Part shown: positions 1 through 50,798 of the stretch, in pieces
Layout: each line of letters begins with the position of its first letter
Position numbering within the stretch: position 1 is the first letter of the stretch
NCBI GenBank assembly: GCA_002748665.1
Contig: PDTB01000029.1
Span: 1 to 50,798, forward strand
Direction: 5' to 3'
Length of the DNA stretch: 50,798 bases
Origin: Dethiosulfovibrio peptidovorans
Lineage (GTDB): Bacteria; Synergistota; Synergistia; Synergistales; Dethiosulfovibrionaceae
Position numbers and translations under genes: made by a program
Notes under the pieces: generated by a model
Databases searched by the model: none
Told to the model about the DNA's origin: nothing
Seen by the model: the letters and a program-made list of their open reading frames with translations, nothing else

Positions 1-97
1 CCAAGCATAAGCCTTTCTACAGATACCTTCGTACCACTTGCATGTGTTAAGCACGCCGCCAGCGTTCGTCCTGAGCCAGGATCAAACTCTCCATTAA
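1..97 (-). rRNA. rrs: 16S ribosomal RNA, 5' end (partial)
   Basis: On the minus strand the sequence holds the conserved start of bacterial 16S rRNA: AGAGTTTGATCCTGGCTCAG lies opposite 71-90, followed by the conserved ACGAACGCTGGCGGC and CTTAACACATGCAAGT blocks. The 5' boundary near 97 is inferred from the usual distance of about seven bases before AGAGTTTGATC. The gene continues past the left edge, so only about 100 of roughly 1500 bases are present. The gene points away from the penicillin-binding protein gene. Confidence 0.95.
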
Positions 98-170
98 TTT
101 TATGAGCCTTGCTCTCGTCATACGCTGTATTCTCTTTTCAAGGTGCATGTCGTCTCTCGACGACCAGGAC

Positions 171-199
171 ACTATACCATCACCAGTGAGGTGCCGCAA
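171..199 (-). promoter_or_regulatory. Probable rrn promoter
   Basis: Minus-strand hexamers TTGCGG (opposite 194-199) and TATAGT (opposite 171-176) are separated by 17 bases and lie about 75 bases upstream of the 16S 5' end, a normal leader length for a ribosomal operon. The match is by eye. Confidence 0.5.
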
Positions 200-253
200 C
201 CCCCCCTGAAGAGTCCTTCTTCCACATCCGTACCATGGGCCGCTTCAACAAGG

Positions 254-262
254 TGTTATAAT
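254..262 (+). promoter_or_regulatory. Extended -10 promoter for the PBP gene
   Basis: TGTTATAAT is a perfect extended -10 element (TG, one base, TATAAT) 46 bases upstream of the start codon. No good -35 hexamer is present at 17 bases, which is typical of extended -10 promoters. A ribosome binding site AAGGGAG precedes the ATG at 309. Confidence 0.5.
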
Positions 263-308
263 TCTGTGGACCGTCTCGATTGACATCGTTTGTAAGGGAG
301 TGTGATCC

Positions 309-2528
309 ATGTTTCGACGGGGAAAAAAATCACCTCGCCCCCGCTTCTCCAAGTGGTCTTTCCTGGGATTGTTTCTTTTTTTATTCATAGTGGTCGTTAT
401 CGCTCTCGGTTCCATCGCTACAGCCGTTATGGTCTCAAAGCTCGCTCGGGATCTTCCAACCGACGATGAGATCCTGACCTACCGGGCCAACGAAGCCAGC
501 GTCGTCTACGACCGAAACGGAAAGCTGATCACCAAGCTGTACCTTGAGAATCGCCGTCCAGTAGAGCTCAAGGACATATCCCGATGGATGATTATGTCCA
601 CCCTGGCAGCGGAGGATTCGTCCTTTTACACTCACCACGGCGTTCGTCCCCTCGCTATCCTGCGGTCTCTCTTTACCGGCGCTGGAGGACACGGTGCCAG
701 CACCATCACCCAACAACTGGCTCGAAACCTGTTTCTCTCAAGGGAACAAACTCTGCTGCGAAAGGGTAAGGAGGCTATCCTCGCTTTTCGTATCGAGCAG
801 CTCTACAGCAAGGATAAGATCCTGGAGACGTACCTGAACGCTATCTACTTCGGTCACGGTGCCTGGGGGATCGGTGCCGCCGCTCAAGCGTATTTTCAAA
901 AAACTCCTGCGGAGCTCTCTTTATCCGAGGCGTCCGTTTTGGCGGGGCTTGTCGCAGCACCTGAACGGTACTCACCCATCAGAAGCATGGCAAAGGCGAA
1001 GGCCCGCCAGGGCTATGTCCTTCAACGTCTGGCAACTCTCGGCTGGATCACGGACACACAGTTGAAAGAGGCCCAAAATAAAAAACTCTCTCTGAACACC
1101 ACGACGGTGAAAAACGTTCTGAACGTGAACAGGGCTCCATATTTCGTGAGCCACATTCTCTTCAAACGCCTTCTGCCCCGATACGGTCGAGATCGGGTGT
1201 ATTCGTCGGGACTCCGTATCTACACGACCTTGGATCTGAACCTTCAGGAGGCCGCCGAGCAGGCAATTCAAGAGCTTAAACCCGAAGGGGCTATCGTCGC
1301 ATTGGACCCTGAGACCGGAGAAATTCTCGCTCTGGTCGGCGGAAAGGATTTTGACGTAAGCAAGTTTAACAGGGCAACGCAAGCCCACCGTCAACCGGGG
1401 TCGTCGTTCAAGCCCATCCTCTACACAGCGGCTCTGGAGTCGGGCTACATGCCGACGGATCACATCCTCGATAAACCTCTGACCTACGAGATAAAAAACA
1501 GTCCCACCCCGATCTGGTCTCCAGGGAACTACAGCGGGAAATACGTCGGCGAAGAGCCTTTGTTCATGGCTCTGACTCACTCCCACAACACGCCGGCGGT
1601 TCGACTGACCGAGTTGGTCGGCCCGGAAGGGGTGCTGAACATGGCCCGACGAATGGGCATCACGTCGCCTCATATCACCGCGACGCTGTCTATCGGACTG
1701 GGCGTCGCGAGCGTCACTCCTCTGGAGATGGCAACCGTCTATTCGGTTTTCGCGAACAACGGCCGAAGAGTGATACCGTTCTCCATTCGCAAGGTAGAGG
1801 AAAAATCAGGGAAGGTTCTCGAGAGCCACTCTCCACGGACCCAGCAGGCTATAGAGCCAGACATCGCTGTGGTCGTGAGGTCCATGCTGATAGACGTTGT
1901 TCGTGCGGGTACGGGGCGTCGAGCTGCTATGAAGGGATACGAGGTCTTCGGCAAGACGGGGACCACCAACGAGTACAGTGACGCCTGGTTCGCCGGAGGA
2001 ATCCCCGGGCTGGTGGCGGTGGTATACGCCGGAAATGACGACCATAAACCCCTGGGGCGCTCCGCTACAGGCAGTCGAATCGCTCTGCCGATATGGAGTG
2101 CTTTTATGAAAAAGGCAATTGCCCTCAGGACGTATTCATCATCCTTTCAGATTCCTCAGGAAGTCGATCTCGTCTCGGTGCAGGTCTGTCGAAAGTCTGG
2201 CTTTCTCAAAACGGGGGGGTGTAGCTCAGCGGCGTTGTACCTTCCTAAGAACCGAGCACCGGCGACCACCTGTCCACTTCACGGTGGTTCAGCGACCCTG
2301 GCCATGGAGGATCCCAACTGCCCCAGACTCCTTCTCCTGCCACAGGACGAGCAGCTTGCCGCTGGACAGTTCACCCTGCCGGGAGTTCCTCCCGCTCAGC
2401 CGGACATCCCGGTAGCTCCGCCGATCACGGCACCACCAGTTAATCCGTACGCCCATGTGGAGGAGACTCCCGAGGTCATTGAGGAGCGATACCAACAGTT
2501 GTTGAAACAATACGGCCTGTCCGATTGA
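309..2528 (+). CDS. mrcA: Class A penicillin-binding protein 1A (bifunctional transglycosylase/transpeptidase)
   Basis: The 739-residue product polymerises lipid II and cross-links peptidoglycan outside the inner membrane. A basic N-terminus is followed by one membrane anchor (about residues 17-42). The GT51 glycosyltransferase domain shows AAEDSSFYTHHG with the catalytic Glu near residue 102, and GASTITQQLARN. The transpeptidase domain has the SxxK nucleophile in PGSSFKP (Ser364-Lys367), the SxN-type motif SHN (424-426) and KTG (548-550). The C-terminus is proline-rich. Length is normal for the PBP1A family. The gene stands alone, divergent from the rRNA operon, with its own promoter and terminator. 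The family is certain; whether it is called PBP1A or another class A paralogue is less so. Confidence 0.93.
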   Translation: MFRRGKKSPRPRFSKWSFLGLFLFLFIVVVIALGSIATAVMVSKLARDLPTDDEILTYRANEASVVYDRNGKLITKLYLENRRPVELKDISRWMIMSTLAAEDSSFYTHHGVRPLAILRSLFTGAGGHGASTITQQLARNLFLSREQTLLRKGKEAILAFRIEQLYSKDKILETYLNAIYFGHGAWGIGAAAQAYFQKTPAELSLSEASVLAGLVAAPERYSPIRSMAKAKARQGYVLQRLATLGWITDTQLKEAQNKKLSLNTTTVKNVLNVNRAPYFVSHILFKRLLPRYGRDRVYSSGLRIYTTLDLNLQEAAEQAIQELKPEGAIVALDPETGEILALVGGKDFDVSKFNRATQAHRQPGSSFKPILYTAALESGYMPTDHILDKPLTYEIKNSPTPIWSPGNYSGKYVGEEPLFMALTHSHNTPAVRLTELVGPEGVLNMARRMGITSPHITATLSIGLGVASVTPLEMATVYSVFANNGRRVIPFSIRKVEEKSGKVLESHSPRTQQAIEPDIAVVVRSMLIDVVRAGTGRRAAMKGYEVFGKTGTTNEYSDAWFAGGIPGLVAVVYAGNDDHKPLGRSATGSRIALPIWSAFMKKAIALRTYSSSFQIPQEVDLVSVQVCRKSGFLKTGGCSSAALYLPKNRAPATTCPLHGGSATLAMEDPNCPRLLLLPQDEQLAAGQFTLPGVPPAQPDIPVAPPITAPPVNPYAHVEETPEVIEERYQQLLKQYGLSD

Positions 2529-2560
2529 CGAAGGAATGACACAATAAGATGAGGATCAGG

Positions 2561-2597
2561 AGGAGCCGCCCCGAGTCGGAACGGCTCCTTTCTTTCT
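2561..2597 (+). terminator. Rho-independent terminator after the PBP gene
   Basis: AGGAGCCG (2561-2568) pairs with CGGCTCCT (2582-2589), followed by TTTCTTTCTT. It lies about 30 bases past the stop codon. Confidence 0.8.
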
Positions 2598-2631
2598 TGA
2601 TCTTATGTGGTTCTTCAGCGCCTCAGAAAAA

Positions 2632-2660
2632 CCAGAAAACCCGCCTCTCGGCGGGTTTTC
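2632..2660 (-). terminator. Terminator after tRNA-Leu (possibly bidirectional)
   Basis: GAAAACCCGCC and GGCGGGTTTTC form a perfect stem around a four-base loop. Read on the minus strand it follows tRNA-Leu and ends in a T-rich stretch; on the plus strand it could back up the terminator of the PBP gene. Confidence 0.75.
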
Positions 2661-2687
2661 AAGTCGATACACAATATTTTTGCTTGA

Positions 2688-2773
2688 TGGTGCGGAGGGG
2701 GAGACTCGAACTCCCACAGGCTATGCCCACAAGATCCTTAGTCTTGCGCGTCTACCAGTTCCGCCACCCCCGC
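2688..2773 (-). tRNA. tRNA-Leu, anticodon AAG
   Basis: The minus strand folds as a class II (long variable arm) tRNA of 86 bases. Acceptor GCGGGGG pairs with CCTCCGC, then discriminator A and an encoded CCA. The D arm is of Leu type. The anticodon stem CAAGA/TCTTG encloses the loop CTAAGGA, giving U33 and anticodon AAG (codon CUU), with G37. The T arm contains GTTCGAGTC. An A at the wobble position is rare in bacterial Leu tRNAs, where GAG is usual; if deaminated to inosine it would read CUU, CUC and CUA. It lies just downstream of rplS with its own promoter. Confidence 0.93.
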
Positions 2774-2788
2774 ATCAAGACAAGGGGT

Positions 2789-2817
2789 ATTATACCGAGG
2801 CAATGATCACCAGTCAA
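2789..2817 (-). promoter_or_regulatory. Promoter of tRNA-Leu
   Basis: TTGACT (opposite 2812-2817) and a perfect TATAAT (opposite 2789-2794) are separated by 17 bases. The -10 lies 16 bases before the tRNA 5' end, so the tRNA can be made independently of the upstream rplS operon. Confidence 0.75.
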
Positions 2818-2836
2818 CCCCTTGAACGAGAGTGGA

Positions 2837-3187
2837 TCAGCGACGGCGTTCCCTGATTCGGGCAGATTTGCCGCTTCTCTTTCTGAGGTAGTACAACTTG
2901 GCCCGGCGAACACGGCCATGACGGAGGACCTCAATTTTCTCCACGCTGGGACAGTGCAGAGGAAAGATTCGCTCCACACCGATACCACTGGAGACTTTAC
3001 GAATTGTGAAGGTCTCGCTCAGGCCACCGTGTTTCCTGGCGATAACCACGCCCTCAAACATCTGGATACGCTCACGGGCACCCTCCCGAACTCGAACGTG
3101 GACCTTCACCGTGTCCCCAGAACGAAAAGCGGGGACGTCCTGTTTCATGTATTTCTGTTCTACTAAATTTACTCTGGGATCCATCAT
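2837..3187 (-). CDS. rplS: 50S ribosomal protein L19
   Basis: The 116-residue basic protein carries the L19 core: the segment [18 protein letters not shown] near residue 14, then [32 protein letters not shown] and a basic tail with [15 protein letters not shown]19 sits at the 30S-50S interface. It is the last protein gene of the ylxM-ffh-rpsP-khpA-rimM-trmD operon, its usual place after trmD. Two adjacent ATG codons (3187 and 3184) follow a GGGAGGGT ribosome site, so the start is uncertain by one codon. Confidence 0.97.
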
Positions 3188-3222
3188 GATATACCCTCCC
3201 TGTCATGCAGGTTCTACGAATT

Positions 3223-4380
3223 TCATCGCCATCCAAAGAAGCGATCCAGTACGACCGAAACGGCGTTCTGTATCGGAAGAGCGGATCGATCACGATCATC
3301 TCCCGAGACAGGGCACATGGTCACATCACACGCATATTCTCCTCCGTCGCCAAAGGCAAAGACCGGCGGGCGACGGAGATGTAATACCTGTCTTTTTGCC
3401 TCGAGCCAGGAAATCCAACGGGATTCGTCCTGATCCTCGAGGCCAACGACAAACGGTCTCTGCCCCTCCCGGGAGGTTATCCACTGGGTCGCTCGATGAA
3501 TCGACGGGAACAATTTGACGACGTCATCCATCCCGTTGGGACGAACGAGTGCTCGGAGCCGCTCCCTATCGTCCCGATCGGATACCGGCATCAGAAGCCG
3601 ATCAACGCCGTATGCCCGACAGGCATCAACCACCACCGCAAGCTCACAGCCCCTGGGATTTTCCCTGGGATACCAGAGCACGTACGCTCCGGTATCCAGA
3701 TATCGCATCAGGCTAGCTCGACTGAGCAGGTCGGGACGACGACTCAGGGTCCGCTCTACAGACCGGTGGCGTCGCCATTGTTCGATCGATCCGTCATCGC
3801 CCGAGAGAAGGACCGGCGGAACGTCCTGATCTCTCCACCTGGCCGGCCGGGTGAAATGAGGAGTGTCCAGCATCCCGTGATAAAAGGAATCCTCCACCAC
3901 AGAGCGCTCCTTACCCACGACACCAGGGATAAGCCGAGAGACGGCGTCAATCACCACCATGGCCGGCAGCTCACCACCCGTCAGGACGTAGTCACCGATG
4001 GAAAGCTCCAGATCCACCCTCGAGTGGATCAATCGCTCGTCCACGCCCTCATAGTGCCCACAGATCATCACAAGATGCTCTCTCGTAGAGAGGGACTCGA
4101 CGATCTCCTGGGTCATGGTGACACCCTGAGGACTGGGATACACTACGTACAGCCCTTCTCCCAGGTCATCCAGAGCTTTCGCCAGGGGCTCGGCCATGAG
4201 GACCATGCCACCGCCACCAAAGGCGTAGTCGTCGATCTTACGGTAGTCTCCCTCGCCGTAGTTCCGAAGGTCGATCACCGAGACCTGAAGCAGCTTATTT
4301 TTTACCGCCCGTCCCACGATGCTCGTATCAAGGAACGCCCGAAAGAAATCAGGAAAGGCGGTGATGACCGTTATCTTCAT
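3223..4380 (-). CDS. trmD: TrmD tRNA (guanine-37-N1)-methyltransferase fused to a second SPOUT methyltransferase-like domain
   Basis: Residues 1 to about 222 are a complete TrmD, which methylates G37 of tRNAs using S-adenosylmethionine. Visible are CGHYEGVDERL (107-117), the knot segment SIGDYVLTGGELP (127-139), LDTPHFTRP (171-179) and the usual terminal WRR...RRPDLLS. About 150 further residues follow. They resemble the separate RNA methyltransferase-like family (Pfam PF09936, TM1570 type) often encoded beside trmD, ending with a Ser...Ala-Val...LDRF pattern. TrmD alone is about 230-250 residues, so this is a fusion. The start is the ATG at 4380, overlapping the rimM stop as ATGA; a longer reading frame upstream lies inside rimM and is rejected. 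Confidence 0.93.
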   Translation of the reverse strand: MKITVITAFPDFFRAFLDTSIVGRAVKNKLLQVSVIDLRNYGEGDYRKIDDYAFGGGGMVLMAEPLAKALDDLGEGLYVVYPSPQGVTMTQEIVESLSTREHLVMICGHYEGVDERLIHSRVDLELSIGDYVLTGGELPAMVVIDAVSRLIPGVVGKERSVVEDSFYHGMLDTPHFTRPARWRDQDVPPVLLSGDDGSIEQWRRHRSVERTLSRRPDLLSRASLMRYLDTGAYVLWYPRENPRGCELAVVVDACRAYGVDRLLMPVSDRDDRERLRALVRPNGMDDVVKLFPSIHRATQWITSREGQRPFVVGLEDQDESRWISWLEAKRQVLHLRRPPVFAFGDGGEYACDVTMCPVSGDDRDRSALPIQNAVSVVLDRFFGWR

Positions 4381-4910
4381 AGATCCATAAGTTCCCGAAT
4401 CTGGCTGACCGTGATGGTTTTTTCGTTCAGGTCTACCGACGACACGTACCGACGAACCGCCGGGATACCGAAGTCCGCACCTTCGGGACGACGAACCATG
4501 TAGACATCGGAGGCACCTGTTGCCAAGACATCCACGAGCTCGCCCACGACCAGCCCAGTCTCCTCCTCGACCACCGAAAGCCCGACGAGATCGTCGATCC
4601 AATAATCACCCGGAGGCAGTTGAGGTCGATCAGCCTTGGAGACCTTGACGATCATGCCCCGAAGAGCCTGAGCCTGATCCCGATCGGAGATGTCGCCCGA
4701 AATTACGAGGACATCCCCCTTATCGGGCCGAAAACGAACCGATAAAACGGAAACCCGACGGCAGTAATCCCCCGAAGAGTCGTACAGATCAAGACTGTCC
4801 ATCGTCTTGAATCGATCAGGAAAATCGGTAAGAGGAATAACTCGAAATGCCCCCCTCACCCCATGAGCAGAAGCTATCCGGCCTACATCCACCAGGCCGT
4901 CGAGATCCAT
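4377..4910 (-). CDS. rimM: Ribosome maturation factor RimM
   Basis: The 177-residue protein has the RimM N-terminal signature VGRIASAHGVRGAFRV (residues 8-23) and a C-terminal PRC-barrel domain (about 95-172) with YWIDDLVGLSVV. RimM binds S19 in the 30S head and helps 16S maturation. The gene sits between the KH protein gene and trmD; the trmD start overlaps its stop by four bases, implying coupled translation. Confidence 0.95.
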   Translation of the reverse strand: MDLDGLVDVGRIASAHGVRGAFRVIPLTDFPDRFKTMDSLDLYDSSGDYCRRVSVLSVRFRPDKGDVLVISGDISDRDQAQALRGMIVKVSKADRPQLPPGDYWIDDLVGLSVVEEETGLVVGELVDVLATGASDVYMVRRPEGADFGIPAVRRYVSSVDLNEKTITVSQIRELMDL

Positions 4911-4912
4911 GA

Positions 4913-5164
4913 CTAGGCTCGATCCTCCCGAACGTCGACGACTACCCGATCTCCCGACTTGACAGCCGAGGCCCGAACGACCTGCCGGATAGCGTTGATG
5001 GTCGCTCCACGCCGTCCAATCATTCGTCCGATGTCTCCATCGGCGACGTCTATCAGGATCTTGACGATGCCCTCCTGGTCCTCGCTGGAGGAAATCTGAA
5101 CGGCTTCCGGATCGTTCACCAGAGCCTTTGCGACGTATCGAACCAGCTCAACGTAATCAGCCAC
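4913..5164 (-). CDS. khpA: KH-domain RNA-binding protein (KhpA/YlqC family)
   Basis: This 83-residue protein is a single type II KH domain. The nucleic-acid-binding GxxG loop is GRRG at residues 50-53 within IGRMIGRRGATINAIRQVV. The conserved position between rpsP and rimM, two bases from each, is typical of the KhpA family, small RNA chaperones that often pair with KhpB. No partner is in the window. Confidence 0.93.
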   Translation of the reverse strand: MADYVELVRYVAKALVNDPEAVQISSSEDQEGIVKILIDVADGDIGRMIGRRGATINAIRQVVRASAVKSGDRVVVDVREDRA

Positions 5165-5166
5165 AG

Positions 5167-5436
5167 CTACTGGTCCTTGCCCTTACTCTCAACGAACCGC
5201 TCCCATACACCGTCTTTCTTGAGCAATCCTTTAGCCGTATCCGAGGGAAGAGCGCCCTGCATCAACCATTTCACCGTTTTGTCTCCGTCGATCTGCAACG
5301 CTTTAGACATTGGGTTGTAGGTCCCCAACTGCTCGATAAAACGGCCGTCCCTGGGAGAGCGGGAGTCGGCCACGACCAGACGATAGAAGGGAGCCTTTTT
5401 CCGCCCGTGACGAGCGAGACGAATGCGTACTGCCAT
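5167..5436 (-). CDS. rpsP: 30S ribosomal protein S16
   Basis: The 89-residue product begins [19 protein letters not shown], the S16 signature, followed by [22 protein letters not shown]. The ATG at 5436 is chosen because an AGGAGG ribosome site lies nine to ten bases upstream and the family always starts at this motif; an open frame extending upstream is not used. It lies between ffh and khpA in the conserved SRP/ribosome operon. Confidence 0.97.
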
Positions 5437-5537
5437 GTTTCGAAACACCTCCTGAATATATGCATATCTTATACAACGCTCACAGCCGGACATCGCCGGC
5501 AGCTTGCCCTTTTTGAGTTCCGCCTCAAAGACACATC

Positions 5538-6890
5538 TCAACGGAACATGTTGCCGAGACCCTTGAACTTGGGCATCTGGAATTTCTTACGCCCTTTACC
5601 TTTTCCCATCCGTTTCCAGAGATCGTTCATCTGACTCTGCTGTTTCAATAGCTGGTTCACCATCTGAACGGTGGTACCAGATCCCTGGGCGATTCGTCGA
5701 CGCCGGCTTCCCTTGATGACCGACGGATTGCGACGCTCCTCGGCAGTCATGGATTGGATAATCGCTTTCATACGAACCAGACGCCCCGTGTCCACCTGAC
5801 CATCCTGGAGTTCCTTGACCTTATCGGCACCGGGGATCATCTCCATGACTTTCTCCAGAGGCCCCATGCGCTCAATTTGCTCAAACTGGGCCAGGAGATC
5901 GTTGAAATCAAGCCGGTTCTTTTTGAGAGATGAGGAAAGACGCTCTACGTCGGCCTCGCTTGTGGCCTGCTCTATTTTTTCGACGAGCCCGACCACGTCA
6001 CCCATTCCCATGATGCGCTCGGCCATTCGCTTGGCGTCGAAGACCTCAAGTGCATCGATACCTTCCCCGACTCCCACGAACTTGATGGGGACACCTGTCG
6101 TCGCCAAAACGGCCAGGGCAGCCCCACCACGGGCATCGCCATCCACCTTGCTCAGGATAACCCCGGTAAGCCCAAGTCGCTCGTGGAAGGCCTGAGAGAC
6201 CGAGACCGCCTCCTGACCGGTCATCGCATCGACGATCAGCAGTATCTCGTGAGGAGCCGTTCGCTCTTTTATCTGATCGAGTTCGGCCATGAGTTCCTGA
6301 TCCAGGGCCAGCCGTCCGGCGGTGTCGAAGAGGATCACGTCCATGAGCCGCTCTCTGGCGAAGGTCTTGGCCTGATCGATCACGGAAAAGACGTCGGTCT
6401 CACCAGGTTCGGGACCGTAGAATCCCACTCCGGCAGAATCGGCCAGAACCCGAAGCTGGTCCACCGCCGCAGGCCGTCGAAGGTCGCAGGCCACGACCAG
6501 GGGCTTGTGGCTCCGGCTCAACCTTTTGGCGAGCTTGACCGTGCTGGTGGTTTTACCACCTCCCTGAAGCCCGACCATGAGGATGATCGTCGGCGGCTTG
6601 GGGGAGATAACGAGAGGCCGAGCCTCGGTACCCATGAGCTTCATGAGCTCCTCGTAGACCACGGCCACCACCTGCTGCCCCGGGGTGATGGAGTCCAGAA
6701 CGGATCGATCCAACGCTTTGAGGCGGATTCGATCCACCAGGTCTTTGACGACCTTGTAGTTGACGTCGGCCTCCAGGAGAGCCCGACGAACCTCACGCAG
6801 AGCCTCCTGAACGTCGACTTCCGTCAGTTTTCCCTTGCCTTTCAGGTTGTTGAATACACTGTCAAGCCTTTTTTTCAGAGCGTCGAACAC
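5538..6890 (-). CDS. ffh: Signal recognition particle protein Ffh (SRP54)
   Basis: The 450-residue GTPase binds signal sequences and 4.5S RNA to target nascent membrane proteins to FtsY. The N domain (1-90) is followed by the G domain with the P loop GLQGGGKTT (107-115), the insertion-box region, a DTAGR motif and [13 protein letters not shown]. The C-terminal M domain is methionine-rich and contains the RNA-binding segment ...[20 protein letters not shown], ending in a basic, Lys/Gly-rich tail. Length is normal. It overlaps the ylxM stop by 16 bases. Confidence 0.97.
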
Positions 6891-7264
6891 GACACATCAC
6901 TCCCTTCGTCAGCGGGATCGTCCTCGGAGAGAAGAGCAAGAACCGCCTGACGAACGATCGCAGGTATGCGATCAGCTTCTCTCTCGATTACCCCAATGGC
7001 CCTATGAATCCGCCCTTCCATCTCGTCCAGTCGACGAGCGAACCCCAAAGAGCTCTCCAGCTCCTCCAGTCGATCTCGAGCTCGTCGAAGCTGATCCGAG
7101 ACCCCCTGACGGCTTATGTCCAGCTCCTGGGCGATCTCGAAGAGGGACAGGTCCTCAAGATCGTGCATCTCATAGACCAGCCGTTGTTTCTCGGTGAGAA
7201 CGGGACCGTAGAGATCGTATAACCTGGTGAGCTCCAGCCGTCGTTCCAGGGAATCTGAGGTCAC
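6875..7264 (-). CDS. ylxM: YlxM/p13-like helix-turn-helix protein, SRP operon
   Basis: The 129-residue product starts at the GTG at 7264, preceded by AAAGGAGG; the frame is open further upstream, but that stretch is the promoter region. Residues about 12-66 form a sigma-70 region-4-like helix-turn-helix, with LTEKQRLVYEMHDLEDLSL and ISRQGVSDQLRRARDRLEELE. YlxM is a small partner encoded directly upstream of ffh in many bacteria and reported to stimulate SRP GTPase activity in some. The C-terminal helix (about 75-115) is an extension of unknown role. Confidence 0.88.
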   Translation of the reverse strand: MTSDSLERRLELTRLYDLYGPVLTEKQRLVYEMHDLEDLSLFEIAQELDISRQGVSDQLRRARDRLEELESSLGFARRLDEMEGRIHRAIGVIEREADRIPAIVRQAVLALLSEDDPADEGSDVSCSTL

Positions 7265-7292
7265 GCTCGGTCCCTCCTTTGCAAGACGACAT

Positions 7293-7321
7293 AGTATAGA
7301 CCGCACGACAGATGGTGTCAA
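7293..7321 (-). promoter_or_regulatory. Promoter of the ylxM-ffh-rpsP-rimM-trmD-rplS operon
   Basis: A near-consensus sigma-70 promoter: TTGACA (opposite 7316-7321), 17-base spacer, TATACT (opposite 7293-7298). It sits 28 bases before the ylxM start and is back to back with the rqcH promoter. Confidence 0.8.
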
Positions 7322-7331
7322 GAGAAAAACC

Positions 7332-7360
7332 TTGACACAGATCACTATGGCGTACATACT
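7332..7360 (+). promoter_or_regulatory. Promoter of rqcH
   Basis: TTGACA (7332-7337), a 17-base spacer and CATACT (7355-7360). It diverges from the ylxM promoter; the two -35 hexamers are only ten bases apart, so the promoters may compete or share a regulator. Confidence 0.65.
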
Positions 7361-7397
7361 GTCCATCAGCCATGATACAAAAGGAGCGTGATGCCTC

Positions 7398-9092
7398 ATG
7401 GGATATGGTCCGGAGTTTGTCTCGGCTCTGGCCGATGACCTGTTCGCCAGACTGGCCGGTGCGTCCGTGTCAAAGGTGGAGGGAGGCGCTGATTGGGTCG
7501 TCTGCCACACAAGACAAGGAGATCTCTTTCTCTCGTGGAGTGCCGACTCCTTTGGCGCGACGGTGCTCCACCCATCGGAGAAAACGATTCCCAGGATTCT
7601 GGGAGCTACCAGGGGTGGCATCGCTCTGGCGCTGGCAAAACACCTGAACGGAGCAAGCATTCAGGAGATTCGTCAGGAACGGAACGACCGTGTGCTGAGT
7701 TTTCGGTTTCGGCGATTCGTCGGGGCCGGGGTTCAATCGGAACACACGCTGATCCTCGAGCTCACGGGACGCCTGAGCAACGCCGTTCTGATTGATGAAG
7801 AGGGGATCATCGTCGAACCAGCCCGTCACGTCCACCCCGACGTGAACCGATACAGGACGATCCTTCCAGGCCTGGCATACACGGGACCGCCCCCCCTGGA
7901 CGGCCACCCCTGGGACGAGATCTCCCCCGACACGGTGAGAAAGTACCTCAGTCGTCCGTTGGGAATCGGCCGCCCACTGAGAGCACACCTCATGGCGTTG
8001 TTGGACGAGGCGATCCTGGACGAAGCAGCGATTATTCGTGGGCTCTCGGCTATTCGAGATGGGCACTCTCTCACAGTGTACGGTCTGGACGGGTACCTGA
8101 CGGTCTGGCCAGAAGATCTGCCCAAAGGCACTCCCCTTGCGGGAACCCCTCTGGATGGGGGGAGAACCCAGAGCCTGGATCGGAAGCTGGCTCGGATCCG
8201 GGACGAGCTCGTCTCGTCGGGGCAAAAGGCGCTGCGCAGAAGCCTCAAGGGCATCGATCGCCACAGAGACGGATTGCTCCGTCAGCTGGCCATGATCGAC
8301 GAGGCCGAAGCCCTCAAGCGTAAGGGGCAAGCTATCCTGGCCAACGTCCACGCCATCGCTCCTCGATCAACCGAGGCTCGGCTTCCTTTCTGGGACGAAG
8401 AAGGGAAGGAAGTCGCCGTTCAGGTTCACCTGAATCCCGACCTGAATCCAGCGGGTAACGCTGAGAGATATTTCAAGAAGTACAGAAAATACAGCGCCGA
8501 CGAGTTCCAGGTCCGACGTAACCTCACTCGGGTTCAGGAGCGACGGGACGAGCTGGAGACACAGAGGGATAATCTGGAACGGATTCAGGATCTGACCGTG
8601 CTTCGCAAACTCGTTCGAGAGCTCTCCGGCGCTTCGGACCGTGAGCGTCCCAAGGCCAAGGGGAAAAGGCAGGAAGACGAGCCACCCCACGTTCGGTATG
8701 ACGTGGACAGATCGGTCATCCTGGTGGGGCTCAACGAACGAGGAAACCGTCACGTGACGTTTCGACTCGCCGGACCGGACGATCTGTGGTTCCATGTCCA
8801 CGAACTGCCGGGCTCCCACGTGATCCTGAAGCCAGAACCGGGTCGAAAGCCCGAGCCCTGGCTGATCGATACGTGCGCCTCCCTGGCTCTCTATTACTCC
8901 AAGGGTGCGTCTCTGCCCCGATGTTCGGTGGACTACACGACGCGAAAACACGTCCGGCACATACCCGGTGCCGGACCAGCTCAGGTTACCTATAAAAACA
9001 GCCTGTCTCGAACCGTTACCCCCGATCTCTGGCGAGAAGGGATCGAAGGACCTCACGAAGTTTCTCGGGAAGACGACTCCGAAAGCTCATGA
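7398..9092 (+). CDS. rqcH: RqcH-type NFACT protein (ribosome-associated quality control)
   Basis: The 564-residue protein matches the NFACT/FbpA family (formerly 'fibronectin-binding'), the bacterial counterpart of Rqc2. It binds stalled 50S subunits and adds C-terminal alanine tails to nascent chains. The N-terminal NFACT-N domain has the functional Asp-Arg pair at residues 97-98 (ERNDRVLSF). Two HhH-like and coiled-coil regions follow (about 180-430), then the NFACT-R domain with DLWFHVHELPGSHVIL and a basic segment near the end. The ATG at 7398 follows AAAGGAG. The last 77 bases overlap the 3' end of rluD on the other strand. Confidence 0.92.
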   Translation: MGYGPEFVSALADDLFARLAGASVSKVEGGADWVVCHTRQGDLFLSWSADSFGATVLHPSEKTIPRILGATRGGIALALAKHLNGASIQEIRQERNDRVLSFRFRRFVGAGVQSEHTLILELTGRLSNAVLIDEEGIIVEPARHVHPDVNRYRTILPGLAYTGPPPLDGHPWDEISPDTVRKYLSRPLGIGRPLRAHLMALLDEAILDEAAIIRGLSAIRDGHSLTVYGLDGYLTVWPEDLPKGTPLAGTPLDGGRTQSLDRKLARIRDELVSSGQKALRRSLKGIDRHRDGLLRQLAMIDEAEALKRKGQAILANVHAIAPRSTEARLPFWDEEGKEVAVQVHLNPDLNPAGNAERYFKKYRKYSADEFQVRRNLTRVQERRDELETQRDNLERIQDLTVLRKLVRELSGASDRERPKAKGKRQEDEPPHVRYDVDRSVILVGLNERGNRHVTFRLAGPDDLWFHVHELPGSHVILKPEPGRKPEPWLIDTCASLALYYSKGASLPRCSVDYTTRKHVRHIPGAGPAQVTYKNSLSRTVTPDLWREGIEGPHEVSREDDSESS

Positions 9093-10032
9093 TCTCCCCT
9101 GTCTCGGGATGAGGGAGCGACAGCTTCCACGCATGAAGGAAAATTCGATCACCTAAAAGCCGCTCTGGCCCCCCCGAGACGACTTTTCGAAACCCGTAGA
9201 GCCGATCACCCACCAAGGGTGCTCCCAGATGCCGGAGGTGAACCCGGATCTGATGAGTTCGGCCCGTATGAAGTCCGCAGGCCACAAAGGAATATTCGCC
9301 CCGAGTCCACAGAGGGGTCACGTCCGTGACGGCGGGACGACCGAGATCGCTCACCGCCATGCGATACCGGTTTTTTTCGTCTCTTCCGATGGGCTCATCG
9401 ACTCGCAAGGGTGCTTTGATGGGACGTCCACGAGCCAGCGCCAGGTAGGTTTTCCCTACCAGTCGATTCCTGAAAGCTTCCTGAAGAACCGTCAAAGCGG
9501 AGGCCGTCCGCGCGACCACCAACAGCCCAGAGGTCGTTCCGTCCAGCCTGTGGACGATCCCGGGACGCATGACGTCGTTGATAGTCCCGATATCGGGAAA
9601 ACGGTGGAGGAGGCCGTGGACCAAGGTTCCTCGCCAGTGGCCCGGAGCGGGATGGACCACCACCCCAGCGGGTTTGTCCACAACCACCATACAGGAATCC
9701 TCGTAGACCACCGAGAAAGGCACGGGCTCAGGGACGATGTCGAGCCATCGAGGCGGCGGGATTTGGAGAAAGCAGATCTCCCCTCCTTGAAGGAGCCGTG
9801 AGCCCTTGACCGAACCGGGACCGTCGAATTGGAGATTCCCCTCCCGAATCAGCCGCTGCACGAAGGATCGAGAGAGGCCCAGGCGATCAGCCAGATAGCG
9901 ATCCAACCGACGTCCTCGGGCCTCCAACTCAACCAGCAACCGCTCCTGGCGACCGAGAGCCTGCCCTTCGGGCAGGCTCTCGGCATCGCAGGACTCTACA
10001 GGAGAACTCAGGCGTTCATCACGGTCTGACAT
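9016..10032 (-). CDS. rluD: RluD-family 23S rRNA pseudouridine synthase
   Basis: About 338 residues. An S4 RNA-binding domain (RRLDRYLADRLGLSRSFVQRLI) precedes the catalytic domain with the HRLDGTTSGLLVVA motif, whose Asp is the catalytic residue, and the C-terminal HTGRTHQIRVHLRHLG box. The family isomerises uridines in 23S rRNA helix 69 or related sites. The ATG at 10032 overlaps the end of ileS by 25 bases. It gives roughly 35 residues before the S4 domain that are not typical of the family; a CTG or TTG just after a CAGGAG near 9945 could be the real start. The lspA gene, common between ileS and rluD in other genomes, is absent here. Confidence 0.9.
   Translation of the reverse strand: MSDRDERLSSPVESCDAESLPEGQALGRQERLLVELEARGRRLDRYLADRLGLSRSFVQRLIREGNLQFDGPGSVKGSRLLQGGEICFLQIPPPRWLDIVPEPVPFSVVYEDSCMVVVDKPAGVVVHPAPGHWRGTLVHGLLHRFPDIGTINDVMRPGIVHRLDGTTSGLLVVARTASALTVLQEAFRNRLVGKTYLALARGRPIKAPLRVDEPIGRDEKNRYRMAVSDLGRPAVTDVTPLWTRGEYSFVACGLHTGRTHQIRVHLRHLGAPLVGDRLYGFRKVVSGGPERLLGDRIFLHAWKLSLPHPETGEIMSFRSRLPEKLREVLRSLLARDRG
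9953..9983 (-). other. Perfect 14-bp inverted repeat near the rluD start
   Basis: CCGAGAGCCTGCCC (9953-9966) and its exact complement (9970-9983) enclose a three-base loop. The hairpin starts about 25 bases past the ileS stop, inside the atypical N-terminal part of rluD. No T-run follows, so it is not a standard terminator; it may be a transcript-processing or start-controlling element. Confidence 0.6.
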
Positions 10033-12779
10033 CGAGGACACAGACCTTCCTCGTTCCGATTCTGACTGTACTTCCAACATCGAGGACACTTCTCCCCCGC
10101 AACGGGATCAACCCGAAGACTGTAGCCCGTCTCATCGTCCTGGACAAACCCCTCATCGCTCTGATCGACCCACTGGAAGGAGGAGACGATGGTGACAGTC
10201 TCCCATTCCTCGATGCTCAGGGCATCGGCCAGACCGTCATCAGGCCGCAGGACGGAGAGAGCAGCCTCAAGGGATTGCCCAAGCTCTCCCCTGTTTCTTG
10301 AGGCCTCGAGGAGCCGGCTGACCGCCCCCTTGAGAGCGACGATCCGATCCCACCGAGCCTCAAGTTCATCGTTCAACTCCGCCTCTATAACCTGAGGCCA
10401 ATCACAGAGGAAGACGCTCTGCTCAAGGGAATCGTCCATCTCACGAAGATATTGCCAAATCTCCTCTGCCGTGAAACTCAACACCGGAGCCAGCATGGTC
10501 GTCAGGGTGGTAGCCAAGCGCCACAAAACGGTCTGGATCGCCCGCCGTCCCGGAGCGTCAGGGTCATCGGCATACAGAGAATCTTTAGCAGCGTCCAGAT
10601 AGAGGGAACTCAGTTCGTTGACGCAGAACTGATGGATGGACACCGATGGGATGTGGAACTCGTAGGATTCATACCCCCTGGTGACCTTTTGAACCAGACG
10701 GTTGAGCCTGGAGAGTACCCACCGGTCAAAGGACGAGAGCTTGTCGTAAGAGACCGAATGACGCCGAGGATCGAAGTCGCTCAGGTTTCCAAGGAGAAAC
10801 CGGGCCGTGTTGCGAATCCGTCGGTATTCCTCGCTCAGATTTTTTATGATGGTATTCGAGATCCGAATATCGTTTTTGTAGTCGGTGGAGGCCACCCAAA
10901 GCCGAAGGATATCCGCCCCGCTGGTGTCGATGATCTTCTGAGGCGCCATGACGTTCCCCAGGGACTTCGACATTTTCCGTCCCTCACCGTCCACGATAAA
11001 CCCGTGGGTCAGAACCGACCGATAGGGAGCCTCTCCCCGAACGGCCACAGAGGTGAGGAGAGATGTCTGGAACCAGCCTCGATGCTGGTCGCTTCCCTCA
11101 AGGTACAGGTCCGCCGGCCAGCGGAGTTCCGGACGGGTTTCCAACACGGAAAAGTGGCTCACCCCCGAGTCGAACCATACGTCCAAGATATCCTTTTCCT
11201 TCCTGAGCTTCCGGGACCCACATGAGGGGCAGCACGCCAGGTCACCGATAAGCTCCTCTGGGGATGCCTGCCACCAGATATCGCATCCGTGCTCCCGGAC
11301 TTTCTCCTGAACACGACGGATAGACCGAGCTTCCAGGAGCATCTCTCCACACCCGTCACAGTAGAACGCGGGGATGGGTACGCCCCATATTCTCTGGCGG
11401 CTGATGCACCAGTCCGACCGATCCCGAACCATGTTGTAGATTCGACCCCGCCCCCAGCCAGGGATCCACTGAACCTGGTCGATGACCTCAAGGGCCTGCT
11501 CTCGAAATTGGGCCACGTTGACGAACCACTGCTCGGTAGCCCGAAAGATAACCGGATCCTTGCAGCGCCAGCAATGGGGATAGGAGTGAACGATGGGCAA
11601 TTGAGCCAGAAGCCGGCCATTATCGGTGAGGGTCTGGATGACCAGCTTCGCCCCGTCGTCCAGGGTCATGCCACCAACCATGGGGGTCTCGGGGTAGAAT
11701 CGCCCTGTGGGATCCACCGGGTTATAGATATCGATACCGTATCGAACGCCCGTCTCGTAGTCCTCAACCCCGTGGCCCGGAGCGGTATGGACACACCCCG
11801 TCCCCGAGTCCATGGCCACGTAGTCCGCCAGGACCAGCGGAGTGATACGATCACTGTAAAAGGGATGAACGGCGACGGCACCCTCAAGCTCAGCACCCTT
11901 AACCGAGGCCAGAGGTGAACCGAAGGTCAGCCCCGTGGCCTGAGCGACCTCATCAAGCAAGGGACCGGCAACTAAATAGACCTTCTCACCCGCTGGGACG
12001 AAAACGTACTCTGACACCGGATGGAGCGCCACAGCCATGCTGGCAGGCATCGTCCACGGCGTTGTCGTCCAGACGATGACGCTCACGTCCTTGTCCTTCA
12101 GGACATCTATGGTCTCGCCTACCTCCGGCATGGAATAGGCCACATAAATTGAGGGTGAGGTCTCGTCACCATACTCGATCTCGGCAGCGGCCAGGGCGGT
12201 CTGACAGTCGGTACACCAGTAGACAGGCTTCTGTCCTTTGTAGACCAGGCCCTTCTCCACCATCTCGGCGAACGCCCCTAATTGAGCCGCCTCGTATTCG
12301 GGGCGAAGGGTTATATACGGGTTCTCCCAGTCACCAACGCCACCCAGACGACGGAATTCTGTACGCTGAACGTCCAGGAAGGAAAGAGCATACTGGGCAC
12401 AGCGCCGACGAAGCTCGACCGGTTCCATCGACTCCACGTCCAGGTTTTGGTCTTTCAGCACCTTGAGCTCGATGGGCAGACCGTGTGTGTCCCAGCCCGG
12501 CACGTACGGACACCGATACCCCCTCATGGACTTGTATTTGGGGATGAAGTCTTTGAGGATTTTGTTGAACGCCGTTCCTATGTGGATGTTTCCGTTGGCG
12601 TAGGGCGGCCCGTCATGAAGGATAAACGATTCGTGTCCCTCGTTTTTCTTCAACATCAGGTCATGAAGCCCTATTCGATTCCAGAACTCGATGAACTGGG
12701 GCTCCTTTTTCGCCAGTCCGGCCCTCATGGGGAACTCGGTCTTGGGAAGGCACAGGGTTTCCTTAAAATCTCTGGTCAT
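10008..12779 (-). CDS. ileS: Isoleucyl-tRNA synthetase
   Basis: The 923-residue class I enzyme charges tRNA-Ile. The HIGH box is GPPYANGNIHIGT and the KMSKS loop is EGRKMSKSLGNVM. Between them lies the editing (CP1) domain with TTTPWTMPASMAV and a conserved GTGCVHTAPGHG. The C-terminus holds a Zn ribbon, CPRCWKY...LCPRCQ, typical of the bacterial IleS type. The ATG at 12779 follows GAGAGGTGA at a good distance. recQ lies about 110 bases upstream on the same strand, and the rluD start overlaps the ileS end. Confidence 0.97.
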   Translation of the reverse strand: MTRDFKETLCLPKTEFPMRAGLAKKEPQFIEFWNRIGLHDLMLKKNEGHESFILHDGPPYANGNIHIGTAFNKILKDFIPKYKSMRGYRCPYVPGWDTHGLPIELKVLKDQNLDVESMEPVELRRRCAQYALSFLDVQRTEFRRLGGVGDWENPYITLRPEYEAAQLGAFAEMVEKGLVYKGQKPVYWCTDCQTALAAAEIEYGDETSPSIYVAYSMPEVGETIDVLKDKDVSVIVWTTTPWTMPASMAVALHPVSEYVFVPAGEKVYLVAGPLLDEVAQATGLTFGSPLASVKGAELEGAVAVHPFYSDRITPLVLADYVAMDSGTGCVHTAPGHGVEDYETGVRYGIDIYNPVDPTGRFYPETPMVGGMTLDDGAKLVIQTLTDNGRLLAQLPIVHSYPHCWRCKDPVIFRATEQWFVNVAQFREQALEVIDQVQWIPGWGRGRIYNMVRDRSDWCISRQRIWGVPIPAFYCDGCGEMLLEARSIRRVQEKVREHGCDIWWQASPEELIGDLACCPSCGSRKLRKEKDILDVWFDSGVSHFSVLETRPELRWPADLYLEGSDQHRGWFQTSLLTSVAVRGEAPYRSVLTHGFIVDGEGRKMSKSLGNVMAPQKIIDTSGADILRLWVASTDYKNDIRISNTIIKNLSEEYRRIRNTARFLLGNLSDFDPRRHSVSYDKLSSFDRWVLSRLNRLVQKVTRGYESYEFHIPSVSIHQFCVNELSSLYLDAAKDSLYADDPDAPGRRAIQTVLWRLATTLTTMLAPVLSFTAEEIWQYLREMDDSLEQSVFLCDWPQVIEAELNDELEARWDRIVALKGAVSRLLEASRNRGELGQSLEAALSVLRPDDGLADALSIEEWETVTIVSSFQWVDQSDEGFVQDDETGYSLRVDPVAGEKCPRCWKYSQNRNEEGLCPRCQTVMNA

Positions 12780-12806
12780 AGACAGGTCACCTCTCAATAC
12801 GGAAAT

Positions 12807-12826
12807 GCCGCCCCGGAGGAGGCGGC
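12807..12826 (-). other. Hairpin in the ileS leader
   Basis: GCCGCC (12807-12812) pairs with GGCGGC (12821-12826) around an eight-base loop, between the probable ileS promoter and its ribosome site. No T-run follows. No T-box features were seen in the short leader. Confidence 0.4.
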
Positions 12827-12842
12827 GCAGGAAAACGACGAA

Positions 12843-12851
12843 ATTGTACCA
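12843..12851 (-). promoter_or_regulatory. Extended -10 promoter of ileS
   Basis: TGGTACAAT on the minus strand is a good extended -10 element, about 64 bases before the ileS start. No convincing -35 is visible. The same nonamer precedes polA. Confidence 0.45.
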
Positions 12852-12891
12852 CGAATTTCCCCGATGCGGGAGAGCATCTCATCCTCTCACA

Positions 12892-14691
12892 TCAATCGAA
12901 ACGTCTCAACACCTCCATAAAGGAGGAGCCGTACAGTTCTAATTTTCTGACGCCGACGCCCTGAATGGTCTCCAGTTCCTCCAGAGTTCGAGGACGGAGA
13001 TCTCTCATCTGCCTCAGCGTGACGTCGTGAAAAATCACGTAGGCAGGCACGCCCTGTTTTTTGGCCAGTTCGAGCCGCTTGGCCCTGAGGGCCTCCCATA
13101 GGGCGTCGTCCTCTCTATCTCCCGGAGAGGCCTTGGCAGCCCGAGACGGTCTCGGTATCTTTTTTTTCGGTTCCTCTCGAAAAGAGACGGACCGTTCGCC
13201 CCTCAGGACGGGCCAGCTGTCCTGGGTCAGGCTGAAACCACCGTGCCCCTGAGGATCCAGACAAAGCATCCCTCCGGCCAAAAGCTGACGGTAGACGGAC
13301 CTCCACTGCGACTGACCGAGCTCCGTACCGATGCCGAAGGTCGAGATCCGATGATGCCCAACAGAGAGGACCTTATCGGTCTCTCGTCCCAGAAGGACGT
13401 CGATGAGATGTCCAGCCCCGTAGATCTGTCCCGTTCTGTAAACGCAGGAAAGAGCTTTTTGAGCCTGGATGGTTCCCTCCCAGGTCGTCGGAGGATTCAG
13501 ACAGGTGTCGCAGTTATCACAGGGGATCGTGCATTGGTCTCCAAAAAAGGAGAGGAGGGCGTGACGCCGACATCCGGTCGTCTCGCAGTAGCCCAGCATG
13601 ACCTCCAGATTCTGACGGGCAATCCGCTTGAACCGCTCGTCTCCCTCAGACATCTCCAGAAGTCTGAGCTGTCCCGAAACATCAGCCATACCGTAGGTCA
13701 TCCAGGCATCGGCCAGCTGACCATCTCTGCCGGCTCGTCCCGTCTCCTGGTAGTACGCCGCCAGGCTTTTGGGCATGTCGAGATGGGCCACAAATCTAAC
13801 ATCCGGTTTGTCGATGCCCATTCCAAAGGCGATGGTCGCGACAACGACGACCCCGTCCTCTTCCTGGAAACGGCGTTGCGTTGACCGGCGTTCTTCGGCG
13901 TCCATGCCGCCGTGATACGACAGGGCGTTGATTCCGTGTTCTCCAAGCCACGCGGCGATGGTCTCGGTTTTTTTTCTGGTCATGCAGTAGACGATACCAG
14001 CGTGGTTTTGGTGGTTGTCTTTGATGAAGTTCAGGAGCTGTCGTTTGGGGTTGTCCTTCATGACGACCTGATAGCGGATGTTGGGGCGGTCGAACCCCGA
14101 GACGAAAAGGCGTCCGTCGGCAAGGTCAAGCCGTTGGGCGATTTCCCGCCTCGTCATCTCGTCGGCTGTGGCTGTGACGGCGATGCGGGGTACGGAGGGG
14201 AAGAGCTGGCCAAGTTCGCCCAGTCGAAGATATTCGGGGCGAAAGTCGTGTCCCCATTGCGAGACGCAATGAGCCTCGTCGATGGCGATGACGGAGAGCT
14301 GAAGTTTGGAGAGAAAATCCAGAAAGCCGGGGTTCATGGCCCGTTCCGGCGCGACGTACAGCAGGTCGAGTTCGTCCCGAAAGGCGGCGCGGGAGACCTG
14401 AATAAATTCGTCGTATTCGAGGGTCGAGTTCATGAACGCCGCCCGTATACCGTTTTGCCGCAAGGCACCGACCTGATCTTCCATGAGGGCGATAAGGGGC
14501 GAGATGACGACGCCAAGCCCGGGACGGAGCATTGCCGGGATCTGATAACACAGGGATTTGCCGCCTCCTGTGGGCATGAGCACGAGGCAGTTGCCCCCGG
14601 ACATGACGTGATCGATCACGTCACTCTGTTCCAGACGAAAGTCGTCGTATCCAAAGACTCGGCGAAGGAGTTGCCGGGGAGTGTCTTCCAC
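12892..14691 (-). CDS. recQ: ATP-dependent DNA helicase RecQ
   Basis: About 599 residues. The superfamily 2 helicase core has the Walker A motif MPTGGGKSLCY and IDEAHCVSQWGHDFRPEY. The QETGRAGRDG motif VI, the RecQ-Ct zinc cluster (YCETTGCRR...PCDNCDTC) and winged helix follow. A C-terminal HRDC domain (about 520-599) precedes the end. RecQ unwinds recombination and fork intermediates. The start is uncertain: an ATG at 14709 lacks a ribosome site, whereas the GTG at 14691 follows GAGAGGCGG and gives the usual distance to the FGY..F motif, so it is preferred. The upstream neighbours are tRNA-Arg and tRNA-Ser. Confidence 0.95.
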   Translation of the reverse strand: MEDTPRQLLRRVFGYDDFRLEQSDVIDHVMSGGNCLVLMPTGGGKSLCYQIPAMLRPGLGVVISPLIALMEDQVGALRQNGIRAAFMNSTLEYDEFIQVSRAAFRDELDLLYVAPERAMNPGFLDFLSKLQLSVIAIDEAHCVSQWGHDFRPEYLRLGELGQLFPSVPRIAVTATADEMTRREIAQRLDLADGRLFVSGFDRPNIRYQVVMKDNPKRQLLNFIKDNHQNHAGIVYCMTRKKTETIAAWLGEHGINALSYHGGMDAEERRSTQRRFQEEDGVVVVATIAFGMGIDKPDVRFVAHLDMPKSLAAYYQETGRAGRDGQLADAWMTYGMADVSGQLRLLEMSEGDERFKRIARQNLEVMLGYCETTGCRRHALLSFFGDQCTIPCDNCDTCLNPPTTWEGTIQAQKALSCVYRTGQIYGAGHLIDVLLGRETDKVLSVGHHRISTFGIGTELGQSQWRSVYRQLLAGGMLCLDPQGHGGFSLTQDSWPVLRGERSVSFREEPKKKIPRPSRAAKASPGDREDDALWEALRAKRLELAKKQGVPAYVIFHDVTLRQMRDLRPRTLEELETIQGVGVRKLELYGSSFMEVLRRFD

Positions 14692-14760
14692 TACAAGACC
14701 GCCTCTCATATAATCTCACATAAAGAAAGCGAGACCCTCACGGATCTCGCTTGATGACGA

Positions 14761-14837
14761 TGGCGCGCCGGGCAGGATTCGAACCCACGACCTTCTGGTC
14801 CGTAGCCAGACGCTCTATCCAGCTGAGCTACCGGCGC
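14761..14837 (-). tRNA. tRNA-Arg, anticodon ACG
   Basis: The minus strand folds as a 77-base tRNA with acceptor GCGCCGG/CCGGCGC, discriminator G and encoded CCA. Stem TCTGG/CCAGA encloses the loop CTACGGA, giving anticodon ACG, the standard bacterial target of TadA deamination (inosine-34). It follows tRNA-Ser by 13 bases. Confidence 0.97.
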
Positions 14838-14850
14838 ACATAAATTATAC

Positions 14851-14939
14851 TGGCGGAGAGAGAGGGATTCGAACCCTCGGACCCGATACGGATCACGCAC
14901 TTAGCAGGCGCGCGCCTTCGACCACTCGGCCATCTCTCC
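14851..14939 (-). tRNA. tRNA-Ser, anticodon GCT
   Basis: This is a class II tRNA of 89 bases on the minus strand with a long variable arm, acceptor GGAGAGA and encoded CCA. The anticodon loop CTGCTAA gives GCT, reading AGC and AGU. It is the first tRNA of a Ser-Arg pair. Confidence 0.96.
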
Positions 14940-14953
14940 ACGCAACGGAGCAT

Positions 14954-14982
14954 ATTCTACCTAGCAGCATCAGTTCTGTCAA
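14954..14982 (-). promoter_or_regulatory. Promoter of the tRNA-Ser/tRNA-Arg pair
   Basis: TTGACA (opposite 14977-14982), a 17-base spacer and TAGAAT (opposite 14954-14959). It lies 15 bases before the tRNA-Ser 5' end, as expected for a stable-RNA promoter. Confidence 0.75.
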
Positions 14983-14984
14983 GC

Positions 14985-15008
14985 CGCTCCATGGAAAGCG
15001 GTTTTTTC
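14985..15008. terminator. Hairpin with T-run between the foldase gene and tRNA-Ser
   Basis: CCGCT and AGCGG flank an eight-base loop. On the plus strand the stem is followed by TTTTTT, giving a terminator shape, but no plus-strand gene ends here. On the minus strand it lies just past the foldase gene with weaker T content; it may act poorly for that gene. Confidence 0.4.
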
Positions 15009-15009
15009 G

Positions 15010-16140
15010 TCACGAATCGGAACTTGCAGGCTCCAAAGCCTTGTCGTTATCCCTTGAATCCTTATCGGCAGAGGCATCGCTGGTAGGCTGAGACTCGTTA
15101 TCGGCAGAGATGACCTCCGGCGTTTTGTCCTGAGAGACAGGGGCCTTCTTCTCTGGAAAGAGAGCTGAATCCAGGATAGTGACAGAGATTTTATCGGAAA
15201 GCTTCTCGACGTATTGTCTCTGGAGCTCCTGTTTTTTCTGAGACAGAACCATGGATTGAAGCTGTTCCTTGGCCTGGTCAAAGGGAGTCACCTCTTTCTC
15301 CTTGACACCTTTTCGGTACAGCACGAGAAAGTCGTCACTGGAGATCTCCACGGGCTCGGCATACTGACCATCGTCCATGGAAACGACAAAGGCCAGGTTC
15401 CCTGTCAGAACCCCATCTCGAAGCAGAGCCGGAGCGTCGGAGCTCGTCTTCCCCTTCAGATCATCTGATGAGACTCGAGCCATAACGACATCCCAGGAGG
15501 TTCCAGAAATCAGGTCTTCGTATGCCTGTTCAGCAACGTCCTTAGTCGTGAACTCCGCCGCCAGAACCTGTACGCCGGCAGGTTTTGTGAAGACAAAGTC
15601 CTTGACGCTGTCGTACAGTTCGTGAAGCTCCTCATCGGTAACAACGGCCGAGGCCGAGGCCTCTTCCAAAAGCATCCGCTGGGCCAGCTGAGTACGGAGT
15701 TGTTTCTCTAACTCCTTCATACTCATCCCCGTCTGCTGGAGGTACTGTTGAAACGCCTCCTTTGTGGGGAATTGATCGGCTATCTCCGCTACAGCGTGGT
15801 CGAGGTCACTCTTGGCAGGAGTGATACCCAGTGCCTTCGCCTCTTTCTCAAGAGCCGTCCTTGTCACCATTTGATCGAGTACGGCTTGACGAATACCCGG
15901 AAGGTCGGTAGACGTCACCTCCCGTATCCCAGCCTGATCGACGTAATTTCGAACCATACGGACGAGGTGGCTTCGCATGAGTTTTGCCCCATCGATCTCG
16001 GCCACGGCGTAATCCCCCTGTCCAGCGTCTCCCTTGGATCCTCGACGTCCCACACCGTACATCAGAGGAATGGCCAGAACAAAACACAGCAGAAAGAACA
16101 CCAGGATCCATTTCACCTGGGTTCGAAGAGTCCTCAACAT
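15010..16140 (-). CDS. Membrane-anchored SurA/PpiD-like periplasmic foldase
   Basis: The 376-residue product has one N-terminal membrane segment (about residues 10-30) and then a mostly helical periplasmic part. Residues about 45-190 resemble the SurA N-terminal chaperone domain: AVLDQMVTRTALEKEAKALGI, then repeated amphipathic helices. A weak, degenerate parvulin-like region follows (about 190-310). The C-terminal 60 residues are rich in Ser, Asp, Glu and Pro and look disordered. It probably assists folding of exported proteins. The rotamase domain may be inactive. The ATG at 16140 was chosen since the membrane segment follows closely. It lies downstream of polA but has its own promoter candidate. 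Confidence 0.75.
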   Translation of the reverse strand: MLRTLRTQVKWILVFFLLCFVLAIPLMYGVGRRGSKGDAGQGDYAVAEIDGAKLMRSHLVRMVRNYVDQAGIREVTSTDLPGIRQAVLDQMVTRTALEKEAKALGITPAKSDLDHAVAEIADQFPTKEAFQQYLQQTGMSMKELEKQLRTQLAQRMLLEEASASAVVTDEELHELYDSVKDFVFTKPAGVQVLAAEFTTKDVAEQAYEDLISGTSWDVVMARVSSDDLKGKTSSDAPALLRDGVLTGNLAFVVSMDDGQYAEPVEISSDDFLVLYRKGVKEKEVTPFDQAKEQLQSMVLSQKKQELQRQYVEKLSDKISVTILDSALFPEKKAPVSQDKTPEVISADNESQPTSDASADKDSRDNDKALEPASSDS

Positions 16141-16195
16141 CAACGTGAATCTTCCCCTTTCATCGTCTCTTTTTTTCAGAACTTCACAGCTGCAT

Positions 16196-16204
16196 ATTGT
16201 ATCA
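16196..16204 (-). promoter_or_regulatory. Extended -10 promoter of the foldase gene
   Basis: TGATACAAT on the minus strand, 56 bases before the start codon, fits an extended -10 element. A TGACGA hexamer lies 18 bases upstream. Confidence 0.45.
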
Positions 16205-16236
16205 CAGTCGGGCACAGGATCGTCATAAAATCGCTA

Positions 16237-18789
16237 TCAGACCTGAGCCAGGGTCGGTCCAAACGTCCCCTCGGTCTCCAGAGGCACCGACAACGTCGCC
16301 ACGGACTTCATCGTGGTCTGAAGCCTTTCCAGTATCTCTTCGACCCTCTCCACCGGACACTCGCACACGATGGAATCGTGGACCTGAAGGACCATGTGAA
16401 CAGCTTCACCCTGAAACTCCCGAGCCACGGCGATCATGGCCTTTTTCGCCAGGTCCGCAGCGGTGCCCTGGATAGGCGAGTTCACCGCCACCCTGCGAAG
16501 GTGTCCCCGATCCCGAGCGTTTCCAGTCTCTACCTCGTCCAGCTGGCGGATCCGACCGAACAGGGTCTCGGTGTAGCCTCGGCTCATGGAACGATCGGTG
16601 CTTGTGTTGACGTAGTCCTCCACCCCGGGCAGGGCCTTGAAATACCGAGTCATGATCCGATCAGCCTCTGATCTGCTCACCCCCAGGCGTTTGGCCAGTC
16701 CAAATGAGCTCATGCCGTAGAGAAGGCCGAAGGCCACCATCTTGGCTGAGCGACGAAGTTCCCTGGTCACCATGGACGGATCCACACCAAAGACCATGGC
16801 CGCGGTCTCGGTATGGATGTCCCGACGATCTCGAAAGATCTGAGCCAGACGATCCTCACCCGAGATGTGAGCTAACACCCGAAGCTCGATCTGGGAGTAG
16901 TCCGCCGCCACAAAACACCGACCGGGCTCCCGAGGAAGCAAGGTGTTCTTGATCCTGTCGGACCACTGACCATATGCCGGAAGGTTCTGAAGGTTTGGAT
17001 CCCGGCTGCTGAGCCGCCCTGTCCCGGTGGTGTCTCCTTCGAAGGTGCTGTGAATGAGCCCGTCACCCTCGCTGGCGTTGAGGAGAGGAACGGCAAAACC
17101 CGAGAGCATCTTGGAGAGTTCCCTGTGTTCCAGAAGCATGGAGGGTACCGTCCCATGGGGTTGGGGAAGCTCTGAGAGCTGTTCCAGAACGGTCACGTCG
17201 GTGGAGAAACCCGTCTTGGTCTTTTTCACCGGAGGGAGCCCCAGACGATTGAAAAGGAGTTCGGCCACCTGTTTGGGGGAATTGAGGTTGACCGACTCCC
17301 CCGCCGTCTCGTCAACGGCCTGGACGATACGTCCAAGTCGATCCTTCAAATCGCTCACCACCTGAGCAAGCCCGACAGAGTCCACCCGAATGCCCCACCG
17401 TTCCATGGAGACCAGGACAGGAACGAGGGGCAGATCAAGTTCCCTGAGGAGCTCGTTGGCCCCCAGGCGCTCCAGATCAGGAACCATGGTTTTTTGCAGA
17501 TTCCACAGAGCCATCGCCCGAGCTTCAGACGTCTCGGGTAATTCATCGCCCATGACGGACTTCAGGTCGTGGGACGAACGATCAGGGTGAAGAAGGTAGT
17601 CCGCGCTCCTGAGATCCCATACCCGAGGAATCGCCGACTCTTTTCCCATGGCTGCTAAAAACCGCTTGTAGTCGGACGTGACGAGTTTTCCTCCGTCCAT
17701 CCATCGAACCAGTTCCTCCGGGATCCGATCCAGCAGGGTATAACGGCCATCTCTGGCAACCACCGCCAGAGGAGCGGGCCGGAGATCCATGGGATAGCCC
17801 CCCACCCACTCACCGTGAACCACGAGTTCGTCCTCCTTCAGGAGCTCCTCCAGGATCGAAGGGGTTGGGGTTTGAGCGACCGAGATCGTCGTCGACGAGG
17901 CACGAGGCATATCTACGGTATCGCCTCCGAGAAGTTCGGCCCCCTTAACGACCACGGTGTTCATCTCCAGAGCGCCACAGAGGGCTGTAAAGGCATCGAG
18001 ATCAGGCGCACCCAGGCTCCAGTCCTCCTCCTCGGGCAGGGCCGTCGTGTCCAAGGTGGTAAGTTTGAGAGATCGTCTGGCGTCCTGCTCATGCTCACCC
18101 AGACGTTTAGCCTGGGACGATGACAGGGTATCTCGATGAGCCAGGATACCTTCCAGGTCTCCATACGCCGCCAGGAGGCGCCGAGCCGTCTTGTCACCGA
18201 TGCCCGGCACGCCCGGAACGTTGTCCACGCTGTCACCCACCAGAGCCAGGTAATCGGCCATGTGAGCGGGATCAAAGCCGTACTCTTCTTTGAAAGTCTC
18301 CTCGTCCCATTGGGTAAAGCTGGATATCCCTTTACCGGGACGGATCACCGTGATCCCAGGCCCCAGGATCTGAAGCATGTCTTTATCGGACGTCAACAGC
18401 AGAACCGAGGAGCCCTGAGCTGCCTCGTGCCGGGCCAGAGCTCCCAGCACGTCGTCGGCCTCAACTCCAGCCAGGGAGACCGTCGGGATACCCAAAAGAC
18501 GAAGCAGGTCCTTCAGGACGGGGATCTGTCGTTTCAACTCTTCAGGGGTGGGCTTTCGCCCCTCCTTGTAGTGCTCGTACAGCTCATGACGAAAAGTAGG
18601 GCCCGGTGCATCGAAGACGACCGTCATGGATCCGGGTGCCCATTTTTTTCTGACTTTCCACAACATGTTAAAGAACCCAACCAGGGCGTTCGTGGGCGTT
18701 CCGTCGGACGCCGAGAGCTCCGGAAGGGCGTAGAAGGCCCGGAATGCCAGGCCATGGCCGTCGACAAGCAGCGTTGGTCCCTTGATCAT
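16237..18789 (-). CDS. polA: DNA polymerase I (family A)
   Basis: The 850-residue enzyme has an N-terminal 5'-3' flap nuclease domain (1 to about 290; LVDGHGLAFRAFYAL and the DSVDNVPGVPGIGDKTA helix-hairpin-helix). A middle domain (about 300-470) has the position of the 3'-5' exonuclease but lacks the DxE motif, so it probably does not proofread. The polymerase domain has motif A DYSQIELRVLAH and motif B RRSAKMVAFGLLYG. Motif C reads QVHDSIVCE: the usual Glu after the catalytic Asp805 is Ser806. It fills gaps in repair and Okazaki-fragment processing. The start follows GAGGAGAG. Confidence 0.95.
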   Translation of the reverse strand: MIKGPTLLVDGHGLAFRAFYALPELSASDGTPTNALVGFFNMLWKVRKKWAPGSMTVVFDAPGPTFRHELYEHYKEGRKPTPEELKRQIPVLKDLLRLLGIPTVSLAGVEADDVLGALARHEAAQGSSVLLLTSDKDMLQILGPGITVIRPGKGISSFTQWDEETFKEEYGFDPAHMADYLALVGDSVDNVPGVPGIGDKTARRLLAAYGDLEGILAHRDTLSSSQAKRLGEHEQDARRSLKLTTLDTTALPEEEDWSLGAPDLDAFTALCGALEMNTVVVKGAELLGGDTVDMPRASSTTISVAQTPTPSILEELLKEDELVVHGEWVGGYPMDLRPAPLAVVARDGRYTLLDRIPEELVRWMDGGKLVTSDYKRFLAAMGKESAIPRVWDLRSADYLLHPDRSSHDLKSVMGDELPETSEARAMALWNLQKTMVPDLERLGANELLRELDLPLVPVLVSMERWGIRVDSVGLAQVVSDLKDRLGRIVQAVDETAGESVNLNSPKQVAELLFNRLGLPPVKKTKTGFSTDVTVLEQLSELPQPHGTVPSMLLEHRELSKMLSGFAVPLLNASEGDGLIHSTFEGDTTGTGRLSSRDPNLQNLPAYGQWSDRIKNTLLPREPGRCFVAADYSQIELRVLAHISGEDRLAQIFRDRRDIHTETAAMVFGVDPSMVTRELRRSAKMVAFGLLYGMSSFGLAKRLGVSRSEADRIMTRYFKALPGVEDYVNTSTDRSMSRGYTETLFGRIRQLDEVETGNARDRGHLRRVAVNSPIQGTAADLAKKAMIAVAREFQGEAVHMVLQVHDSIVCECPVERVEEILERLQTTMKSVATLSVPLETEGTFGPTLAQV

Positions 18790-18810
18790 GGCTCTCCTCC
18801 TCTTTTAGGG

Positions 18811-18816
18811 TATAAT
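18811..18816 (+). promoter_or_regulatory. Candidate -10 of gltX
   Basis: A perfect TATAAT, about 55 bases before the gltX start. No convincing -35 hexamer is at 17 bases. It lies within the polA leader, and its complement overlaps another AT-rich hexamer there. Confidence 0.35.
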
Positions 18817-18832
18817 ATCCTCTCGACATTAC

Positions 18833-18841
18833 ATTGTACCA
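18833..18841 (-). promoter_or_regulatory. Extended -10 promoter of polA
   Basis: TGGTACAAT on the minus strand, about 44 bases before the polA start, identical to the nonamer before ileS. The polA and gltX promoters are divergent and overlap. Confidence 0.45.
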
Positions 18842-18871
18842 AGCATTCGACACCATAGGGAGGAACGGAAG

Positions 18872-20206
18872 ATGTCAGATACCGTACGAGTCCGATTCGC
18901 CCCGAGTCCTACCGGGGCACTGCACATCGGCGGTGCCCACACAGCGCTGTTTAACTGGCTCTGGGCACGGCATACAGGAGGACGCTTCATCCTGCGCATT
19001 GAGGACACCGACCAGGTCCGATCTACGAAGGAATACGAGGACACCATCATGGCGGGAATGAAGTGGATGAATCTGGACTGGGACGAGGGTCCCGATATGG
19101 GAGGCGACCATGGCCCATATCGTCAGACCGAGCGCTTTGATCTGTACCGAACCTACGCCCAGAAACTTCTGGACCAGGGCCTGGCCTACAGGGATGGCGA
19201 CGCCGTTATCTTCAAGGTCCCGATCGGTGAAGATATCGGCTTTCAGGACATGGTGTACGGCTCCATCGACGTGGTCAGCGATTCCCTCAAAGACGGTCGG
19301 ACCGGCCAGATGAAGGATATCGTCCTGATGAAAAGCGACGGTACACCGACATACAATTACGCCGTTGTGGTGGACGATCACCTCATGGAGATATCCCACG
19401 TTATCCGGGGAGAGGATCACATCTCCAACACGCCCAAGCAGGTGCTTCTCTACAAGGCCCTTGGGTGGGAGTTGCCGACATTCGCTCATCTGCCCATGAT
19501 CCTGGGCAAGGACAAGAAAAAGCTCTCCAAACGCCACGGGGCCACCAGCGTTTACGAGTATCGGGACATGGGGTACATGGCTGACTCGGTCTTCAACTTT
19601 CTGGCTCTGTTGGGATGGGCTCCCGACGGGGACCGGGAGATATTCGACCGGGATCTGGCCATTCAGGAATTTGAGCTGGCCGACGTAAACCGAAAGCCCT
19701 CGGTCTTCGATATGGATAAACTGAACTACGTCAACCAGGGACATCTCCACGCTCTCTCCACCGACGACAAGATAGCCCTTCTCTCTCCCTTCTGGAAAGA
19801 GGCCGGTGTCGATATCTCAAACCTGGATCGGGAGTACATGGACAGGGCTTTTGCCCTCATGGGAGGCAGGGGCCGGAACGTCAAGGATCTGGCTGAGTTT
19901 ACCGACTATTTTCTTGACTTCGCTCCCGTCACCCGCCGATACGACGGAGCCGTGGACGAACAGGTGCGGGAGACCCTTCGGACGTTCTTCACCGCTTTGC
20001 TCGACTTGGATGATTGGACAGCTTCGTCCATGGAGGCCTTTGCCAGAGAGTGGACCAAGGACCATTCGGTCAAGCTCAAGGACGTAGCCATGCCCATGCG
20101 GTTCGCCATCACAGGACACAAGGTCAGCCCAGGTATTTTCGAGCTCGCCGAATTTCTCGGACGAGGCGAGGTTCGAAAGAGACTGGAGCACTATAAGTTC
20201 GTATAA
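18872..20206 (+). CDS. gltX: Glutamyl-tRNA synthetase
   Basis: The 444-residue class I enzyme has APSPTGALHIGGAHTALFNWL near the N-terminus (HIGH box as HIGG) and KKLSKRHG as the KMSKS loop. The catalytic-domain motif RGEDHISNTPKQ is present. The C-terminal anticodon-binding region (about 310-444) is at the short end of the family. Since GatCAB is encoded in the same window, this enzyme is probably non-discriminating, charging both tRNA-Glu and tRNA-Gln, but that cannot be read from the sequence alone. An AGGGAGG ribosome site precedes the ATG. Confidence 0.96.
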   Translation: MSDTVRVRFAPSPTGALHIGGAHTALFNWLWARHTGGRFILRIEDTDQVRSTKEYEDTIMAGMKWMNLDWDEGPDMGGDHGPYRQTERFDLYRTYAQKLLDQGLAYRDGDAVIFKVPIGEDIGFQDMVYGSIDVVSDSLKDGRTGQMKDIVLMKSDGTPTYNYAVVVDDHLMEISHVIRGEDHISNTPKQVLLYKALGWELPTFAHLPMILGKDKKKLSKRHGATSVYEYRDMGYMADSVFNFLALLGWAPDGDREIFDRDLAIQEFELADVNRKPSVFDMDKLNYVNQGHLHALSTDDKIALLSPFWKEAGVDISNLDREYMDRAFALMGGRGRNVKDLAEFTDYFLDFAPVTRRYDGAVDEQVRETLRTFFTALLDLDDWTASSMEAFAREWTKDHSVKLKDVAMPMRFAITGHKVSPGIFELAEFLGRGEVRKRLEHYKFV

Positions 20207-20212
20207 TACAAT

Positions 20213-20252
20213 GGGGAGGGGCGACAATTTTGTCCCTCCCCGTTTCGTTTTT
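20213..20252 (+). terminator. Rho-independent terminator of gltX
   Basis: GGGGAGGG (20213-20220) pairs with CCCTCCCC (20234-20241), followed by GTTTCGTTTTT. It starts seven bases past the gltX stop. Confidence 0.85.
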
Positions 20253-20348
20253 AAGCCACCCAATACGCCCGAGAGGGCGTGAACGGCTCACGTTTTTGAT
20301 CCCTTATGCAGTCTGTCGGACTTACACCAGGAACTGTTAGAGGTTCAC
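20253..20348 (-). other. Downstream region of the hydrogenase operon
   Basis: Between the gltX terminator and the last hydrogenase gene lies a small stem, ACGCCC...GGGCGT (20273-20288), with little T content. No convincing rho-independent terminator for the minus strand was found; no gene is seen. Confidence 0.4.
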
Positions 20349-20939
20349 TTATTTCTCTACAGAGACCTTTTCGCTGGAGTCCCTGGGAGAGCTGGCGGCG
20401 CAAGCGCCACAGGCCGCACGGTCCTCTTCCCTAACCTGGTATACCTCCTTAGTTTGTTCCGAGGACAACTCAAGCTGAGGCTCCTCACCAAGTCGATAGG
20501 TCCATTCAGACTGAAAGGGTTTTCTTTCAGGCACCCCCGAGTCCACCGTGACGTGTCCCTGTCGGTCGTAGGAGGATATGGCAAAATCCCTGCTCATGCT
20601 CAGGGCGTCTACAGGGCAGATGTCGTTGCACTGGGCGCAGAAACAGCACCGGTCGTTGTGGACGATGATCTTCTTCGGCTCATTGGGCGACCGCTCAATC
20701 GCGTTGGCGGGACAGACTTTCATACACATCCCGCAGCCGATACATATGTCCTTCTGGTAGCTGATCTTCCCTCGAAATCGTCCCCAGGTCTCTACTGGTT
20801 CGTTCAGGGATATCTCGCCCCGAGCCGCAGCCTCCATGGCTCCGGTGAGATCGTCGGGCATGTGTTCCGCCAGGAAGGGGTTGGTGAAGGGGCGTTGGAA
20901 CAACTGGCGCAGGAGCTGAACCGACATAACGTTAAACAT
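20349..20939 (-). CDS. mbhN: Hydrogenase ferredoxin-like subunit MbhN (NuoI family)
   Basis: The 196-residue protein carries two [4Fe-4S] motifs: CIGCGMCMKVCP (Cys66, 69, 72, 76) and CCFCAQCNDICP (Cys98, 101, 104, 108). It would relay electrons from reduced ferredoxin to the small subunit on the cytoplasmic face. The N-terminal helix resembles NuoI/EchF-type subunits. Beyond the second cluster is a roughly 85-residue tail that is acidic and ends near a CGAC pair (about residue 178), which is not required for the usual clusters. It is the last gene of the 14-gene operon, 11 bases after mbhM. Confidence 0.93.
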   Translation of the reverse strand: MFNVMSVQLLRQLFQRPFTNPFLAEHMPDDLTGAMEAAARGEISLNEPVETWGRFRGKISYQKDICIGCGMCMKVCPANAIERSPNEPKKIIVHNDRCCFCAQCNDICPVDALSMSRDFAISSYDRQGHVTVDSGVPERKPFQSEWTYRLGEEPQLELSSEQTKEVYQVREEDRAACGACAASSPRDSSEKVSVEK

Positions 20940-20950
20940 GGTATTCCTCC

Positions 20951-21949
20951 TCAGTGCAGCCAGACATCAACGGTCATGAGGATCATTCCGGCCAAGGAGA
21001 GAGCTGCCACCTGTCCCCAATAGAACCTAGCAGCCTGCCAGATCTTGAGCCGACCAAATGCCGTTCGGAGAAAGGTTACTCCAAAGACCTCGACCAAAAA
21101 GAGCTTGAAGAAAAACCAGGGAAAATCGACCAGCGCTAAAGGAGTCCCCGTCAACCCCAGGGAAAGCCCCAGCGAAAAGGGGAAAAAGAGACAGACCACA
21201 AGGGCCGATATGGCAGCGGCTCTCAGGTTGAAGGCGACGTGAAGCAAGGCAAGGTTCACTCCGGAGTATTCCACTGTGACGCCCTCCAGGATCTCTGTTT
21301 TGGCCTCGGGGATATCCATAAGCCCCTTACCTGCCTCACCGGGTATCACCGCCAAGAGAGCGACAAACAGACAGGCCAGGCCCAACAGTCCGGCTTTGCC
21401 AGCCATACCCCACACAGGCGTGGCGACGTAGGTCTCCAGGGCAAAAGGATGCCCCGGTATCCCCAGACGATAGACAGCCCACGCCAAGGTCGCAACGACC
21501 ACAGCCAGAGGAAGTTCGTAACTCATCATGAGGACGAGCTCCCTTTGAGCCCCTACGTTAGCGATGGGGGATCCACTGGCAAAACCTCCAACGGCGACAG
21601 CGACCCCCGAAAGGCTCAAAAGGTAGAGCACCAAAATCAGATCGCCGCGCCCGCTCAGTACAGGCGGCAGAGACCCTATGGGGATATACAGGAAGGTCAT
21701 CATCCCGGCCACAGCAGCCACCCAGGGACCGCCGTGAAAGAGTACGGGAGAACTCAACCGGGGAACGATGTTCTCCTTTCCCAAAAGTTTGAGGATATCG
21801 TACAGGGGTTGCAGCATAGGCGGCCCTATGCGGCGCTGCATCAGGGCGTGAAGTTTCCTGTCGACACCCTCAAAGAGCACCGCCAAAACGGTGACCAGAA
21901 GCATAAGAGTCAGCCCGGCCAGTATTCTCATCACGATGTCGAGAATCAT
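20951..21949 (-). CDS. mbhM: Hydrogenase membrane subunit MbhM (NuoH family)
   Basis: This 332-residue integral membrane protein has about eight hydrophobic segments and NuoH/EchB features: the cytoplasmic loop RKLHALMQRRIGPPMLQPLYDILKL-type region near residue 31-55, and the acidic segment MDIPEAKTEILEGVTVEYSG-like stretch (about 215-235). It anchors the hydrogenase module and links it to ion translocation. Its start overlaps the mbhL stop by four bases (ATGA). Confidence 0.94.
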   Translation of the reverse strand: MILDIVMRILAGLTLMLLVTVLAVLFEGVDRKLHALMQRRIGPPMLQPLYDILKLLGKENIVPRLSSPVLFHGGPWVAAVAGMMTFLYIPIGSLPPVLSGRGDLILVLYLLSLSGVAVAVGGFASGSPIANVGAQRELVLMMSYELPLAVVVATLAWAVYRLGIPGHPFALETYVATPVWGMAGKAGLLGLACLFVALLAVIPGEAGKGLMDIPEAKTEILEGVTVEYSGVNLALLHVAFNLRAAAISALVVCLFFPFSLGLSLGLTGTPLALVDFPWFFFKLFLVEVFGVTFLRTAFGRLKIWQAARFYWGQVAALSLAGMILMTVDVWLH

Positions 21950-23187
21950 GCCATCTGCCTCCTCAGACTATCGGTCTTCTCCCTGCAGAGCTTCAGGAGA
22001 TCGGCCTTGGTAACTACGGAGTTGGTACCGGTTCCTCGATCTGACAAAACCATCCGTTCCATACAGGAAATACAGGGATCGATGCTGTTGATGATCAGAG
22101 GAGCATCGGCCAGCTCGTTGTTCCGAAACATCAGAGGCCAGGAAACAGCGTTGCTGTAGGTAGGAGCTCGGACCTTCCACCAGAGCACGTTCTCCTGTTT
22201 CTCCTTGAGGCCCACCACGTGAGTGTCGTCGCCTCGGGGGGCTTCGATACAGCCATACCCAACTCCTCCGGCCTTTTTCAGGACAGAGAGCAACTTGTTC
22301 ACCTTGGGCTCGAAGGCGATATCCCCTTCGGGAAGGCCATCCAGGATGTCCTCCAGGATATCCAGGGATTGATTGACCTCGAACACACGAACGACAAAAC
22401 GGTCGAAAACATCGCCGTGGACCGGCTCACCCGTATAGTCCTGAGGCATGACAGGCTCCACAGGGATATCACAATACGCATCGTAGGGAGCCGACCAACG
22501 GATATCGCATCGGACACCACTTCCTCGAGCCGTCGGCCCAAGAGCACAGTATCGAATGGCCTCTTCGGTAGTGAGCACACCCACGTTCCGAAGCCTGGCC
22601 CGAATCACGGGATCGACTATGGCAGCCTCGTAGAACGAGGAGAACTCGTTTCTGTAATAACGGATCATCTCCCGGACGACTCTATCCACCTCGGGGGTCA
22701 CGTCCCACCGAACCCCGCCCACCGTGGTGACAGCGTAGTTGACCCTGTTTCCCGTCAAGGCCTCAAGAACGTCCATGACCTTTTCCCGAAGCATCATGCC
22801 CAGATGAAAGGCGCTGTCGAACCCTATGGTGTAACAGGCGACACCAGACCAGAGAATGTGTGAGTGGATCCGCTCAAGCTCCAGCACCATCGACCGGATA
22901 TACTGAGCCCTGGGTGGAACCGGAATCTGTGCAGCGTCCTCGACCGCCTTGACGAAGGCGATGGCGTGAGCAAAGGAACAGATACCGCAGACCCGCTCCG
23001 ACAGGTAGATAACCTGGATCGGGTTCCGCTCGCGCGCCATGAACTCCACTCCTCGGTGAATGGCTCCGGGACGGATGACGGCGTTGGTTATAGACTCACC
23101 CTCCACGTCGAGCCACGCCGTGATGGGTTCCTTGAGTCCTACGTGAACTGGACCGACGGGAAGTTTGTAGGTTTTTTTCTCGCTCAT
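21946..23187 (-). CDS. mbhL: [NiFe] hydrogenase large subunit MbhL (group 4, NuoD family)
   Basis: The 413-residue catalytic subunit has both NiFe-binding pairs: RVCGICSFAHA (Cys67, Cys70) and DPCISCMER (Cys372, Cys375). This separates it from Mbs/Mbx-type or complex I homologues that have lost such cysteines. A 35-residue tail follows Arg378. In other group 4 enzymes such as HycE, a tail after the equivalent Arg is removed by a dedicated protease after metal insertion, so this is probably a precursor. No hyp or protease genes are in the window. A good ribosome site (AGGAGG) lies before the ATG; the gene starts nine bases after mbhK. Confidence 0.95.
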   Translation of the reverse strand: MSEKKTYKLPVGPVHVGLKEPITAWLDVEGESITNAVIRPGAIHRGVEFMARERNPIQVIYLSERVCGICSFAHAIAFVKAVEDAAQIPVPPRAQYIRSMVLELERIHSHILWSGVACYTIGFDSAFHLGMMLREKVMDVLEALTGNRVNYAVTTVGGVRWDVTPEVDRVVREMIRYYRNEFSSFYEAAIVDPVIRARLRNVGVLTTEEAIRYCALGPTARGSGVRCDIRWSAPYDAYCDIPVEPVMPQDYTGEPVHGDVFDRFVVRVFEVNQSLDILEDILDGLPEGDIAFEPKVNKLLSVLKKAGGVGYGCIEAPRGDDTHVVGLKEKQENVLWWKVRAPTYSNAVSWPLMFRNNELADAPLIINSIDPCISCMERMVLSDRGTGTNSVVTKADLLKLCREKTDSLRRQMA

Positions 23188-23196
23188 GGTCGCCTC

Positions 23197-23745
23197 CTAG
23201 GAGAGCTCTTCAACCAGATCGTCCCCGGGAGCTGTCTCATCCCGGCGCCAGGGGAAGACCTCCCGGTTCCAATCCTCAGGAAGGAACACCAGGGCCTTGT
23301 TGGGCAAGCCCACGTGGTCCACCCCGAACATCTCCTGAATTTCCCTCTCGCTGTATTCAACACCAGGAATACGACTGAAGAGGGACGGAATGGAGAGATC
23401 TTCCTTGGAAAGGCGGACACAGACGGTGAGGGGAAGACGAGTCCCTCGGGAGAGGGCTCTGTAAAGGTCCAGATGGTAGTACAGAAGCACCTCGTCGCCC
23501 TGATCATCACCGGACGTCACGTGGAAGTGAGGAAAATCGAAGGTTCCTATCTCATCCACCACGTCGAGAAACCGATCCCGAACCACGGTAAACCAGAGAT
23601 GATATCCTGTGACCTCTCCCGATGGTCCATGGGATAATTCCCGAAGCTCCAGGTCGGTAATAGCCTCCCCGAAGGTCGTCTGAAAATGCTCGGCGATCTC
23701 TTGAGGAGACCGCAGGATTTTCGGCCTCTCAATAAAGACCTCCAT
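23197..23745 (-). CDS. mbhK: Hydrogenase subunit MbhK (NuoC family)
   Basis: The 182-residue soluble protein matches the 30-kDa NuoC/EchD type: residues about 85-160 include the conserved region with IPGVEYSEREIQEMFGVDHVG, close to the complex I-30 kDa signature. It fits between the small and large subunits, in order with archaeal mbhK. The ATG at 23745, preceded by AGGTG, is chosen; an open frame upstream overlaps mbhJ. The C-terminus is acidic. Confidence 0.88.
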   Translation of the reverse strand: MEVFIERPKILRSPQEIAEHFQTTFGEAITDLELRELSHGPSGEVTGYHLWFTVVRDRFLDVVDEIGTFDFPHFHVTSGDDQGDEVLLYYHLDLYRALSRGTRLPLTVCVRLSKEDLSIPSLFSRIPGVEYSEREIQEMFGVDHVGLPNKALVFLPEDWNREVFPWRRDETAPGDDLVEELS

Positions 23746-23749
23746 GGGA

Positions 23750-24205
23750 TCACGCACCTGCCTTTCGAAGCTCCATGCGTTTGGCCTCCAGCTTGAGCAC
23801 CGCCTTGGCAGCTCCCTCGATAATAGCCTCTGGCCGGGGCGGACAGCCATGAACGTACACGTCCACGGGAATCACCTTGTCTACCGGGCCAACCAGGTTG
23901 TAGGATTTGAAATACACGTCACCGGAACAAGCGCAGTTCCCCACAGCGAGAATAACCTTGGGATCGGGGATCTGAGCGTAGATTCGCTCCAGTTTTTCCT
24001 TCATGAACCGGGTAACAGGACCGGTTACCAACAGAACGTCGGCGTGACGAGGCGTCCCGATAAGCTTCATACCGAATCGCTCAATGTCGTATCGGGGACT
24101 CACCGTGGAGACGATCTCGATGTCGCATCCATTGCACGACCCCGAGTTGGTGGAAAAAACCCACAGCGATTTGGGCAGTACCTTTAACATCCTCTCCAGT
24201 TTCAT
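23750..24205 (-). CDS. mbhJ: [NiFe] hydrogenase small subunit MbhJ (NuoB family)
   Basis: The 151-residue iron-sulfur subunit binds the proximal [4Fe-4S] cluster beside the NiFe site. Ligand cysteines are visible in SGSCNGCDIE (Cys24, Cys27), VGNCACSG (Cys91) and HGCPPRPE (Cys121), the usual NuoB/EchC pattern. The ATG at 24205 follows AGGAGGGG and overlaps the mbhI stop by four bases. No Tat signal is present, as expected for group 4 enzymes that face the cytoplasm. Confidence 0.94.
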   Translation of the reverse strand: MKLERMLKVLPKSLWVFSTNSGSCNGCDIEIVSTVSPRYDIERFGMKLIGTPRHADVLLVTGPVTRFMKEKLERIYAQIPDPKVILAVGNCACSGDVYFKSYNLVGPVDKVIPVDVYVHGCPPRPEAIIEGAAKAVLKLEAKRMELRKAGA

Positions 24206-24555
24206 AGACGCCCCTCCTGAACGAATATCAAGACAAGCAGGATCGCCGTGGTCACCACGAACCATCCCACATAGGCCACAGTGTACCCCGAATGAAAGGC
24301 AATGAGCCGATCATAATAAGGACGTAAGGCTTTTCGATATCCCCAATAGGACGAGCTGGCCGGGACGGTTATCTCCGTGGGGTTCTCGGGAAGCTCGTTC
24401 CCGGAAAAATAGATTTGATCCTGGTCTGTTCCCTTTTTGTAGTCCTGCCGCCCCTGAGAACGAATCCACGAGACAACTACGCCGGCAACCACAAAAAACA
24501 AGAGCCAAGTTCCTATATCCCAAAACCCAAAACCGGTGAACAGACAGCCTGTCAT
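24202..24555 (-). CDS. mbhI: Small membrane protein MbhI-like
   Basis: The 117-residue protein has a hydrophobic N-terminal segment (about residues 10-30), a polar middle, and a second hydrophobic segment near the C-terminus (about 88-112). It lies between the antiporter subunit gene mbhH and the small subunit gene mbhJ, exactly where archaeal Mbh operons carry mbhI, a linker between membrane modules. Sequence alone would not identify it; the assignment rests on position, length and topology. Its ATG overlaps the mbhH stop by one base (TGATG), after GGAGGTGG. Confidence 0.7.
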   Translation of the reverse strand: MTGCLFTGFGFWDIGTWLLFFVVAGVVVSWIRSQGRQDYKKGTDQDQIYFSGNELPENPTEITVPASSSYWGYRKALRPYYDRLIAFHSGYTVAYVGWFVVTTAILLVLIFVQEGRL

Positions 24556-26126
24556 CACAGTCCACCTCCCAAAACGGCCCCCACGTAGGCCCCCTTGTCC
24601 AGCAAAGCTGTGGCTGCGGGCTCGACCAAATGGGACATGACCCAGGTCGGGAATAAACTGAGCCCCAAAATGACCACGACCAACACGGACATTCCGGCAA
24701 GCATGGCCCCGGGAACCTCCCGAACCTCGGTGAATTCAGGGCGCTCAGGTCCCAAAAAGGCCGCCTGAAAGACCTTCACAAATGACGCCAGCGTCAGAAC
24801 GGAGGTCACAAGCGCCACCACAGCCAACAGAGGATGGACTGTGAAAGCCGATTCGTAGATCAGCAGTTTGGAGACAAAACCGTTACAGGGCGGGATCCCC
24901 GAGATCGCAGCCGCAGCCAGGACGAACATACCGCAGGTCAGAGGCATCTTTCGGACCAAGCCGCCCATTCGGTCCAGATCCCGGGTTCCGGTAACGTAAT
25001 AGAGGGATCCTGCCGTCAGAAAGAGCAATCCCTTGTACATCATGTAGTTGACCATATGAAATATTCCGCCCTGGATGGACATCTTCCCGAACTCGACGGT
25101 CTGCCGAGGATCACCGATGACCAGCAATCCGACTCCGAAAGCCATAAGCATGTATCCCACCTGGGAGACTGAGTGATACCCCATGAGGCGCTTCACCTCG
25201 TGCTGTACGACAGCCATGGAGACGCCAAAGAACATGGAAAACACGCCAAGACAGATCAGTGTCCAGGGGATTACGTCGGTCCCGATAGCCGTACCAAACA
25301 CGGAGAAGAGCAGACGACACAGACCGACGAGAGACGCCTGACTGACGACCACCAGAAGCACAGTCACCGATGCCGGAGCCTCGGCGTACGAATCGGGCAT
25401 CCACATGTGCATGGGGAAAGCCCCACACTTCATAGCCAGCGCCGTCACAAGAAAGACCAGGGCGATCTTCTCGGCTATCCCAGGACGAACAACCGACCCC
25501 AAAGCCGCCATGTTCAACAGGTTATACCTGCCATAGAGAAAGCCGATGGCCAGTAACACCGTCATGGCCGCTACCTGAGAGACCAGCATGTATTTGAAGG
25601 AGGCCTCGATGGCCTCGGATCGATCCCTCCAATAGGCAATTAAGCCGAAGGATGCGACCGATGCGATCTCCAGAAAAACGAAGAAATTAAACAAATCCCC
25701 CGTGAGGACCAGTCCCAACATACCGGCGGTCAGGAGAAAATACAGGGCCGTATACCAGTTCCGACCTGAAAAACGGTTCAGGAATCGAAGACCGAACAAC
25801 GTTCCCGCCAGGGAGGCGAAACAGCCGATCACCGCCACAAAGGCGTTGAAAGAATCCACCTCAAGGATGATCCGAACCGGATAGACGAGCCCCGACGGCA
25901 GAGTGAAGTTCCACGCCTCACCTCCCATGACGTACACGGCCGTCCCGTTCACGGAGACATACCGAAGGAGACAGAAGGACAGGAACAGCAACACACAAGA
26001 GACCAGGACAGACCACGCTCCCCGAAGCAACCGCCCGCCCAAGACTCCCATAACCGGCGAGAGGAAAGCCCCTAACAGGGGGATCGCCAACATAAGAGCA
26101 GGAAGGTGAACGCTCCAGCCAGTCAT
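24555..26126 (-). CDS. mbhH: Mrp/complex I-type antiporter subunit MbhH (MnhD/NuoN family)
   Basis: The 523-residue membrane protein has about fourteen hydrophobic segments. Conserved charged residues of the antiporter family are visible: Glu153 in FFVFLEIASV, Lys233 in ALAMKCGAFPMH followed by the MWMPDSYAEAP loop, His309/Lys312 in QHEVKRLMGYHSVSQVGYML, His357 in GGIFHMVNYMMYKGLLFL and Lys420 in PCNGFVSK. It should translocate Na+ or H+ coupled to electron flow. Only one such large subunit is encoded here, as in archaeal Mbh (Mbs has two). Confidence 0.93.
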   Translation of the reverse strand: MTGWSVHLPALMLAIPLLGAFLSPVMGVLGGRLLRGAWSVLVSCVLLFLSFCLLRYVSVNGTAVYVMGGEAWNFTLPSGLVYPVRIILEVDSFNAFVAVIGCFASLAGTLFGLRFLNRFSGRNWYTALYFLLTAGMLGLVLTGDLFNFFVFLEIASVASFGLIAYWRDRSEAIEASFKYMLVSQVAAMTVLLAIGFLYGRYNLLNMAALGSVVRPGIAEKIALVFLVTALAMKCGAFPMHMWMPDSYAEAPASVTVLLVVVSQASLVGLCRLLFSVFGTAIGTDVIPWTLICLGVFSMFFGVSMAVVQHEVKRLMGYHSVSQVGYMLMAFGVGLLVIGDPRQTVEFGKMSIQGGIFHMVNYMMYKGLLFLTAGSLYYVTGTRDLDRMGGLVRKMPLTCGMFVLAAAAISGIPPCNGFVSKLLIYESAFTVHPLLAVVALVTSVLTLASFVKVFQAAFLGPERPEFTEVREVPGAMLAGMSVLVVVILGLSLFPTWVMSHLVEPAATALLDKGAYVGAVLGGGL

Positions 26127-26470
26127 CCTCTAAGCCTCCTGATCTCCCGAACATCCAGAGTACCATAGTGGCGGTAGAGCATCGCCACCAGAGAGAGCAT
26201 CAGAGCCGACGTCGCCATGGCGATGACGATAGCCGTCAGGGTCAGGGCCTGAGGCGTTGGTAAAACAAAGATATCGCCGGAACCAGCCAGAAACTTGATA
26301 GGGATCGTTCCGCCGTATCGATAACCCAAGGTCACCAAGAACATGTTCACAGCCGACTCCATGACACCTATGGCAACGGTTATCTTCAGGAGATTATTCT
26401 CGACGATCACCCCTATCAGGCCCATGAGGAACAGCAGCCCCGCCACGATAAAAGGCATGTTAGGCTCCAT
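26123..26470 (-). CDS. mbhG: Mrp-type subunit MbhG (MnhC/NuoK family)
   Basis: The 115-residue protein has three membrane segments. The NuoK-like glutamate lies in VIENNLLKITVAIGVMESAVN, and PQALTLTAIVIAMATSALMLSL is the MnhC signature. The ATG at 26470 follows AAAGGAGG; the coding region overlaps the mbhF end by 11 bases, and its stop overlaps the mbhH start by four. Confidence 0.92.
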   Translation of the reverse strand: MEPNMPFIVAGLLFLMGLIGVIVENNLLKITVAIGVMESAVNMFLVTLGYRYGGTIPIKFLAGSGDIFVLPTPQALTLTAIVIAMATSALMLSLVAMLYRHYGTLDVREIRRLRG

Positions 26471-26945
26471 GACCTGCCTCCTTTTGATCATCGGAAAAAT
26501 CCTGAAGAAGGATCCCCCGAAACATGGCTATAAGGATGATCGTCAGTCCACCAGCCACCTCAATACCCACAGCGATGTCCATCAAGCCGATGGTCCCTGA
26601 AAAAGGGACGAGGCCATGGGACATGGATGCTGCCACATGGTGAGGCACCGCAAGATAGTTCAGGAAAAACGCACCGTGTCCCAGCCCCCAGAACCCCAGG
26701 CCGATGAACAGGAGCAAGCCAAAAAACAGCAGGACCCAATAGACGGACATATGAACCCATTTGAGAATCCGTTTCCCGCCGTGAGAGACCAAAAGCAGGG
26801 CCATGAACGATGCCACAACGGCACCGCCCTGAAAGCCACCGCCGGGTGACATGTCACCGTGTATGATGATATACACACCAAAGATGATCAAAAACCACGC
26901 GAACAGGTTACAGACCGTCCGGGCCGCCAAAGAAAGCGGATTCAT
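26460..26945 (-). CDS. mbhF: Mrp-type subunit MbhF (MnhB family)
   Basis: The 161-residue membrane protein has four hydrophobic segments and the MnhB hallmark SPGGGFQGGAVVAS after the second one. The ATG at 26945 follows GGGGGAGA; an open frame further upstream lies inside mbhE and is not used. In Mrp complexes this subunit works beside MnhA C-terminal parts. Confidence 0.92.
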   Translation of the reverse strand: MNPLSLAARTVCNLFAWFLIIFGVYIIIHGDMSPGGGFQGGAVVASFMALLLVSHGGKRILKWVHMSVYWVLLFFGLLLFIGLGFWGLGHGAFFLNYLAVPHHVAASMSHGLVPFSGTIGLMDIAVGIEVAGGLTIILIAMFRGILLQDFSDDQKEAGHGA

Positions 26946-26947
26946 CG

Positions 26948-27217
26948 TTATCTCCCCCTCTTTCGGAACAGCATCACCACAGAACACAGGGCGGTGAAAA
27001 GCACGGAGGACTCGCCGATGGTGTCGAAGCCTCTATAGTCGAACACGATGGAGGTCACCACGTTCTCCGACGAGCGATCTGGAACGGCATGCTCCAGAAA
27101 ATACCGATCCATGGCGGTCTCTCCAGGCTCGCCAAAGGGATGAATTCGGTCCAACCCGGCGAGAAGCATACCGCCCAAGACCAAGGCTGCGACGACAAAC
27201 AGGACCTTGAGCCTCAT
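26948..27217 (-). CDS. mbhE: Mrp-type subunit MbhE (C-terminal MnhA-like)
   Basis: The 89-residue protein has one hydrophobic segment at each end (about 5-22 and 66-84) and a polar middle. Its C-terminal segment has IVFDYRGFDTIGESSVLFTA, the typical MnhA C-terminal/NuoJ-like motif. In Mrp antiporters this is part of the large A subunit; in Mbh it is a separate gene. The gene overlaps mbhD by four bases. Confidence 0.85.
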   Translation of the reverse strand: MRLKVLFVVAALVLGGMLLAGLDRIHPFGEPGETAMDRYFLEHAVPDRSSENVVTSIVFDYRGFDTIGESSVLFTALCSVVMLFRKRGR

Positions 27218-27468
27218 GAACGTCCCCCCCGTTTTTTCAAACGTCCAGTCCCCATCAACGCGATGATGAAAATGGCCGTTTCCAGAGCAGCTCCGATGCC
27301 CGCCTCCGCGATAGCCACGTCGGGAGCATGAAGGATATAGAACTCCAGGGCCAGAAGGAGACTAAACGCTCCAAGGCTGATGACCGAGTACAGGAGATTC
27401 CGGAACCACAAGGCGTAGAAGCCCGTCAGCAAGAGTAAAAGCAGGTTCACGTTGTGAAAGAAAGTCAT
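27214..27468 (-). CDS. mbhD: Mrp-type subunit MbhD (DUF4040-like)
   Basis: The 84-residue protein has three hydrophobic segments with the conserved APDVAIAEAGIGAALETAIFI motif found in DUF4040/MbhD and MnhA proteins, holding acidic residues within the membrane. It overlaps both neighbours by four bases. It belongs to the ion-translocating half of the complex. Confidence 0.88.
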   Translation of the reverse strand: MTFFHNVNLLLLLLTGFYALWFRNLLYSVISLGAFSLLLALEFYILHAPDVAIAEAGIGAALETAIFIIALMGTGRLKKRGGRS

Positions 27469-27842
27469 CGGTTTTCCCCCTTTCTGATGCCCTGATCTCT
27501 GTCGAACAGATGATCGACAACGGCCTCCTTGGGGAATACCTTGCTTCGATGAGCCGCTCGAGCTAGCACGTGGGCTCCGGTGGCATTGCTGATGAGGAGC
27601 GCCATCACCACGACAACCAGGTGAACAACGAGTACCAGGTACCGGACGTCACCGGAGGAAAGCCGCTTGGTCACAGCGTACAGAATAACGCCCAAGGATA
27701 TGGAGATGGTACCGAAGGTCGTACACTTGGTCGAACCGTGCATTCTGGTGTAGACGTCGGGAAAACGATAGAGAGAGAGAGTCCCCAGAGCATCCACCAG
27801 AAGCCCCAGGACAACGAAAAACCCGGGAATAATGAACTCCAT
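27465..27842 (-). CDS. mbhC: Mrp-type subunit MbhC (MnhG family)
   Basis: The 125-residue membrane protein has three hydrophobic segments and the MnhG signature GTLSLYRFPDVYTRMHGSTK, followed by TFGTISISLGVILY. The ATG at 27842 follows GGAGGTGAG; an open frame upstream overlaps mbhB and is not used. The C-terminal part is soluble and charged. Confidence 0.92.
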   Translation of the reverse strand: MEFIIPGFFVVLGLLVDALGTLSLYRFPDVYTRMHGSTKCTTFGTISISLGVILYAVTKRLSSGDVRYLVLVVHLVVVVMALLISNATGAHVLARAAHRSKVFPKEAVVDHLFDRDQGIRKGENR

Positions 27843-27846
27843 GCCC

Positions 27847-28101
27847 TCACCTCCCCTGGAGATATCGGGCAATAAACATGGTGCTCACGAAGGACAGAGC
27901 AGCGTACACGATGGCCACGTCCACCATCACGACGGAATCGAAGCGTGCAGCCAGCAGGATCATGACACCGATGACCAAGGTATTCATCGCATCCAGGGCC
28001 ACAGCCCGATCCGCCCCCGTAGGGCCCATCACGAGCCTAACCGTCATGAGCAGGAGGAGAAACAGAAGGAAACCCGTCGAATACTGGAGGAAAATATCCA
28101 T
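27847..28101 (-). CDS. mbhB: Mrp-type subunit MbhB (MnhF family)
   Basis: The 84-residue protein has three membrane segments with VMGPTGADRAVALDAMNTL and the acidic VMVDVAIVYAALSF, both MnhF signatures. The ATG at 28101 begins three bases after the mbhA stop, preceded by AAAAGGTGG inside mbhA. Confidence 0.92.
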   Translation of the reverse strand: MDIFLQYSTGFLLFLLLLMTVRLVMGPTGADRAVALDAMNTLVIGVMILLAARFDSVVMVDVAIVYAALSFVSTMFIARYLQGR

Positions 28102-28103
28102 AA

Positions 28104-28592
28104 TTACTGAGCCACCTTTTTTGCCCATTCGCCAAAGGAGCCGTACACGGCCTCTCCAGTCGGCTCCAGGTCGGTCACGTTAATCCAGTGGATGTAGAAA
28201 ACGCCGCTGTCTTCCTCTAAATCCACAGTCAGGGTTCCGGGAGTAAGGGTGATAGCGTTGGCCAAGACGGTCTTGGCCAACGTTCCAGAGAGACCGGTGT
28301 CCACCCGGACGATGCCCGGACGAATTTTGCCGGTGATGATACGAATGGCTACGTCGATATTTGCCTTGATCAGGGCTATGAGAAAGGGACCAAAAAGGAA
28401 GGATATAAAACGAACCCACCGAAACGGGTTGAGACTGGAGATACCAAAATACCTGGCGTGACTGAGACTTCGAACCGCAAGAGCTACAACCAAAGCCAAC
28501 ACGAGACCGATACCTATCTCCACTGGCGGCACCTTCTCCCCAGACCAGACCAGAAGTTCGTACATGAGAAAGGAAAGGACAAAGATGAACAC
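28104..28592 (-). CDS. mbhA: Mrp-type subunit MbhA (MnhE family)
   Basis: The 162-residue protein has two or three N-terminal hydrophobic segments and a cytoplasmic MnhE domain. Its ANAITLTPGTLTVDLEEDSG motif and the terminal FYIHWINVTD are typical. It is the first gene of the operon. Three start codons are clustered here (GTG 28601, TTG 28598, GTG 28592). The last is preferred because a GGGGGTG ribosome-site match lies six bases before it, whereas that match overlaps the first. Confidence 0.9.
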   Translation of the reverse strand: MFIFVLSFLMYELLVWSGEKVPPVEIGIGLVLALVVALAVRSLSHARYFGISSLNPFRWVRFISFLFGPFLIALIKANIDVAIRIITGKIRPGIVRVDTGLSGTLAKTVLANAITLTPGTLTVDLEEDSGVFYIHWINVTDLEPTGEAVYGSFGEWAKKVAQ

Positions 28593-28601
28593 GGACAACA
28601 C

Positions 28602-29004
28602 CCCCTCAAAATGCGTACCTCTTTGCCAGCTTACACACCTTACATGACATGTAGGGCATCACCACTACCCTATACACCGTGAGAACTCACCTCATCTGAA
28701 AGTTCCCGGCAAAAACTTCCCAAGCACATATCAGACAGTTTCACTCCCGGATTTTCTCTCCCCAAGAAAGTTGCCACACAAAACCACCGACCGGATATAG
28801 TCCAAGCAACACAAAGGAGGAGAACCTCACCGGACAGCTGATCGCCGATGACAGCCCCCACCGAGAGATGGTTTTATGGAAGGCTCTTCCCAAGAAAATA
28901 CGAAAGTATGTAGACATTATACTTTTAGGACAAAAAAAATGCAAAGAAACCACTTATTTGATATGCTTCTCGCCAAATAAAGAACTCGAAGGAGGTATCG
29001 AGAC
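28602..29004. other. 403-bp gap between the hydrogenase operon and the MFS gene
   Basis: This divergent intergenic region must hold the promoters of both sides. No gene was recognised; short open frames on the minus strand (28670-28861, 28741-28953) have no recognisable domain or ribosome site. Palindromes are at 28641-28653 (TACATGACATGTA), 28679-28690 (GTGAGAACTCAC) and 28903-28925 (AAAGTAT...ATACTTT). The half nearest the MFS gene is AT-rich. No full sigma-70 promoter for mbhA was found. Confidence 0.5.
28903..28925 (+). promoter_or_regulatory. Inverted repeat overlapping a -10-like hexamer before the MFS gene
   Basis: AAAGTAT (28903-28909) and ATACTTT (28919-28925) are perfect inverted repeats. 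A TATACT hexamer (28918-28923) overlaps the right arm, so this could be an operator over a promoter. No regulator gene is adjacent. Confidence 0.35.
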
Positions 29005-30288
29005 GTGACGGATATGATGCGAGGTCTGAGATATCGGTGGTTTGTCTGGAGTTCCATGGTTCTGGCCTACATGGTGGTGTTCTTTCATCGTCTGGCGGCG
29101 GGAGTGGTCCGGTCACAGCTGACCGATACGTTCGATCTCAGTCCCTCGAGCTTCGCTTCCATCTCAGCGGCCTATTTTTTCGCGTACATGATCATGCAGA
29201 TCCCCGTAGGCCTTCTGGCCGACTCCCTCGGAGCCCGCTTCACCGTCTCGGTGGGAATGGTCCTGGCCGGTGCCGGTTCAATTCTTTTCGGCCTGGCTCC
29301 CAGCCCATCCTGGCTGTTTTTAGGGCGGTTTATCGTAGGGGTCGGTGTTTCCACCGTGTTCGTCTCCATCCTCAAGATACAATCACAGTGGTTTCGAGAA
29401 CGGGAGTTCGGCACCATGTCGGGACTGACGGCCCTTGTGGGCAACCTGGGCGGAGTTCTGGCACAGACTCCCCTGGCCATCCTGGTTGGGCTGTTCAGTT
29501 GGCGGGCTTCCTTTATGAGCATCGGAACAGCAACCGGACTCATCGCCGTCATGTGCTGGACGGTGATCCGAAACACCCCCCAAGACAAGGGATTCCCTCC
29601 CATCAACGAAGCCCTTTCGTCCTCTTCCCCGCTGCCCCCGGTTCCCCTGAGAACATCTCTCAAGCGAGTGGCCTTCAACTGGCGGATCTGGCCCTTGTTC
29701 GTCTTCTCCGGATGCTTCAGCGGTGTTTACCTGACCATCTCAGGGACATGGGGAACCCCGTATCTTCAGGATGTATACGCCATGACCATCGAAGAGGCTG
29801 CCTCCGTCGTCTCCTATACGATCTACGGGACCATTATGGGCAGTCTGATCATGGGCAATCTCTCGGATCGGATCGGTCTCAGGAAGACCCCCCTGGTAAT
29901 CATGAACGTTCTGGCCACGATGGTCTGGTCAGCAACAGTACTTCTCTGGAAGAGCGCTCCTCCAGTCTCCATACTCCGTCCCCTGTTCTTCCTGTTGGGT
30001 TTTCTGACAACATCCTATGTCCTGTCATGGGGGGTTATCAAGGAGATCAACGACCCACGATCCACCGGAGTCGCCATCGCCCTGGCGAACACGGGATCCT
30101 TCCTCGGCAGTGCCATGATCACGTCCCTGATGGGAACAGCGGTCGAACGATTGGCCCATCTTCCCGCCCAGGTCAGGTTCCACGGTGCCCTGAGCATCTG
30201 TCTGGCAGCAACCGTTCTGGGGCTTGCCTGCTCGTTGCTCTTCCCGGAAACCCAGTGTCGAAACATCTGGTGCGATCCCGATGAGTGA
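29005..30288 (+). CDS. Major facilitator superfamily transporter
   Basis: The 427-residue protein has about twelve membrane segments in two halves. The MFS loop motif between segments 2 and 3 is GLLADSLGARFTVSVG, repeated in the second half as GNLSDRIGLRKTPL. Around residues 60-115 is a further RFIVGVGVSTVF pattern. Substrate cannot be told from sequence; anion, sugar-phosphate or drug carriers are all possible. The GTG start at 29005 follows AAGGAGGT. It stands alone on the plus strand between the hydrogenase operon and the transposon debris. Confidence 0.88.
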   Translation: MTDMMRGLRYRWFVWSSMVLAYMVVFFHRLAAGVVRSQLTDTFDLSPSSFASISAAYFFAYMIMQIPVGLLADSLGARFTVSVGMVLAGAGSILFGLAPSPSWLFLGRFIVGVGVSTVFVSILKIQSQWFREREFGTMSGLTALVGNLGGVLAQTPLAILVGLFSWRASFMSIGTATGLIAVMCWTVIRNTPQDKGFPPINEALSSSSPLPPVPLRTSLKRVAFNWRIWPLFVFSGCFSGVYLTISGTWGTPYLQDVYAMTIEEAASVVSYTIYGTIMGSLIMGNLSDRIGLRKTPLVIMNVLATMVWSATVLLWKSAPPVSILRPLFFLLGFLTTSYVLSWGVIKEINDPRSTGVAIALANTGSFLGSAMITSLMGTAVERLAHLPAQVRFHGALSICLAATVLGLACSLLFPETQCRNIWCDPDE

Positions 30289-30428
30289 CCTGAACAATAC
30301 CCTCATCCCAGCAACCTCATGGACACGGATCCATCTTGTCCATCAAGGCTCTCGGGTGGGAACTCTACCGCACCTATTCGACCGTCGGATAAATCCCCAA
30401 AAAGGTCATCGCCGCTCACGGGACATGT

Positions 30429-30451
30429 AGGTGTTCAATACATCCGTTACA
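30429..30451. repeat. Possible insertion-sequence end (copy 1)
   Basis: A 23-bp motif beginning AGGTGTT and ending CATCCGTTACA matches the motif at 48123-48145 at 22 of 23 positions. Read outward from the right it begins TGTAACGG, the TG start common at element ends. No second, inverted copy was found nearby. Confidence 0.5.
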
Positions 30452-30555
30452 CAGATGAAACAAAGACACCTCGTTCTTAAAGTTGGTTCAACACAGGGTC
30501 GGATTTTTGGGGAAACAAAATGGCGAACTTGAACGTTCTCTGAGTCCTGTAGTGA

Positions 30556-30657
30556 GTCGGCAAAACTTATGAGCAGACGCGCTTTTCAGGGGAACGTGTG
30601 CAGATCGATGTAAAGACCGTCGCCTTGAAGGGCACCTCCTGTGCCCTCTCGGCTTGA
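30556..30657 (+). pseudogene. Transposase remnant (IS481-like DDE integrase)
   Basis: A 33-codon stretch without stop codons translates to a peptide containing YEQTRFSGERVQIDVKTV. The string PGERVQIDVK is characteristic of the catalytic-core start of IS481-type transposases, including the first catalytic Asp. A stop codon lies just upstream in frame (30553-30555) and a TGA ends it. This is too short and broken to work; the family call rests on that one motif. Confidence 0.5.
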
Positions 30658-30734
30658 CTCGAATGGGCTCCGTCGAAACAACCTGAGACGAGTTTCTAAG
30701 TTTTTAGAGGTTCCCTCAAGATCACGTATACGAG

Positions 30735-30769
30735 AAAAAGAGGCCACCCCTCTCATGGGGACAGCCTCT
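30735..30769 (-). terminator. Rho-independent terminator of the EF-G-like gene
   Basis: On the minus strand AGAGGC...GCCTCT closes a stem with an inner CCCC/GGGG pairing, followed by TTTTTCTC. It lies about 35 bases past the stop. Confidence 0.85.
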
Positions 30770-30802
30770 AATCGTCGGTCGTTCCACTATACGATGGCTT
30801 GC

Positions 30803-32881
30803 CTACTCCTCCTCCAACTCGGCCTGGCGGCGAGCGATGACTTTTTTGGAGATCTCCTCCGGTACCGGGTCATAATGGGAATACTCCATGGTGAAGTTCC
30901 CCCGACCGGAGGTCATGGACCGAAGCTGAATGGCGTACTGGAACATCTCAGACAGGGGAGCCTGAGCCTTGACCACCTGGAGGCGCCCCATGGAGTCCAC
31001 GCCCATGATCCGTCCCCGGCGGGTGTTCATGTCACCCATGACGTCGCCAAGATACTCGTCAGCCACGGTCACCTCGACGTCCATGATGGGCTCCAGGAGG
31101 ACCGGAGAGGCCTCGGACATGCCCTTCTTAAAGGCCAAATGGGCCGCCGTCTTAAAAGCCATCTCCGAGCTGTCGACATCGTGGTAGGATCCGAAGACCA
31201 GAGTAGCCTTGAAGTCCACCGTCCGGAAGCCAGCTAAGACCCCCTTGTTGAGGGCCTCCTTCAGCCCCTTTTCCACGGCGGGTATATACTGTTTAGGCAC
31301 GGCCCCGCCGACGATCTTATCCTCAAAGACAAAACCCTCTCCGGTCGGCAACGGTGAGAACTCCACGTGAACATCGCCATACTGACCGTGGCCGCCGGTC
31401 TGTTTCTTGTGCTTTCCCTGAGCCTTGGCAGTCTTTCGAATCGTCTCCCGATAAGGCACTTCAGGGGTTCTGACGTCGAGATCCACGCCGTAGCGCTCCT
31501 TGATTCGGGCCAGGACGATATCCAGATGCAGGTTACCCATGCCAGAGAGGACATTGTCCCCGGTCTCGGGATTTTTCTCAAAACGAAGGATAGGGTCCTC
31601 CTCCAACATCTTGTGCATAGCCGTTGAGAGCTTATCCTCGTCGGATCGGCTTTTAGCGTCCACCGCTACGCTATAGACCGGCCTGGGGAACTTGATGGGA
31701 GGAAAAATAGCCGTCGCACCCTTGACTCCGAGGGTATCGCCCACCCGAGTGCTCTGGAGCTTCGGAATGGCCACGATCATCCCCACGGTGATCTCCTTCA
31801 CCTCTTTGCCGTCCTTGCCCTGCATGACCTTGAAAGCGCTGATCCGCTCCTCCTCCTGACGATTCACGTTGAAGAGGGTCTGGTCGGACGTCAGGGAACC
31901 CGAGTTCACCCGGATGAAACTGAGTTTGCCGACGTAGGGGTCGACCATGACCTTGAAACACAGGGCTGAGAAATCTCCCTCCGGGTCGGGAGCGATCTCC
32001 ATGGAATTCTTCTCGGACTTTGCCGTTCGGGAACGGGTCTCCCGAGGGGAAGGAAGCTCGTCGGCGATGACGCTCAGGAGCTGAAGAACACCGACGTTGG
32101 CCGTGGCAGATCCTGGAAGCACCGGGTAGATCTTTCGAGCAGCGATGGCCTGCCTGAGCAGGGGCCACATCTCCTCAAGGGGGATCTCCTCGCCGTCCAG
32201 ATACCGCATCATCATATCGTCATCTTCCTCGACGATGTTCTCCACCAACTGCCCTCTCTGGACGTTCATGGCGTCCTTCAAGTCGTCGGGGACGGGGACC
32301 TCCTCGAAGTCCCTGGAGCCATCGGCCTTGTAGACATACGCCTTCTCACGAAGGACGTCTACCAAGCCCTTGAAGCCGGATTCCTGACCAATGGGCAGGA
32401 AGAAGCTGTGGGCCTTCTTGCTGAGCTGATCCCGGATATCGTCCACGGTTCGTTGATAGTCGCCGTTATCCCGATCCATCTTGTTGACGAAGAAAACCAC
32501 AGGGGTGCTGAACTCCTCGGCAAACTCCCAGGCTTTCCCGGTCTGGACCTCGACACCGTCAACGGCGCTGACCACGACTACCGACGAGTCTGCAACCCTC
32601 ATGGCGGAGCGCATATCCCCTAAAAAGTCGGCATAGCCTGGGGCGTCCATGACGAAAATGGTCTTGCCGCCGTGTTCAACATTGGCCAGCGCTGTGCTTA
32701 TGGAGATCTGGCGCTTCTGTTCTTCCGCACCGAAATCGGTCACGGTGTTGCCGTTCTCCACGGTACCCAGTCGAGTGGTCACACCCGTGTCGTAGAGCAT
32801 GGCCTCGACCAGGGAGGTCTTCCCCGCTCCACCGTGAGCGACGACGGCGACTGATCGAATATCCTCTGGCTTGTATCCCAT
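30803..32881 (-). CDS. fusA2: Elongation factor G-like GTPase (EF-G2 type)
   Basis: The 692-residue protein has five EF-G domains. The G1 motif is AHGGAGKTSL (residues 15-24) instead of the GHIDAGKTT of canonical EF-G, and G3 is DAPGYADF instead of DTPGHVDF. G4 is NKMDRDN. These changes are typical of the EF-G-like/EF-G2 group, whose role differs from bulk translocation and is not uniform. It stands alone, not beside rpsL, rpsG and tuf as canonical fusA does. The ATG at 32881 follows AAGGAGG; a longer frame upstream lacks a ribosome site. Confidence 0.88.
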   Translation of the reverse strand: MGYKPEDIRSVAVVAHGGAGKTSLVEAMLYDTGVTTRLGTVENGNTVTDFGAEEQKRQISISTALANVEHGGKTIFVMDAPGYADFLGDMRSAMRVADSSVVVVSAVDGVEVQTGKAWEFAEEFSTPVVFFVNKMDRDNGDYQRTVDDIRDQLSKKAHSFFLPIGQESGFKGLVDVLREKAYVYKADGSRDFEEVPVPDDLKDAMNVQRGQLVENIVEEDDDMMMRYLDGEEIPLEEMWPLLRQAIAARKIYPVLPGSATANVGVLQLLSVIADELPSPRETRSRTAKSEKNSMEIAPDPEGDFSALCFKVMVDPYVGKLSFIRVNSGSLTSDQTLFNVNRQEEERISAFKVMQGKDGKEVKEITVGMIVAIPKLQSTRVGDTLGVKGATAIFPPIKFPRPVYSVAVDAKSRSDEDKLSTAMHKMLEEDPILRFEKNPETGDNVLSGMGNLHLDIVLARIKERYGVDLDVRTPEVPYRETIRKTAKAQGKHKKQTGGHGQYGDVHVEFSPLPTGEGFVFEDKIVGGAVPKQYIPAVEKGLKEALNKGVLAGFRTVDFKATLVFGSYHDVDSSEMAFKTAAHLAFKKGMSEASPVLLEPIMDVEVTVADEYLGDVMGDMNTRRGRIMGVDSMGRLQVVKAQAPLSEMFQYAIQLRSMTSGRGNFTMEYSHYDPVPEEISKKVIARRQAELEEE

Positions 32882-33011
32882 CTTCGTACCTCCTTGAGAT
32901 TCAGCGTATCTGCTGATGTCGTGCGGATGGCGCTTCGACGGAAAGAAACGCGACTCCTTCACGAAAAAACGAGGCGCCCCGACGCCCAAGGCGAGGGCAA
33001 ACGCCGTTGTT

Positions 33012-33020
33012 ATTGTATCA
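33012..33020 (-). promoter_or_regulatory. Extended -10 promoter of fusA2
   Basis: TGATACAAT on the minus strand lies about 130 bases before the start codon and 20 bases past the gatB stop. It is identical to the nonamer before the foldase gene. A long 5' leader would result. Confidence 0.4.
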
Positions 33021-33037
33021 GATTCAGAGCCGGTAAA

Positions 33038-34507
33038 TCACCGAGGCAGTTCCTCGTCTAAAAGGCGAGAGACCTCCCGGGGATCGGCCTGCCCCCGGGC
33101 CTCCTTCATCACCTGCCCCTGAAGGAACTTTCGCTTCTTGCCCTTTTTATCCTCGCCGGATCGGATCACCTGCACCACGTCGTCGTTGGCAGAGAGGACC
33201 GATCGAATCAGGTCAACCAAGCCACCGCCGGAAAGGTTCCCCGCCGTGGCTCCGCATCGCTCCATGGCCCGATCCAACGAGACCTTCTCAGTGACCATGA
33301 CGTCGAAGACCTCTCTGGCCACGGTGGTGGAAAGTTCCTTATCCTCGACCATGGAGAGGAGCCGAGCCAGCACCGACGGATCCAGAGCAAGATCCGACAG
33401 GGAACGCCCTCCCTCGTTCATGGTTCGCAAGACCTCGGTCCGAATCCAGTTAGAGGCCCGAGAGGGCGAAGCCCCCTGGGAGACCACAGCCTCGAAGAAA
33501 TCCGCCATCTCCCGGTGCTCGGTCACAACGGCGATGTCCTCGGGGGGAAGACCAAATGACCGTTCGTACCGGGCCCTCTTGTCCCATGGCAGTTCAGGCA
33601 GACTGCGGAGAGCGTTCTCAACGTACCGGTCCGGCAGGACCAATGGCGGCAGGTCGGGCTCCGTAAAATACCGATAGTCGTTGGACTCCTCCTTGCTTCT
33701 GGAGGAACTCGTGGAGTTCGTCCCGTCGTCCCAGTTTCGGGTCTCCTGACGGATCGTCCCCCCCTCAAGGAGGATACCCCTCTGTCGCTCGATCTCGTAT
33801 TCCAGGGCCCGTTCCAGGGCACGGAGGGAGTTCATATTCTTCACCTCAACCCGATCACCCCATCGACCGTCGGAGACCTTGAGGGAGACGTTCGCATCGA
33901 CCCTCATGGACCCTTTCTCCATATCTCCGTCTGAAACGCCCAGATATCGAACCAGCTGACGGAGAGCCGCCACGTACTCCCTAGCCATTCTGGAGGACGT
34001 GATATCCGGGTCCGAGACGATCTCCGCCAGAGGGACCCCCGACCGATTGTAGTCGACAAAGGACTGGGTGGAGCCCACGATCCGACCGTCGGAGGCCCCG
34101 TGGACTAATTTCCCGGCGTCCTCCTCCAGATGAAGCCTGGTAATTCCCACTCGATGAGGAGCGCCGTCGTCGCCGGTCATGATGACCGAGCCCTTCTCCG
34201 CCAGGGGGACGTAGAACTCGGATATCTGGTACGCTTTGGGAAGATCCGGGTAAAAGTAATTTTTACGGTCAAACCGGGTCACCGGATTGATTCGGCATCC
34301 CAGAGCAAGACCGGCTCGAACCCCCAACTCCACCACCCTCTCGTTGAGCACTGGCAGGGTACCGGGCTGACCGGTACACAGCGGACATATATTGGTGTTG
34401 GGAGTGGCACCTATATAGTCGGTGGAACAGCCGCAGAAAAGTTTTGTCTTGGTGGCCAGCTGGACATGAATCTCCAGACCGATCACAGGGGTGAACGAAA
34501 GCGTCAT
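33038..34507 (-). CDS. gatB: Aspartyl/glutamyl-tRNA(Asn/Gln) amidotransferase subunit B
   Basis: The 489-residue subunit binds the misacylated tRNA and activates its side chain with ATP. It starts PVIGLEIHVQLATKTKLFC; the zinc-binding Cys cluster is FCGCS...NICPLCTG. RVDANVSLK is also present, followed by the helical and YqeY-like tail domains with QGQVMKEARGQADP. Its ATG at 34507 overlaps the gatA stop (ATGA) after AAGGAGGTG. Last gene of the operon. Confidence 0.97.
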   Translation of the reverse strand: MTLSFTPVIGLEIHVQLATKTKLFCGCSTDYIGATPNTNICPLCTGQPGTLPVLNERVVELGVRAGLALGCRINPVTRFDRKNYFYPDLPKAYQISEFYVPLAEKGSVIMTGDDGAPHRVGITRLHLEEDAGKLVHGASDGRIVGSTQSFVDYNRSGVPLAEIVSDPDITSSRMAREYVAALRQLVRYLGVSDGDMEKGSMRVDANVSLKVSDGRWGDRVEVKNMNSLRALERALEYEIERQRGILLEGGTIRQETRNWDDGTNSTSSSRSKEESNDYRYFTEPDLPPLVLPDRYVENALRSLPELPWDKRARYERSFGLPPEDIAVVTEHREMADFFEAVVSQGASPSRASNWIRTEVLRTMNEGGRSLSDLALDPSVLARLLSMVEDKELSTTVAREVFDVMVTEKVSLDRAMERCGATAGNLSGGGLVDLIRSVLSANDDVVQVIRSGEDKKGKKRKFLQGQVMKEARGQADPREVSRLLDEELPR

Positions 34508-35978
34508 CGAGATACACCTCCTTCGGCGATGGACGCCTCTCCGAACCGACGCTCCAGGACCGACGCCATCCCCACAATCTCGGTCTCTCCCCACCTGGGA
34601 CCGATGAGCTGGACCCCCAGGGGAAGGCCACCGTCCGTGTACCCCACGTTCATGGAAAGGCCGGGCAGCCCGGCCATGTTCACCGGTAGGGTGAAGACAT
34701 CGGCCATATACATGGCCAACGGGTCATCTATGAGCTCGCCCACTGTAAAGGCCGGAGTCGGAGAGACAGGCAATACGATGGAGTCCACCCGAGAGAAGGC
34801 CTGGGCGAACTCCCGACGAATCACCTGTCGGACCTTCTGGGCCTTGAGGTAGTAGGCATCGTAGAATCCGGCACTCAACACGTACGTTCCGGTGAGGATC
34901 CGCCGTTTCACCTCGGTCCCGAAGCCCTCCTTACGAGTGGTCAGGTACAGATCCATGATGGACTCAGCTTGAGCGGCGGATCTGCCGTAGCGAACTCCGT
35001 CGTATCGAGCGAGGTTTGAGCTGGCCTCGGCAGGGGCGAGGATATAATAACAGGCCATGCCGTACTCAATGGCGGTCGTCAGTGAGATGGGGACGATCCG
35101 GGCTCCAGCCTCCTCACAGGCACTCACCGTCTCCTGAAAGGCACGACGAACCGACTCGTCGTAGTCGTAGCCTTCGATCTCCCGGATCACGCCCACGGAC
35201 TTACCTTTCAGGTCCTTCCTGGCCAACGTTTCTCCGTAGAGATCCCGATCCCGAACGGCGCTGGTGGAGTCCAGAGGATCGTGCTCCCCCAAGGTCTCCA
35301 TGACCAGGGCCAGATCCTGAGCGGTTCGGGCAAAGGGACCGATCTGGTCCAGGGACGAGGCAAAGGCAACCAGGCCGTACCGGCTGACCCGACCGTAGGT
35401 CGGTTTGAGACCGTAGGTCCCACAGAAGGACGCTGGCTGACGAATGGATCCTCCGGTATCGCTCCCCAGAGCGAGGGGAGCGTACCCTGCCGAGACGGCG
35501 GCGGCGCTGCCGCCGGAGCTACCGCCGGGGACCCTGTCGATATCCCAGGGATTACGCGTCACACCGTAGGCAGAGTTTTCCGTGGAGCCCCCCATGGCAA
35601 ACTCGTCCATGTTCGCCTTGCCCAGAATCACAGCTCCGGCCTGGTGAAGCAGCCGGACAACCGTGGCATCGTACGGCGGCAACCAGCCATCGAGAATGGA
35701 GCTGCCGCAGGTGGTCGCAACACCGGCGGTGCACATGTTGTCCTTCAGGATAACCGGCACACCGCCCAGGGAGCCCAGATCCTCCCCTCCAGCACGACGG
35801 TCGTCCAGGGAGCGTGCCCGGCGCTCAGCCTCCTCCCGAAGGACCAGGAGCATAGCGTGAATTCTGGGCTCCATGGCGTCGATCCGATCCAGACAGGAAC
35901 GGGTCACGTCCAAGGCGCTGAATTTGCCGTCCCGGACCCCTTGGGCCATCTCGACGGCTGAAAGTCGAAACAGGTCCA

Positions 35979-35979
<1 letters not shown>
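34504..35979 (-). CDS. gatA: Aspartyl/glutamyl-tRNA(Asn/Gln) amidotransferase subunit A
   Basis: The 491-residue amidase releases ammonia from glutamine or asparagine for GatB. The Ser-cisSer-Lys triad is visible as Lys79 (VILKDN), Ser154 (GGSSGGS) and Ser178 (DTGGSIRQP), the same numbering as in Staphylococcus aureus GatA. Its start overlaps the gatC stop by one base. GatCAB converts Glu-tRNA-Gln to Gln-tRNA-Gln, consistent with the GluRS gene in this window. Confidence 0.97.
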
Positions 35980-39811
<3,832 letters not shown>

Positions 39812-39819
<8 letters not shown>

Positions 39820-40822
39820 CGAACAGTCCCCTTTCAAAAAATTGCCGCCAGCGGCGGGTCAGATCGTGTACAGCAGCCCAACCGGAGACAGCTCCAATCG
39901 CCCGTTTATAGGGAGCACACCCCGGCACCCCGCAAAACATCCCGGACATCATCCGTTTCAGAAGAACAAGGGCCACTTTTTCCCCATGCAGGGAGACCAG
40001 ATCGTCCGCCAGGGCAGCGAAGAGCTCCGCCCGATCCTCCAGAGACGCCCGAAGGAACGGGGAATCCTGGACATTATAGCCTAAGTAAGCCAGGATACGA
40101 GGGATAACGAAGGGATCGGCAACAGCGCCTCGGGCGAGGAACACCGAGACACATCCACCATCCAGGGCTTTGGTCACCGATTCAGGCCCCGTCATATCCC
40201 CTGAGGCCGAGATGAACCCCGGGAAAGCCCGAGCGACTCTAAAGACCTCGTTCAGATCCGAACATCCCTCATACCTCTGAGAGGCGGTTCTACCGTGGAT
40301 GCCCACGTTATCCGCACCAGCCTCGATGAGGGCGGAGGCAAAAGTCAGGGTATCAGGCCCTCCGTCCCTGGAGACGATCTTGCGGATTTTAGGCCACACG
40401 GGCAACCCAAAAGTCTTAAGCCCCTGAACCATCGAGACGGCAATATCCAGCCGATCCAGAAGCCGAGCCCCAGCCCCCTTCTTCAGGACCTTGGGCATAG
40501 GACAGGCCATGTTGATGCCGATGCCGTCAAAAGGACCGCCAAGCTCCAGAGCCCTCTGGGCTCCCCGGAGCAAGGTATCCCGATCACCGGCAAAAAGCTG
40601 CAGGATCAGAGGGCCTTCATCAGGAGCCCGGGCCAGCATGCCAGCGGTCTTTTTGTTCTCTCGAATGAGCCCGGCACAGCTTACCATCTCGGTGTGAGCC
40701 AGCCCCACCCCCAGACGCCAGAACAGGCACCGGATTCCCGGAACCGTCACTCCGGCCAGAGGCGACAGCATGACAGGATTCCTCAGACTCACCCCCCCAA
40801 CGGTCACGGGGCCGACAGTCAC
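39812..40822 (-). CDS. dus: tRNA-dihydrouridine synthase (Dus family)
   Basis: The 336-residue flavoenzyme reduces uridines in tRNA. The FMN-binding TIM barrel shows PVMLSPLAGVTVPGIR near the start and the catalytic Cys in GINMACPMPKVLKKGAGA; VGIHGRTASQRY and the SGDM/FLARGAVADPF phosphate-binding segments follow. The C-terminal helical domain recognises tRNA. The DusB-like subfamily is likely but not fixed. A GTG start at 40822 overlaps the coaX stop by four bases (GTGA). Confidence 0.92.
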
Positions 40823-41595
40823 CGTTTTTGATCCCCCTGAACCCGATCGTAGATCAGGCGAAGCCCCTCCAGGGTCAGCCAGGGATCAACCGAATCTATG
40901 GTCTCGGAGACCTCGGCCATGGTTGAGGCATGGCCACCGGTAGCCACCACAGGGGTGACTGTTCCCAACTCCCTCCAGATATGGCGCACCAGGGCATCCA
41001 CGGAACCAGCCGTTCCATAGACAACCCCGGACTGAATGGCCGTCTTGGTGGACACCCCGATAACGCTTTCGGGGACCTCCAGAGCCACTTGAGGAAGCTT
41101 GGATGTCTTGCCGAAGAGCGCGTCCATGCTCGTCACCAGCCCCGGCGAGATGGTCCCTCCCAGGTACGCCCCTTTCGGAGAGATCACGTCCAGGGTAATG
41201 GCCGTACCGAAGTCCACCACGATCAGAGGAGCTCCGTATTGAGCGACCCCGGCCACCGAGTTGACCAGACGGTCGGCCCCCACCTCCCACCTGTTAGCAT
41301 AGGCGATCTCGATCCCCAGGTCCATCTCCGCCGATATCGACAGACACGTGGTGTTCAGGTACAACGAGACCGCCTCGACAAAGTTCTTGTCCAGGGCCGG
41401 GACCACACTGGATATGGCGGCCCCCGATATCTCCGAGGGAAGAACCGACGACACGTTCAGGAGATTGAGCAACAAAAGGCCAAGCTCATCGGAGGTCTTT
41501 CTCTCCGAGACGAGCCTCCAGTGGCAAACAATACGGTCATCGTCAAGAAGTCCGACCACGGTCGTGGTGTTCCCCACGTCAATACCAAGAAACAT
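40819..41595 (-). CDS. coaX: Type III pantothenate kinase
   Basis: The 258-residue kinase does the first step of coenzyme A synthesis. Motifs of the ASKHA-like CoaX fold are visible: GIDVGNTTTVVGL (phosphate 1), GADRLVNSVAG and VVDFGTAITLDVIS. The type III enzyme is not feedback-inhibited by CoA. The ATG at 41595 follows AAAGGAGG; a longer upstream frame overlaps comEC and is not used. Confidence 0.95.
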   Translation of the reverse strand: MFLGIDVGNTTTVVGLLDDDRIVCHWRLVSERKTSDELGLLLLNLLNVSSVLPSEISGAAISSVVPALDKNFVEAVSLYLNTTCLSISAEMDLGIEIAYANRWEVGADRLVNSVAGVAQYGAPLIVVDFGTAITLDVISPKGAYLGGTISPGLVTSMDALFGKTSKLPQVALEVPESVIGVSTKTAIQSGVVYGTAGSVDALVRHIWRELGTVTPVVATGGHASTMAEVSETIDSVDPWLTLEGLRLIYDRVQGDQKR

Positions 41596-41635
41596 GGACA
41601 AGCCTCCTTTGACACACGGGGGCACATCGGCCCCA

Positions 41636-43045
41636 TCAAAAAAGAACGATAGATCCCACCAAAACGACGATGACCCCAAAGGTCAGACAGGCCCGAAAAG
41701 GCGATATCCGAAACCGAAGGGCCAAAAGGGCAGCTAAAACCGACGCCGACAGGGCCGAAAGCCAGGGAGAGCAGCCTATGGACGGCCACCGCCACACGAT
41801 CCAGGCACCCAGATCCCACAGAGCGAAGGCCTTCTCGGGAACGGCGGCCAAGACCCACCCTCCGGGCAGCCCAAGGACTGCCGGGATCGAGAGAAACACC
41901 GCAAGAGGGAGGAGAACCGCGAAAACTGGAACGGCGACGAGGTTCAAGAGCAACCCCGCAAGAGGCACAGAACCAAACGCTCCTGCTATAAGAGGAGCCG
42001 TCACGAACCAGAGAGCCGGACTTACCAGGACACATCTCACCCTCCCGGACAGAGTGGAAACCTTTGCCAGAGCAGTTATCGTCGTGGCACACAGCATAGA
42101 GAGCTGCCATCCGAGATCCCAGAGCCACCAGGGACGCCACACAAGAAGGGCTGTCCCCGCCGCCGCCACCGAGTTCACCCCGGAGGCTGGACGACCGTGC
42201 GCCACCCCCAGGAGCACCAACTGGATCATGACCGCAGCACGAAGGGCGCTGGCGGCCCCTCCTGCCAGAAGGACGTAGCCCCACACGATCAGCGATACCA
42301 GCCCCCATCCCAGGCGACGTCTGCCTAAAAAGAACCACGCCCAGGCAGCGACGACCCCCACGTGAAACCCCGAGACAGCCAGAAGGTGAGCCGTCCCCCA
42401 CCGGGAGTGATCCCGAATCAGGTCGGGGTCCTTGACACCCAGGAGCATCGCCAGGAGATATCCCCTCGTACGGGGAGGCAGCCGTAAAAGAATCCTGCGG
42501 CGAAGCTCCCACCTGAGGACGTTCAGACTCCATCGAGATCGTAAAGGCGTCAAGGAACGGGGAATAACCTCGGCGGTCACGCCCCGGGCCAGCCAATACA
42601 TCCGTTGGTCAAAACCACCCTTACGGGATGGCCGAAAAGGAAACGTCGGGCCGACGAGCCTCACGGCACTCCCTTCGGGAAGAGAGCGAAAAGCAGGCAC
42701 CGTGACGAGAAACCGTCCCATATCGGTCTGAACGACCATCGCTCGCCGTCCACCCCAGGCCCGTTCCAGAACGACCGTCCCGGAACAATTGACCGTCTCC
42801 GGAGGCGAGGGAACCGTCAAACCCCGTGAGCAAAGCCATCCCACGATACCGCTCAGACAGACGACGAGAAGGGCACTCAGTCCCCGGCGGAGATCCCACC
42901 GTGAACAGAGACTCACCACGAAACCGAGGCACAGAGCCATAACCACGGCAGCCACAACCCAGTGAGGCGATCCATGAGCCAGGCATACGCCAAGAACCAG
43001 GGCCCCAAAGACAGGAAGCAGAGGTGCCTCGGCCAGGATATCCAC
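41636..43045 (-). CDS. comEC: ComEC/Rec2-type DNA channel protein, without metallo-beta-lactamase domain
   Basis: The 469-residue protein has about ten membrane segments. The N-terminal third holds the OB-like extracellular region. The competence domain shows LAMLLGVKDPDLIRDHSRWGTAHLLAVSGFHVGV, the ComEC signature. Full-length ComEC is usually 700 residues or more, ending in a metallo-beta-lactamase nuclease domain; here the gene stops after the membrane domain, with coaX starting 40 bases on. It should form the inner-membrane channel for single-stranded DNA uptake. It begins right after comEA. Confidence 0.9.
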   Translation of the reverse strand: MDILAEAPLLPVFGALVLGVCLAHGSPHWVVAAVVMALCLGFVVSLCSRWDLRRGLSALLVVCLSGIVGWLCSRGLTVPSPPETVNCSGTVVLERAWGGRRAMVVQTDMGRFLVTVPAFRSLPEGSAVRLVGPTFPFRPSRKGGFDQRMYWLARGVTAEVIPRSLTPLRSRWSLNVLRWELRRRILLRLPPRTRGYLLAMLLGVKDPDLIRDHSRWGTAHLLAVSGFHVGVVAAWAWFFLGRRRLGWGLVSLIVWGYVLLAGGAASALRAAVMIQLVLLGVAHGRPASGVNSVAAAGTALLVWRPWWLWDLGWQLSMLCATTITALAKVSTLSGRVRCVLVSPALWFVTAPLIAGAFGSVPLAGLLLNLVAVPVFAVLLPLAVFLSIPAVLGLPGGWVLAAVPEKAFALWDLGAWIVWRWPSIGCSPWLSALSASVLAALLALRFRISPFRACLTFGVIVVLVGSIVLF

Positions 43046-43046
43046 G

Positions 43047-43742
43047 TCAGCGAACCGTCACCAGAGGACGCAGGACTTCCAGCTTGCGGGGACCGATACC
43101 CCGAACCTTCAGGAGTTCATCCACGGATCGAAAAGCCCCTTCTTTTCGACGGTAGTCCAGGATCCGGCCGGCAGTAACCGGCCCCACCCCGGGCAAGGCC
43201 ATCAGATCAGTTTTGTCGGCTTGATTCAGGTTTACTGGTCGTGACGTGATCGGCTGTTCGGACGGGGCACGCCCTTTCGAAGAAGCCCTCTCCCCGGCAC
43301 TTCTTCCGACACCGACGACTCCGGGCAAAGCTTCCTTAGCAGGGACGTGAAGATGGATCCCATCTGCCAGAGGAGCCGCCAAGTTCACCGCCACCGGATC
43401 AGCCCGAGGAGTGAGCCCACCCGCTGATTCCACCAGATGGTACGCCCGACTGTCGGGAGGCAGATGGTAGACCCCGGGGGACCGGACAGCCCCTGTGACA
43501 TAGACCACCCACTGGGCTGGAGGCTTAGGCGTCGTTGTTGAGACGGGAACAGTCGAGGAGGAATCCCCTTCCGACACCTCGGAGACGGAAAGGTGCTCTG
43601 ATGGAGCCGGCCCTGCCACGGTCGTCGGGAGACCACTCTCCCAGCGACCAGCGAAATGTCGAATCAGGCTCCCAGCCAGGACGAAACAGAGGAGCCCCAC
43701 GAGGGGCAGGAGCAGTATCCTCTTTCCTTTACTTACCGCCAA
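43047..43742 (-). CDS. comEA: ComEA-like DNA-binding competence protein
   Basis: The 231-residue protein has one N-terminal anchor (residues about 8-27), a Ser/Thr/Pro linker, a SLBB domain (VYVTGAVRSPGVYHLP, about 78-130) and a C-terminal helix-hairpin-helix domain (PVNLNQADKTDLMALPGVGPVTAGRI, 168-193). It would bind incoming DNA outside the membrane and pass it to ComEC, encoded directly downstream. The TTG start at 43742 follows GGAGGT at a good distance. Confidence 0.92.
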   Translation of the reverse strand: MAVSKGKRILLLPLVGLLCFVLAGSLIRHFAGRWESGLPTTVAGPAPSEHLSVSEVSEGDSSSTVPVSTTTPKPPAQWVVYVTGAVRSPGVYHLPPDSRAYHLVESAGGLTPRADPVAVNLAAPLADGIHLHVPAKEALPGVVGVGRSAGERASSKGRAPSEQPITSRPVNLNQADKTDLMALPGVGPVTAGRILDYRRKEGAFRSVDELLKVRGIGPRKLEVLRPLVTVR

Positions 43743-43773
43743 TCACAGCACCTCCCGATACGACAGTTTCTCA

Positions 43774-45090
43774 TCACTCGACCGAGATCACACGTCCGTG
43801 CAGACACCAATTTTCGGCACGAAGAATCTCCACCTGGGCAAAGCGTCCGAGCCAGGACGACTCCCCGGGACAGAGAATCACTTTATCGGTTCCGGTCCGG
43901 CCCTGGATCAGGCCATCGCCCTTGGGAGCTACGCTGTCGAGCAGTATGCGATATCGTCGCCCCACCAGGGCCCGGTTGATTTCCATGGCGATGGAGGCCT
44001 GAAGCCGGTTGATCTCACCCAATCTACGCTGTTTTTCCTCCCTGCTCAGTTGATCCTTCATGGACGCCGCCGGCGTCCCCGATCGGGGCGAATACGCAGC
44101 GGTGTGGACCAGATCGAACCGAAACCGTCGAATCGCCGCCATCGACGCCTGAAACTCCTCCTCCGTCTCGCCGGGGAATCCCACGATCAGGTCGGAGGTC
44201 AATCCAACCTCGGGAAGCCCCGATCGGATCATCTCCACCGTCCGGGCGTATTCCTCAAGGGAATACCGGCGGTTCATCCTCTTGAGAATTCTGTCGCTTC
44301 CGGCCTGGATGGGCAGGTTTATCCCGGGACAGATGCTGGGGTGGGACGCCATAACCTCGACCACGTCACTGGTGAGGTCGTTGGGGTAGGACGTGAGAAA
44401 TCGAACCAGCTCCACCCCGTCGGTCTCGGCCACCTCCCTGAGGAGGTCGGAAAAACGATAGTTCTCCAGATCCGATCCGTAGGTATCCACGTTCTGCCCC
44501 AAGAGGGAGATCTCCTGAACCCCCTCGCCCACGAGTTCCCGAACCTCTCGCATGATATCCCCGGGAGGACGGGACTGAAACCGCCCCCGAACGTGCGGAA
44601 CGATACAGTACGTGCAGAAATTATCGCATCCGTAGGCTATCGTCACCGATGCCCGCCACGGGTTGATCCGATACACGGGCGTCACGTCCAGATCGTGAAC
44701 CGACCGGGGATCCTGGTCGATCAGGTCTACCGTCTCCCCGGCCATGATCCGCTCCACCCCAGATGGCACGCCGCCCAGGCTCCGGGGACCGGCCACCAGC
44801 CGAAGCCAGGGGAAACGGCTCATCATCTCTCGCCCCACGTTCTGAGCGATACATCCCACCAGACAGACCAAGGGCCCCCGGCGAGACTCCCAGGACAGAC
44901 GATGGCGGCCCAGCTCGCTCCAGACCTTATGTTCGGCCTTATCCCGTATACTACACCCGACGTAGAGGACGACGTCGGCGCTCTCCTCTGGAACCTCACG
45001 CCACCCCCGAAGGATCAGGGCCGTCCGAAGCCGGTCCCCATCGTAGGCGTTCATCTGACATCCGTATATCTTTATAGCAAAACTCCCCAC
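43774..45090 (-). CDS. miaB: MiaB, tRNA i6A37 methylthiotransferase
   Basis: The 438-residue radical SAM enzyme adds the methylthio group to A37 of tRNAs reading UNN codons. The N-terminal domain has its cluster cysteines at 11, 46 and 80 (YGCQMN, YVGCS, LVGCIA). The radical SAM motif CDNFCTYC has Cys155, 159 and 162. A TRAM domain follows (about 375-438). The GTG at 45090 after GGAGGGG is preferred; an ATG at 45129 has no ribosome site. First gene of the ten-gene operon ending in gatB. Confidence 0.93.
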   Translation of the reverse strand: MGSFAIKIYGCQMNAYDGDRLRTALILRGWREVPEESADVVLYVGCSIRDKAEHKVWSELGRHRLSWESRRGPLVCLVGCIAQNVGREMMSRFPWLRLVAGPRSLGGVPSGVERIMAGETVDLIDQDPRSVHDLDVTPVYRINPWRASVTIAYGCDNFCTYCIVPHVRGRFQSRPPGDIMREVRELVGEGVQEISLLGQNVDTYGSDLENYRFSDLLREVAETDGVELVRFLTSYPNDLTSDVVEVMASHPSICPGINLPIQAGSDRILKRMNRRYSLEEYARTVEMIRSGLPEVGLTSDLIVGFPGETEEEFQASMAAIRRFRFDLVHTAAYSPRSGTPAASMKDQLSREEKQRRLGEINRLQASIAMEINRALVGRRYRILLDSVAPKGDGLIQGRTGTDKVILCPGESSWLGRFAQVEILRAENWCLHGRVISVE

Positions 45091-45152
45091 CGATTCCCCT
45101 CCAGTTCGTATGGACAGCCCCTCGTCCATGGACCATCACAACTCAAGGTATC

Positions 45153-45173
45153 TTACCGTAAAAATCACGGTAA
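45153..45173. promoter_or_regulatory. Inverted repeat upstream of miaB
   Basis: TTACCGT (45153-45159) and ACGGTAA (45167-45173) are perfect inverted repeats with a seven-base AT-rich centre, 63 bases before the miaB start and just past the metQ terminator. It looks like a dimeric operator or a short hairpin; the TAAGAT next to it on the minus strand could serve as a -10. Confidence 0.4.
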
Positions 45174-45201
45174 AAAAAGGAGACCATAGCCCCCGACCGC
45201 T

Positions 45202-45241
45202 AAAAAAGGAGGAGCTACCCTGGGGATCGAGGCAGCTCCTC
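45202..45241 (-). terminator. Rho-independent terminator after metQ
   Basis: On the minus strand GAGGAGCT...AGCTCCTC forms an extended stem, followed by CCTTTTTT. It separates metNIQ from the miaB operon. Confidence 0.85.
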
Positions 45242-45251
45242 ACGTCGTCGC

Positions 45252-45306
45252 GCTGTCAACTGTCACTTGTCCTCTGTCAGCTATTCATTCTCCATTGTCC
45301 ATCATC
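45252..45306. repeat. Degenerate short direct-repeat tract
   Basis: On the minus strand the tract is made of repeated units like TGACA, GGACA and GGAGAATGAATAG; TGACAG, GGACAAG, TGACAG and TTGACAG follow one another. It lies between metQ and its terminator, with no coding capacity. Its origin is unknown. Confidence 0.5.
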
Positions 45307-45343
45307 ACGCTCCGGCTTCGTACATCGCCTTTAGGGAGAAAGC

Positions 45344-46141
45344 TCAAAAGGCGGGGACAACCCCTCCGCCGTAGCTCTCAAGAATGAAGCGTCGCACCTT
45401 GTCGCTCTGAAGGATCGCGACCAGGGCTTTGACAGCCTGACCGTTCTGCTCCCCTGACCGGACGGCCACGATGTTGGCGTAGGGGGATTCCTCCCCCTCC
45501 AGGACGAGGGCGTCCTCGGTCGGTTTGAGCCCCGCCTCAATGGCGTAGTTGCCGTTGATGACCGCTCCGTCCACGTCCTGAAGCACCCGCGGCAACTGGG
45601 CCGCCTCGATGGATTTGAAGCGGATCTTTTTAGGGTTTTCCACCACGTCCAGCTCGGTGGCCTCCAGTCCCGCCGAGTCTGAGAGCCTGATGAGCCCCCG
45701 GGCCTGAAGGAGCAAAAGGGCACGCCCTCCGTTCACGCTGTCGCTCGGGATGGCGATGGTCGCCTCCTGAGGGATGTCCTCGAGGCGGGCGTGTCGTTTG
45801 GAGTAGAGCCCCAGGGGCTCCACATGGATAGCCCCGGCCGAGACCAGATCCAGCTTGTGGTCCCTGACAAAGCTCTTCAGATAGGGCAGATGCTGAAAGA
45901 AATTTGCGTCCAGCTCGCCTTCCTGAAGGGCCAGGTTTGGTTTCACGTAGTCGGTGAACTCCACGATCCTGAGCTCGATTCCCTGATCGTGCAGATCGTC
46001 CCTGACCAGATCGAGGAGCTGGGCGTGAGGCACAGGGCTGGCCCCCACGACCAGAGCCTGGGACGCCCAGGCTCCACTCACCGTCAACAGAACGAGGACA
46101 GCTCCCAGGATCGTTCTTCCGTATGCCAGTGTCTTCTTCAT
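45344..46141 (-). CDS. metQ: Methionine ABC transporter substrate-binding protein MetQ
   Basis: The 265-residue protein belongs to the NlpA/MetQ family: VVGASPVPHAQLL near the N-terminus, ELDANFFQHLPYL, and AIPSDSVNGGRALLLLQARGLI. The N-terminal hydrophobic signal (residues 8-26) ends in AWA-SQ and contains no Cys, so it would be cut by signal peptidase I and be soluble in the periplasm, whereas most MetQ are lipoproteins. It is the last gene of metNIQ. Confidence 0.92.
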   Translation of the reverse strand: MKKTLAYGRTILGAVLVLLTVSGAWASQALVVGASPVPHAQLLDLVRDDLHDQGIELRIVEFTDYVKPNLALQEGELDANFFQHLPYLKSFVRDHKLDLVSAGAIHVEPLGLYSKRHARLEDIPQEATIAIPSDSVNGGRALLLLQARGLIRLSDSAGLEATELDVVENPKKIRFKSIEAAQLPRVLQDVDGAVINGNYAIEAGLKPTEDALVLEGEESPYANIVAVRSGEQNGQAVKALVAILQSDKVRRFILESYGGGVVPAF

Positions 46142-46243
46142 CTTCTCATTCCTCTCTGACGTCTCATCACGTCCATCGAAATTATGTATATGGCACATCC
46201 GAGAGGGGCCGCAGATCCCCCCTTGAGATCACCCCAACGCCCA

Positions 46244-46906
46244 TCAGAGATTTCGACTGAGATAGGCCGCCAGACGGTTCCCCAGGGCCTGAATCCCCTG
46301 GACCATGACGACGATCACCAGTACCGCTGCGATGAGCACGTCGGTCTGAAATCTGTGAAAACCGTATCGAATAGCCAGATCCCCCAGTCCTCCCCCACCG
46401 ATGGCTCCCGCCATGGCCGAGTAGCCGATGATGTTGATCACCGTGAGGGTACCGCCCAGGACAAGCCCGGGAAGCGCCTCGGGGATCATGACCTTCAGGA
46501 CCACGTCACGAACCCGTGAGCCCATGGCTAGTGCCGCCTCGATCACTCCGGGATCGACCTCCTTGAGAGCGCCCTCCACGATCCGGCCCACAAAGGGTGC
46601 GGCACCGATGGACAGCGGAACCACCGTTGCCGTGGTTCCTATGGTGGTTCCCACCACAAGCCGAGAGAGGGGAAAGAGCACGATCATCAGGATGATGAAG
46701 GGAAAGGAGCGAAGGACGTTGACCGCTCCATCCATAATCTGATAAAGTCGGGGACTCTCCAGAAGCCCCCCTTCCCCGGTCAGGATGAGAGTAATTCCCA
46801 CGGGAAAGCCGAGAACCACCGCAAAAAAGGACGAGAGAGCCACCATGTACAGGGTCTCGCCTGTAGGAGCCACAAGCATCTCGCCTATTCGAAGCCATCT
46901 ATCCAT
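46244..46906 (-). CDS. metI: Methionine ABC transporter permease MetI
   Basis: The 220-residue permease has about five or six membrane segments and the ABC-permease EAA loop EAALAMGSRVRDVVLKVMIPEALPG-like region near residue 125-150 that docks MetN. Its N-terminus overlaps the metN end by eight bases. MetI and MetN form the D-/L-methionine importer. Confidence 0.95.
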   Translation of the reverse strand: MDRWLRIGEMLVAPTGETLYMVALSSFFAVVLGFPVGITLILTGEGGLLESPRLYQIMDGAVNVLRSFPFIILMIVLFPLSRLVVGTTIGTTATVVPLSIGAAPFVGRIVEGALKEVDPGVIEAALAMGSRVRDVVLKVMIPEALPGLVLGGTLTVINIIGYSAMAGAIGGGGLGDLAIRYGFHRFQTDVLIAAVLVIVVMVQGIQALGNRLAAYLSRNL

Positions 46907-47924
46907 TCCAGACCACCTCCAGAGCCAGTCCCTGTTCCCTGAAAAAACTCAGGGCCTCGTCTATCGCGCCGGATTTTCCCGAGAGCTGTACCGTCAGATT
47001 ACCTACCTGGCTCGCGTACAGTCTGTCGATCTCGCCAGCCAGGATATTCACGTCAACGCCGGAGTGCCAAATCGCCCTGGAGACCACGGGCAAGCTCGCC
47101 GAAGCGCCCTCGAAACGCAGGATATACACGGGGCATCCTGCCATTCGGGGGAGATCGTCCCAATCAGGTCCCCTTCTGGGAAGTTCCGTGAGGAGCTCCC
47201 TGGCCGCGTCGGTTCGGGGATGGAGAAAGACCTCCCGCACTGGCCCCTCCTCCACCACGCATCCAGCGTCCAGAATGGCGACACGATGGCAGATCTCCCG
47301 TATGACGTCCATCTCGTGGGTGATGAGGACGACGGTCAACCCCATGCATCGGTTTACGTCCTCCAGAAGATGAAGGATGGATCGGGTCGTCCTGGGATCC
47401 AGAGCGCTGGTGGCCTCGTCGCACAGAAGGACCTTGGGTCTGGGCGCCAACGCCCGAGCGATGGCGACCCTCTGTTTCTGACCTCCGCTGAGCTGAGCTG
47501 GCCAGGCACCGGTTTTGTCGTCCAACCCCACCAGAGACAGCATCTCTTTCACCCGTTCGTTCACGGCATCCTGACGCCATCCGGCGATCTCTAGAGGGTA
47601 GGCCACGTTCTGCCAGACGGTTCGGGATTTCAGGAGATTGAAGTGCTGAAAGATCATGCCGATGCTCCGCCGGGTCAGGAGAAGTTCCGCAGGAGCAAGG
47701 CATCCCAGATCGACACCGTCCACCAGAACCCGTCCAGATGTCGGCCTCTCCAGACGGTTGAGCAGCCGAAGCAGGGTCGATTTTCCAGCGCCGGAGAGGC
47801 CGATGATCCCGAAGAGCTCCCCGGTGCGAACCTGGAGAGAGACATCCCGGAGAGCCTCCACGACCAGGCCATCCGGCGACTCATATCGCTTCGTCACGTC
47901 ATACAGGTCTATCACCGACAACAC
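46899..47924 (-). CDS. metN: Methionine ABC transporter ATP-binding protein MetN
   Basis: The 341-residue ATPase has Walker A GLSGAGKST (42-50), the Q loop FQHFNLL, signature LSGGQKQRVAIARAL and Walker B VLLCDEATSALD. A C-terminal NIL domain (about 262-338) senses methionine and inhibits transport in E. coli. Start codons GTG 47924 and GTG 47915 are both possible: the AAGGGGTG ribosome site fits the second better. A probable SAM riboswitch and terminator precede it. Confidence 0.95.
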   Translation of the reverse strand: MLSVIDLYDVTKRYESPDGLVVEALRDVSLQVRTGELFGIIGLSGAGKSTLLRLLNRLERPTSGRVLVDGVDLGCLAPAELLLTRRSIGMIFQHFNLLKSRTVWQNVAYPLEIAGWRQDAVNERVKEMLSLVGLDDKTGAWPAQLSGGQKQRVAIARALAPRPKVLLCDEATSALDPRTTRSILHLLEDVNRCMGLTVVLITHEMDVIREICHRVAILDAGCVVEEGPVREVFLHPRTDAARELLTELPRRGPDWDDLPRMAGCPVYILRFEGASASLPVVSRAIWHSGVDVNILAGEIDRLYASQVGNLTVQLSGKSGAIDEALSFFREQGLALEVVWNG

Positions 47925-47935
47925 CCCTTCACATC

Positions 47936-47962
47936 ACAAAAAGGCCCTCCGACAGGAGGGCC
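47936..47962 (-). terminator. Terminator hairpin of the met leader
   Basis: GGCCCTCC...GGAGGGCC followed by TTTTTGTG on the minus strand, ending just before the metN ribosome site. It is the expression platform for the riboswitch upstream: transcription would stop here when SAM is abundant. Confidence 0.85.
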
Positions 47963-47975
47963 GTTCAGGATCATC

Positions 47976-48071
47976 GCTCCTCATCGATGTTAGCAGGACC
48001 ACCTTACCCCCTTGGGCAGGTTGGCGCAGGATCAACGAGCTAACTCTCTCCCCTGACTCTGGATAAACAGC
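47976..48071 (-). ncRNA. Probable SAM riboswitch (S-box-like) of metNIQ
   Basis: On the minus strand the outer P1 stem pairs GCTGTTTATC with GATGAGGAGC (one G-G mismatch). The core has CCAGAG, CAGG pairing with CCTG, GCCAACCT-loop-AGGTGGTCCTGC, close to the SAM-I elements GGCAACC and GGTGC-CCTGC, and TGATCC/GATGAG near the ends. A terminator and the methionine importer follow, which fits SAM control. The match is by eye and departs from the consensus in the central GGACTGGCCC region, so the class is uncertain. Confidence 0.6.
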
Positions 48072-48088
48072 TTATTCAGTTGCTGGAG

Positions 48089-48117
48089 ACCATACCACAT
48101 TTTCGGCATAAACGCAA
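48089..48117 (-). promoter_or_regulatory. Promoter of metNIQ
   Basis: TTGCGT (opposite 48112-48117), a 17-base spacer and TATGGT (opposite 48089-48094), with TG just before (extended -10). It lies about 18 bases before the riboswitch. Confidence 0.55.
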
Positions 48118-48122
48118 GCTGC

Positions 48123-48145
48123 AGGTGTTTAATACATCCGTTACA
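48123..48145. repeat. Possible insertion-sequence end (copy 2)
   Basis: A 23-bp motif beginning AGGTGTT and ending CATCCGTTACA, with one difference from the copy at 30429-30451. It lies between the divergent metN and yfcC promoters. No transposase fragment was seen here. Confidence 0.5.
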
Positions 48146-48198
48146 TCGAGACCGTACCCATAGTCTCACATCCATTGGATTTGAACGACGGACTCTAG

Positions 48199-48227
48199 TT
48201 GACGTCACAGAACTAAAGCGATAAAAT
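48199..48227 (+). promoter_or_regulatory. Promoter of yfcC
   Basis: TTGACG (48199-48204), a 17-base spacer and TAAAAT (48222-48227), 43 bases before the yfcC start. Confidence 0.7.
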
Positions 48228-48270
48228 TCGGAGAACCGATTTAAATCCACAAGCTTAAGGAGGTCTTTTC

Positions 48271-49683
48271 ATGGTCACACAAGGAAAGAAACGCTCTTCA
48301 TTTCCACACGTATTTGTCATACTTCTTTCCATAATGGTCGTCGCGATGGTAGCTACCTGGTTCGTTCCCGCCGGAGAGTTCAACAGGCAGTTGGACCCGA
48401 AAAGCAACAGGACCGTCATCGTCCCCGACAGCTTTCACTCGGTCGAACAAGCGCCGGTCGACCCGTTCCAGATGTTTGTGGCGGTCCAAAAGGGGATGAC
48501 CCAGGCAGGATCGATCGTCTTTTTTATATTCATCGTCTTCTCCTCCATTTACGTGGTGATGTCGACAGGCGCGATAGACGCCTTCATAGCATGGATGGTT
48601 CGTAAGGCCAGCTCCAAGCCGGGCTCGGTGAACGTCACCTTTACTGTGCTTATGGCGGTGTTCATGATATGGGGCTCCACCGGTACCCTCTCGTATGAGG
48701 AGATGATCGCCTTCGTCCCGATATTCTCCAGCCTCGCCCTCGCTCTCGGGTACGACCCCATAGTGGGACTGGCCGTCTCCTTCGTCTCGGTGGGAATCGG
48801 ATTCGCATCCGCCACGATCAACCCTTTCACCATCGGGGTGGCGCAGAAGATATCAGAACTTCCGTTATTTTCGGGGTTGATCTACAGATTATTGATACTG
48901 GTGGTCATGGGAGGCATCACCATAGCCTGGACGCTCAGATATGCAAAAAAAATCAAGGCTGATCCGTCTAAAAGCGTGGTGATCGACCTTGACTTTGGAG
49001 ACCTGGCTTTCGACGAGTCGAAGATCAACCTCCAGTTTACAAAAACCCACCAAATAGTCCTCATGGTGTTTTTGATCACCATACTGATCGCAGGGTTCGG
49101 GCTTTTGAAACTTCACTGGTACATCAACCAGCTCGCCGGTTTGTTCCTCATCATGGGGATAGTGGTCGGCATAGTGAACAGGAAGACCCCCAACCGAATC
49201 GCTGAGCTTTTTGTTGAGGGCATGAGTAAAGGGGTTCTCTCAGCCATGGTGGTCGGCGTAGCTCGCGGGATACTCGTCGTACTCTCGGAAGGCAAGATCG
49301 TCGACTCCATAATAAACGGCATGGCAAATCTTTTAGGGCAGGGATCGGCGTACCTGAGCTCCGTCGGGATGCTGCTGTTCCAGACCCTTATGAACTTCCT
49401 GATACCGTCGGGCTCTGGACAGGCTGCCACGACCATGCCCATCATGGCCCCTCTTGCCGATCTGTTGGAGGTCAAAAGACAGGTGGCCGTACTGGCTTTC
49501 CAGTTTGGCGACGGATTCTCAAACCTTCTCTGGCCAACCGGTTTCATACTCATAGGATGCATACTGGCCAGAGTTCCACTCAGCCGATATCTGCGCTGGT
49601 TCCTCCCCCTTTTCGCAGTCCTGTTCGCAGTCCAGGTATTGTTCCTCTGGGGAGCCATAGCCATAGGGTACGGCCCGTTTTAA
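48271..49683 (+). CDS. yfcC: YfcC-family membrane carrier (PF03606, DcuC/ArsB-like)
   Basis: The 470-residue protein has about eleven to twelve membrane segments. The YfcC family features are visible: MVTQGKKRSSFPHVFVILL start, TWFVPAGEF, then GTLSYEEMIAFVPIF and ASATINPFTIGVAQ, and in the second half FLIPSGSGQAATTMPIMAPLAD. Members are thought to move amino acids, peptides or dicarboxylates; the substrate is not established. The M20 amidohydrolase gene starts 18 bases after, suggesting uptake and hydrolysis of acylated or amide-linked amino acids. Ile is often ATA here, unlike neighbouring genes. AAGGAGG precedes the ATG. Confidence 0.9.
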   Translation: MVTQGKKRSSFPHVFVILLSIMVVAMVATWFVPAGEFNRQLDPKSNRTVIVPDSFHSVEQAPVDPFQMFVAVQKGMTQAGSIVFFIFIVFSSIYVVMSTGAIDAFIAWMVRKASSKPGSVNVTFTVLMAVFMIWGSTGTLSYEEMIAFVPIFSSLALALGYDPIVGLAVSFVSVGIGFASATINPFTIGVAQKISELPLFSGLIYRLLILVVMGGITIAWTLRYAKKIKADPSKSVVIDLDFGDLAFDESKINLQFTKTHQIVLMVFLITILIAGFGLLKLHWYINQLAGLFLIMGIVVGIVNRKTPNRIAELFVEGMSKGVLSAMVVGVARGILVVLSEGKIVDSIINGMANLLGQGSAYLSSVGMLLFQTLMNFLIPSGSGQAATTMPIMAPLADLLEVKRQVAVLAFQFGDGFSNLLWPTGFILIGCILARVPLSRYLRWFLPLFAVLFAVQVLFLWGAIAIGYGPF

Positions 49684-49701
49684 CCCTGAGGGCTCAATAG
49701 A

Positions 49702-50798
49702 ATGGCTGAAGATAACTCGATGAATACCCTCCTGAACAGGCTGAAGGAGATCTCCCCCGTAGCAGAGAGGTTGGCTCTTGACCTCTGGAACAACCCTGAG
49801 CTGGGCCTGGAAGAAAGATACGCCGCCGACAGATACGAGGAGATTCTGTCCCGAGAGGGTTTCAACGTTCAAAGAGGAATAGGAGACCTGGATACGGCTA
49901 TCTCGGCGAAATGGGGCTACGGCTCCCCTTGTATAGGGTTTCTGGGAGAATACGACGCCCTTCCGGGGATGACGAAAGATGGCGGCCCGGGACACGGATG
50001 CGGACACAACCTTTTGGGTGCCGCATCTCTGGGAGCTGCCATGGTACTGAAGAGACACATGGAAGATCTGAAACTGAGAGGAACGGTCGTTTTCTACGGC
50101 TGCCCGGCTGAGGAGAACAACGGAGGAAAGGTCTACATGGCAAGAGACGGCTGTTTCTCCGAGCTGGACGCAGCCCTGACCTGGCATCCTGCGGACGTAA
50201 ACGCCGTGTGGGAAGCCGGAACTCTCGCCCTGAACGCCTGTAACTTCATCTTTAAAGGACTGACCTCTCACGCGGCCAAATCGCCAGAGGCCGGTCGAAG
50301 CGCCTTGGACGGAGCCATTCTGATGGACGTCGGGGTCAACTACCTGAGAGAGCATATGATACAGGAGGCCCGTATCCACAGCGTTATATCGTCCGGCGGA
50401 AAGACTCCCAACGTAGTGCCGGCCGAGGCGACCATATGTTACTACGTCAGGGCACCGAGACGAGATCAGGTGGAGCCCCTTTTCGAGAGGGTGATCAACT
50501 GCGCTAAAGGAGCGGCTCTGATGACCGGCACGTCCTTCGAGATAGACATGATAGACGGGCTGTACAATTATCTGTCCAACCCGGTACTGAACGGCATCGC
50601 CTCGGAGATCATGGCGAAGCTTGGAGGACCGGACTTCGACGAGGAGGACCGAAAGAAAGCCGCTACGCTGCAATCCAGCCTGCCAGAGAAAACGGTACAG
50701 GAAGTCCTCAGAAACTACGGAACCACCGCCGATGTTCTGGGGCAGCCACTGAGCGACGTCTATCTTGCAGGAGGAGGCCCCATGGCAAAGGGGAAAAC
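49702..50798 (+). CDS. M20 family amidohydrolase, AbgB-like (partial, runs off the right edge)
   Basis: At least 365 residues are visible. Metal-binding motifs of the M20 amidohydrolases are present: GHGCGHNLLGAASLGAA, then GCPAEENNGGKVYM and TWHPAD. The lid domain follows (LTSHAAKSPEAGRSALDGAILM). It most resembles the p-aminobenzoyl-glutamate hydrolase subunit B group; other substrates such as indole-acetyl or acyl amino acids are possible. No AbgA-like partner is seen in this window. The frame is continuous to the end. The start at 49702 has a weak ribosome site; a second ATG lies at 49720. Confidence 0.88.
   Translation, partial: MAEDNSMNTLLNRLKEISPVAERLALDLWNNPELGLEERYAADRYEEILSREGFNVQRGIGDLDTAISAKWGYGSPCIGFLGEYDALPGMTKDGGPGHGCGHNLLGAASLGAAMVLKRHMEDLKLRGTVVFYGCPAEENNGGKVYMARDGCFSELDAALTWHPADVNAVWEAGTLALNACNFIFKGLTSHAAKSPEAGRSALDGAILMDVGVNYLREHMIQEARIHSVISSGGKTPNVVPAEATICYYVRAPRRDQVEPLFERVINCAKGAALMTGTSFEIDMIDGLYNYLSNPVLNGIASEIMAKLGGPDFDEEDRKKAATLQSSLPEKTVQEVLRNYGTTADVLGQPLSDVYLAGGGPMAKGK

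Follow-up and report, generated by a model that had tools for sequence, protein, structure and literature searches.

A fourteen-gene operon of Dethiosulfovibrio peptidovorans very probably specifies a working energy-converting [NiFe] hydrogenase of the Mbh type (group 4d), which by homology would carry out ferredoxin-driven H2 evolution, H+ pumping and Na+ exchange. The fourteen open reading frames occupy the minus strand at positions 20349-28601 of the window (the whole stretch of 50,798 nucleotides that was analyzed) and follow the mbhA-N order (Table 1). An earlier sequence-only reading had claimed colinearity with mbhA-N, including the position of mbhI and one large antiporter subunit; family matches bore this out, and its “two-segment small protein” proved to be MbhI, at 120.2 bits against an NCBIfam equivalog cut-off of 95. 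The genes had been described as mostly touching or overlapping, and with the longest frames 11 of the 13 junctions do overlap, five of them (C/D, D/E, G/H, H/I and L/M) by exactly 4 nt. The sole junctions without overlap are K/L, with a gap of 9 nt, and M/N, with a gap of 11 nt. The longest mbhA frame begins at 28601; the start given previously, 28592, corresponds to a GTG located three codons further in. The true start of mbhJ is also probably internal to its longest frame, and that of mbhK, whose longest frame overlaps mbhJ by ∼100 nt, probably lies near 23745. Promoter and terminator scans gave counts near the shuffled expectation. A stem of 15 pairs is present at 20210-20244, between mbhN and the convergent gltX.

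Table 1. Genes of the operon and the convergent neighbor, with positions in the window.
Gene	Description	Positions	Strand	Matches
mbhA	MnhE-like	28104..28601	-	PF01899
mbhB	MrpF-like	27847..28128	-	PF04066
mbhC	MnhG-like	27465..27872	-	PF03334; TIGR01300 over cut-off
mbhD	DUF4040	27214..27468	-	PF13244 MbhD
mbhE	MnhA C-terminal-like	26948..27217	-	PF20501 MbhE
mbhF	MnhB-like	26460..26987	-	PF04039; top PDB match 6cfw_F
mbhG	MnhC/NuoK-like	26123..26491	-	PF00420; 6u8y_G (MBS) 89.9 bits, 6cfw_G (MBH) 77.3 bits
mbhH	single large MnhD-type antiporter subunit	24555..26126	-	PF00361; NF006240 662.7 bits; top PDB match 6cfw_H 342 bits
mbhI	linker, hydrogenase to membrane modules	24202..24558	-	NF053600 MbhI equivalog; top PDB match 6cfw_I, E 7.5e-5
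mbhJ	NuoB-like, proximal [4Fe-4S], CxxC ‘SCNGC’	23750..24265	-	PF01058; top PDB match 6cfw_J
mbhK	NuoC-like	23197..23850	-	PF00329
mbhL	[NiFe] large subunit; C67, C70, C372, C375, E20, H74	21946..23187	-	PF00346 + PF00374; 6cfw_L 363 bits
mbhM	NuoH-like	20951..21949	-	PF00146; top PDB match 6cfw_M 188 bits
mbhN	NuoI-like, 2x[4Fe-4S]	20349..20939	-	Fer4 families
gltX	convergent neighbor, outside enzyme, marks conserved site	18872..20206	+	TIGR00464

By every sequence criterion applied, the operon classifies as an Mbh-type (group 4d) [NiFe] hydrogenase. Among solved structures, the P. furiosus MBH (6cfw) is nearest to MbhL, H, I, J, M and F; for MbhL it scored 362.8 bits, followed by formate hydrogenlyase (238.2), the best complex-I-type chain (161.5) and MBS (142.6). 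Two subunits gave counter-signals, in that MbhG scored higher against MBS than against MBH and the 6cfw chain was only fifth in the PDB list for MbhN, with polyferredoxins ahead. All four NiFe cysteines of MbhL are kept in two CxxC motifs (Table 1), and E20 and H74 are the equivalents of P. furiosus Glu21L and His75L (for roles of the conserved MBH residues, see PMC11228991 and PMC7684303). The metal ligands are thus intact, and the missing metal site that had been named as grounds for rejecting the assignment was not found. The proximal-cluster cysteines of MbhJ are two residues apart, which is the MBH-type arrangement (PMC7684303). Values of dN/dS for the operon against two congeners were 0.04-0.23, and should be considered rough because dS exceeded 1 throughout. 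Counting against the hydrogenase reading, several of the charge pairs to which a role in linking chemistry with pumping has been ascribed in P. furiosus are changed: Lys24L is replaced by T23 and Asp379L by E377, Lys53I is aligned with N, and Glu375H is aligned with R. The operon resembles the P. furiosus system in its fourteen ordered genes, NiFe cysteines, Glu21, His75, CxxC proximal cluster, single antiporter and MbhI linker, and differs from it in being bacterial, in these charges and in an mbhN tail with the remnant of an extra ferredoxin module. Window MbhL is ∼45-47% identical to Thermococcus copies.

The order was compared across genomes, as the sequence-only reading had proposed. In other genomes of the phylum, 34 of 40 operon regions carry all fourteen genes in the same order, by match position, and so do 36 of 80 named bacterial and archaeal loci, the latter being the best 80 of at least 587 confirmed relatives. 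Such recurrence places the mbhA-N order far beyond chance. Many of the loci without the full order are cut by contig ends and a few are rearranged; ten Thermoplasmatota-type loci have only J-K-L-N side by side. Records close to the window may be missing from these 80, and sampling outside Synergistota is thin as a result of the selection.

Trees were used to place the subunits. The MbhL tree of 125 rows omitted L052, the repeats L157-L163 and rows below 100 bits or 280 aa; a further 50 rows (near relatives and long branches, including L046) were dropped to give a tree of 75 rows. In the latter, Synergistales form a clade (100/100), and this clade groups with the remaining Mbh rows with unstarred support of 92/70. 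The Mbh rows lie outside three Thermococcus rows with a NiFe site and fused NuoC-NuoD (100/97) and a CxxC-less outgroup of NuoD/MBS-like Thermococcus rows (L170 and L173), the labels of both sets being inferred. As far as this sampling goes, MbhL thus falls within Mbh, apart from formate-hydrogenlyase-like and MBS sequences, and not among complex I, Mbs or Mbx subunits; a place among the last three had been named beforehand as contrary evidence. The Synergistales clade was also obtained with FastTree for MbhH (support 100; L039, L046, L052, L083 and L087 left out) and MbhJ (91).

These trees bear on origin. The best solved relatives are archaeal, as would be expected had the operon been acquired recently from archaea. 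That history is extremely improbable, because MbhL sits in the fully supported Synergistales clade and, of 31 Synergistales loci in which the site could be tested, 21 have the operon facing gltX convergently; MbhL identity within the genus is also 87-89%. The earlier alternative of transfer between domains or ancient inheritance is thereby narrowed for this lineage, though not for deeper exchange between bacteria and archaea: trees and the gltX site support inheritance within Synergistales.

Elsewhere in the genome, hypD lies beside hypC and hypE (TIGR00074 and TIGR02124 over cut-off), and hypF and a HycI-like hydrogenase maturation protease are present (TIGR00072 over cut-off, the HycI model below its own). 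In a set of 185 genomes from the phylum, to which the window genome belongs, HypD was found in 65 of 75 MbhI-positive and 8 of 110 MbhI-negative genomes; some of the ten MbhI-positive genomes that lack it are incomplete. Searches of the genome returned no second NiFe large subunit or MbhL/NuoD-like gene and no [FeFe] hydrogenase domain (PF02906), so that Mbh is the only hydrogenase found by these searches. The genome has three matches to PF01558 (2-oxoacid oxidoreductase gamma) and encodes RnfD. The closest solved relative of its V-type K subunit is the E. hirae Na+-ATPase; a second rotor-type subunit is also encoded, and the coupling ion of the ATPase is thus not fixed by the K subunit.

In the most probable mechanism, ferredoxin would be reduced by 2-oxoacid:ferredoxin oxidoreductases of amino-acid fermentation and would dock on MbhN. 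The redox step would then drive H+ pumping via MbhM and MbhH, and MbhA-G would exchange H+ against Na+, with a Na+ gradient as the outcome. Substrate, catalysis, direction and ion coupling are assigned here by analogy with work on P. furiosus and from general knowledge of the genus.

Dethiosulfovibrio is a sulfur- and thiosulfate-reducing genus, which makes it plausible that the operon specifies an Mbs/Mbx-like ferredoxin:sulfur reductase, with the same gene order and the hydrogenase chemistry lost. The operon logic is alike, since MBS (6u8y) also joins an Mrp module to a Nuo-like module, and MbhG is nearer to MBS. We nevertheless consider this very improbable, given that MbhL retains Glu21 and all its NiFe cysteines and MbhJ a CxxC of MBH type, and given the higher scores of MbhL, H, M, J, I and F against MBH, the single large antiporter subunit with a separate MbhI, the distance of L170 and L173 (MBS identity inferred) as an outgroup, and the presence of hyp genes. 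In MBS, two of the four NiFe cysteines are missing, as is Glu21, and the p-cluster motif is a different one (PMC7684303); neither these losses nor a three-cysteine p-cluster was observed here. Respiratory complex I was rejected on the four NiFe cysteines, the CxxC of MbhJ in place of adjacent cysteines, and one large antiporter gene versus the NuoL/M/N set. Formate hydrogenlyase (7z0s), the second-best match of MbhL and MbhJ, keeps the NiFe site, but the present operon has no formate dehydrogenase gene and does have an Mrp module. A stand-alone Mrp antiporter was likewise rejected.

A genuine Mbh might instead run backwards for the most part, or serve as a redox valve, with gradient-driven H2 uptake reducing ferredoxin. 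Group 4 hydrogenases are reversible in principle and the organism has Rnf; set against this, the three oxidoreductase gamma matches suggest ample ferredoxin reduction and no other hydrogenase was found. We regard this direction as unlikely, and retain H2 evolution as the preferred reading.

The least expected detail concerns MbhN. An extra two-cluster ferredoxin module occurs in 19 of 35 complete MbhN proteins from other genomes of the phylum, as it does in all five congeners examined. These 35 derive from 40 fetched regions, of which L039, L052, L059, L070 and L071 were left out for want of a complete MbhN beside MbhL; L051, in whose MbhN the strict pattern finds three motifs, was placed in the four-cluster group. 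In the window, approximately the last 23 codons of mbhN are a decayed remnant of the module, as judged by eye from a DNA comparison with L033. Outside Synergistota, a four-motif MbhN was seen in Thermococcus (L154), one of 50 listed rows (L096-L155, with L096 a Synergistetes bin). A narrow search of open-access PMC text found no description of the module. As for a link between the extra MbhN clusters and an FeFe-family gene, PF02906 was matched in 19 of 19 four-cluster and 9 of 17 two-cluster genomes, the window's included (Fisher p 0.0008; the genomes are related), with seven FeFe-negative genomes assigned by elimination. The tree offers five independent pairs, of which ∼2 fit the link, none contradicts it and ∼3 show no difference; so few pairs cannot reach significance. 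Many PF02906 matches have weak scores, with E of about 1e-16 to 1e-26, and may represent proteins other than hydrogenases. We tentatively suggest, as a possibility with the odds against it, that Synergistota Mbh is a distinct variant in which a second ferredoxin module (four versus two [4Fe-4S] motifs) gives MbhN an extra electron entry, repeatedly gained and lost, and that in the window species it decayed as every [FeFe] hydrogenase was lost, so that the sole hydrogenase is now a minimal Mbh. If so, the module would connect Mbh with the FeFe/bifurcating branch of the electron network.

The presence of Mbh in a bacterium is not new, having been published in PMC10867827, PMC6092417 and PMC6281690. 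Of 15 Synergistota genomes, 12 have group 4d according to the first of these, and the second reports MbhA-N in Acetothermia Ran1. These are the same enzyme class, and the Synergistales loci examined here share the order; in those reports extra FeFe and NiFe enzymes are common, whereas no other was found in the window genome. Within Atribacterota, Mbh is not universal, because the Atribacter isolate RT761 lacks NiFe hydrogenases (PMC7736352). The window operon is, MbhN apart, a well-supported and mostly ordinary member of a known family.

The complete Mbh is best studied in hyperthermophilic archaea; the present data indicate that it is old and stably inherited in a bacterial order, in which it often occupies the same place on the chromosome. 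The window species seems to be a natural system with a single hydrogenase, an isolate of which could show the amount of energy conserved by Mbh alone. The changed positions (Lys24L, Asp379L, Lys53I and Glu375H) provide a natural test of the published coupling model, and the variable ferredoxin module of MbhN a test of electron entry.

Fourteen open reading frames in the window were assigned by domain searches to MbhA through MbhN in order, confirming the gene order proposed in the sequence-only reading. Nearly all genes had been said to touch or overlap; when longest frames were used, 11 of 13 junctions overlapped and the other two had gaps of 9 and 11 nt. The gltX gene is convergent to the operon, 142 bases off, with polA further out on the same side, and an MFS transporter adjoins the opposite side.

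Features assigned in the window
Feature	Assignment	Position	Strand	Basis
mbhA-N	14 ORFs	20349-28601	minus	domain searches
mbhA	MnhE		minus	domain search
mbhB	MrpF		minus	domain search
mbhC	MnhG		minus	domain search
mbhD	MbhD, PF13244		minus	domain search
mbhE	MbhE, PF20501		minus	domain search
mbhF	MnhB		minus	domain search
mbhG	MnhC/NuoK		minus	domain search
mbhH	MnhD		minus	domain search
mbhI	MbhI, NF053600 equivalog (120.2 bits, cut-off 95)		minus	domain search
mbhJ	NuoB		minus	domain search
mbhK	NuoC		minus	domain search
mbhL	NuoD/NiFe large subunit		minus	domain search
mbhM	NuoH		minus	domain search
mbhN	2x[4Fe-4S] NuoI-like protein		minus	domain search
SAM riboswitch	S box leader	47968-48069	minus	

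MbhF, G, H, I, J, L, M and N of the window were compared with PDB chains. The nearest solved structure for MbhL was Pyrococcus furiosus MBH (6cfw; 362.8 bits), versus 238.2 bits for formate hydrogenlyase, 161.5 for the best complex-I-type chain and 142.6 for the membrane-bound sulfane reductase, MBS. This complex was also nearest for MbhH, MbhM, MbhJ and MbhF and, by a weak match (E 7.5e-5), for MbhI; MbhG was nearer MBS (89.9 bits) than MBH (77.3 bits), and polyferredoxins topped the list for MbhN, with 6cfw_N ranking fifth. Both CxxC pairs of the large subunit are kept, as had been read from the sequence: all four NiFe cysteines (C67, C70, C372 and C375) are intact, E20 and H74 correspond to Glu21 and His75 of P. 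furiosus MbhL, and MbhJ has the MBH-type CxxC (roles of these residues follow passages of PMC11228991 and PMC7684303). In a 75-row MbhL tree, NuoD-like Thermococcus rows without CxxC, inferred to be MBS, served as outgroup. A further three Thermococcus rows, in which NuoC and NuoD share a fused frame and both CxxC motifs are present, are taken to be formate-hydrogenlyase-like and split off at 100/97; the other Mbh rows, standing apart from the outgroup, were united at 92/70 on a branch that was not starred. From its sequence, the operon is predicted with high confidence to encode a functional Mbh-type hydrogenase.

The window genome (rated 100% complete and 1.31% contaminated, 48 contigs) contains, away from the operon, hypC-hypD-hypE together, hypF, and a maturation protease of the HycI kind scoring above the superfamily cut-off and below the HycI equivalog cut-off. 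Among 185 genomes of the phylum including this one, which are related and not independent, MbhI was found in 75 (69 above cut-off), and HypD in 65 of these versus 8 of the 110 MbhI-negative genomes. Against two congeners, dN/dS ranged from 0.04 to 0.23 over the fourteen genes, values that are rough because dS exceeds 1 throughout. No second NiFe large subunit, second MbhL/NuoD-like gene or PF02906 ([FeFe] hydrogenase) match was found in the window genome; PF02906 matched in six of six other genomes of the genus. Ferredoxin chemistry is represented by three PF01558 matches and RnfD. The V-type K subunit is nearest to the Enterococcus hirae Na+-ATPase, and its alignment has all five residues that we take to form the Na+ site of that enzyme; a second rotor-type frame of 82 residues is also present. 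Na+ bioenergetics is therefore plausible for this organism. Functional work on P. furiosus MbhABC and Na+ is described in sections of PMC8415708.

In 40 regions from other genomes of the phylum, 19 of 35 complete MbhN carry an extra C-terminal ferredoxin-like pair of [4Fe-4S] motifs (with Pfam Fer4 matches for three of them), as does one of 50 rows from loci L096-L155, a Thermococcus. At least nine changes are required on the best quick tree. The module is present in five of five congeners examined (L033-L036, L187); the window MbhN keeps only '...REEDRAACGACAASSP...' where a congener shows two full cluster motifs. In a comparison by eye, the reading frame stays open, a number of cysteine codons carry substitutions and roughly 90 to 100 bases have been lost, a pattern that looks more like decay of the module than a read error. 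Note that L048 and L049 have long, low-complexity, lysine- and asparagine-rich MbhN tails.

MbhL of Synergistales forms a single clade (SH-aLRT 96 with 125 rows; 100/100 with 75), as do MbhH (100, 96 rows) and MbhJ (91, 115 rows) by FastTree. Synteny was scored in 31 Synergistales loci from L033-L066 and L072 with at least 2.4 kb past mbhN (past mbhM in L059). The operon is convergent to gltX, at most 1.2 kb away, in 21 (families f1 and f3-f10); gltX was not within reach in 10, family f2 included. Given the one clade and common gltX site, the window operon was most simply inherited within the order. L067-L069 (G002-G004, family f11, another part of the phylum) are without the gltX neighbour, and their MbhL stand beside DHVE2 Thermoplasmatota, a placement (80/47) that is not firm; the phylum may therefore have acquired Mbh more than once, these loci being a possible second acquisition. 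Among the best 80 of 587 relatives, operons with the same gene order occur in Atribacterota, Bipolaricaulota, a Thermotoga bin, Caldisericota, Thermoplasmatota and Thermococci; some of these operons run off the end of a contig. J-K-L-N stand side by side without membrane genes in L132, L134, L138, L144, L146-L148 and L151-L153, mostly Thermoplasmata or Thermoplasmatota; in L149, A-I and M stand behind J-K-L-N.

Variant loci were also seen in the phylum. L052 (G043:C133, 1222-7323; contig terminating inside mbhL) keeps mbhA-H, with mbhH apparently fused to mbhI; MbhK and MbhL share a single frame there, the first CxxC is gone from MbhL, and MbhJ no longer has SCNGC. Neither HypD nor PF02906 matched in that genome (98% complete). 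L052 may be an Mbh reverted to a redox-less Mrp-like complex. L037 (G113, 6000-7901), and likewise G114 and G115, have mbhH and mbhI apparently fused in one 634-aa frame. The Mbh-like operons of L046 and L185 (single-contig genomes G021 and G022) and L186 (G023) share the gltX site and have diverged strongly; both CxxC motifs are kept in them, and the L046 MbhL end branch is 3.19. In L046, profiles missed mbhA and mbhB and picked up mbhC only when the threshold was relaxed; they found no mbhA-C in L185, and neither mbhA nor mbhC in L186. HypD had no match in G021 or G022 and matched in G023.

The charge pairs proposed for P. furiosus are Lys24L-Asp379L and Lys53I-Glu375H (suffixes denote MbhL, MbhI and MbhH), whereas the window has T23, E377, N and R, respectively. 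Of 55 further Synergistales rows, 52 have this T and 52 have this E, so the published coupling model cannot be universal in these details. Group 4d hydrogenases are reported for 12 of 15 Synergistota genomes in a portion of PMC10867827, MbhA-N for Acetothermia in part of PMC6092417, and Mbh A-M for Atribacteria in an excerpt of PMC6281690. Since bacterial Mbh is already in print in those papers, the window operon is a good confirmation of a known type of system rather than a new kind.
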